In this document: in pieces, positions 1-34,930 of the stretch
Position numbering within the stretch: position 1 is the first letter of the stretch
Layout: each line of letters begins with the position of its first letter
Assembly: GCA_020351745.1 (NCBI GenBank)
Contig: CP070665.1
Coordinates: forward strand, 962,843-997,772
From: Candidatus Heimdallarchaeota archaeon
Lineage (GTDB): Archaea; Asgardarchaeota; Heimdallarchaeia; Hodarchaeales; Hodarchaeaceae
Length of the DNA: 34,930 bases
Direction of reading: 5' to 3'
The notes under the pieces: generated by a model
The model's database searches: none
What the model was told of the DNA's origin: nothing
What the model saw: only the letters and a program-made list of their open reading frames with translations
Made by a program: the position numbers and the translations under genes

Positions 1-1
1 C

Positions 2-166
2 AATTATATTCATTCTGAGAGATATTTTGGATCTTATATGCTCAGATTTCCAATTATCAAAGAGGTTTCACATATCAAATGGAACAATTCTCTTCAAATT
101 TTTCAATTGCATCATAGAGTTTCTTTTTTTATTCGCTTTGGGGTATCAGGAGTGATTATACTATAA
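2..166 (+). CDS. Possible C-terminal end of a gene entering from the left edge
   Basis: The frame starting at base 2 is open for 54 codons to a TAA at 164-166 and ends in residues FGVSGVIIL. No start codon is needed if the gene begins outside the window. An open run of this length is uncommon in such AT-rich DNA, but it could still be chance. The peptide is rich in aromatic and hydrophobic residues and I do not recognise a family. It is followed by non-coding sequence and does not appear linked to the oxidoreductase at 568. Confidence 0.3.
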   Translation, partial: NYIHSERYFGSYMLRFPIIKEVSHIKWNNSLQIFQLHHRVSFFIRFGVSGVIIL

Positions 167-567
167 ATTAATCTTTCATCTTCCATATTTTCAACCTTAA
201 TCATTTTAATCCCTATTACAAACTAATCTTTCTTGATTCTGTTCCTGATTGACCAGTACTGCTTTTTTACTAGAAAACAAAAGGATCTCTAAAAGGAAAT
301 TATTTGTTCCATCTGTTTCTTTGTCTCCAACATTTTTAATATTATTCTCGAGAGAGTAAATTATCCAAGAATTCGTCTTTTTATATTAATAATTTTATTC
401 CCTCGTTCTTTTTTTGATTTTTAAATTACATCTTGGCAGAGGAGGTAATGATTTATAAGAGAAAAAATGAGTTTGTAAAGTTTAACAGATTGTTGAAATG
501 TTATTTGAATGCATAAGAACAAGAGGATAAATAAATAGCTTAGATTCCTTGGGATCAGTGAAAATTC
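167..567. other. Intergenic region, no gene seen
   Basis: This is AT-rich sequence with many in-frame stops on both strands. I see no tRNA T-arm, no box C/D pair and no ORF with a ribosome-binding site. It presumably holds the promoter of the oxidoreductase at 568, but I cannot fix a TATA box with confidence. Confidence 0.5.
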
Positions 568-1521
568 ATGAATATTCGTTTTGGCATTCAGATCGAACCT
601 CAATTGGGGTTTAATTATGATACTGTAGAAAAAATTGCATTAAATGCTGAAAAAGTAGGTTATGACTCCATTTGGGCTAGTGACCATTTTTTCCTTGATC
701 AGAAATCAGAAGAAAAAAATTGCATGGAGGCATGGACTTTACTCGCTGCTATAGCCGCTAAGACTAATACATTACGTCTTGGTACTCTGGTTACGTGTAA
801 TAGTTATCGTTACCCAGCAGTTCTTGCAAAAATGGCTGCTACCGTTGACATGATTTCAAATGGACGACTAGAGTTTGGTATTGGTGCAGGATGGAAGGAA
901 ATTGAATACATTGCTTATGGTATTTCGTTCCCCTCTGTCAAAGATCGTATGGATCAACTAGAAGAATCTATCCAGATTATTAAAAAATTATGGACAGAAC
1001 CAAAGGTTAATTTTGATGGAAATCACTATCAAATTAAGGAGGCATTTTCAGCACCCAAACCTATGCAGCAACTTCCACCGATTTTTATAGGGGGAACTGG
1101 AAAAAAGAGAATTCTGAACATGGTTGCTAAATATGCTGATTATTGTAATTTTGGATGGTTCCTTGATCCAAAAACTATTCCTGAGTTATTAAATGCATTA
1201 AAGCAGCATTGCAAAGATGAAAATCGTGATTATGAGACTGTAGGGAAATCGTACTTTGCTTCAGTAATTGTGACTGAAACAGAAGACGAATTAGATAAAA
1301 TCTTAGCTGAAAGAGCTAAATTAAGGAACATGAGTCTGGAGGGATACAAAAAGTCTATTAATAACTTAAATGTGTTTTATGGTACACCAGAGGTTGTTCA
1401 ACAGGGATTTGACCATCTTATTGACCTTGGATTTGATTATTTCCAGATAATGTTTCCTTATCCGAGCGATTATGAGCAGAGCAACAAATTCGCTAAGTTT
1501 GTAATACCAAAACTCAAGTAA
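568..1521 (+). CDS. Luciferase-like (LLM class) F420-dependent oxidoreductase
   Basis: A 317-residue protein of the bacterial luciferase-like TIM-barrel superfamily. The N-terminus has the usual first strand (RFGIQIEP), then the GYDSIWASDHF segment, the RLGTLVTCNSYRYPAVLAK stretch, and the NGRLEFGIGAGW motif that lines the flavin or F420 pocket. The later RMDQLEESIQIIKKLW and PPIFIGGTGKK segments are also typical. Archaeal members generally use coenzyme F420 to reduce or oxidise small organic substrates in the cytosol; the substrate here cannot be inferred. Length and motif order are complete. The gene stands alone between an empty upstream region and a purine-rich tract. I see no strong ribosome-binding site before the ATG. 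Confidence 0.85.
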   Translation: MNIRFGIQIEPQLGFNYDTVEKIALNAEKVGYDSIWASDHFFLDQKSEEKNCMEAWTLLAAIAAKTNTLRLGTLVTCNSYRYPAVLAKMAATVDMISNGRLEFGIGAGWKEIEYIAYGISFPSVKDRMDQLEESIQIIKKLWTEPKVNFDGNHYQIKEAFSAPKPMQQLPPIFIGGTGKKRILNMVAKYADYCNFGWFLDPKTIPELLNALKQHCKDENRDYETVGKSYFASVIVTETEDELDKILAERAKLRNMSLEGYKKSINNLNVFYGTPEVVQQGFDHLIDLGFDYFQIMFPYPSDYEQSNKFAKFVIPKLK

Positions 1522-1549
1522 GAACATTAGTTAGAATTCTAGATTAAAT

Positions 1550-1657
1550 ATGAAATTGAAGATAAAAAATAATGTGAAGCGGAAGATGAAGCTGAAGATA
1601 ATAAGTGAAAATGAAGATGAAGAAGTAGAGGGATTAAATTACCAAAGAATGAAATAA
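1550..1657 (+). repeat. Low-complexity GAAGAT-like purine tract
   Basis: Downstream of the oxidoreductase is a run of imperfect gaagat/gaagct units on the plus strand. It contains a 35-codon ATG frame (1550-1657) whose product would be almost only Lys, Glu, Asp and Ile. Such a frame arises from the repeat itself, so I list the tract as low-complexity sequence and not as a gene. Confidence 0.4.
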
Positions 1658-1661
1658 CCTT

Positions 1662-2201
1662 CTATTCAATCATCAAAAAAGCATAGCGATTCATAACCTC
1701 TGAATAATCCTTGATAACTTCAATTGGGTAATTTAGTTGTCTTACTGTACTATAGACATCAACAGCCATTCCCTCAGGAGTGGGGCGTGAAAGCTTTGGG
1801 TACTTGCACACTTCTCTCTCTTTCGTACAATCTTGGCAGATTTCGCAACTAGCCATAAAGAGAAGGAACACTTTCACATACCCAGAAAGAAAAACTTCTT
1901 TCTCAAGTTTCAGAAGTTCCATGTTAATCTCTTTCGTCCAAGCAAATCGATCTTCTGGTTCCTCCACCTTTTTTTTGAAATGAAAGATCGCAGCTTCTTT
2001 GTATTCCCGAAAAAACTTTTCGCATTCAGGAACGGAGAAAGTATTCGGAGGACAAGACGCATTCCTACCGTATTCGGAACATCCAAATATACATTTCATC
2101 CGCACCCAATAGGAAACAATAATTTTCTCAGGATTAATCCATTTGAAGTCTGTAAATCCATTTTCTATGAATTTCTGTTCTAAGTCTTTTTTAAATGCCA
2201 T
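1662..2201 (-). CDS. DUF2284 family predicted metal-binding protein
   Basis: A 179-residue cysteine-rich protein that fits DUF2284 (predicted metal-binding). It has two cysteine clusters. The first, near residues 37-60, contains CIFGCSEYGRNASCPPNT and a later Cys at PECEKF. The second, near residues 118-135, contains CEICQDC followed by CKYP. The segment SRPTPEGMAVDVYSTVR after the second cluster is also a family hallmark. The Cys pattern suggests an Fe-S or zinc site, but no reaction is established for the family. It is convergent with the oxidoreductase and divergent from the ATPase gene downstream. Start is the ATG at 2201. Confidence 0.8.
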   Translation of the reverse strand: MAFKKDLEQKFIENGFTDFKWINPEKIIVSYWVRMKCIFGCSEYGRNASCPPNTFSVPECEKFFREYKEAAIFHFKKKVEEPEDRFAWTKEINMELLKLEKEVFLSGYVKVFLLFMASCEICQDCTKEREVCKYPKLSRPTPEGMAVDVYSTVRQLNYPIEVIKDYSEVMNRYAFLMIE

Positions 2202-2320
2202 AATCTCTCACTCTGAAATTTTTTAAACATTTTTTTTCTCAAGAATTGTTCTAATCTACAAAAAATTGTTTCTCACAATTTTGGGGTAGTTATATTCTCC
2301 TTTCTTTAGAAGTTATTGAT

Positions 2321-2587
2321 GTGATTAGGGTGAATGCAGTCCAGTTATTCTTTCCAGAAAATAAGAAACACCAGAAAAATGTCACTAAAAAGAAAATATG
2401 TTCTATGAACTCAATCAATTTTAAGTTAAAAGAACCTACGATAAATGCTCCTCTCAATCAAGTTTTAAAGACAATTCTGGCACTAATGAAACAAATCCCT
2501 GTAGAAGAAGAAGTATCATGGAAAACCATTAATCAATTAAGACAGAAGTACGTTAGTCTTTGTAGGAGCGAGATTGAACAAAGGTGA
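2321..2587 (+). CDS. Small hypothetical protein preceding HerA-like ATPase
   Basis: An 88-codon frame from a GTG. A shorter version of 60 residues would start at the ATG at 2405 (MNSINFKLKEP). The C-terminal half (PLNQVLKTILALMKQIPVEEEVSWKTINQLRQKY) looks like an amphipathic helix pair. I recognise no family. It ends 25 bases before the ATG of the HerA-like ATPase, in the same direction, so the two are likely co-transcribed. There is no clear ribosome-binding site for either start. Confidence 0.45.
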   Translation: MIRVNAVQLFFPENKKHQKNVTKKKICSMNSINFKLKEPTINAPLNQVLKTILALMKQIPVEEEVSWKTINQLRQKYVSLCRSEIEQR

Positions 2588-2612
2588 AATTAATTTTTGA
2601 GAGGTGACTCTC

Positions 2613-4754
2613 ATGACTCAGAATACACCAGCTTTCAACTTTCACTATATCCCGTTAAATGCAGATAAAACTAGCATTAAAGTATTTCAGAATGCTAATG
2701 ACGCCTTTTCCTTAGAGTATGCGATATTTGATCCTAACTCTGTATGGATCAATATGGTTCCTGTTGGATGTGGCCGATTCCGTAAAAAAGGAGTTGAAAG
2801 TGGGATAGCGACCATTCAACAATTTGCTACAGCACTAGGACTCCACCCTGATTTTCATAAGATAAGTGAAACTCCAATTCATGTTCTTCTTGAATTATTA
2901 CAAACCAAATTTCAGGTGGGTTCTAATGGCCCCGAATATTGTTGTGGTGGAATTCTAGGATTAGAAAGCAAAAATAATAGATCTTTCACTATTACAGAGG
3001 GTTTTATGGACGCCATTCTCGAAATCTTAACTGAATTTCCCCAGTTTGCATTTATTCAGCTTGTTTTCAAGTCAATCAAACCTCCCAAAGAATTTCAAAC
3101 TCAAAATGATCAAGATAATCGAATGGCTCATGTACGATTTGATATCCAACAAGGAAAAGTGGAACGCCGTTTTCATCCTCAAAAAATAAACATTATGGAA
3201 GAAACAGGTTGTTTTGAGTTTTCACCTCGTATATTAGTATTAGAAAAAAGTCAGGAATCCCTACGATCCAAACTTGATCGCCTATCCGTCTTATTTGTCT
3301 CTAATGGGTTTAAAGTTCGTACTTATCCGACTTTCTGGCATCGTTTCTCTTCATTCAGGAGCCTCTGTTATAAGCGGAAGCTCATTTCACCAATTATCTT
3401 AGATGGTTATTCTTTGATGAGTTTTATTACTCCTCCTCAAAAACAATTCTCTCATGAGGGTTATACTCTTGTTTCAAACAAAGCAGATTACACGTTATCT
3501 ATGGGTGTGAGCGAAACTTCACCTCAACTAGCTATTAATCTTGGTATTCCAATCATTAGTGGTAAAACTGCAGATGTTCCTTTGTTGATTGACGGTAAAG
3601 ATCTCAATAGGCATATGGCAGTGTTTGGTATGACTGGTGAGGGGAAAAGTCGTTTTATTTATGGATTGATCAAGGAATTTCATCAAAAGAACGTTAAATT
3701 TCTAATCTTCGATCCGAAGGGGGAATACCTTGCTCCAGTCCAATCTTTCTGTCATGATTTTATTTATTTGAAACCTGGATCAACTGCATTTCCATGGGGA
3801 TTAAACATCTTTCAAATACCTAAAAATGAAGTAGGGGAACACATTGTTCCATTAGATGATCATATTCAGTTCGTTGTATCAATTCTAGAGCATATTTTTG
3901 AAGATACAGATGCAATTTCACCTCAAATGCGCCGTCTTCTTCATCTTGCGATCATTCAAACTGTGAAAGATCAAGGGGATTTTCGTACATTTCTCAAATG
4001 GCTTAATATGCCCGATAAATTAGGAATGAAAGGTGCTTATCTAGAAAATACTGCTGCTGCCACAATGAATCGGATTGAAAAACTCTTTTTCGGTAATACA
4101 GGTAGATGTTTTACTGTTCACAAAACAACATATGAGGTCTCTAGTCTATTAGAAAGTAATGCTATCATTGACCTTTCCGCCTTTGAATCTATGGAAGATC
4201 AAACTGGAAGACAAATTTTTCTAAACGTAGTGTTCCAATATATTTATTATTTCGTGAAAAGCTCTCGATTGCCTTTCAAGGAAGAAATCCTTCCTAAAAA
4301 TATTTTCATTTTAGATGAGATTCAAAAACTCATCCCTGAAAAGAGTTATAGATCGAAAACTCCAGAATCTATGATTGCTAAAGGCCCTTGGACCTTACGA
4401 GCTTATGACATATCAATGATTTTTATTGGTACTGATCCGATAGTTGAACAGCCCATACTAACCAATACAGGGGTTTTGATTGTATTTTTTACAAAGTTTG
4501 ATCCTTATGTCATATCAAACTTACTTGGCCTAAGTAGAACTGAGTATGAGCGATTTCGTAACCTTTTAAAGGCAAAACCTGACGAACGACGCTGTATCAT
4601 TTCAATTAATGGTCGAATCTCTCTCCTGAGGACACATGATTTTTCTGTTGACTTACAATTCTTTATGGATCTAGAAGGACTTCAAAACCTCCCTCTACAA
4701 AAAAAACTACGTGAATCTTACCAGAACTTTGTTTTTAATCCCTTACAAAAATAA
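2613..4754 (+). CDS. HerA/VirB4-like P-loop ATPase
   Basis: A 713-residue protein of the FtsK-HerA ATPase superfamily. About 330 N-terminal residues of unassigned sequence are followed by a Walker A motif GMTGEGKS (residues 339-346) and then FLIFDPKGEYL, the usual HerA strand. Walker B is IFILDEIQKL with the Asp-Glu near 568-569. A GTDPIVEQPILTNTG segment follows, where related ATPases have their sensor and arginine finger region. The superfamily pumps DNA or unwinds it as a hexamer; the role here is unknown. It is separate from the nurA-linked HerA at 20610. I chose ATG 2613 over GTG 2604 because GAGGTG at 2601-2606 makes a well-spaced ribosome-binding site for 2613. Confidence 0.8.
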   Translation: MTQNTPAFNFHYIPLNADKTSIKVFQNANDAFSLEYAIFDPNSVWINMVPVGCGRFRKKGVESGIATIQQFATALGLHPDFHKISETPIHVLLELLQTKFQVGSNGPEYCCGGILGLESKNNRSFTITEGFMDAILEILTEFPQFAFIQLVFKSIKPPKEFQTQNDQDNRMAHVRFDIQQGKVERRFHPQKINIMEETGCFEFSPRILVLEKSQESLRSKLDRLSVLFVSNGFKVRTYPTFWHRFSSFRSLCYKRKLISPIILDGYSLMSFITPPQKQFSHEGYTLVSNKADYTLSMGVSETSPQLAINLGIPIISGKTADVPLLIDGKDLNRHMAVFGMTGEGKSRFIYGLIKEFHQKNVKFLIFDPKGEYLAPVQSFCHDFIYLKPGSTAFPWGLNIFQIPKNEVGEHIVPLDDHIQFVVSILEHIFEDTDAISPQMRRLLHLAIIQTVKDQGDFRTFLKWLNMPDKLGMKGAYLENTAAATMNRIEKLFFGNTGRCFTVHKTTYEVSSLLESNAIIDLSAFESMEDQTGRQIFLNVVFQYIYYFVKSSRLPFKEEILPKNIFILDEIQKLIPEKSYRSKTPESMIAKGPWTLRAYDISMIFIGTDPIVEQPILTNTGVLIVFFTKFDPYVISNLLGLSRTEYERFRNLLKAKPDERRCIISINGRISLLRTHDFSVDLQFFMDLEGLQNLPLQKKLRESYQNFVFNPLQK

Positions 4755-5077
4755 GCCTTACTTATTCTTTGAAACAGCTCATTCTGGATTGCCATTACAA
4801 TAGAATAAGTATAAGGATTAGTTGTGTTATGAGATCAAGCTGTAATCAAAAAAATTTTCTGGGTTTTTATAAATAGGTTCTAAGTGTTTGCTAAAAACTA
4901 GGAGTTTATGATAGATTAAAGGCCTTGACTGCTGATGTTAACCAAGATTGTGTGTCATAAATCTCTAGAAAATAGGTGCTATTAAAAGAATATATAGGAA
5001 ATTAAAAAGGAGATTTTGACTAGTAAAATGTTGTGAGATTATATTCAATTATGGGAGTGGAGGAATGAGGTAAAAAA
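4755..5077. other. Intergenic region with possible promoter
   Basis: No gene of normal size is visible. The stretch tttataaata near 4866-4875 resembles an archaeal TATA box on the plus strand. The right end carries several purine-rich ribosome-binding-like runs (near 5008 and 5057-5071) that lead into the tiny ORFs at 5078 and 5156. Confidence 0.4.
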
Positions 5078-5116
5078 ATGAGTCCTCCTCCTGGTGGTCC
5101 TGGTCCTAAGGAATAA
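5078..5116 (+). CDS. 12-residue peptide MSPPPGGPGPKE with good ribosome-binding site
   Basis: ATG at 5078 is preceded by GAGGT (5067-5071) at a typical distance. The frame encodes MSPPPGGPGPKE and then tandem stops TAA TGA. The Pro/Gly-rich start resembles the flexible N-terminus of a small membrane protein. The same frame continues after the stops into the transmembrane peptide at 5156. This could be a translated leader peptide, a disrupted start of that small protein, or chance. Confidence 0.3.
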   Translation: MSPPPGGPGPKE

Positions 5117-5155
5117 TGATCTTTAAATAATTTGGAGAAAGACCATACTATTCCA

Positions 5156-5293
5156 ATGGTTTTTCGTCAACTCATTTTTTCCCTCTTCTTAATAATCATT
5201 CTTCCATTTGTGATATTAATTGTTAATTTTCAGATTATAGAACATGAGGAGCTTTCCATTGTTGAGTTTCAGGAGAGTACCAGTCGTAAGTAA
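5156..5293 (+). CDS. Predicted 45-residue single-pass membrane peptide
   Basis: The ATG frame encodes MVFRQ, about 20 hydrophobic residues (LIFSLFLIIILPFVILIVNF), then a polar, acidic tail ending STSRK. This is a clear single transmembrane segment. The start lacks a strong ribosome-binding site of its own. It lies in the same frame as the 12-residue peptide at 5078, separated by two stop codons and 12 sense codons. Its last 59 bases overlap the 3' end of the minus-strand gene at 5235. I do not recognise a family; a Sec61-beta-type tail-anchored subunit was considered but the sequence does not support it. Confidence 0.35.
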   Translation: MVFRQLIFSLFLIIILPFVILIVNFQIIEHEELSIVEFQESTSRK

Positions 5294-6767
5294 GTTTTAG
5301 GTGTTTATGGTTTTCGACAATGGGTATGATAGTCCAGTTAAGATCAGTACTCAGCCATTGGACCAACTCAGAAGTTAAGTAAGTCCATATGTAGATATTT
5401 GTCTCTGCGAAATAAAGAACACTATAAGGAAGCCAAGCTAACAGCCTCAAAAGCTGGTCAAGTGGCATTTTAGGAAGTTTGATCCAATAATTGTCTAGTG
5501 AGAACTCATAAATTAATCCTAAAGAAAAAAAACTAATATTGAAAGTTTTTTGATGCCATAATCTCTTTAAAACATTAATTTCAGGTTTAGAGAGTTTGAT
5601 GAAAGATTGGCTATTATTTGAACTCAAATTCAGTTCTCTATAGGACAGCACACGAGGAATTTTACAGTAGAGTTCAATCACTTGGGATCGATCGTGTAAC
5701 TGACTATAATGCCAGAGTTCATTGAATCGGGGTGTTATATATAAAGATGTAGGATTAATACGTTTTTTTCGTGGACGTTGTGTCTTTAGCATAAGACCTA
5801 ATCTGTACCTATCCGTTACAGTTGGATTACGCCAGCTTTTTATGGCTTGATAGAGAAATAATGAGACGCAAATTCGAGGGTTGGTAAGCTTTGTCAACTC
5901 ATGAAGTATCAATTGGCCACGACGTTGACACGTGTGAAGGTATTTTTCTAAAGACTCTACAAATTTAAGAGGTACATAGAAGACACCACAATACATATTG
6001 TGGAAACCTCTAATCCAATAAACCCTACTGCGACATAAGATGGTATTATTTGAATTTTTAAAATCAATGATTTCTTCTAAAGAAGTCGACTTGCTTAATT
6101 GAAAATGAAAAAAGAGCTCCTCTATGTCAAACGCTGGATTATAGAATTGAAGAAGCCATGTCGAATCAACTCTAGAAAATAGATTGACGAGTTTTTTTGA
6201 AAGAGTGGGAGATTTCACACGATTTATGATAATATTCTTGATGTATTTTTGATCTAGAGCTTTAATTCCCGTTTCCATATAAAGCTCGTGTACAGCCTCA
6301 AGAGCATGGAGCTCTTCACTTGTGAGTGGAACACTGAGTCTATTAGAGGCATACTGAAGCTGTTCCCACTTAAGATCTGTCAATGTTACACCATTACGAA
6401 TTAATTTAAAGACCCCACTCACATCAGAATCACCACGGAGGTGTTTCACAAGATATTCGTAGAAATCATCAGCATGAAAACTTGCAACTCTCAGCAATTT
6501 GGATGCATTTGTGAAATAACTCTCCGTGAACCAAAGAAAAGGTAGATCCCACATTTGTCCACTACTACGATATTTGTCAACGAATTTTTTAAAACGCTCT
6601 AGGAGTTGCCAGCGAGCTTGCTGAGTATCGACTTCGTAATATCGTAGAATAGAAAGGAAGTCATTAAGAAAAACCTGATCTGGTAATGTATATTTCTCAA
6701 TATAAGTAGGAAGCTGGGATAATATTGTTTTCATAAACCGTTTCCATGTTTTACGCTGATGGGCCAC
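5235..6767 (-). CDS. Hypothetical protein, 510 residues, no recognised domain
   Basis: A long, clean frame starting at a GTG. A second candidate start is the ATG at 6734. The protein is rich in Leu, Trp, Tyr and basic residues and has no signal peptide or convincing membrane segment. The C-terminal third contains a helix-rich stretch (SKPEINVLKRLWHQKTFNISFF) that could be a winged-helix-like element, but this is weak. It diverges from the HExxH protein at 6997 across a palindromic promoter region, which suggests the two genes may be expressed together. I cannot assign a function. Confidence 0.6.
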   Translation of the reverse strand: MAHQRKTWKRFMKTILSQLPTYIEKYTLPDQVFLNDFLSILRYYEVDTQQARWQLLERFKKFVDKYRSSGQMWDLPFLWFTESYFTNASKLLRVASFHADDFYEYLVKHLRGDSDVSGVFKLIRNGVTLTDLKWEQLQYASNRLSVPLTSEELHALEAVHELYMETGIKALDQKYIKNIIINRVKSPTLSKKLVNLFSRVDSTWLLQFYNPAFDIEELFFHFQLSKSTSLEEIIDFKNSNNTILCRSRVYWIRGFHNMYCGVFYVPLKFVESLEKYLHTCQRRGQLILHELTKLTNPRICVSLFLYQAIKSWRNPTVTDRYRLGLMLKTQRPRKKRINPTSLYITPRFNELWHYSQLHDRSQVIELYCKIPRVLSYRELNLSSNNSQSFIKLSKPEINVLKRLWHQKTFNISFFSLGLIYEFSLDNYWIKLPKMPLDQLLRLLAWLPYSVLYFAETNIYIWTYLTSELVQWLSTDLNWTIIPIVENHKHLKLTYDWYSPETQQWKAPHVL

Positions 6768-6859
6768 CTTCCACTACACCTTGTGCAAATAAAGTGTTCG
6801 TTTAAGTTTTAAAAGAAATTCTTGGATATTTTTCTTTCCCTAGATACAATTAATTCTTA

Positions 6860-6886
6860 AATATTTATAAAGCATTTATAAATATT
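6860..6886. promoter_or_regulatory. Palindromic twin TATA element of a divergent gene pair
   Basis: aatatttataaa (6860-6871), the spacer gca, and tttataaatatt (6875-6886) form a perfect 12-base inverted repeat. Each arm contains a TATA-box-like tttataaa. The element lies between the minus-strand gene starting at 6767 and the plus-strand gene starting near 6997, at distances compatible with leaders of roughly 65-85 bases. It could be a bidirectional TBP site, a dimeric regulator operator, or both. Confidence 0.5.
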
Positions 6887-6996
6887 ATCGATTTCAACAA
6901 GTTAAAGGTATCAATTTGCCCCTAAAAAAAGAGACTTTATTAATATTCAATTGGTGAACCACTAGATCAAAAATCTTTCTATTGGAAGCAAAATTG

Positions 6997-8862
6997 ATGG
7001 AAAGTTCAGTTAGTTCGCTTAATATTGTTTTCTTAGACTTCTTCAAGGATATTGAAGGTAATTTAGAAGAGATTTTAGACTCTCCAATGTTAAAGATCCT
7101 TTGTGAGCCGATTATCGATTTAACATTGATTTTTTCGGATATTGATAACTCAAAAGAAGTGAATACTTTTATTAAAAATTCAGGTTTACCTCAAAAAAAG
7201 ATTGATGATCTTGAACGAATTTTTGAGGATCCTTTTCAAACATCTTTTTCCTATGGTTACAAGAATAAGGAATTTGTTTTTATTCAGCTTGAGAGAAGTT
7301 CTCCCTTACTTAAACCTACTCATCGAAATGGACTCACTGGTTTAATTTTTCACGAAATTTTACACTCCATTCAGAGACAACGTGGCCTTGAGGTTCGACT
7401 GAGGAATTCCTTAGTTTTTAGTCTGGATTTTTTTACCCAATTAGCTTCTATAATGCCTCCAGAAAGTTTTAAACAGGAGGAACTAGTTACTTTTCTCAAA
7501 CAAATTTCACAAATTGCCCTATTTTCACTCAAGGATATTTTTGTCAACGTTGAGATGATGAAAAGAGGATTGAGTAACCCGTTGTTAGATTTTTATAGTG
7601 TGGAACTTCGTCTTGAGGAATCTGATCAAACTACTCCTCCAATTCTTGACATTCCTTTCCAAAAAGGTGAAATAAAGATCAAAGATCTTGACAAGTTTGC
7701 TAAAGCGTTCAACTATACTATTTCACTCATTCCTGTGTGGTTACCCACTATGGTCTTACAGGAAGATTCTATAGACTACACTCCCTCCCGTAAACTTAAA
7801 CATTTTATTTTTCAGAAATATTACATTAATCCATCTCTTATAACTCGTGAAATGTGGCACATTGAGAACATCTTCTTGACAAGTTTTTCATTTTCAAAAA
7901 ATTTTCATGTAAAATGGTTCGGGGCAATCTTTAATTTAGCATTAGAATATCTTCTCGGTGAAGATTTTGTTTTCTATCACTTATCAAAGGCTACTGAACT
8001 AGTTGAAGCTATCTATGAAGGACAAGAAGACCCTGAAAGGAAAAGGCTTGCAATGGTTCCGATTTTGAAAGCAGCGTACGTTCACAAGAGAGAATATCCA
8101 GCAGGAATACAACAGAAGAATGTTGAAGATCTAGATGCAGCAATGAAGCGCTATACCATTGATCAAGAGGAGATCGTAGAGCTAGAAGAAACTCTCGACG
8201 AATTAATTCAAACAAAAGACAGCCACTTTGGTCATTTCTTCGAAAATCTGCTTCAATTATCCATCATGATTCTAGCACGAGATTTTAGACAAGATGTTTT
8301 CCATGGCCATCAGACACCTATAAAGGATTTTGGACGTGCTATTCTTACGCTTCTTCAAGCCATCAATTATCTAGGTGATCAATGTGATGAAGAATATTAT
8401 CATTCTGTCAGGTTGACTGTTAAACGATTACTAAGAAGTGACAATGTTTTCAAACAGAAACACCTAGCCATTCATTTGGAAATTATTTCTAAGGAGGCAA
8501 TTTTCGCCTCTGACACTGATGCCACTTCAGCTGAGGTCGAAGAACTCCTATATAATTTTGATTTCTTTGAAATCCCTTTAAACAATACATTTATTGAAAT
8601 GGGAATTTCTTTCATAAACAACATCAAGACTGTCTTAAGAAAAGTACCTATTACTGATTCGGAATTTCCTCTATTAGCCTCGCAATTTATTAGTATTCTC
8701 CTGTCAGATAAAGAACTTTCTATTGAAGAAATGGATCAGATCAATATGATCTTGGTCAGCAGTCTTATTGCTACTTCAGGAGTCCCTTTTACTATGATCC
8801 AACCAGTTCTAGAGCAATTTGTAACTTCTAGCCACCCACTGCAAACAGAAAATGATGAATAA
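6997..8862 (+). CDS. Large hypothetical protein with HExxH zinc-metallopeptidase-like motif
   Basis: A protein of about 621 residues. Around residue 125 it contains TGLIFHEILHSIQRQRG, an HExxH motif inside a predicted helix preceded by hydrophobic residues, as in zincin metallopeptidases. The third zinc ligand is not obvious; an acidic residue further on, around VNVEMMKRG, is one candidate. The remainder is helix-rich, with an acidic region (QEEIVELEETLDELI). The last ~100 residues include SDKELSIEEMDQI. There is no signal peptide and no clear membrane segment, so it is probably cytosolic. I prefer ATG 6997 over TTG 6982 because GGAAG lies just upstream. It is divergent from the 510-residue unknown. 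Confidence 0.6.
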   Translation: MESSVSSLNIVFLDFFKDIEGNLEEILDSPMLKILCEPIIDLTLIFSDIDNSKEVNTFIKNSGLPQKKIDDLERIFEDPFQTSFSYGYKNKEFVFIQLERSSPLLKPTHRNGLTGLIFHEILHSIQRQRGLEVRLRNSLVFSLDFFTQLASIMPPESFKQEELVTFLKQISQIALFSLKDIFVNVEMMKRGLSNPLLDFYSVELRLEESDQTTPPILDIPFQKGEIKIKDLDKFAKAFNYTISLIPVWLPTMVLQEDSIDYTPSRKLKHFIFQKYYINPSLITREMWHIENIFLTSFSFSKNFHVKWFGAIFNLALEYLLGEDFVFYHLSKATELVEAIYEGQEDPERKRLAMVPILKAAYVHKREYPAGIQQKNVEDLDAAMKRYTIDQEEIVELEETLDELIQTKDSHFGHFFENLLQLSIMILARDFRQDVFHGHQTPIKDFGRAILTLLQAINYLGDQCDEEYYHSVRLTVKRLLRSDNVFKQKHLAIHLEIISKEAIFASDTDATSAEVEELLYNFDFFEIPLNNTFIEMGISFINNIKTVLRKVPITDSEFPLLASQFISILLSDKELSIEEMDQINMILVSSLIATSGVPFTMIQPVLEQFVTSSHPLQTENDE

Positions 8863-8922
8863 ACCAAAACTCATTTTAATTTACTCATGCTACAATTTCA
8901 GTTATGAAACTATAAAAAGAAA

Positions 8923-9088
8923 CGGCACCAGCAGGAATTTCAGACAGAAACATTTTGTTCCTATCTTTTGAACCTGCGACCACCCGGTGTCTGTTGGGTC
9001 TCCTTTCAGAGTAACCTAGTAACAGCCGGACGCTCTACCTGTTCAGAGGAAGAGTAGAAAACTCTATCCTAAACTGAGCTATGATGCC
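8923..9088 (-). tRNA. tRNA-Asn(GUU) with three introns
   Basis: Read on the minus strand: acceptor GGCATCA pairs with TGGTGCC, discriminator G. D-stem is GCTC/GAGC, anticodon stem TCCGG/CCGGG with loop CTGTTA+A (anticodon GTT), T-stem GCAGG/CCTGC. Three insertions interrupt it. D-loop: about 9039-9068 (30 nt; GUUU/GAAC helix with AGG bulges; mature loop AGTTTAGGTA). Anticodon loop 37/38: 8989-9019 (31 nt; CUGU/ACAG). T-loop: about 30 nt within 8936-8972 (UUCA/UGAA central helix, AAA and AUU bulges, 9-bp inner hairpin; mature loop TTCAAAT). Removing all three leaves 75 nt. CCA is not encoded. G73 and the anticodon fit archaeal tRNA-Asn. Confidence 0.88.
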
Positions 9089-9105
9089 TTCTTTTGAAGA
9101 GGGGA

Positions 9106-9231
9106 TGGGCCTGGGGGGATTTGAACCCACGACCATCCGGTTTCTCAAACTCATTTGAGCTATATGAGCCGGACGCTCTAACCATTTCAGAGAGTGAAAG
9201 CGTTAAACACCCTAAACTGAGCTACAGGCCC
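9106..9231 (-). tRNA. tRNA-Met(CAU), elongator-like, with two introns
   Basis: Minus strand: acceptor GGGCCTG/CAGGCCC, discriminator A, D-stem GCTC/GAGC, anticodon stem TCCGG/CCGGA, anticodon CAT, T-loop TTCAAAT. The anticodon-loop intron at 9142-9162 (21 nt) is a model BHB: CUCA/UGAG central helix, bulges UAU and AAA, inner helix AGCUC/GAGUU. The D-loop is 40 nt, implying a second intron of about 30 nt near 9182-9211. Mature length is about 75 nt. The T-stem has one U-C mismatch. CAT could also be tRNA-Ile2 with a modified C34, but the stem sequence resembles elongator tRNA-Met. CCA is not encoded. Confidence 0.85.
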
Positions 9232-9458
9232 TTCATATATCTGTTAATATAAGCGTACCATTAGATAATGGAATTCATATTTTGTTTTAGGTGGTAATAA
9301 GCTTCGAAAGCTCTGTTTTTTTTAAAATTTTTTACCAATTGTTACATTCGATACAATCCCGCAGAATCTCTACATGATTAATTACGATGGATTAATTGTT
9401 TATATGCCTTAATACTAAGGATATTAGTCAGTCTCAAGAACATATTGTTAGTAGACAT

Positions 9459-10010
9459 CTAGGGGTATACTACGTATAGTCCATCTTGGAAAACAGTTGG
9501 ATCTTTACTTTGTCGTCCTCGTAACCGAGTAGCTTCTGCCAACCGTGCTGCGGTTTGTGAGACTTTTTCAATGTCTATTCCAGTCATTGATACCATATCT
9601 CCCTTAACAGTAATTGCAACTGACTTGTCATAAGGTATTCTTATTGGGTCTCGCCTTCCATAAAGGTTTTTCACAAAGACAGTATTCTTTTGTACTTCAA
9701 CAGTGGCAGGAAAATGTGATGTAATCACACGAACTTTGTAAGTGAATCCTTCTGTAACTCCTTTTATCATATTAGAGATATGTCCCGTTATGGTTCCAAC
9801 CATAGAAGCTTCTGCTTTGTTTCCAAAGAAGCTTTGAATAAGAAATTTTTTGTTACTAAGAGAAATATACACTTTAAGACGTTCAAAAGTTCGGACAAGT
9901 TTTCCCTTGGGCCCTTTAATCTGGACAGTTTTTCCTCCACGGATTGGAGTTAGCTTAGCGGTGACATTTTCGGGCACCTCAATGATCCTTTCGATTGCAT
10001 AATGCTTCAC
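9459..10010 (-). CDS. rpl6: Ribosomal protein uL6
   Basis: 183 residues with the uL6 pattern: VTAKLTPIRGGKTVQIKGPKGKLVRTF near the N-terminus, NMIKGVTEGFTYKVRVITSHFPATVEVQ in the middle, and the C-terminal SQTAARLAEATRLRGRQSKDPTVFQDGLYVV. It belongs to the large subunit near the sarcin-ricin loop. The GTG start at 10010 is preceded by GGAAGGT at good spacing. It follows uS8 by 25 bases and is co-transcribed with it. In other archaea eL32 comes next, but here the cluster ends and tRNA genes follow. Confidence 0.96.
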   Translation of the reverse strand: MKHYAIERIIEVPENVTAKLTPIRGGKTVQIKGPKGKLVRTFERLKVYISLSNKKFLIQSFFGNKAEASMVGTITGHISNMIKGVTEGFTYKVRVITSHFPATVEVQKNTVFVKNLYGRRDPIRIPYDKSVAITVKGDMVSMTGIDIEKVSQTAARLAEATRLRGRQSKDPTVFQDGLYVVYP

Positions 10011-10035
10011 AAGAGTACCTTCCTATAAATTAAAA

Positions 10036-10416
10036 CTAATAAACATAAGCTAGTAATCGTCCACCAAGGTTTTTTTCTTTAGCTTCATGGTGAGACATTA
10101 CCCCCTCGGAAGTTGAAACTACCAAAATTCCCATATCACGAGCAGGAAGAAAACGTTTTTCCCACTCAACATAATCTCTGACTTTAACAGGATAACGGGG
10201 TTTAACAACTCCAATTTTAGAGATTCGACCTAATAATTGAACAGAAATAATCCAAAGGTCTTCCATTACTTCAAATTCTCCAATGGTGCCATACTTTTGT
10301 ATTACCCGAAGGACATTCGCAATGATCCGGCTTGCAGGTCTAATTGTAACTTCTTTACGACCAAGAATTTCGGCATTTGCTATAGTCGACATCGCATTAG
10401 CTAGAGGGTCAAGCAT
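10036..10416 (-). CDS. rps8: Ribosomal protein uS8
   Basis: Small-subunit protein with the standard opening [16 protein letters not shown], the [24 protein letters not shown] segment and the C-terminal REMGI-like motif ([36 protein letters not shown]). I start it at the ATG at 10416. A longer frame from TTG 10470 would add 18 residues not found in the family, and that TTG abuts its only purine run. It binds 16S rRNA helix 21. It lies between MBF1 upstream and uL6 downstream; uS14 and uL5, its usual upstream neighbours, are absent. Confidence 0.93.
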
Positions 10417-10598
10417 AACCAATTTAATCTTCTCTTTGATGGTGATTGCTCGTGAAGATAGTATATTCAACCTATCTATTTGGTAAGAGAGCTCTAAAGC
10501 TTCTAAATATCCATCTATTTCGTCCTTGTGCCGAGTTGTTAAAGTTTATCGTAAAGTTTTCAAGAAGAATTTCTGATCTTGGTAGCATAAATTTCGAT

Positions 10599-11120
10599 TT
10601 AAGATGATTTATTACTTTTCTTTCTTTTAATTTTAGCAATCGAACCTATTGTTGTTGACTTGGGTATAAAGTCTTCTATGATGGAACCCTCTTCAGTTAC
10701 TTCTGTTTTCAGTTCAATGTTTAATTCACGTTCGATTTTTGCTACAACCCGATCGGTAGGCAACACTTTCTCAGCTTCAATCCTTGCGAGTAAAGTTTCT
10801 TTTTCTTTAATCATTTGAGCAAATTCAGCCCGTCCAAAACCAGAATTTCGTCTAGCTTCTTGGATTAATTGACCATATCCATCTACTAAAATTTTATCGT
10901 GGAGAAAGTCTTTTTTCGGAGGTTTTATGTGTCGTGGTTGAGGCTTCACTTGTGGTTGAAAACGAGGGACGGGTTTCATAATCCTCTTTTTTGGACGACT
11001 TATAACGGGTTTTCCAAATCTCGCACATTTAGGACATGCATGCAACTCTACATGATCAATTTCAATTAAGGTAACTGGTGCTTCAACCCCGCACATCTCA
11101 CAAGTTTGTATCCTACTCAA
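10599..11120 (-). CDS. Multiprotein bridging factor 1 (MBF1)
   Basis: 173 residues. An N-terminal zinc ribbon (CEMCG at residues 7-11 and CPKC around 29-32) is followed by a basic Pro-rich linker and a Cro/C1-type helix-turn-helix (GQLIQEARRNSGFGRAEFAQMIKEKETLLARIE). This is the archaeal MBF1 layout. Archaeal MBF1 associates with the ribosome and is linked to translation more than to transcription, unlike the eukaryotic co-activator, which fits its place before uS8-uL6. The start is TTG at 11120, with GAGGAAG upstream. Confidence 0.9.
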   Translation of the reverse strand: MSRIQTCEMCGVEAPVTLIEIDHVELHACPKCARFGKPVISRPKKRIMKPVPRFQPQVKPQPRHIKPPKKDFLHDKILVDGYGQLIQEARRNSGFGRAEFAQMIKEKETLLARIEAEKVLPTDRVVAKIERELNIELKTEVTEEGSIIEDFIPKSTTIGSIAKIKRKKSNKSS

Positions 11121-11526
11121 TTTGACTACTTCCTCTTGGGTTTAGAAGTTATTTTATTTTGTTTTAAAGCCTATTTTTAGCAGATTTCTAGTGTTAGATT
11201 ATCTGTACTCTACTCTTTATGAATCATTTGACCGATTTAGGTGATTTTTTCTTATAATCAAGAATCTAACATCAATTTTCAGTAATGAGGGCGTTTTAAT
11301 TGCCACAATCGCTAATTATAAAACAAACTTCATTATAGTCTATAGTGAAAAAGAAAAGAAAAGAAAAATAAGGGATGATTTGTTGAGAGACCTCGACAGA
11401 ATCGTGCATAACCTTGTCAGCTAATACAATCTCAAACCCAATAGTCAAATCTCCAATATTATTCAATATGTTAACCTCTCATAAATCATTTATTTTAAAC
11501 AAATCGAACAATAAGTAGGTAATAAA
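11121..11526. promoter_or_regulatory. Divergent intergenic region of MBF1 and PAN
   Basis: About 400 bases without a convincing gene. A TATA-like attataaaac (near 11316-11325) points toward PAN, leaving a long leader. The PAN ATG is preceded by taggt (11516-11520). I see no hairpin or tRNA-like element here. Confidence 0.4.
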
Positions 11527-12720
11527 ATGCCAGATACTGTGGATGATAAGAAAGCTTCTTTTGATGATTTCGCTGATTCATATACACGGACTATGGAACG
11601 TCGAATTCGTGCGTTAGAAACTGAAAGACAACTACTTGAAGTCCAACGAAACAAATTAGAAGAAGAAAGAGATAATCTCAAACTTGAACTTCAAAAACTT
11701 CGACAACCACCATTGTTTACTGGAACATTACAAGAAATTTTGGAAAATGGTAAAGCTATTGTTAAAAGCTCAACAGGACCCTCATTTGTAGTAGTTGTCG
11801 ATTCTTCAATTCCTAAAGAGGTACTAACTCCGAGCTCACGTGTTGCACTACATCAAAGAAATTTTGCTATTCTGGAGGTTCTACCCCAGTCATTAGATCC
11901 TAGTGTTCGCTCTATGGAGATCGAAACAAAACCTTCTGAAACATACGCTGACATTGGCGGATTAAAAGAACAACTTCAAGAACTTCGTGAAACAGTTGAA
12001 TTACCTCTATTGCAACCCGAATTATTTGAAAAGGTCGGGATTGAACCACCCAAAGGGGTATTACTTCATGGCCCCCCTGGTTCGGGAAAAACACTCATGG
12101 TTAAAGCTGTTGCTCATGAAACTAAAGCTACTTTTATCCGAGTGATTGGTTCCGAACTGGTACAGAAATATATTGGTGAAGGGGCACGACTAGTTCGTGA
12201 AGTCTTTTCATTTGCAAGAGAGAACTCACCAAGTATTCTCTTCATTGATGAACTTGATGCAATCGGTAGCAAGAGACTAGACATCGCTACTAGTGGAGAT
12301 CGTGAAGTTCAAAGGACTTTAATGCAGTTACTAAGTGAATTAGATGGTTTTTCTCCGCGTGGGGACGTTAAGATCATTGGAGCGACTAATCGTGTTGATA
12401 TTTTAGATCCTGCTCTTATGAGGCCTGGCCGTTTTGACCGACATATCGAGGTTCCTTTACCCAACCAAGAAGAAAGACTAGAAATCTTTAAAATTCATAC
12501 CCGTTTGATGAATATCGATTCAAAAGTTGATTATTCATATTTTGCCGATGAAACTAGACATTCCTCAGGTGCTGACATTCGTGCTATAACACAAGAGGCT
12601 GGTATGTTTGCTATTCGTGAAAGGCGAACAACAGTTACTTTTGATGATTTCAAATTGGCTGTTAGAAAAGTTTTAGCTACTCGTGGGGACATATTTTCAG
12701 GCCGTAATGAGTATCTATAG
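11527..12720 (+). CDS. pan: Proteasome-activating nucleotidase (PAN), AAA ATPase
   Basis: 397 residues, the usual PAN length. The N-terminal coiled coil (about 15-65, RRIRALETERQLLEVQRNKLEEERDNL) is followed by an OB domain (LFTGTLQEILENGKAIVKSS). The AAA domain has Walker A GPPGSGKT, Walker B ILFIDELDAIG and the SRH ATNRVDILDPALMRPGRFDR. The PAN hexamer unfolds substrates for the 20S proteasome. The C-terminus ends NEYL: the tyrosine of the HbYX gate-opening motif is present, but the preceding residue is Glu and not hydrophobic. It stands alone on the plus strand between minus-strand genes. Confidence 0.95.
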   Translation: MPDTVDDKKASFDDFADSYTRTMERRIRALETERQLLEVQRNKLEEERDNLKLELQKLRQPPLFTGTLQEILENGKAIVKSSTGPSFVVVVDSSIPKEVLTPSSRVALHQRNFAILEVLPQSLDPSVRSMEIETKPSETYADIGGLKEQLQELRETVELPLLQPELFEKVGIEPPKGVLLHGPPGSGKTLMVKAVAHETKATFIRVIGSELVQKYIGEGARLVREVFSFARENSPSILFIDELDAIGSKRLDIATSGDREVQRTLMQLLSELDGFSPRGDVKIIGATNRVDILDPALMRPGRFDRHIEVPLPNQEERLEIFKIHTRLMNIDSKVDYSYFADETRHSSGADIRAITQEAGMFAIRERRTTVTFDDFKLAVRKVLATRGDIFSGRNEYL

Positions 12721-12819
12721 TGAAATCTGACAAATTCAATAAACAGAGCAAATCTTTGTATTGAGTGTAAGGCCTTGATTATCGATTTTTTTCTTTGTTT
12801 TTACTTGGATGGCGGAAGT

Positions 12820-13269
12820 TCACTCAAGATGAAAATTGTATAGGAAATCCAGAAGTCTTTGAAATGAGAGGACTGCGGAAGAATACTCTTCTTTAGGATG
12901 ATGAAGACGGTCAGGTTCGAGTTGAGCTATAAGGGGATCAACAAGCTTTTCAAGAGTTAAATCTTTGTGTACCCAGAAATAGAGAATAAGTGCTTCGATA
13001 GCATCAGCTATTCGACTTTTTTTCCCTCTTATTTTCAAAGTATTTGTAGAATACCACAAAGATCTTCTATATGCCTCTGAAAGAATTGAATCCGAAACTT
13101 TTGTACCTGTTGGCATTTCAGATACAATACTCTTCGCTACTGAATAAATGAAGTTGACCAAAGAATCTCCAAGTTTTGCATTACTTCTTTTATGAATATA
13201 GGCCTCCAAATTTTCATGTTCTCCCCTTTTTTTACCAAAATTACTAAGTGATTTCTTAAATTTTTGCAC
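12820..13269 (-). CDS. RNase III-like family protein (archaeal)
   Basis: 149 residues resembling the archaeal 'ribonuclease III family' group. The segments AKLGDSLVNFIYSVAKSI, MPTGTKVSDSILSEAYRRS and GKKSRIADAIEALILYFW match the helical RNase III fold, where acidic residues (LGDS, ADAIEA) form the metal site. There is no double-stranded RNA-binding domain, as is usual for this compact group. Its substrate is unknown; RNA processing is inferred. It starts with GTG 13269, 20 bases after the end of rpo11 on the same strand, and is probably in that operon. Confidence 0.65.
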   Translation of the reverse strand: MQKFKKSLSNFGKKRGEHENLEAYIHKRSNAKLGDSLVNFIYSVAKSIVSEMPTGTKVSDSILSEAYRRSLWYSTNTLKIRGKKSRIADAIEALILYFWVHKDLTLEKLVDPLIAQLEPDRLHHPKEEYSSAVLSFQRLLDFLYNFHLE

Positions 13270-13289
13270 TTTACAACCCAGATTAAGGG

Positions 13290-13616
13290 TTAAACGGAGT
13301 CGGAGAGTGTTTGTTCAAAGATGTTTGTTAAATCATCACACTTATGGATGATATCATCAGCAGCTTGCTGAAGAGCTTTAACTGGATCAGTTGAAGATGT
13401 CTGTAAATAAAAAATTGGATTTTCGAGAAGAGGATGAGGAAACCTATAAGCTGCAAATAAAACTCCAGGTTGATCTTTTAATGTCTCACGGAGCATACTC
13501 AAAAACGTATGATCCTCACCTATTACTTCAAATTCTAAAAGTGATTCTTTTTTTCGAATAATCTTTACTTGCGTCAAGAACACCCCTACAGACCATTCTT
13601 TCTTATAATCGTCCAT
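13290..13616 (-). CDS. rpo11: RNA polymerase subunit Rpo11 (RpoL)
   Basis: 108 residues with the alpha-like dimerisation fold of Rpo11: LLEFEVIGEDHTFLSMLRETLKDQPGVLFAAYRFPHPLLENPIFYLQT, then an amphipathic helix PVKALQQAADDI. The DHTF..ML and AAYR.PHPL motifs are diagnostic. It pairs with Rpo3 to seed RNA polymerase assembly. It is 13 bases downstream of the C5 methyltransferase and upstream of the RNase III-like gene, all on the minus strand. A short C-terminal tail beyond the helix (KCDDLTNIFEQTLSDSV) is longer than in many archaea. Confidence 0.92.
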   Translation of the reverse strand: MDDYKKEWSVGVFLTQVKIIRKKESLLEFEVIGEDHTFLSMLRETLKDQPGVLFAAYRFPHPLLENPIFYLQTSSTDPVKALQQAADDIIHKCDDLTNIFEQTLSDSV

Positions 13617-13629
13617 TTTAATAATTAGT

Positions 13630-14604
13630 TCAAAAAACTTTCTTTGAATTTTTGGGAAAATCCGTCAGGATTTGTTGTGCCACTACTCTGGCCATTAATG
13701 GAGGTACACTTTCTCCAACTTGATTATATTGTGAATCTATCGGGCCATAGAATTGAAAATTATCAGGATAGCTCATTAAACGAGCGTGTTCCCGTACTGT
13801 ACACAAGCGAGCTTCAAAAGGATGAATAAATCTACTTTTTCCCATGACTGTAGGACTGGGTTGATCTACTTGTAAACGAATATAATTACGAAATGTCCTT
13901 GTTTGACTGCCTCTAAAGTACACCATAGCCCCTCCTGGTGGGGTTCGTGGGATCTTTTTTACCATATTTGAGGGAATTGGGATAACTAAGTGGTTGTGAA
14001 TATCAATACTTGGTGCTGGTAATGATTTGAAAGCTTCTCCTGTGGTTTTTACAACGTTTTTATTTGAAAAATTGAATAGTAAATTTGAAATGAATACACG
14101 TTGTCTATAACTCGGTACCCCGCAATTTAGTGCTTCTAGAGAATTAAAAAAGATCGATTCATAACTAGATCGAGAAAATTCGTGTCGAATAAATTCCTGC
14201 ATCTCTGTTGACCTAAGTTGAGATACATTTTCGATAATAAATATTGATGGCTCTAGGTCAATGATAAGACGTATCGTATCCAGAATTAATCGTCCTTTTT
14301 CATCAGAATAGAGCTGATCATAGGAGGTTTTTTTTCGGTTAACATTAGCTGCCGAAAACGATTCGCAGGGCGGGCTAGCAATAATGATATCAGGAGTATA
14401 TGGGTTCATTTGTTCTAGTATTTCATAAGAATGAATATTTTGGATATCTTTTGTTAAAATCCTAGCAATATCGATGTTCGCGGTATAGGTACGCATTGTT
14501 CGAAAATCATTATCAATAGCTAAAGAAATTTTAAACTTGGGGTCAGCTAGGAGGAATCCCAATGCAAAACCACCACAGCCACAAAATAAATCTAATATTC
14601 TCAT
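13630..14604 (-). CDS. DNA (cytosine-5-)-methyltransferase
   Basis: About 324 residues with the ordered C5-methyltransferase motifs: I RILDLFCGCGGF, IV ASPPCESFS with the catalytic Cys, VI FIIENV, VIII SYRQRVFIS, then a target-recognition region, and IX/X around RLCTVREHARLMSYPDNFQF and NQVGESVPPLMARVVAQQI. It transfers a methyl group from SAM to cytosine in DNA. I prefer ATG 14604 (MRILDLF) over TTG 14616. No restriction endonuclease is adjacent, so it looks like an orphan methylase. It sits inside a run of information-processing genes between the COG4080-like gene and rpo11. Confidence 0.92.
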   Translation of the reverse strand: MRILDLFCGCGGFALGFLLADPKFKISLAIDNDFRTMRTYTANIDIARILTKDIQNIHSYEILEQMNPYTPDIIIASPPCESFSAANVNRKKTSYDQLYSDEKGRLILDTIRLIIDLEPSIFIIENVSQLRSTEMQEFIRHEFSRSSYESIFFNSLEALNCGVPSYRQRVFISNLLFNFSNKNVVKTTGEAFKSLPAPSIDIHNHLVIPIPSNMVKKIPRTPPGGAMVYFRGSQTRTFRNYIRLQVDQPSPTVMGKSRFIHPFEARLCTVREHARLMSYPDNFQFYGPIDSQYNQVGESVPPLMARVVAQQILTDFPKNSKKVF

Positions 14605-14612
14605 TCTAATCT

Positions 14613-15089
14613 TCAACTATCTTTTATGGCTTTAGATAGCCCACCCAGAAATAATGCTGTTAAAGCAATCGGATTAATATCTGAAATGACTTCCTCAGCG
14701 AAGATACATTGCCCCAAGTCCAATTCTTTTCGTGTAAGTCCAGGAGATGTTCCTCCAATCACAACTAATACTTTTCCAACCTTTAAATCAGTTACTATTT
14801 CATTGAATGGGATAGGTTTCTCACCATACTTTCGAGAAACAAGTAGATATATTTTATGGGGATTTAGGGCCTCCAATATACCTTCTACATCAGAAAAAAA
14901 GAGTAGATTCCCTCCCATGCTAAGAACAGATTTTTGTGCATTAGGAATTCCTATGGAGGCTGCAGAGGCAGTGATCTTACTAAAGATTACATTCTTACAT
15001 GATAAGCCGACACAGGTGTCAGCAAAGAATTTTACAGCTTTTCGACTATGTGAATTATGAAATGCCATCAACAAATTATTAGATATCAT
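14613..15089 (-). CDS. COG4080-like archaeal protein, possible SPOUT methyltransferase
   Basis: About 158 residues. The features LLMAFHNSHSRKAVKFFADTC, KITASAASIGIPNAQK, GNLLFFSDVEGILEAL, KIYLLVSRKYGEKPI and VLVVIGGTSPGLTRKELDLG resemble a conserved archaeal family grouped with SpoU/SPOUT-like methylases (COG4080). The GGTSPGL loop and Leu-rich end are consistent with a knotted fold. The target is unknown; RNA methylation is inference. The ATG at 15089 has GGAG 7 bases upstream, so I prefer it to TTG 15101. Its stop nearly abuts the DNA methyltransferase start, indicating co-transcription. Confidence 0.6.
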   Translation of the reverse strand: MISNNLLMAFHNSHSRKAVKFFADTCVGLSCKNVIFSKITASAASIGIPNAQKSVLSMGGNLLFFSDVEGILEALNPHKIYLLVSRKYGEKPIPFNEIVTDLKVGKVLVVIGGTSPGLTRKELDLGQCIFAEEVISDINPIALTALFLGGLSKAIKDS

Positions 15090-15296
15090 TCTTATCTCCA
15101 AATTATCGGCAATCTATTTACACAAACAATATTTTTGACTTTTTTTAGCTGATATTCTTATAAATCCCTGCTTGGTTGTTTTTTGACAAATAATTTCAAA
15201 ATGGATAATTAAGTGATAAATCTTTCAGATGGTTATTTGACGCTATAGCAGCAGAAACTTAATTAGATATGACAAAGCATAATAGATATGTCGTAA

Positions 15297-15379
15297 GTCG
15301 GGATATCCAAGCCTGGTATGGAGCTGGACTGCTAATCCAGTGCTCTATGAGCTCGGGGGTTCAAATCCCCCTCCCGACG
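15297..15379 (+). tRNA. tRNA-Ser(GCU), no intron
   Basis: Acceptor GTCGGGA pairs with TCCCGAC, discriminator G. D-arm TCCA/TGGA, anticodon stem CTGGA/TCCAG with loop CTGCTAA (anticodon GCT), a long class II variable arm, T-arm with loop TTCAAAT. It is 83 nt with no insertion and no encoded CCA. A short T-run follows. Confidence 0.95.
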
Positions 15380-15481
15380 TTTTTAAAAACGCTAGACTGA
15401 TTTTAGAAGCTTCTTCATATGGGAGAAACCGATTTGAATGAAAAAATAGAAAAAATCTTATAATGTATATTTAACATTAAA

Positions 15482-15558
15482 TGGTGGGCCGGAGCAGATT
15501 TGAACTGCCGACCTTCTCCGTGTCAGGGAGACGTCATACCGGACTAGACCACCGGCCC
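15482..15558 (-). tRNA. tRNA-Val(GAC), no intron, CCA encoded
   Basis: Minus strand: acceptor GGGCCGG/CCGGCCC, discriminator A, D-arm GTC/GAC, anticodon stem TCTCC/GGAGA with loop CTGACAC (anticodon GAC), T-loop TTCAAAT. The body is 15485-15558, and bases 15482-15484 supply a genomic CCA, unlike the other tRNAs here. There is no insertion. It converges with tRNA-Ser(GCU) and lies just downstream of uL15. Confidence 0.95.
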
Positions 15559-15627
15559 ACAGCTTTCTAAAACACTCATTCAAATAAACTAGTGTGAATA
15601 TGATAAGCTGACTTATAATTAAATATC

Positions 15628-16074
15628 TTACTCTGGTGATGAGCTTGTAAAAGCTTTACCTCCAGCAGCCTCAATTTTTTCTAGAGCTTTTGATGTAATT
15701 TTTTCTGCATAAATATGAAAAGGATGTTTTACAAAACCTTTGCCCATGACTTTAGAATACCCCAAATTAGCAATATTAATTTTGAAAATAGATCCTTCTT
15801 TTATAGCAATGTTCTTGGTCAATAATAGGTCGAGCTGTTCATCAATATCACCAATATTAATTGATAAAGAAGATGATGGAATATTTGGGGCATTGAACCC
15901 TTTTTTATTACGAATCATATCTGATATTCGACCAATTCGATGGTGATCCTTTATCCCAGCATTTCCTTTTCCCCCACGAGAACCACTTTTGCGATGACCA
16001 CCAGAAACTCGACCATAGCCATAAGTTCGGCTTCCCCGCTGTTTGCGAACCTTCTTTTTTTTTCTAACAGTCAT
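15628..16074 (-). CDS. rpl15: Ribosomal protein uL15
   Basis: 148 residues with a basic N-terminus (TVRKKKKVRKQRGSRTYGYG), the Gly-rich GGHRKSGSRGGKGNAG signature, and a C-terminal globular part with IKEGSIFKINIANLGYSKVMGKG and EKIEAAGGKAFTSS. The archaeal/eukaryotic (L27a-type) form. It assembles into the large subunit. It closes the eL32-to-uL15 block. SecY, which normally follows in archaea, is missing; a tRNA-Val and the COG4080-like gene come next. Confidence 0.96.
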   Translation of the reverse strand: MTVRKKKKVRKQRGSRTYGYGRVSGGHRKSGSRGGKGNAGIKDHHRIGRISDMIRNKKGFNAPNIPSSSLSINIGDIDEQLDLLLTKNIAIKEGSIFKINIANLGYSKVMGKGFVKHPFHIYAEKITSKALEKIEAAGGKAFTSSSPE

Positions 16075-16085
16075 TAGTAATCACT

Positions 16086-16583
16086 TTAAGCCATTTTTAA
16101 TATGAGATCGTTGATTTCATTTCCACGATAACCAAGAGCTCCTCCAAGACTAAAAGGTTGCTTTATACCATGCCGTTTATGACCTTTTCGTGGAGGATGC
16201 AGTCGAAAAACTGGTTTAAGCCCTTTTATGTCCGATAGACTAGCCTCAAACTTAATAAATTTGTCTACAAAATCATCAAGATTTGAAAAATCAGTGTGAC
16301 TCTGGATATAGTCTTCTGTAATCCGTTTCCCACCATCTAAACGGCCTCTTTTTAGGAGCAATTCTTTCATTGTCGGTGAGTCTAGTTCACCCCATGCAAT
16401 GAGATCTTTAGCTTTCTGTAACATCCCTTTGTAAGTTTCACGATCATCGATAATAACACAATGATTTGTACGATTTAATCGTAAAAGTTCCAGCGTTCTC
16501 TTAATGGATAAGCTTCGATCAACCTGGCCTCGAATTCTTATTACTGCGAGCCTTTTAGAATTTTCTTGAACATTCTTTGCCAC
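16086..16583 (-). CDS. rpl30: Ribosomal protein uL30
   Basis: Archaeal-length uL30 (about 165 residues): RLAVIRIRGQVDRSLSIKRTLELLRLNRTNHCVIID, then an archaeal extension, and the C-terminal LHPPRKGHKRHGIKQPFSLGGALGYRG. I start it at GTG 16583, because GGGGTGA just upstream is well spaced for it and this start follows the uS5 stop directly. A GTG at 16592 would lie inside that binding site. It is translationally coupled to uS5. Confidence 0.95.
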   Translation of the reverse strand: MAKNVQENSKRLAVIRIRGQVDRSLSIKRTLELLRLNRTNHCVIIDDRETYKGMLQKAKDLIAWGELDSPTMKELLLKRGRLDGGKRITEDYIQSHTDFSNLDDFVDKFIKFEASLSDIKGLKPVFRLHPPRKGHKRHGIKQPFSLGGALGYRGNEINDLILKMA

Positions 16584-16584
16584 A

Positions 16585-17223
16585 TTAATCACCCCATTCT
16601 AAAATGTGAGAAATATGATAAGTTGCTCGCAGTGCTTCAAATGTAGCTTTACAGAAGTTTTGAGTCGTTCGCGTATCACCAAAAGTTTTACTCCAAATAT
16701 CGGAGATACCAGCTAATTCTAGTACACTTTTAGCTACGTCTCCAATGACTAATCCCAATCCTTTAGGGGCAGGTTTTAGTACCACACGTACACTACCAAC
16801 CTTACCCTCAACTTGATATGGAATCGAATGAGGATTGCTACACGTGCATTCCCAACTCCCGCAGCCTCTTTTCACAGGTACTACATTAAGTTTAGCCAGA
16901 ACAATAGCATTTCTAATTGCTGTACCAACACCTGCAGCTTTAGCTTGAGCAACACCCACAATTCCATTTTTATTACCAACTCCTGCAGTAGCTACAAATA
17001 AAGTTTTTCTTCCTGCATCAGTCTGACGCTGAACACGACCAACATCAAGTACTGTTTCGGTTAAATTTGGTATTAAAAAGTCCACAATACGAACATCGTC
17101 TATTCTGAGCGAATCTCTAAAAATATCATAAATAGATGCAATGGTTCCATCTTTCACCATTTGTCCAACAGCGGTACGCGGAACCCAAGATTCTAAATCT
17201 ACTGTTGGAGGTTTTCTTTCCAT
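16585..17223 (-). CDS. rps5: Ribosomal protein uS5
   Basis: About 212 residues: WVPRTAVGQMVKDGTIASIYDIFRDSLRI, then KTLFVATAGVGNKNGIVGVAQAKAAGVGTAIRNAIVLAKLNVVPVKRGCGSWEC (the double-stranded-RNA-binding-like and S5 C domains). It is a small-subunit accuracy protein. I choose ATG 17223 because AGGAG lies 7 bases upstream; the longer frame from 17313 would overlap uL18 by 41 bases and has no such site. Confidence 0.95.
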   Translation of the reverse strand: MERKPPTVDLESWVPRTAVGQMVKDGTIASIYDIFRDSLRIDDVRIVDFLIPNLTETVLDVGRVQRQTDAGRKTLFVATAGVGNKNGIVGVAQAKAAGVGTAIRNAIVLAKLNVVPVKRGCGSWECTCSNPHSIPYQVEGKVGSVRVVLKPAPKGLGLVIGDVAKSVLELAGISDIWSKTFGDTRTTQNFCKATFEALRATYHISHILEWGD

Positions 17224-17272
17224 ATCTCTACTCCTGCTCATTACGACTGACATCCAGGTTAATCTTTTTGTA

Positions 17273-17863
17273 TTAATGATATTTATCTTGAATTTCCTTC
17301 TTGGTTTTATCAAAGATCAGAGGAATTTTTACTGGATCGATTTTTTGTTTATTGTATTTTGAAAACTGCTTATTGAATAACTCTTCATCACTTTCCTTAA
17401 GATTTTTTGCAAAATCTGCTATATGAGTTCCATTTAATCGATTAGTAGCTGGAAAAATCTTGTTTGAGTGCGGAACCTCAATTCCTGCATCAACAATCCC
17501 TTTTAGAGCGGCAAAAATGCGAGATCCATAAACTGGAGGATTAAGGCCAATATCTAAAATCGCTCTGGATATTCCTACTTTTTTTGCTTTTAGTCCAGCT
17601 AAAAATCCAACTAGATATGCGCTAGGAAGATTTGAAGTAGCGCTATTCCATTTAAAACTCTTCAATTCACGAGAATGCGATGCAGAAAGTGTAATATCTC
17701 CAGTAATGCGAGCTTTTATAAATTGTACTAAACAATGATTGTTTGTTACACGTACAACGGCTCTTATTCTATTACTCCGAACAAGTCTTCTTCGTAAATG
17801 ATAATTTGTTTTTCCTTCTCGACGACGTCTGAAAGGAATACGATACCGTGCATTTCTAGCCAT
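17273..17863 (-). CDS. rpl18: Ribosomal protein uL18
   Basis: 196 residues with the archaeal/eukaryotic L5-type start MARNARYRIPFRRRREGKTNYHLRRRL, then NHCLVQFIKARITGDITLSASHSREL and a C-terminal segment with GIEVPHSNKIFPATNRLNGTHIADFAKNL. It binds 5S rRNA in the central protuberance. It lies between eL19 and uS5 in the normal archaeal order, 5 bases after eL19. Confidence 0.96.
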   Translation of the reverse strand: MARNARYRIPFRRRREGKTNYHLRRRLVRSNRIRAVVRVTNNHCLVQFIKARITGDITLSASHSRELKSFKWNSATSNLPSAYLVGFLAGLKAKKVGISRAILDIGLNPPVYGSRIFAALKGIVDAGIEVPHSNKIFPATNRLNGTHIADFAKNLKESDEELFNKQFSKYNKQKIDPVKIPLIFDKTKKEIQDKYH

Positions 17864-17868
17864 TAGAA

Positions 17869-18336
17869 TTATCGCCTCTTCTTCTTGGGTTTTTTAATAA
17901 TCCCTAAATCTTCAATTGCATTTCGAAGATGAGTAACACTCCGATAGGAATTTCCTTTCACCTTAACATAGAGTTTTCTGTATTGCGCTGGACTGATAAG
18001 CTGGTTGTCACGTAAACCACGAAGATATCTCCGTTGACTTCTTACTTTATTGATCCAATTCATTTTACTAGGTTGACGTGCACCAGTACGTCCTTTGCGT
18101 CTTCCATGACCCCTTCGTTGCCCACGTCTTTTTTGAATTTTTATTAGACGCGTACGTCCCTTAGAAACCCCTTTAACATTTTTTTTTCGAATGACTCTAT
18201 CAGAAATTAATTTCCGAACATCTTCCCGTGTTAACGCTAACGACAGATCCTCTTCTATATCTGGATCGATCCAAACGCGTTTGACGCCAACACCTAAGAT
18301 CTTCGCTGCAATTCTCTTCTGGGGTGTTAAATTCAT
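17869..18336 (-). CDS. rpl19e: Ribosomal protein eL19
   Basis: 155 residues: MNLTPQKRIAAKILGVGVKRVWIDPD, then a very basic middle (GRTRLIKIQKRRGQRRGHGRRKG) and RSQRRYLRGLRDNQLISPAQYRKLYVKVKGNSYRSVTHLRNAI. This is the conserved eL19 plan. It is a large-subunit protein present only in archaea and eukaryotes. Its start overlaps the eL32 stop by 4 bases, so the two are translationally coupled. Confidence 0.97.
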   Translation of the reverse strand: MNLTPQKRIAAKILGVGVKRVWIDPDIEEDLSLALTREDVRKLISDRVIRKKNVKGVSKGRTRLIKIQKRRGQRRGHGRRKGRTGARQPSKMNWINKVRSQRRYLRGLRDNQLISPAQYRKLYVKVKGNSYRSVTHLRNAIEDLGIIKKPKKKRR

Positions 18337-18857
18337 TCTTCTTCACCGAATTCTTCGTCCTCTGATAATTCTAGATCATCAATGTCTATCTCGTCTAAGA
18401 GCTCATCATCAAGCTCTAATTCTTCTTCAAGATCACCTAGATCGATTTTGGCAGAAATAGGATTTAAAATACGTATATTGAGTAATTCAGCTTCCGTAAT
18501 GATTTGTTCTCGTTTTTTCCTACCTATTTTCGCTGCAATGCGTCCAACTTGTCGATCTGAATCAATTAATGATAGATCTACAGGAGAAAAAATTAAAATT
18601 TCTTCTTTTCCCGAAGATGATTGATAACGCACCTTTTTAGGACTTCGAAAGCCAATCATTGGAGATATTGGCCATCCTCCTTTCTTCTTACGGGTTTTAG
18701 AATCAATCCCACGTGCTTTTCGCCATCTTTCCTTCACTCGCTTATATCGCCAAGATTCAATCCTTCGAAATGAAGGCCGTTTACCCTTTAAATTTTCTCG
18801 GATTTTTCTTAGACGTTTAATCTCTGATTGGGTTTTATCTCCCGGAATATTAGCCAA
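18333..18857 (-). CDS. rpl32e: Ribosomal protein eL32 with long acidic C-terminal tail
   Basis: 174 residues. The core (KGKRPSFRRIESWRYKRVKERWRKARGIDSKTRKKKGGWPISPMIGFRSPKKVR) is the canonical eL32. From about residue 138 there is a highly acidic extension (DLGDLEEELELDDELLDEI and more) rich in Asp, Glu and Leu, unlike the basic rRNA-binding body. It opens the eL32-uL15 operon on the minus strand. The tail may mask the basic protein before assembly or bind a partner; that is inference. Confidence 0.95.
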   Translation of the reverse strand: MANIPGDKTQSEIKRLRKIRENLKGKRPSFRRIESWRYKRVKERWRKARGIDSKTRKKKGGWPISPMIGFRSPKKVRYQSSSGKEEILIFSPVDLSLIDSDRQVGRIAAKIGRKKREQIITEAELLNIRILNPISAKIDLGDLEEELELDDELLDEIDIDDLELSEDEEFGEEE

Positions 18858-19448
18858 TTATTTTCCGTCCTTTATTTAAATGTGGGATTTCTTTTTTTAA
18901 CCGTAATATGACGATTTCCAATGGGTTCCTAAAATTTCACGAATCTGCATCTTCTATTATTGTCTTTTGACGCATGATCCGTTAATAAAGATCAGCAAGA
19001 ACCCCGAAGAAGCGACTGTTGCGACTCTATTTAAGTGATACAGGAGGAGCATTTTCGAGGTTTCTTAAGTTAATGTAAACTCTACTGCCAATAGAATCAA
19101 CATTTAAACAGAGTACTCCTGCTATAGACAACTGGAAACCTTTCATAAAAAAAAATAATCATTTAAACCATGAGATTCCTAGTGAGACTGAAAAAAAATT
19201 TATTAGTTATTCTCTACGAATTAGTCTAATCCTCTGGGAATTTTTGCTATTAAAATGAAAATCAATACAATTATCGATTTATTTTATCCTAAAAATTGGT
19301 ACCTTATTTAGTGGAGTTAGATAAAATAACTGAATCTTCGAACTCGTTAAATAAACAAAGTTTACAATAAGAGTGAAACTTAATTCATCATTGTAAAAGT
19401 CCCAACATATCCATAGGTTGGTAAAGCTAATCTAGGAGAGTATTATTC
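18858..19448. other. Divergent intergenic region eL32/nurA
   Basis: About 590 bases with frequent stops in all frames. I see no tRNA and no complete box C/D pair. It must contain the eL32 operon promoter and the nurA promoter. A GGAGGAG run near 19044 has no start codon at the right distance. Confidence 0.4.
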
Positions 19449-20588
19449 ATTCGCACCATTGTTGAAAATGCATTTAATGAAATAAATGACTATTTAACGG
19501 AAATAACAAGATTAAACGCGCAAAAAATCAAATTCTGTAAAATCTTGCGTTCTATAAATCCTAATTTACTAGATCTTCCTCCACATTTACATCATTTGAT
19601 TTACGATAACCAAATGTTTACTCAATTATTCCCTCAAGACATTTCAGGGTTAACAATTGGAGGTATTGATGGGGGATATGCTTCACGCTTATTCATAGGC
19701 TTTGATATCTTCGCTTTTCGAGCTATTGCTGTATTCTCGACTTACACACCAGAAGGAATACAAAAAACTACCTATTATCCTACTAGAACCCCTCCCTTAG
19801 AGATCGCTATATCTGATGTGGGTTTATCTTCGATGGACTTCGAGAATATGGGGTCGATTCGCCGAGCGATAACTGAATTGCAGATAGCATCCCAAGTTCT
19901 CGAACAGAGCACCAAAAAATTGGATATCCTACTCTTAGATGGAAGTCCTGTTGTAAGAAAACCACTTACAAAGAACCAAAAAATTCTGAATTATTACCAG
20001 ACTTATTTATCTATACTTTCAAGGTTGATTTTTCTTGCAAGAAAACAAGGAATTAAATTGGCTTGGATCGTTAAAGATAGCCGTCTAAACCTGTTCACAA
20101 AATTCCTTGGTCAAATATTACCCTTCATAGCTGAAGAAATGCCGGATATTCTTTCTTTAGATTATCGTAGAATAATTAAGAGAAGTCGTGACATGGATCT
20201 ATTTTACTACCTTTTAGAACCCAATGTTCGATCCATGGCATATTACCGTCAATTTTACATATCAAAACAATTTGGCCAAGAATTTGCTCTTTATGCATAT
20301 TATTTGAAGACGGCACCCTTCGACATCCCTCTTCGTATAGAATTATTCCAATCTATTCATAGAGATCAGACTGATCTTATAAAGGAGATCAATTTCATCT
20401 CAGAGGCAATTTTACCAGTTTCCCAATACAATAAGAATTATGGAATTCCAGCTCCTATCGTTGAAGCAGATGCTCGAGCTAAAATTAAGGAAACAGAAGT
20501 AGATGCTCTTTTCCAACTGATACGAATTCGTCATCCGACTCCAGATTTATGGTTTTACCGCAGAAAAAGGGCTCCTTGGAAATTTTAA
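19449..20588 (+). CDS. nurA: NurA 5'-to-3' nuclease, probably initiating at a non-standard ATT
   Basis: NurA-domain nuclease. The motifs are GIDGGYASR (first catalytic Asp), LDILLLDGSPV, and KLAWIVKDSRLNLF. With HerA, Mre11 and Rad50 it resects DNA ends in archaea. The first standard start is TTG 19545, which has no ribosome-binding site and would cut off an N-terminal helix usual for NurA. The frame is open upstream to a TAA at 19428, and AGGAGAG at 19434-19440 lies 8 bases before ATT 19449, giving RTIVENAFNEINDYLTEIT. No ATG, GTG or TTG exists in frame between. It is followed 21 bases later by herA. Confidence 0.85.
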   Translation: MRTIVENAFNEINDYLTEITRLNAQKIKFCKILRSINPNLLDLPPHLHHLIYDNQMFTQLFPQDISGLTIGGIDGGYASRLFIGFDIFAFRAIAVFSTYTPEGIQKTTYYPTRTPPLEIAISDVGLSSMDFENMGSIRRAITELQIASQVLEQSTKKLDILLLDGSPVVRKPLTKNQKILNYYQTYLSILSRLIFLARKQGIKLAWIVKDSRLNLFTKFLGQILPFIAEEMPDILSLDYRRIIKRSRDMDLFYYLLEPNVRSMAYYRQFYISKQFGQEFALYAYYLKTAPFDIPLRIELFQSIHRDQTDLIKEINFISEAILPVSQYNKNYGIPAPIVEADARAKIKETEVDALFQLIRIRHPTPDLWFYRRKRAPWKF

Positions 20589-20609
20589 ACTAGTATAAGT
20601 GAGATAATC

Positions 20610-23096
20610 ATGACTTCAATTGGAACAGTAGTTGCTACATCAGACTCACCAAGTCTAGAGAATATTGAATTAATCCTTGATAAGAATGATCATCAACAGA
20701 TTGAGAGAGGGCAATTTGTGACCATTCCAAAAAACAAAAATCAGGTAGTTTTGGGAATTATTACTGGAATAAAGAAGTATAATGCTTATTATGAAACTTT
20801 GGACTCAAGTGTTCAAGAAATAGCTTCCCGAAATTATGAAGCGATTTTTCCAATCAAAGAATGGGAAAGTACTTTGGCAAATATAAAACCACTTGGAGAA
20901 ATAAGTCTTGAAAGCGGAGGAATAAGCCGATTGAAGTTTCCTGTCTCTCCTGGCTCAAAAGTATATGTTGCTTCGTCTTCAGTTGTATCGAAATTTCTAG
21001 GCCTTGATAATAATGGGATATATTGGGGAGATCTCCCTTCTAACAATGTAAAAATAAGGATAAATCTTTCCAGATTATTACGTAAGCATCTTGCTATATT
21101 AGCAATATCTGGTGCTGGGAAATCATATGCTGTATCTATTCTATTAGAAGAGTTATCTAAGAAAGGGAAAATGAGTGTTCTTGTCATTGATCCTCATGGG
21201 GAATATTCCAGTATTATACCAACCAAGGCGGAAGGTACAAACATTGAAGTCATTAGAGGTTCTTTCATATCAATTGGAGTCCCAGAACTGTCAGCGTGGG
21301 AAATTTCGGAATTCATTCCAGAAATATCAGTTGTACAAACGAGAGTTTTAGATAATATCATTTCTAGTATTCAACAGAAGAATAGAAATTGTTATGGCTT
21401 ACAGGATATCATTCAAATAATTGATACTTCAGAAATAATTAATGTCCGAACAAAAGAAGCACTAATAAGCTGGTTATACTCTTTACAACGTACATATTTG
21501 TTTTCTACGGAAACTAGTCCTAATGTTACAGAATTGTTTCAACCTGGTAAGATAGTAATTCTAGATTTATCAGAGATTCAAAATCTACGAAGTCGAAGTA
21601 TTATTGTATTACATTTCCTGAAACATCTTTACTATCAACGTACAAGAGAGAAAATTCCCCCATCTTTGTTTGTGATTGAAGAAGCTCATCAGTTCTGTTT
21701 AAGCAAAGATACAGAGCTGTTAACTAGTAAAGGATGGAAAAACTATGCAGATGTAAAAGTTGGAGATTTGGCTTTTTCTTATAATAGGGAATTAAAAAGA
21801 TTAGAATTAGCGAAAATTAAGAGATTAATTGTACAAAACTATGAAGGAGAGATGATAAAGCTTTTCAATGAAGATAGCATTAACGCATTAGTTACGAAGG
21901 ATCATAGGGTGTTATGTAATTATAGAACTGTAAGGAAGGATCGCAAATTTTGCTGGTCTAATGATACATTCAGATTTGCAAGAAACTTACCAAGTAATAT
22001 AAGAATACCCGTAACCGCCGAATTTACTAGAAATGGGAAATGCAATATTGATGAAGATCTGTTAAAGATTATTGGTTGGATTCTAACAGATGGTCATATC
22101 CACTATTATGCAAATAAAAAGCATTTTAGATACGAAATTACACAATCAGAAGCTAAAGGAATTATATTACAAGAGATGACTGAAGTTATTACGAGAAAGT
22201 ATCCTGAAACAAGTATTTATGTTCGAAAGGAAGAAGATGAAAAAATCAAAAGAAAACCTGATCACAGTTTTCATTTCAAGAGAAAAGCATCGCAAGAGAT
22301 TGATGTTTGGCTTTTGAAAGAACCACACAGAATTCCAAGAGAAATTCTAGAAAAATGCGATCTTTCTCAATTAAAAATTCTTTTTAATGCGATGGTACAA
22401 GGGGATGGTAATATCCAATACAGTAAAAATGGTTACAAATATATCACATTTTATGCTGGAAAAAACAAAGGTATAGCAGATGATTTTCAAGAATTATGTG
22501 TTAAAATAGGTCTATCAGCAATTCAAAAATTTATTCCCCAAAACAATCAATTTAGGGTACTTGTCTCGTTTAAACGAAAATTTGCTCACGTTAGAAAAAC
22601 AACGACCGAGTTTTATTCAGGTAAAGTGTGGGATATTACAATTAATAATGGTGCCTTTGTTGCTAGAAGGAATGGAAGAGTATTCATTACTGGTAACTGT
22701 CCAGAAGGCTCTCGTTCCATTTCAAAACGTATTATCGAAACAATTGCGCGTGAAGGAAGGAAATTTTACGCTTCATTATGTTTAATATCACAACGTCCAG
22801 TGAATCTGTCTGTTACAGCTCTTTCTCAATGTAATACCAATTTAATTCTTCGTATAAGAAACCCATATGACCAGGATTTCATTGGAAAAACTTCTGAAGG
22901 TATTGATCGTTCTACTCTTAAAATGATTCCTGATTTAGAAATTGGAGAGGCTCTTTTGGTTGGAGAAGGCATCAATTACCCAACTTTCTTTCGGATTAGA
23001 TCACGGACGTTTTACAGTAAAGATTTATCGCCAGATTTGGAAACAATGGCAGACAAGTATAAAGAAACTTGGAGTGTCAAACGTGATACTTCTTAG
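20610..23096 (+). CDS. herA: HerA DNA helicase/translocase interrupted by an intein
   Basis: 828 residues encoded, with an extein of about 494 (normal HerA length). The N-terminal HAS-barrel region is followed by Walker A SGAGKS (K171), VLVIDPHGEY, and Walker B FVIEE (354-358). Immediately after EEAHQF a 334-residue intein (363-696) interrupts the chain, and CPEGSRSISKRIIETIAREGRK resumes the ATPase core. Then SQRPVNLSVTALSQCNTNLILRI and the C-terminal brace. Splicing is needed to rebuild the active site. HerA is a hexameric pump that works with NurA encoded just upstream. Start is ATG 20610. Confidence 0.95.
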   Translation: MTSIGTVVATSDSPSLENIELILDKNDHQQIERGQFVTIPKNKNQVVLGIITGIKKYNAYYETLDSSVQEIASRNYEAIFPIKEWESTLANIKPLGEISLESGGISRLKFPVSPGSKVYVASSSVVSKFLGLDNNGIYWGDLPSNNVKIRINLSRLLRKHLAILAISGAGKSYAVSILLEELSKKGKMSVLVIDPHGEYSSIIPTKAEGTNIEVIRGSFISIGVPELSAWEISEFIPEISVVQTRVLDNIISSIQQKNRNCYGLQDIIQIIDTSEIINVRTKEALISWLYSLQRTYLFSTETSPNVTELFQPGKIVILDLSEIQNLRSRSIIVLHFLKHLYYQRTREKIPPSLFVIEEAHQFCLSKDTELLTSKGWKNYADVKVGDLAFSYNRELKRLELAKIKRLIVQNYEGEMIKLFNEDSINALVTKDHRVLCNYRTVRKDRKFCWSNDTFRFARNLPSNIRIPVTAEFTRNGKCNIDEDLLKIIGWILTDGHIHYYANKKHFRYEITQSEAKGIILQEMTEVITRKYPETSIYVRKEEDEKIKRKPDHSFHFKRKASQEIDVWLLKEPHRIPREILEKCDLSQLKILFNAMVQGDGNIQYSKNGYKYITFYAGKNKGIADDFQELCVKIGLSAIQKFIPQNNQFRVLVSFKRKFAHVRKTTTEFYSGKVWDITINNGAFVARRNGRVFITGNCPEGSRSISKRIIETIAREGRKFYASLCLISQRPVNLSVTALSQCNTNLILRIRNPYDQDFIGKTSEGIDRSTLKMIPDLEIGEALLVGEGINYPTFFRIRSRTFYSKDLSPDLETMADKYKETWSVKRDTS
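21696..22697 (+). mobile_element. HerA intein with LAGLIDADG-type homing endonuclease
   Basis: Coding bases for HerA residues 363-696. Block A is CLSKDTELLTSKGW (nucleophile Cys). Block B is ALVTKDHRVL (TxxH). The endonuclease motifs are IIGWILTDG and AMVQGDG. Block F is VWDITINNGAFVAR. Block G is RVFITGN followed by extein Cys697. The penultimate residue is Gly in place of the usual His. The intein writes Arg almost entirely with AGA/AGG while the flanking extein often uses CGN, which suggests separate origin. Insertion next to Walker B is typical of inteins in P-loop proteins. Confidence 0.93.
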
Positions 23097-23323
23097 AATT
23101 CACTTTTATTGAACTTCCAACTATGTTCAAGCTAATAATACGAAAGTTAATAGCTTCAAAAGCTTAAATATAATCATATTTATACAAATCTAGGAAAAAA
23201 CTCCTAATAAAGTGTTTTGGAATGAGAAGAGTAGAGATTTTCTCGAATATACTATTTAAATTGATCACAAAATGAGCATTACTTGAAAATATTTTGCTAT
23301 TAAAACAGCGGAGACATTAACTT

Positions 23324-23458
23324 TTGCCACTTATTAACTGGTATTATGCAAGGTTCATTGCTAGTGCTTTGGTTATTATTGCTCTTCTCTTAATATTGGC
23401 ATATCTATTATTTTACAATGAGGAAGAAGAAGATTTGGAAGAGGAATTGGAAATATAA
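23324..23458 (+). CDS. Predicted 44-residue single-pass membrane peptide with acidic tail
   Basis: TTG start, with GGAG about 10 bases upstream (23310-23313). The product has a short polar start (PLINWYYARF), a hydrophobic segment of about 20 residues (IASALVIIALLLILAYLLFY) and a strongly acidic tail (NEEEEDLEEELEI). This is coherent topology for a small membrane protein. No family is recognised. It sits in a gap between herA and eS1, same strand as both. Confidence 0.5.
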   Translation: MPLINWYYARFIASALVIIALLLILAYLLFYNEEEEDLEEELEI

Positions 23459-23776
23459 TTCCAATTTTTTTAAAAAAAATCACTTCTATAAAATTACAGA
23501 AGAAAATACATTGGAAACAAACCCGTTAAGGACTCAATAGAGAGCTGTTCAGAACTAATTCCTCTTGTATTTTCATCTTGCTTTTGAGAAAACAAGGAGA
23601 TAGAGAGATACTTTGAATGCTTTATTAGAGATAGTATTAACCTACAAATCTTCATTAGTATCTCTGTCAATTTTTAGGATTTTCAGGCGAGTTGGCACTA
23701 CAGAACTCTTAAAGACTACTCTAAGTCTCGGCTTATTGTATGTTTTTGACGACAAAAAATAAGGAGCTAATGTTTA
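23459..23776. other. Intergenic region upstream of eS1
   Basis: AT-rich, no ORF or RNA gene seen. The right end carries aaggag (23761-23766), the likely ribosome-binding site of eS1. Confidence 0.4.
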
Positions 23777-24382
23777 TTGAGCCATCGGTCACGATCATCT
23801 CGTAGAATGGTAGATAAGTGGTCTGCTAAACAGTTATATCAAATTTACACTCCACCTGGCTTTTTAGAAGGTGAAGAAAAGATCATAGGGGAAACTATAG
23901 CCGATGATTCTAATAAACTGATGGGCCGTGTTATTGAAGTTTCGCTGGCAGATATTAATAATGATTATTCTAAGATGCATGTAAAACTGGAGTTTCAAAT
24001 TGTTGAAGTTGTTGGTAATAAAGCACGAACTAGATTTAAAGGGCATTCTTTCGCAAGAGATTATCTAAGATTTCTTGTTAGACGACGACGTACACGTATT
24101 GACAGTATAAGTACAGTAAAAACTAAGGATGGGGTTCCTTTCAGAGTTACAGTTACAGGTTTCACAGCTCATCGTTCAAAAACAAGTAAAAAGGATGCCA
24201 TCAGGCGTAGAATGTTAGATGTTGTTGCTACTCGGGCGGGAGAGCTCAATAGTGAAGATTTTATTCGAGAAGCAACTGGAGGAAAATTATCATCCTTAGT
24301 TTATTTTCAATGTAAACCAATATATCCATTAAAGGGAGTAGAAATACAAAAAACGCGAATTTTAAAAGCGATCACGGGTTAA
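23777..24382 (+). CDS. rps3ae: Ribosomal protein eS1 (S3Ae)
   Basis: 201 residues: DKWSAKQLYQIYTPPGFLEGEEKIIGETIADDSNKLMGRVIEVSLADI, then KARTRFKGHSFARDYLRFLVRRRRTRID and DAIRRRMLDVVATRAGE. This is the archaeal eS1 pattern. The start is TTG 23777; an ATG at 23770 is out of frame. In many archaea eS1 is part of a uS15-RecJ-Pcc1-eS1 cluster in one direction. Here it faces Pcc1, and the two stop codons overlap. Confidence 0.96.
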   Translation: MSHRSRSSRRMVDKWSAKQLYQIYTPPGFLEGEEKIIGETIADDSNKLMGRVIEVSLADINNDYSKMHVKLEFQIVEVVGNKARTRFKGHSFARDYLRFLVRRRRTRIDSISTVKTKDGVPFRVTVTGFTAHRSKTSKKDAIRRRMLDVVATRAGELNSEDFIREATGGKLSSLVYFQCKPIYPLKGVEIQKTRILKAITG

Positions 24383-24633
24383 AGGCTACTCCGTAATTTT
24401 AAAATGTTATCAGTCAATTGGAATGCAGACAACAAATCAATTACAGTAGCTAACATTGTTTCCGTATTTTTCACATTTTTTATCGTAATGATTAGACTTT
24501 GACCAACACAAACAGAATTGAATGTCATTGGTGGCGCTGAAAGATTATCTGGGTCAATAGCCGCATGAATAATCTCGACATCCTCAATGGATCCAATCAT
24601 CTTAATTAGCGCGTTTATTTTCGTAATGGGCAT
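24379..24633 (-). CDS. pcc1: KEOPS complex subunit Pcc1
   Basis: 84 residues with the Pcc1 alpha/beta pattern: a short strand, helix, then AAIDPDNLSAPPMTFNSVCVGQSLIITIKN and a C-terminal helix ETMLATVIDLLSAFQLTDNIL. The PDN motif is characteristic. Pcc1 dimerises within KEOPS, which makes t6A37 on tRNAs that read ANN codons, including the tRNA-Asn, Met and Ser(GCU) of this window. The ATG directly follows the RecJ-like stop codon, so the two are coupled. Confidence 0.85.
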   Translation of the reverse strand: MPITKINALIKMIGSIEDVEIIHAAIDPDNLSAPPMTFNSVCVGQSLIITIKNVKNTETMLATVIDLLSAFQLTDNILKLRSSL

Positions 24634-26055
24634 CTATTGTAAACCTTCTAGAATCAATTGGTTAACAAGAGTTATAAAATCACTCAGAAATGTTTCTGAA
24701 ATTATGGCTCCTGCTGCGGCAGCATGTCCCCCAACTTCGGATTCTGGTTCAATATCCCGAATAACTTGATTTAATAATTGACCAAGATCAATATGTTGAT
24801 CTTGAAAACGAGACAATCTCATACTTATCTTGACTTTTCCTGTCGCTGTCAACGCACATCCTAAAAACGGTTTTGGGTTTAAATCTCTCCTAGAACTCAA
24901 AATCGAAATAATAGTTCCTATCATTCTTTCATTTATTGATTTTCGTCCATCCAATAGATGAATGGCTGATAGTTCCTGTAAGTGACCTTCTGATAATGCC
25001 CACTTCAGATTTTGAGAGATGATTCTAGAATATTCTTTCTCTATTAGTTTAAGTGCGCGTAAAGTTGTCTGACGGTCACCAAGACACAATGATATTCCGA
25101 TGTCTGGACGCTGTAATTTACCGCAAGCGTTCAATTTTGTTACAAAAACTCGAGCATCCTTTAAAAAGTCCATATCCTCGTGATTTAGTTTATAATCTTT
25201 TTTATAAATTTCATTAGGATCTACATTGTATTGCACAATTAGTTCAGATGCCAAACGCCGACATTCCTCTTCACTAAGATCATAAAAAGCCCTTTCATCT
25301 TCTCCTTTCTTAATTGGAATATCTAACCTTTCTAGAAAAGCTCTGATTTCTATTTCATTCTCAAAACCGAGAAATTCCGCACGTCTTAAAACTGAGATAA
25401 TAGGACGAGTACGATCAAAAAACCATACAGAAACGTCATCAGAAACCATATCTAACTTTTTTGCATCTTCAACAATGAGTTTATTGAGTCCAATCACCGA
25501 TGAATGTTCTCCTTGATCTTGACGATCCCCAAGAGCTCCAATAAGAGCTAATGGTGCTAGATATTTATTTTGAGGGTTAATATGGACTGAAACAAAGTAA
25601 GCCACACCAGCACCACTCAATTCAGAGGCTCCATTGATAGAAAAATAATGAGGATTGAGATGTCGAATATTTCCACTTAATTCAATCTTTGAAGTTGGGG
25701 AATGATGATCCAAGATGAAAATTTCATGAGATTGTTTCCACTGTGAAAACGATTCAATAACACCTGTCCCTATATCTGAAAAAATGACGGTACTTTTATG
25801 AGGTAACGTATCCTTGAGATCATTCAATGTACTATACTCTAAACGCTCTAGAATTCGAATTTGGTAATTAATGTCTGCTTGTGAGAGTGTTGCCGCTAAA
25901 ATCGAGGCTGCAGCCAGCCCATCCGCGTCAAAATGTGAAAAAATATAGATCGGGTAATGATTTTTAGTTTTTTGTAGATCTTCAGCGACCATTTGACACG
26001 CCTCGAAAAATGAGGCCTTATTTGTCAAGTTAACATTCTCCGTGGTATTGGTCAA
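24634..26055 (-). CDS. Archaeal RecJ-like DHH-family exonuclease
   Basis: 473 residues. The DHH phosphoesterase motifs are present: FSHFDADGLAAASIL (I), VIFSDIGTG (II), FILDHHSP (III), and IGALGDRQDQG (IV). The C-terminal DHHA1 domain contains EVGGHAAAAGAII. Archaeal relatives act as single-strand exonucleases or associate with GINS and MCM at the replication fork; which role applies cannot be told. The TTG start at 26055 lacks a clear ribosome-binding site. It is placed between the coiled-coil gene and pcc1 as in the widespread archaeal cluster. Confidence 0.9.
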   Translation of the reverse strand: MTNTTENVNLTNKASFFEACQMVAEDLQKTKNHYPIYIFSHFDADGLAAASILAATLSQADINYQIRILERLEYSTLNDLKDTLPHKSTVIFSDIGTGVIESFSQWKQSHEIFILDHHSPTSKIELSGNIRHLNPHYFSINGASELSGAGVAYFVSVHINPQNKYLAPLALIGALGDRQDQGEHSSVIGLNKLIVEDAKKLDMVSDDVSVWFFDRTRPIISVLRRAEFLGFENEIEIRAFLERLDIPIKKGEDERAFYDLSEEECRRLASELIVQYNVDPNEIYKKDYKLNHEDMDFLKDARVFVTKLNACGKLQRPDIGISLCLGDRQTTLRALKLIEKEYSRIISQNLKWALSEGHLQELSAIHLLDGRKSINERMIGTIISILSSRRDLNPKPFLGCALTATGKVKISMRLSRFQDQHIDLGQLLNQVIRDIEPESEVGGHAAAAGAIISETFLSDFITLVNQLILEGLQ

Positions 26056-26129
26056 TCTTTTGAAGACTCTAAATTTTCTAATTAATTATTATATATATTT
26101 TCACGATATTTAGATTGATGTAGGAATGA

Positions 26130-27035
26130 TTATATTAAGCCCTTGTCAATTAATGTACGAAACTCTTCAAAGGACAACTTTCGACCTTCCTCGAATTTTT
26201 TCTTAGCATCTTCGGTTTTTTCCTCAATCTTTTCACGGCGCTGAGCATCTTGTTTGGCTCTATATTTTTGCTTATTCTTGTTAATGTCTTGACGAATCCG
26301 GCTTATCTCACGAATATAGCTAAGATACTCATTATGAATAGAGTTTGCTTGTTCTTTTGCTTCTAGAAATTGCGCATGTAGCTCATCCGCGTGTTTTCGT
26401 AAAATATCGGCGTTTTTAAATGCCTGAATCATTGTTTTATGGTGAAACCTACTTTCACGAGCTTGTGAGCGAAGTTCATTTTCAAGTCCTCTGAACCTAG
26501 CTTTCAACACATCAATTCGACTTGTAATAGTCCTAAGGTCTCGAGCAACAACATCTGTTTCTCGTACTTCACGAAATTTTTGTTCAAGTCGAGCAATTTT
26601 TTCGACAATCTCTCTCTCCTCCATAATTGACAGATTAGAGGTTGTTTGTATCTTCCATTCTAGCTCTTGAATGTTATGTCGTATTTTTTTAGCAGAAAGT
26701 TCCGATTGGCGTTTTGGTTGGACCTTTTTCTCTTGAATCCCATTTAATTGCTGATCTAACCTTCGAGCCTGTTCATCAAATCCTTCAACTTCTTTTAGTA
26801 ATATCAATTTCTTTTCTTTAATCCTTGAAATCGCTTCATTGCATTTATCACGCTTTTCACGTTCTTCTTTTGCGGTTTTAATTAGTTCTTTCACCTGTTC
26901 ATTCAACAGATTCCGCTTATTAGCTATTGAAGTGACTTTTCGATTAAATCCTTCCCGTTGTTGTTTGATATCTCGAGCTAGTGCTTCCATATTAGAGATC
27001 TTTAGAAGAAATGATTCAATATCCTGTTCTGACAA
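26130..27035 (-). CDS. COG1340-like archaeal coiled-coil protein
   Basis: 301 residues, nearly all predicted coiled coil: EGFNRKVTSIANKRNLLNEQVKELIKTAKEEREKRDKCNEAI and repeated Lys/Glu/Arg heptads. The C-terminus (KKKFEEGRKLSFEEFRTLIDKGLI) is a short conserved motif typical of the archaeal COG1340 group. Function is unknown. It lies between uS15 and the RecJ-like gene, so it interrupts the usual uS15-RecJ order without breaking direction. Confidence 0.8.
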   Translation of the reverse strand: MSEQDIESFLLKISNMEALARDIKQQREGFNRKVTSIANKRNLLNEQVKELIKTAKEEREKRDKCNEAISRIKEKKLILLKEVEGFDEQARRLDQQLNGIQEKKVQPKRQSELSAKKIRHNIQELEWKIQTTSNLSIMEEREIVEKIARLEQKFREVRETDVVARDLRTITSRIDVLKARFRGLENELRSQARESRFHHKTMIQAFKNADILRKHADELHAQFLEAKEQANSIHNEYLSYIREISRIRQDINKNKQKYRAKQDAQRREKIEEKTEDAKKKFEEGRKLSFEEFRTLIDKGLI

Positions 27036-27135
27036 GGGAGAACCTTCGTTTAATTTTAAAAGCTCTTTTTATATTCAGTCTCTTGAATATGTTGCAACTA
27101 TTTTTGACGTAATGCTTTGAAAGATAGAGATCAAC

Positions 27136-27594
27136 CTATCTAAGATAGAGTGTTGCTTTAGATGGTTCATACTTAAAATCTGGTTCAAGAATACCTTTTT
27201 TCCGATAATATTTGACTAAACGTCTGATCTTGGACTCGATAAGTTGAAGTCCACGTCTTGAGTGTTTATCTTTTTTATTACCGCTATCAAGATGTTTTCG
27301 CAGATTCGATGCACGACGAACAAGATTCAGGAAATCTTCGGGCATTTTTGACCCTAAATCATTTTCACTCATGATTCTCGTAATTGATTTCCCAGTGATC
27401 TTTTTGACACTAGGTATTGCATATGCATCTCTGAGAATCAATCCTATCTGAGCAGATCCCATACCCTCTTTAGCTTTTTCAATAACTAGGTTTTCAATTT
27501 CATCAGAAGAATAGGGGACCCAACCTGGTGTCTTCCTCCATATTGGTCGAGTAGATCCACTTTTCCCTTTTCGCCTTGCGTGCATTCTCGCCAT
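27136..27594 (-). CDS. rps15: Ribosomal protein uS15
   Basis: 152 residues, archaeal/eukaryotic S13-type: [17 protein letters not shown], then [42 protein letters not shown], and the core [27 protein letters not shown]. It binds the 16S rRNA central domain. It heads the uS15-coiled-coil-RecJ-Pcc1 group and is divergent from the RdgB-like gene; the 138-base gap must contain both promoters. Confidence 0.97.
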
Positions 27595-27732
27595 TTATTA
27601 CTTCACCGAGTATATTAACTTAAAATCCTTCTTTGTTAAGTGTTATATGATTTAACTTCTAATAGCGATCATTTAGTGGAGAATTTGTTTGATACATAAA
27701 TCTTATTTCATCCAGTACAAACTCATTCATGT

Positions 27733-28317
27733 ATGCCTGATTCGACAAGAACATTAAAAATATTCTTTGCTACAAACAATATACACAAATATAATGAGGT
27801 TAATGCAATATTTAAGCAGCATACATTCTTTCAACTAAAGTTTTTGAAAACCCCCTTAGTAGAAATCCAATCGTCAAATTTAGAAGAAATAGCCATCTTT
27901 TCACTCAAGAAATGTTCAAGAATCATTAAAAACACTCCTATTTTTGTAGAAGACTCAGGTCTCTTTATTAAACATTTGAATGGATTTCCTGGTCCCTATT
28001 CTGCCTATATTTTTAAAACAATTGGTTTGAAGGGAATTATAGCTCTGATGAAAGAAATAGAGGATCGAGAAGCTTATTTTCAATCGAGTATTGCCTTAAA
28101 AATTGAGAATAAAATTAATATTTTTACAGGACAAGTAAGAGGACAAATAGCACAGGATATTTCTGACACAGGATGGGGATATGACCCTATTTTCATACCT
28201 GAAAGTGATGGAATACATACTTTTGGTGAACTAGGTATTAAAAAAAATTTTATTTCTCATCGTTTTCTTGCTACTCTTAAATTGATAAAGTTTCTTAATA
28301 AATATTCAGCGGATTAG
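27733..28317 (+). CDS. rdgB: RdgB/HAM1-family XTP/dITP pyrophosphatase
   Basis: 194 residues: KIFFATNNIHKYNEV (nucleotide-binding start), LVEIQSSNLEEIA, the catalytic strand PIFVEDSGLFI, FPGPYSAYIFKTIG, FTGQVRGQIA, WGYDPIFIPE and the closing ISHRFLATLKLIKFL. It hydrolyses non-canonical purine nucleoside triphosphates to monophosphate and pyrophosphate in the cytosol, cleaning the nucleotide pool. Its TAG stop is followed at once by the GTG of the DUF434 gene. Confidence 0.92.
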   Translation: MPDSTRTLKIFFATNNIHKYNEVNAIFKQHTFFQLKFLKTPLVEIQSSNLEEIAIFSLKKCSRIIKNTPIFVEDSGLFIKHLNGFPGPYSAYIFKTIGLKGIIALMKEIEDREAYFQSSIALKIENKINIFTGQVRGQIAQDISDTGWGYDPIFIPESDGIHTFGELGIKKNFISHRFLATLKLIKFLNKYSAD

Positions 28318-29031
28318 GTGTTCACTTTTAAGACATCTAGACAGGATTATAAAAGGCTAAATCAAGCGTATTGTGATTTGATTTTATTATTAGATCGTAA
28401 TTACCCTAAAAAAAGTGCTCTTACATTCGTGTCAAATCATTATACCCTAGATAGTAAATTCCGAAACATCTTGAATCGTGCAGCCCTCCCGATAAACACA
28501 GTTAAGACAATTCAGAACAATCTACTAGAGAATTTTGATTCATTAAAAGACAGAAACTTTCATATCGATGCTTACAATCAGATAATAACGTTTTTTTCCA
28601 TTGTAAACCTCGATCCTGTTATAATTTGTCGTGATGGATTACTAAGAGATATATTTTCGTCATTACATTCTAAGAGAGATTTACGAATTGATCGTGAGCT
28701 TATTTCCCCTTACTTTCGGGCACTATTAAAGCTAGAACCAAAAAATATCTTTTTCTACTTTGATAAGCAAATTAGTTTCAGCAAAAACCATGCTAGATTG
28801 TTTTCAATCCTAATGCAAGAGTTTGAAATAACTGGTTCATGTGACATCCACAAAGCTGTCGATTGGAGCCTAAAAAAACAATCAAAGGATGTAGTTTTTT
28901 CTCACGATACAGCGATATTAACAATTGCCCCATATTGTTTTGACTTTTTATCATGGTTTCTCAATTCGAATTTATCACACAAAATATCGCAACAACGCTA
29001 CATTGATTTTCTGAATATAACTTGCTTTTAA
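28318..29031 (+). CDS. DUF434-containing protein
   Basis: 237 residues. The N-terminal part (DLILLLDRNYPKKSALTFVSNHYTLDSKFRNILNRAALP) matches DUF434. The second part (NFHIDAYNQIITFFSIVNLDPVIICRDGLLRDIFSSLHSKRDLRID) with later FSHDTAILTIA fits the PIN-like fold reported for this family. Acidic residues in IDAYN, CRDGLLRD and SHD could form a metal site. A nuclease role is possible but unproven. It starts with GTG immediately after rdgB and is translationally coupled. Confidence 0.8.
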   Translation: MFTFKTSRQDYKRLNQAYCDLILLLDRNYPKKSALTFVSNHYTLDSKFRNILNRAALPINTVKTIQNNLLENFDSLKDRNFHIDAYNQIITFFSIVNLDPVIICRDGLLRDIFSSLHSKRDLRIDRELISPYFRALLKLEPKNIFFYFDKQISFSKNHARLFSILMQEFEITGSCDIHKAVDWSLKKQSKDVVFSHDTAILTIAPYCFDFLSWFLNSNLSHKISQQRYIDFLNITCF

Positions 29032-29108
29032 CAAGAATGTCCGAAAATTATTAAAAAGGAACGTCTTCTAAATTATCTCAGGGATTAAATAACAGAATAA
29101 TATACATT

Positions 29109-29307
29109 GGGGACGTAGCGAAGCTAGTGGTCTTACTACAAGCTAGTAAGACCGGACAAGTATCGCGCCGGGCTCCAGAACCCCCTGTGAACTCCACTGG
29201 GTTAACTGAAACTCATGATGAAGTTCTGGAAAAACGAGGAAACTCGGTGTCACCTCTGCCTGCAGCAGGGTGTCCGAAAATCGCCGGTTCAAATCCGGCC
29301 GTCCCCA
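29109..29307 (+). tRNA. tRNA-Trp(CCA) with a D-loop insertion and a long anticodon intron
   Basis: Acceptor GGGGACG/CGTCCCC, discriminator A, D-stem GCGA/TCGC, anticodon stem CCGGG with anticodon CCA (29175-29177), T-arm GCCGG/CCGGC with loop TTCAAAT. The D-loop (29122-29162) is 41 nt and contains a perfect 10-bp hairpin (29129-29138 with 29144-29153), suggesting an insertion of about 30 nt; the splice sites are not resolved. The anticodon-loop intron spans about 29179-29271 (about 93 nt). It has a closing CCCTG/CAGGG stem, a CGAG-GAAA-CTCG hairpin, and box C-like and D-like motifs. The 3' half of the anticodon stem (TCCGA) leaves a C-A mismatch at 27-43. Confidence 0.85.
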
Positions 29308-29830
29308 AGTTCTTCTTCTCTAACCTAAATAAGTAAAATCATCTTCTATTTCCATAATTAAGGACGATTTTTCGTTGCAGAAATTAAAATTGTTCTAAGT
29401 ATTAAATGAAATTTTGCGATTTTTTTTAGTAATAAATGAAAATCTATGCTCATGAATTTGATCAGATATTAAATATACTTAGATCTATACTGGATTTTCG
29501 AAACAAAATAATCCAACAATCACCTCTTCCTTTTCCAGTAAAAATAATTAGCAGGGTGGTGACACGCCCTTTATTATTTAGTGTTCTTAGCTAATGATAA
29601 ACCCCCATTGCTTTTGTATTGAGAGTAAGTCAAGTTTCTATGCAGGACAACTAGAATTCATTCCATTACACAGATAAACTTACGCTGAAAAATGCTAGAA
29701 ATAGAAGTGAGATAGTTCTAATTAATGTTGTGATGCGCGAATAATGTAAAAAAGCTAGCAATACTGTTAGGATTTATCAAGAAACCTGAAAAGAGAATAA
29801 TGTGCTATTATCATGAGGAAGTGACAATAA
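29308..29830. other. Intergenic region and aP1 leader
   Basis: About 520 bases without a gene. A locally GC-rich hairpin (agggtg...cgccct, 29553-29570) followed by ttattattta stands out from the AT-rich background and could be a terminator or an RNA element. uL10, normally directly upstream of aP1, is absent. gaggaagtg (29815-29823) is the ribosome-binding site of the next gene. Confidence 0.4.
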
Positions 29831-30139
29831 TTGCAATATTTACATGCTGCTATGGTTTTACACTCGACTGGTAAAGAAATATCAGAAAAAGGAATTGAAG
29901 CGATTATCAAAGCTGCTGGTGGAAAACCAGATGAATCAAAAATTAAAACCCTTGTGGCGTCGCTATCATCCATAGATATTGATGAAGCTATCAAAGGAGC
30001 CTCATTGATGACAGCTGCTGTTCCAGGAACGTCCGAAGCTACCAAGGATGTGAAAGCTGCAGCAGCGGCAGAAAAAGTAGAAGAAGAAAAAGATGAGGAA
30101 GAAGGGGACGATCTTGGATTATCCTCTTTGTTTGGCTAA
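29831..30139 (+). CDS. rpl12: Ribosomal stalk protein aP1 (L12)
   Basis: 102 residues. It has an N-terminal dimerisation domain (QYLHAAMVLHSTGKEISEKGIEAIIKAAGGKPDESKIKTLVASLSSIDIDEAIKGAS), an Ala-rich hinge (VKAAAAAEKV), an acidic run and the conserved C-terminal tail GDDLGLSSLFG, which recruits translational GTPases. The start is TTG 29831 with a GAGG-type binding site upstream. Unlike in most archaea it is not preceded by uL10 and uL1. Confidence 0.95.
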   Translation: MQYLHAAMVLHSTGKEISEKGIEAIIKAAGGKPDESKIKTLVASLSSIDIDEAIKGASLMTAAVPGTSEATKDVKAAAAAEKVEEEKDEEEGDDLGLSSLFG

Positions 30140-30147
30140 AGAAAATC

Positions 30148-30167
30148 CTTCTTTTTTACCTTTTTTA
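30148..30167 (+). terminator. Oligo-T terminator after aP1
   Basis: Two T-rich runs (cttcttttttacc then tttttt) start about 10 bases after the aP1 stop codon. This is the usual form of an archaeal intrinsic terminator, with no need for a hairpin. Confidence 0.55.
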
Positions 30168-30440
30168 TACATCTAATCCAAGTAATCAATCGTTTTGATA
30201 GATAGACAAATAAATTTTCATGGCTTTTTCTTATTTCAAACTAATGAATCATGTTGTTTTCATATACCATTCTTGGCTCAGTCATTTTTGATAATCTATA
30301 AGATTAACTTTATAACAGATAAAAGTATGAGAAAATCTTTTAGAATCTTCTAAAAGACCGTCTAACATAAGCTAGTCAAACTTAAAAGAGATTACGATAT
30401 ATTCTTTCCCCTAAAAAAAACTTTTAATGTTTTTAAAATT
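30168..30440. other. Intergenic region upstream of tRNA-Ala
   Basis: AT-rich and without an ORF. It contains A- and T-rich stretches that could serve as the tRNA-Ala promoter, but no single TATA box is convincing. Confidence 0.35.
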
Positions 30441-30545
30441 GGGCCAGTGGTGAAGTAGGTATCACGCCGTCTTCGCAAGGCGGAGCGTCCATGGGGTTCG
30501 CCCTTGGATGATCGTAACCCCCGAGTTCGAGTCTCGGCTGGTCCA
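30441..30545 (+). tRNA. tRNA-Ala(CGC) with a variable-loop intron
   Basis: Acceptor GGGCCAG/CTGGTCC includes the G3-U70 wobble, the alanine identity element. Discriminator A. D-arm GTGA/TCAC with loop AGTAGGTA, anticodon stem CCGTC/GGCGG with loop TTCGCAA (anticodon CGC), T-arm CCGAG/CTCGG with loop TTCGAGT. Between the anticodon arm and T-stem are 37 nt (30484-30520) where about 5 are expected. The excess of about 32 nt folds into a hairpin (TCCA.GGG/CCC.TGGA around 30488-30508). A long class II variable arm is unlikely for Ala. No intron in the anticodon loop. CCA is not encoded. Confidence 0.87.
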
Positions 30546-30580
30546 CTAATTTCAATATTAGATAACTCTTGGAATCTCTA

Positions 30581-31645
30581 ATGTCAATTCAGGATACTAT
30601 CACAAAAAAGAAGTTGGTTGTTCAATCAAAGAGGGAGTTTCTCAAAGCAGGTTATTCTCTTTGGAACGAGGATGTCAAATCAAATGCTTTTGATTTCATT
30701 GCTAAAAAGAATAATTTAACAGATTCAAGATCATGTCAGCAAAAAATTATTACAAAGGTGTTAGTTGACTTAGATTTATTTAAGAAACAAACCTCCATTG
30801 AATTACAGCTAATTTCGAAACTTATATCTGGATTTCCTTTGTTAGTGGCTCATTCCGCTGCAGGAAAAAACATAGAACAAGCAACCTTGTATCGGCGACA
30901 TAATGTTTCCGCAATCTCATTAAAAACATTGCAATTATTTTTTCAATATGAAAAAGGGGAAAGTTCTATTAAGATTTCTAAGTTTGCTCATCGTGGAGGA
31001 GTTTTTGTTAATCTTTCAAAAGAAAAATTTAAAGCTCGAAGAAAACGATTAGAACTTGACATAACCATTCTTGCAAAGAAAGTGGGAATTTCACGACAAT
31101 CACTTTACAAATATGAAAAAGGGGAAAGATTTCCTAAAATTAAGTATTTCAAAATTTTAAGCAACATCCTTGGAGACAATTTGGATATTCACTTAGATAT
31201 TTTAGAGAATCAATTTGAGAACATCGGCCAACAGGCATTAAAAGAGTATAAACAACCCAAATCCCAATTGCAAAAGGAAGTTGCAAGTTATTTAGCTGAT
31301 AAAGAGTTTAGCGTTCTTTGGTTTAAATCTGAACCCTTTGATGGCCTTTCTGAACCAAATACAGATCAATCTTCAAGTAGCAATCAAGTAGATACTCTAT
31401 ATCCGATGATTACTGGTGTAACATCCTTAAATGAAAGAAATGATTCAACCAGACTTTTGTTGATCAATAGTCTTTCAAGATTTCTAAAAAAGAAAGCGAT
31501 CTGGTTTATGGACGATGACATTGAGCATATGAAATTCTCTAAAGAACTTCCACTTCTAACCATGATTAATATTTCAGATCTAGAGGGAATGGCTCTTATT
31601 GATTTTAAAAACATTCTAAATAAAGAAAGGATCCCTAAGCCTTGA
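30581..31645 (+). CDS. COG1395-like archaeal HTH transcriptional regulator
   Basis: About 354 residues. The N-terminal part (KIITKVLVDLDLFKKQTSIELQLISKLISGFPLLVAHSAAGKNIEQATLYRRHNVSAISLKTLQLFF) is the restriction-endonuclease-like domain typical of this archaeal family. Then comes a Cro/C1-type helix-turn-helix (KARRKRLELDITILAKKVGISRQSLYKYEKGERFPKIKYFKIL) and a C-terminal domain with LYPMITGVTSL. It is likely a conserved DNA-binding regulator; targets are unknown. ATG 30581 has GGA 8 bases upstream and is preferred to TTG 30569. It starts 35 bases after tRNA-Ala. Confidence 0.8.
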   Translation: MSIQDTITKKKLVVQSKREFLKAGYSLWNEDVKSNAFDFIAKKNNLTDSRSCQQKIITKVLVDLDLFKKQTSIELQLISKLISGFPLLVAHSAAGKNIEQATLYRRHNVSAISLKTLQLFFQYEKGESSIKISKFAHRGGVFVNLSKEKFKARRKRLELDITILAKKVGISRQSLYKYEKGERFPKIKYFKILSNILGDNLDIHLDILENQFENIGQQALKEYKQPKSQLQKEVASYLADKEFSVLWFKSEPFDGLSEPNTDQSSSSNQVDTLYPMITGVTSLNERNDSTRLLLINSLSRFLKKKAIWFMDDDIEHMKFSKELPLLTMINISDLEGMALIDFKNILNKERIPKP

Positions 31646-31875
31646 GAGATCCAAAAAATGATTACTAATTTCAGTATTACTTTATTTCGAAAGGAAATTA
31701 AGCCAGACTCATTGTTCCCCGTCCAGTATAATTAATGATAGTGCTACCCCCTACAGCTGCATTCCAAGTAATTTAGACAATAATGGTGTTTAGATTTAAT
31801 ACAGAGAAATCTTGATATAGAAATGGATCATCAATCTAAAATTTCAATGCTGAACACATCATAAAGGTTATAACT

Positions 31876-32325
31876 ATGTCAAAAAAGCAACCTGAAAGAA
31901 ATAAAGGAAATTTGTCACGACTCCCTTGGATTCCTGGACTTAAAAAGCCCACGATCGATTTCAGGGTTCCAGATATCGAACTCCCCTATGAAGCGCCTCA
32001 TAAATACATTTTAGCTTTAATTCTCTTTGTAACGCTATTCATTTTAGCTGGTGGGCTTTACAATCTTACTGAACAACCATTACCAATGGGACAGACTGAA
32101 ACTCAGCTTGTTCCAGTCTTCAAATCGTCAAGCGAACAGTTTTTAGTCGAATCCCTTATAGCTGGACTATTTTTTGGTTTAGGAGGAGGAGGCCTTTTTT
32201 TGATTCGTCACTCAACTCGTTTTGCTTATGACATCAGGTCTTCAATTACATTATTAATCCTGGGGATTATACTTACTCTGGTTGCAGCAGGCGGAACTGT
32301 TGTAATGTACGACTTTAAAACTTAA
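31876..32325 (+). CDS. Three-pass membrane protein, candidate Ost3/Ost6-like
   Basis: 149 residues. A polar N-terminus with Pro-rich motifs (PWIPGLKKPTIDFRVPDIELPYE) is followed by three predicted membrane segments: about 43-63 (YILALILFVTLFILAGGLYNL), 94-112 (ESLIAGLFFGLGGGGLFLI) and 123-144 (SITLLILGIILTLVAAGGTVVMY). The loop with PLPMG, then SSSEQFLVESLIAGL, resembles the QxQF.xES region of eukaryotic Ost3/Ost6 oligosaccharyltransferase subunits, and the C-terminus ends shortly after the last segment with a Lys. There is no thioredoxin domain. The assignment is by eye; a lineage-specific membrane protein is the alternative. Confidence 0.55.
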   Translation: MSKKQPERNKGNLSRLPWIPGLKKPTIDFRVPDIELPYEAPHKYILALILFVTLFILAGGLYNLTEQPLPMGQTETQLVPVFKSSSEQFLVESLIAGLFFGLGGGGLFLIRHSTRFAYDIRSSITLLILGIILTLVAAGGTVVMYDFKT

Positions 32326-32350
32326 TAAATCATCATTAACTATCCACTTT

Positions 32351-32571
32351 GCCGGGGTTTTGTGCATACATTCGGCTTTACAATCTCCAAAGGTATTACA
32401 ATTCGAAAGCCAAGTGGACGGGTTAATGGTTTTCCATTTCCCTGTAGTACGGCGCTGGCCTTGAGTCCTAAAACAAATGAAAAGCTGTGTCAGAAAGCCA
32501 GTGTACTTTTTGTACCCGAGGGTTCGAATCTCAGGATGTTATTATTCTGAGAGAAAATCCCTCCCCCGGCG
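32351..32571 (+). tRNA. tRNA-Ser(UGA) with four introns
   Basis: Acceptor GCCGGGG (32351-32357) pairs with CCCCGGC (32564-32570), discriminator G, as in archaeal tRNA-Ser. Between position 8 and 9: 49-nt intron 32359-32407, giving mature GCCGGGG-TA-GCC. D-loop: 39 nt (32412-32450) containing a hairpin at 32420-32442, so an intron of about 28 nt. Anticodon stem CTGGC/GCCAG, anticodon TGA (32462-32464), intron 32466-32495 (30 nt). Class II variable arm GTAC-TTTTT-GTAC. T-stem GAGGG/CCCTC with a T-loop intron 32529-32557 (29 nt, TCTCAG/CTGAGA hairpin), giving mature loop TTCGAAT. Removal of all four leaves about 85 nt, right for tRNA-Ser. Confidence 0.85.
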
Positions 32572-32578
32572 CTTTACA

Positions 32579-32588
32579 CTTTTTTTTT
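32579..32588 (+). terminator. Oligo-T terminator after tRNA-Ser(UGA)
   Basis: A run of nine or more T begins about 8 bases after the discriminator base, as expected for termination of an archaeal tRNA transcript. Confidence 0.55.
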
Positions 32589-32707
32589 CGATTAATTACT
32601 TTAATGTTCATATAACCATGATTTCTTGGGTTATTCTTATGTACTTTCTAAAAAATAATTTGTTAATAGGATGTTCCAAGGCTTATTGAAGTGATTCCGA
32701 TCATTTT

Positions 32708-32821
32708 TTATTCCTTTTTGCTAAACGCGATAGCTATATCAAGCTCTTGCTGGATTCGTTCGTTTTCTTTTTGTTTTTGGAGCTGTTCATTTTCTTCTAT
32801 GTGCTCTTGCCTAAACGCCAT
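32708..32821 (-). CDS. Possible 37-residue charged coiled-coil peptide
   Basis: An ATG frame on the minus strand encodes MAFRQEHIEENEQLQKQKE and continues with a Gln/Glu/Lys-rich helix, ending AIAFSKKE. It looks like a short amphipathic coiled coil. There is only a weak purine run upstream. No family is recognised. It is the only coherent frame in this gap, but could be chance. Confidence 0.35.
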   Translation of the reverse strand: MAFRQEHIEENEQLQKQKENERIQQELDIAIAFSKKE

Positions 32822-33235
32822 TGTAGTTCTCTTCTGTATTAGTGTTGGAAGATCAAACAATACATGAGATCAATACACCTTTCTACTAACTATTCTTTAG
32901 TAGTGTATTTAAAGTTAAAAATTTCAACTGTCAAAAAGAGGAGCAAAGGGGTATAAGCTCTAGCTTCTGCATGTAATTCCATCTTAACTTTTGTGGCAAT
33001 ACAAGACGGCCTTTTTCTACTAATTAGAAAGGTCAATTATCATTTAAAACCAATTTATGCTCTTTAATCATGTTTCGATTAGATCCATCCCATGAGTCCT
33101 CCAGATTACTTACAATTTTGATATAAGGAAGGATAATGCATAATAAAAACCAACAATCCTTATAACCCCAAACTATTCTCCCTATTTGAGCAATCTAGCA
33201 GTAAGAAATTTATATATGAATAGGTGAAGCTAATC
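32822..33235. other. Intergenic region and uS10 leader
   Basis: About 410 bases. No gene larger than a nine-codon frame (33136-33165, with aaggaagg before it) is seen. The uS10 promoter should lie here; ttatatatga near 33210-33219 is a possible TATA-like stretch but close to the start. Confidence 0.35.
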
Positions 33236-33547
33236 TTGGTATCCGTAGCACGAATTCGGTTAATGAGTACCGATGTTGCACAGCTTGACGGAATTTGCAA
33301 TGAAATGAAAAGAATTGCTGAGAAATCTGGGGTAAAGATGCGAGGCCCCATTCCATTACCAACAAAAAAACTCAAACTACCAGTAAGAAAATCACCAAGC
33401 GGACAAGGTACTGCGACTTGGGAAGATTACGAACTAAGAATCCATAAACGTTTAATAGATATTGATGCAGACGACAGAACGATGCGTCAGATTATTAGAT
33501 TGAATGTTTCTCGTTCAATTTTCGTAGAAATCGAGTTAAGAACATAA
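33236..33547 (+). CDS. rps10: Ribosomal protein uS10
   Basis: About 103 residues: ARIRLMSTDVAQLDGICNEMKRIAEKSGVKMRGPIPLPTKKLKLPVRKSPSGQGTATWEDYELRIHKRLIDID, the canonical uS10. It sits in the 30S head. I prefer TTG 33236 because aGGTGA (33223-33227) lies 8 bases before it; the GTG at 33224 would be inside that site. It is followed 19 bases later by uS7. In most archaea EF-1A precedes uS10 and uS7 precedes EF-1A, so this order is rearranged. Confidence 0.95.
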   Translation: MVSVARIRLMSTDVAQLDGICNEMKRIAEKSGVKMRGPIPLPTKKLKLPVRKSPSGQGTATWEDYELRIHKRLIDIDADDRTMRQIIRLNVSRSIFVEIELRT

Positions 33548-33566
33548 AAACTAATGGAAGATGAAA

Positions 33567-34142
33567 ATGGCTACTACAGAAGAAATGAGGATATTTGGTC
33601 TATGGGATTGTAAAGAGATCGAAGTCAAAGATATCAGTCTTGTTCGTTATATCAATTTAACTGAAAGACTAGTTCCACATAGCGCGGGGCGTCATGAACA
33701 TAAACGATTTCACAAATCATATGTTCATATTATTGAGCGTCTAGCAAATAAATTAATGAGTCCTGGGAAAAATACTGGGAAAAAAATCTTAGCTCTTAAT
33801 GTGGTGAAATCTGCCCTGCAAATAATTGAGTTGAAAACTGGTAGTAATCCTATTCAGGTTCTTGTTGATGCTATTGTGAATTGTGCACCAAGAGAAGAAA
33901 CTACTCGCATCTCATATGGTGGAATTGTATATCATACAGCTGTCGATAGCGCTCCTCAACGTAGGGTTGATGTTGCATTACGCTTATTAGCTCAATCAGT
34001 TAGGAAAGCATCTTTCAATAGTATCTGGACGTTTGACGAAATCCTTGCAGAACAACTTATTTTAGCTTCAACTAATAATCCAAGTTCTAATGCAATCAAA
34101 AGAAAGCAGGATATTGAACGGGTTGCTTTAAGCGCTCGTTAA
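33567..34142 (+). CDS. rps7: Ribosomal protein uS7
   Basis: About 191 residues: RYINLTERLVPHSAGRHEHKRFHKSYVHIIERLANKLM, TGKKILALNVVKSALQIIELKTGSNPIQVLVDAIVNCAPREETTRISYGGIVYHTAVDSAPQRRVDVALRLL, and the C-terminal HKK-like ending KRKQDIERVALSAR. Archaeal/eukaryotic S5-type uS7 that nucleates the 30S head. I prefer ATG 33567 (GGAAG six bases upstream) to ATG 33561. It converges with the EF-1A-family gene. Confidence 0.96.
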   Translation: MATTEEMRIFGLWDCKEIEVKDISLVRYINLTERLVPHSAGRHEHKRFHKSYVHIIERLANKLMSPGKNTGKKILALNVVKSALQIIELKTGSNPIQVLVDAIVNCAPREETTRISYGGIVYHTAVDSAPQRRVDVALRLLAQSVRKASFNSIWTFDEILAEQLILASTNNPSSNAIKRKQDIERVALSAR

Positions 34143-34214
34143 GAAAATGCAATCAACATTGTTTGATTTCTCTTTTTTCTACAGATTATTTCGAATTACA
34201 AACAAAAGTATCCT

Positions 34215-34930
34215 TTAACTTACTCTTATTACATCATTAGCAATACCAACGGCAATAGTTTGCCCAGAATGACGCAAAATAATCCTACCCAGTTCAGGAA
34301 AATCAGAAAATTTCTCAACAACTATCGTGGAATCCAGGGTTAGCTCAACTTCAATTAATTCACCTTTAAAAGCGATAGTTATGCGCCCTTCAAAATCTCG
34401 TGGTAGTTTTTTATATTTTGGATTCTTTTTTAAAATCTTCGTTATTTTTAATACTTGGGAGGTTGTATAAGATGTCCCACAATGAAAAATAACAGAAGAG
34501 CCTGGAACGAAAGATCCCTCAAGAATTAACAATCTGGCGCGAACAAGAGAAGCAAAATGATAATCTAATTGTTCAGGGGCCAAAACAATCCCTTCTTCTA
34601 ATGTACTTTTGTCCATATTTCTTAAAAGAACTGAGCCATGGTTTCCAGGACCAATATAAGTTGTTTTAATATCTTGTATCCAAGTCTCTTTTACCTCAGA
34701 TACGTTACCCAAAGGTAGAGCCTTCACTAAATCCCCCTCTTTCAACGAGGAACCTAAAACTTTGCCTAATAGAAAAGTCCCAAAACCATGACGTTCATCT
34801 AAATCATATGTGACAAATCTCATTGCTAATTTCTCTTTGGAAACTGAACCCTTAAATGAATCTAAAGCTTCAATTAAGGTGGGACCTGAATACCACTCCA
34901 GATTTGTAGAGGCCTGAACTAAATTGTCTC
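34215..34930 (-). CDS. EF-1A/eRF3/Hbs1-family translational GTPase, C-terminal part (runs off the right edge)
   Basis: The frame is open to the window end, so the 5' part (the GTPase domain) is missing; the internal ATG at 34823 is not the true start. Visible are the domain I/II junction (WYSGPTLIEALDSFKG), domain II (GFGTFLLGKVLGSSLKEGDLVKALPLG, YIGPGNHGSVLLRNMD, GIVLAP) and domain III ending in VEKFSDFPELGRIILRHSGQTIAVGI. It is clearly of the EF-1A family. But it lacks the usual RIPVQDVY and PVGRVETG, and DSFK, KALP and LRHSGQTIAVG look more like Hbs1/eRF3. So it may be a paralogue and not the main elongation factor. Confidence 0.8.
   Translation of the reverse strand, partial: DNLVQASTNLEWYSGPTLIEALDSFKGSVSKEKLAMRFVTYDLDERHGFGTFLLGKVLGSSLKEGDLVKALPLGNVSEVKETWIQDIKTTYIGPGNHGSVLLRNMDKSTLEEGIVLAPEQLDYHFASLVRARLLILEGSFVPGSSVIFHCGTSYTTSQVLKITKILKKNPKYKKLPRDFEGRITIAFKGELIEVELTLDSTIVVEKFSDFPELGRIILRHSGQTIAVGIANDVIRVS

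Follow-up and report, generated by a model that had tools for sequence, protein, structure and literature searches.

A Hodarchaeales tRNA-Ser(UGA) gene with four predicted introns and a possible origin by recombination of tandem copies

Sequence analysis of a 34,930-nucleotide stretch of DNA from a Hodarchaeales (Asgard) archaeon, hereafter the window, points with high confidence to a real tRNA-Ser(UGA) gene carrying four introns at positions 32351-32571 of the plus strand (221 nt). The introns are located after nucleotides 8, 20a, 37, and 59 of the predicted tRNA, with respective lengths of 49, 28, 30, and 29 nt. The acceptor strands GCCGGGG (32351-32357) and CCCCGGC (32564-32570) flank every tRNA part, all of which follow in order, and the discriminator is G32571. 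The first-pass annotation of this DNA had described acceptor arms separated by 206 bases with ordered tRNA elements between them, and all of these coordinates were reproduced here. The four insertion places it proposed (8/9, D-loop, 37/38, and T-loop) were likewise retained, with the D-loop site refined to 20a/20b and the T-loop site to 59/60. We consider that a functional tRNA-Ser(UGA) with four partly relaxed BHB-type introns, processed by a splicing endonuclease and RtcB, would explain the observations reported below, with a probability of about 0.9; its origin through recombination is put at about even odds. The parts of the gene and its immediate surroundings are as follows:

32322-32330, plus strand: TATA-like sequence TTAATAAAT, 29 bases 5' of the gene; candidate promoter, identified by eye
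32351-32358, plus strand: exon 1, nucleotides 1-8, acceptor 5' strand and U8
32359-32407, plus strand: intron 1, position 8/9, 49 nt; CGGG/UUCG central helix, GUU and AAA bulges, UUGU/ACAA inner helix
32408-32419, plus strand: exon 2, A9 to 20a, 5' part of the D-arm
32420-32447, plus strand: intron 2, D-loop position 20a/20b, 28 nt, relaxed BHB
32448-32465, plus strand: exon 3, 20b to 37, 3' part of the D-arm and anticodon UGA
32466-32495, plus strand: intron 3, canonical position 37/38, 30 nt, relaxed BHB
32496-32528, plus strand: exon 4, 38 to 59, anticodon 3' strand, variable arm, T-stem 5' strand, and most of the T-loop
32529-32557, plus strand: intron 4, T-loop position 59/60, 29 nt; UUCG/AGAA, inner helix CUCAGG/UCUGAG
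32558-32571, plus strand: exon 5, U60, 3' strands of the T-stem and acceptor, discriminator G
32580-32588, plus strand: run of nine T 3' of the gene; candidate terminator, identified by eye

Removal of all four introns in silico resulted in an 85-nt product that ARAGORN called as tRNA-Ser(tga) with every stem formed, and none of the other 15 of the 16 intron-removal combinations produced a tRNA call. The spliced product exhibits the features expected of an archaeal tRNA-Ser(UGA), i.e., a 7-bp acceptor, D-arm, UGA anticodon, long variable arm, T-arm, and discriminator G, and excision of the T-loop insertion restores the TTCGAAT that had been anticipated. The unspliced gene was missed on the window by both ARAGORN and the Rfam tRNA model, which indicates that four-intron genes of this kind escape standard tRNA finders. 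In the covariance-model check suggested earlier, the Rfam model failed to detect the gene, and one made from related tRNA-Ser sequences after splicing matched it partially, with the 5' part mis-assigned. A second, uninterrupted tRNA-Ser(UGA), with the present copy silent, had been named as evidence that would speak against the reading; the exon-3 sequence has one match in the 1.39-Mb contig, and no further tRNA-Ser(UGA) gene was found there, in a genome estimated to be about 71.5% complete.

Comparison with related genomes provided the main evidence for the intron boundaries. The set comprised 11 congeneric genomes (G001-G011; the window genome is G000, with the window at G000:C1:962843-997772) along with more distant genomes of the class. 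A pattern search with exon 3 across the class returned one extra weak match only, and a model search was used instead. Nine of the 11 congeners have an orthologue and one more, G007, a tandem pair, all carrying subsets of the four introns, and no copy was found in G009, which is about 70% complete. G001, G002, G004, G008, G010, and G011 harbor the 8/9, D, and 37/38 introns; G005 (CP070695.1) and G003 harbor the D, 37/38, and T-loop introns; and G006 conserves the D and 37/38 introns only. The 8/9 intron is thus absent from G005, G003, G006, and copy 2 of G007, and the T-loop intron from G006, G001, G002, G004, G008, G010, and G011. In other words, every genus member in which the gene was detected has the D and 37/38 introns, those at 8/9 and in the T-loop are variable, and among the copies compared only the window gene unites all four. 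Intronless genes lacking the D and 37/38 introns were detected in L110, L112, and L117, which belong to another family of the same class. Their D-arm, GCCAAGYGGACAACGGC, is identical to the one expected after splicing in G003, G004, G005, and G007 copy 2, and the spliced D-arm of the window gene differs from it in having U rather than A at 20b. The comparison of the same gene across relatives, proposed as a check on the first-pass annotation, hence bore out every junction: each of the four introns is missing at its predicted junction in at least one relative, so that the boundaries are shown by comparison. Between the window gene and its intact orthologues, identity amounts to 92-97% in the exons and 49-90% in the introns. 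Congeners at 83-96% completeness have one such gene each, G007 excepted. In relatives with readable context the gene sits upstream of S10-S7. The S7 protein of the window shares 81-93% identity with its counterparts in Hodarchaeota, Heimdallarchaeota, and Candidatus Hodarchaeum mangrovi genomes, which marks the source as an Asgard archaeon of the Hodarchaeales type. Together, these sequence comparisons support four introns in one gene as the best reading.

The introns were also analyzed for the BHB form (two 3-nt bulges, a 4-bp helix between them, and an inner helix), which is present in strict or relaxed versions at all sites, being good at 8/9 and the T-loop and relaxed at the D-loop and 37/38. 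The BHB originally drawn for the 8/9 site (CGGG/UUCG with bulges GUU and AAA) proved right, and in other species the CGGG/UUCG of the window is replaced by CGGG/CCCG. The inner helix of the T-loop intron covaries in the carriers G005, G003, and G007 copy 2, with CUCAGG/UCUGAG, CUCAGG/CCUGGG, UCCAGG/CCUGAA, and UUCUGG/CCCGAA observed across the four genes at 59/60. Pairing of the window introns compared with shuffled introns yielded P=0.0015 for 8/9 and P=0.006 for the T-loop, and the D and 37/38 introns of the window taken alone did not reach significance (P=0.14 and 0.10, respectively). When pairing at the predicted BHB positions was instead evaluated over 12 gene copies, the mean at the predicted register, out of nine positions, was 7.75 (8/9), 7.33 (D), 6.25 (37/38), and 7.75 (T-loop), and sliding either the 5' or the 3' splice site lowered it to 5.75 or less for all four introns. 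Along with the outcome of the intron-removal combinations and the higher identity of exons than introns, this speaks against a chance arrangement. Several alternative D-loop splice sites pair equally well or better when genomes are taken singly; 20a/20b was preferred for its recurrence across the genus and because it yields the D-arm of the intronless relatives. Energy-based folding of the precursor did not favor the BHB central helices, which had low pair probabilities; only the inner helix of the T-loop intron was stable, and the 8/9 helix competed with the acceptor stem. If the 8/9 BHB works as drawn, excision of this intron may precede synthesis of the 3' acceptor strand.

The genome, as well as most of its congeners, encodes two PF01974 genes, for which the best PDB matches were 3p1z, 3ajv, and 2cv8. 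The 183-aa subunit conserves the Tyr/His/Lys triad together with the Lys of the crenarchaeal-type loop and best matches crenarchaeal catalytic subunits (3p1z, E 1e-42), and the 210-aa subunit has neither the catalytic His nor the loop. K39 of the 183-aa subunit corresponds in the alignment to the position-44 Lys of the A. pernix chain, and K44 is named as the loop Lys in PMC6379350. According to this review, relaxed motifs are cut by (alpha-beta)2 and epsilon2 enzymes, with the loop Lys being needed (PMC6379350). As judged from its genes, the splicing endonuclease is predicted to be a two-subunit enzyme of the (alpha-beta)2 type with a crenarchaeal-type loop. RtcB was detected in 11 of the 12 genus members; the exception is the window genome itself, about 71.5% complete, in which the search found none. 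An (alpha-beta)2-type endonuclease with a crenarchaeal-type loop would accordingly make eight cuts in the 221-nt precursor, and RtcB would join the five exons into an 85-nt tRNA reading UCA; expression, splicing, and ligation are inferred. Four introns would mean that this tRNA is assembled from five pieces through eight cuts and four ligations.

Other interrupted tRNAs were observed in the same genome. At window positions 29109-29306 (plus strand), an apparent tRNA-Trp(CCA) contains three introns, located in the D-loop, after the anticodon (a long one), and in the variable region; neither ARAGORN nor Rfam at the gathering threshold detected it. Its long intron contains TGATGA and CTGA, resembling the intronic C/D guide RNA known from archaeal tRNA-Trp. 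At 9106-9231 (minus strand), the Rfam model matched a tRNA with a CAT anticodon whose two introns lie in the D-loop and the anticodon loop, and a tRNA with a variable-region insertion at 30441-30545 (plus strand) was found in the whole-genome scan and not in the window scan. Elsewhere in the genome, the tRNA-Thr(TGT) at L019 (G000:C1:152362-152416, minus strand, extended) has a T-loop intron, apparently at 59/60, with UUCA/UGAA pairing of the type found in the serine gene, which indicates that T-loop introns recur in this genome. The window also includes an 828-aa ATPase ORF (20610-23096, plus strand) with an apparent intein (VIEEAHQF-CLSKDTELLT ... VFITGN-CPEGSR), recognized by eye.

The tandem pair of G007 (contig C266, L106) suggests how the four-intron state may have arisen. 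Its two tRNA-Ser(UGA) copies have matched exon-3 sequences 187 bp apart. The upstream copy 1 carries the 8/9, D, and 37/38 introns and has lost the 3' acceptor strand, so that it looks like a pseudogene, and copy 2 carries the D, 37/38, and T-loop introns. The 8/9 intron of the window is nearest to that of copy 1 (69%, versus 49-57% in others), its D intron is 89% identical to copy 1 versus 79% to copy 2, and its T-loop intron is nearest to that of copy 2 (90%). The introns of G005 are copy-2-like (D 89%, 37/38 76%, and T-loop 83%). Recombination between tandem tRNA-Ser copies would have joined an 8/9-bearing 5' part to a 3' part with the T-loop intron, and we hold at about even odds that such an event between two three-intron paralogues, suggested by these sequence similarities, is the simplest source of the four-intron gene. 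Base 17 (U) of the D-loop exon in the window counts against it, fitting copy 2 and not copy 1, as does the weak resolution of the species tree, and with both in view the introns may have been gained and lost in another order. Trees built from S7 and from the upstream 149-aa protein were too weakly resolved to date events. Flank identity was set aside as evidence on recombination, because position alone accounts for it. It is also conceivable, with a lesser yet appreciable probability, that the genus ancestor had all four introns and its descendants lost one or two, with no paralogue recombination needed. The occurrence of 8/9 introns on either side of the tree, itself weakly resolved, agrees with such an ancestor, which would however require several independent precise losses, and the complementary intron sets of the G007 copies, of which the window gene is a mosaic, argue in favor of recombination instead.

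Two further explanations would deny the gene its four introns or its function. An assembly chimera, in which the genome really has two tandem three-intron genes and the assembler fused a 5' part and a 3' part from different members of the pair, draws on the fact that G007 has exactly such a pair and that the four-intron combination is known from one assembly. We regard it as very unlikely, since the G007 copies share no identical stretch of more than 17 nt, which is little for an assembly to collapse on, the gene lies within a single 1.39-Mb contig with neighbors as in relatives, and the spliced gene is intact. Even less probable is a decaying or silent copy, i.e., a pseudogene whose real tRNA-Ser(UGA) counterpart lies in the missing part of this genome: the estimated completeness of about 71.5% leaves space for such a counterpart, and one of the two G007 copies is indeed broken, but all stems of the window gene are intact, its exons remain 92-97% identical to intact relatives while its introns have diverged, and congeners of 83-96% completeness, apart from G007, have a single such gene.

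Should the recombination reading be correct, it would provide a direct route to tRNA intron accumulation without new insertion, and the variety of intron sets among members of a single genus, combined with the tandem pair, makes the gain, loss, and combination of tRNA introns testable. Hodarchaeales is an Asgard lineage discussed in relation to the origin of eukaryotes, and heavy tRNA interruption would now be placed in this order alongside a splicing endonuclease type of broad specificity. The published maximum of three introns in one archaeal tRNA gene would be raised to four. The tRNAscan-SE 2.0 paper, as well as reviews, put the upper limit for a single archaeal tRNA gene at three introns (PMC8450103, PMC4033280, PMC4390854, PMC3218864), and the earlier statement of an "up to three" limit agrees with PMC8450103, PMC4033280, and PMC4390854; in algae, too, three introns per tRNA gene have been described (PMC4090602, PMC9602550). 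A literature search for archaeal tRNAs with four introns, its coverage ending short of the Asgard intron table of PMC11291895, returned nothing relevant. The count in the window gene is therefore supported as exceeding the maximum in archaeal reviews; the text of PMC11291895 consulted here gives no per-gene maximum, so that genes with four introns may occur there too and the window gene may not be the first. That this is the first four-intron tRNA gene in any organism, and that it was built by recombination of neighboring three-intron paralogues, is a combined claim we put forward only tentatively.

Among known systems, the three-intron genes of Thermoproteales, such as the tRNA-Glu(UUC) of Pyrobaculum calidifontis and the tRNA-Pro(UGG) of P. 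islandicum (PMC4390854), likewise bring together small BHB-type introns, several per gene, in canonical as well as noncanonical sites; these genes reach at most three introns (PMC8450103, PMC4033280), whereas the window gene has four and belongs to an Asgard archaeon. The intron-rich tRNA genes described for Atabeyarchaeia and Freyarchaeia (PMC11291895) are also from Asgard archaea and, in the text consulted, also use noncanonical positions, but represent an Asgard lineage different from Hodarchaeales. In the red alga Cyanidioschyzon merolae, tRNA-Ile(UAU) (PMC9602550) has introns in the D-, anticodon, and T-arms as in the window gene, its three introns including none at 8/9, where the window gene has one. 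The closest counterpart is the G007 tandem pair at the orthologous locus, in which all four introns are distributed across both copies, no copy exceeds three, and copy 1 lacks the 3' acceptor strand that the window gene retains.

Follow-up and report, generated by a model that had tools for sequence, protein, structure and literature searches.

A four-intron tRNA-Ser(UGA) gene with an insert between positions 8 and 9

The Hodarchaeales (Asgard archaea) DNA analysed here, a stretch of 34,930 nucleotides that we call the window, contains at 32351-32571 on the plus strand a tRNA-Ser(UGA) gene with five exons and four introns, and the first of these, a 49-nt insert between tRNA positions 8 and 9, is very probably, to judge from sequence comparison, a bulge-helix-bulge (BHB) intron that is spliced by the EndA endonuclease from the transcript of a functional gene. 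This reading is very likely because the insert recurs at one site among relatives and is exactly missing at the same site in others, because the BHB register agrees with that junction, and because the genes of a two-subunit endonuclease are present. An earlier note on this DNA had described the 49-nt insert between the acceptor stem and D-stem, and the sequence at 32359-32407, the recurrence and the empty sites bear it out; its entry did not include the other three introns of the same gene, in the D-loop (28 nt), at 37/38 (30 nt) and at 59/60 (29 nt). The layout of the gene is as follows, with the basis for each assignment in brackets:

32351-32358 (+), exon 1, acceptor 5' strand (positions 1-7, GCCGGGG, 32351-32357) and U8 (32358) (sequence, alignment, in-silico splicing)
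32359-32407 (+), intron 1, position 8/9, 49 nt (empty sites, best BHB register, shuffles)
32408-32419 (+), exon 2, A9 (32408), D-stem 5' strand (GCC, 32409-32411) and D-loop (alignment, outgroup comparison, in-silico splicing)
32420-32447 (+), intron 2, D-loop (about 20a/20b), 28 nt (intron-less outgroup tRNA-Ser(UGA), BHB type)
32448-32465 (+), exon 3, D-stem 3' strand and 5' part of the anticodon arm, anticodon UGA at 32462-32464 (in-silico splicing)
32466-32495 (+), intron 3, canonical position 37/38, 30 nt (BHB helices, absent in outgroup families)
32496-32528 (+), exon 4, 3' part of the anticodon arm, variable arm and 5' part of the T-arm (in-silico splicing)
32529-32557 (+), intron 4, T-loop 59/60, 29 nt (absent in seven relatives, BHB helices)
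32558-32571 (+), exon 5, T60, T-stem 3' strand, acceptor 3' strand and G73 (in-silico splicing)
32580-32588 (+), T9 run, probable transcription terminator, starting 9 nt past the gene end (read from sequence)

The five exons (8, 12, 18, 33 and 14 nt) are collinear within 221 nt, so the gene is neither split nor permuted. Removal of all four introns in silico restores a regular tRNA, as the empty sites also indicate: ARAGORN recognises the joined 85-mer as tRNA-Ser(tga), and gives no Ser call for the unspliced gene or for any of five partly spliced forms. The spliced tRNA has G73 as discriminator and, as read from the sequence, a long variable arm that fits a tRNA-Ser; all of its stems are intact. 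ARAGORN, and Rfam at its gathering score, found other tRNAs of the window and missed this one on account of its four introns; scanning the region with Rfam at permissive settings did not recover it either.

Distribution of the introns among relatives

A DNA search for tRNA-Ser(UGA) over 38 relatives found the gene in every genome of the same genus but G009, where this search did not find it. An insert of 36-49 nt lies at the same 8/9 site in eight genes, those of the window, G007 (copy 1), G004, G010, G001, G011, G008 and G002, and it is exactly absent from the genes of G003, G005 and G006 and from G007 copy 2, the last being a tandem paralogue of the intron-bearing G007 copy 1 (the named records L050-L057 carry the same sequences as the genus alignment). 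These four intron-less genes directly display the mature junction GCCGGGG-TA-GCC that the earlier note had set as a test. In other Heimdallarchaeia families tRNA-Ser(UGA) is wholly intron-less, for example GCCAGGATAGCCAAGCGGACTACGGC... in L090, and such outgroup genes fix the boundaries of the D-loop and anticodon introns. A survey of the window's genome and G001 that parsed tRNA genes from intact T-arms, and so is blind to genes with T-arm introns or atypical T-arms, gave no further 8/9 inserts; D-loop and anticodon introns are common in the tRNA genes of both genomes.

The three other introns have BHB features of their own. The D-loop intron has a central helix of GCGG/CTGT type that is clear in relatives, and a weaker GTGG/CTGT form in the window. 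At 37/38 the outer helix is 8 bp and three of four central pairs form, with a central mismatch in most genes. At 59/60 the T-stem serves as an outer helix of 5 bp, three of four central pairs form and the inner helix is 9 bp; in the genus alignment only the window, G003, G005 and G007 copy 2 have this intron, and it is absent in G001, G002, G004, G006, G008, G010 and G011.

The BHB motif at the 8/9 junction

The motif proposed for intron 1 consists of the following elements (slashes mark predicted cuts):

32353-32356 (+), central helix 5' strand, CGGG, acceptor nucleotides 3-6 (BHB register scan)
32357-32359 (+), 5' bulge GT/T, predicted cut after 32358 (BHB register scan)
32360-32369 (+), inner helix 5' strand, C32365 bulged (folding)
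32393-32401 (+), inner helix 3' strand (folding)
32402-32405 (+), central helix 3' strand, TTCG (BHB register scan)
32406-32408 (+), 3' bulge AA/A, predicted cut after 32407 (BHB register scan)

The inner helix is the one previously noted, 9 bp with one bulged C (32360-32369 with 32393-32401), and the predicted spliced junction in the window gene, at U8/A9, is GCCGGGGU/AGCC. In the window T8/A9 is the sole near-junction register with four central and at least three inner pairs, and among 153 registers compared over the eight genes it ranks first: 31 of 32 central pairs form, and its inner-helix sum is the highest. This register, found independently, is the junction given by the empty sites, and a strict 3-4-3 BHB (two 3-nt bulges and a 4-bp helix) fits there. 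Other junctions (7/8, 9/10 and neighbouring registers) gave a worse BHB or the wrong nucleotides at positions 8-9 and were rejected. The central helix is CGGG/TTCG in the window, CGGG/CCCG in five relatives and TGGG/TCCG in G007 copy 1, and has three of four pairs in G004; its weak points are the two G-U pairs in the window and the one mismatch in G004, and the outer helix is only 2 bp. When the window's insert is shuffled by mononucleotides, a 4-bp central helix with an inner helix as long as the observed one appears at the exact junction at a frequency of 4e-5, and equal or better motifs arise in 4e-5 to 3.4e-3 of single-gene shuffles, values that must not be multiplied across genes because the genes are related.

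Could the insert instead be a permanent part of the RNA? Retention as a fifth arm between the acceptor stem and the D-stem, a feature of some allo-tRNA-like RNAs, has a precedent in bacterial RNAs described with an extra loop at this place (PMC7609411), and a cloverleaf with the insert as a hairpin lies within about 2 kcal/mol of the best predicted fold; we nonetheless regard it as highly improbable, since the insert varies freely in length (36-49 nt) and sequence while the BHB register and the exact empty sites stay, and since the same gene bears three further introns. That the gene is instead a pseudogene in decay, with the insert as debris, is even less probable: the G007 tandem copy with the same intron does have a damaged 3' acceptor strand, but the mature-tRNA stems of the window gene are all intact, the insertion site is shared by other intron-bearing genes, and no second tRNA-Ser(UGA) was found in the window's genome, a single contig of 1.39 Mb (assembly only 71.5% complete by estimate). 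A self-splicing or mobile element of the group I type can practically be dismissed, as we found nothing that speaks for it, the 49-nt insert matches no Rfam family, and the group I catalytic core is a few hundred nt, for which 49 nt is far too short.

The splicing endonuclease

EndA-family genes occur in all 38 genomes, two of them in most. In the window's genome one protein (alpha) is closest to the crenarchaeal Aeropyrum pernix (A. pernix) enzyme; in the alignment its Tyr, His and Lys are in place, and a loop Lys aligns with A. pernix K44. The loop lysine of crenarchaeal EndA has been linked to broad specificity (PMC6379350), and the genome thus encodes an endonuclease that alignment predicts to accept noncanonical sites. 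The second protein (beta) lacks the catalytic His and looks structural, and alpha and beta presumably form one complex. Under the BHB-intron reading this heteromeric EndA would cut in both 3-nt bulges, after U8 (32358) and after 32407, a tRNA ligase, probably of the RtcB type, would join U8 to A9, and the three other introns would be excised likewise.

Folding and the order of splicing

The best ViennaRNA fold of the full pre-tRNA has an energy of -75.7 kcal/mol, the cloverleaf in which the 8/9 insert forms a hairpin -73.5 kcal/mol and the fold with the BHB forced -59.6 kcal/mol, a cost of about 16 kcal/mol that arises because the acceptor stem is broken. Minimum-energy folding does not favour the BHB and was rejected as support for it. 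The BHB competes with the acceptor stem because it uses acceptor nucleotides 3-6. When 5' fragments are folded in isolation, the central pairs reach a mean probability of between 0 (window) and about 0.5 (G011); with a central helix only partly formed, the BHB may be transient or captured by the enzyme, or a relaxed motif may be used. As the central helix takes these acceptor nucleotides, the 8/9 intron would leave before, or in competition with, formation of the acceptor stem.

The earlier note had suggested that GGCTTT in the insert could pair with AAAGCC, which includes the D-stem, and that splicing may depend on fold order. The pairing exists in the window, but by eye the introns of relatives have no matching GGCTTT, and it was rejected as a conserved regulatory fold. 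Dependence on fold order is plausible, but through another competition, as the acceptor stem must give up C3 and G4-G6 for the central helix to form, and we hypothesize that splicing and processing of this tRNA-Ser(UGA) are ordered.

History of the gene

In a FastTree tree built from three proteins, G007 clusters with the window's genome (G000) and G005, and G003 comes next; several deeper nodes are weak. The tandem pair of tRNA-Ser(UGA) genes lies in G007 (L021, L050). Copy 1 has the 8/9 intron and the damaged 3' acceptor strand and lacks the T-loop intron; in copy 2 the T-loop intron is present and the 8/9 intron absent. The window gene is like copy 1 in its 8/9 intron and like copy 2 in its T-arm, with a mixture at the informative sites in between. 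This pattern can reasonably be read as fusion or conversion between tandem copies, or it may reflect losses from an ancestor that had both introns. The combined proposal, that the 8/9 junction is cut only while the acceptor stem is open, and so obligatorily before end processing, and that the four-intron gene is a fusion of two tandem paralogues (an 8/9-intron copy and a T-loop-intron copy), is tentative and rather unlikely to hold as a whole.

Other features observed

A probable tRNA-Trp(CCA) gene at 29109-29307 (+) of the window was missed by ARAGORN and Rfam; it has a D-arm insert, and the long intron in its anticodon loop, with the sequences ATGATGA and CTGA, resembles the C/D-box guide introns of tRNA-Trp in other archaea. 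The tRNA at 9106-9231 (-) has one intron in the D-loop and another in the anticodon loop, and a HerA-like ATPase ORF at 20610-23096 (+) has an apparent intein (EEAHQF/CLSKDTELL... to ...VFITGN/CPEG). On contig 1 of G009 the PAN ATPase gene match lies in two distant pieces (1104456-1105103 + and 1062079-1062585 -), which suggests rearrangement or misassembly.

Discussion

Reviews and the tRNAscan-SE 2.0 paper give three introns at most per archaeal tRNA gene (PMC4033280, PMC8450103, PMC4390854), and surveys to 2021 likewise reach three, whereas this Hodarchaeales gene has four. The noncanonical positions named in PMC4090602 are 3/4, 20/21, 22/23, 25/26, 29/30, 30/31, 45/46, 53/54, 56/57, 59/60 "etc."; that this list, open-ended as it is, does not name 8/9 fits the earlier note's view that introns at this junction are rare. 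The BHB introns of Thermoproteales (Pyrobaculum, Thermofilum) are alike in being short, occurring several per gene and accompanying a heteromeric, broad-specificity EndA (PMC4090602, PMC4033280, PMC8450103), but 8/9 is not among the sites named for them (PMC4090602). In the Asgard groups Atabeyarchaeia and Freyarchaeia 92-95% of tRNA genes have introns, often noncanonical, and over half of the genes have several (PMC11291895, 2024); these are a different lineage from Hodarchaeales, and the main text of that report gives neither positions nor a per-gene maximum. In Caldiarchaeum tRNA-Thr(GGU) genes gained an intron through recombination between tRNA copies, with mobile-element integration as the proposed process (PMC3293823); intron content has changed by recombination there too, whereas the candidate process here is exchange or fusion of tandem tRNA-Ser copies. 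Introns of this kind are already known; what appears new is that a single archaeal tRNA has four of them and that one lies at 8/9, provisionally so because the list in PMC4090602 is open-ended and the main text of PMC11291895 gives no positions.

The gene raises the number of introns documented per archaeal tRNA gene from three to four. The 8/9 site adds a splicing motif that shares nucleotides with the acceptor stem, so that one can test in which order splicing and end processing occur. The host is one of the Asgard archaea, which are of interest for their closeness to eukaryotes, and standard tRNA finders can overlook essential tRNA genes in these genomes.
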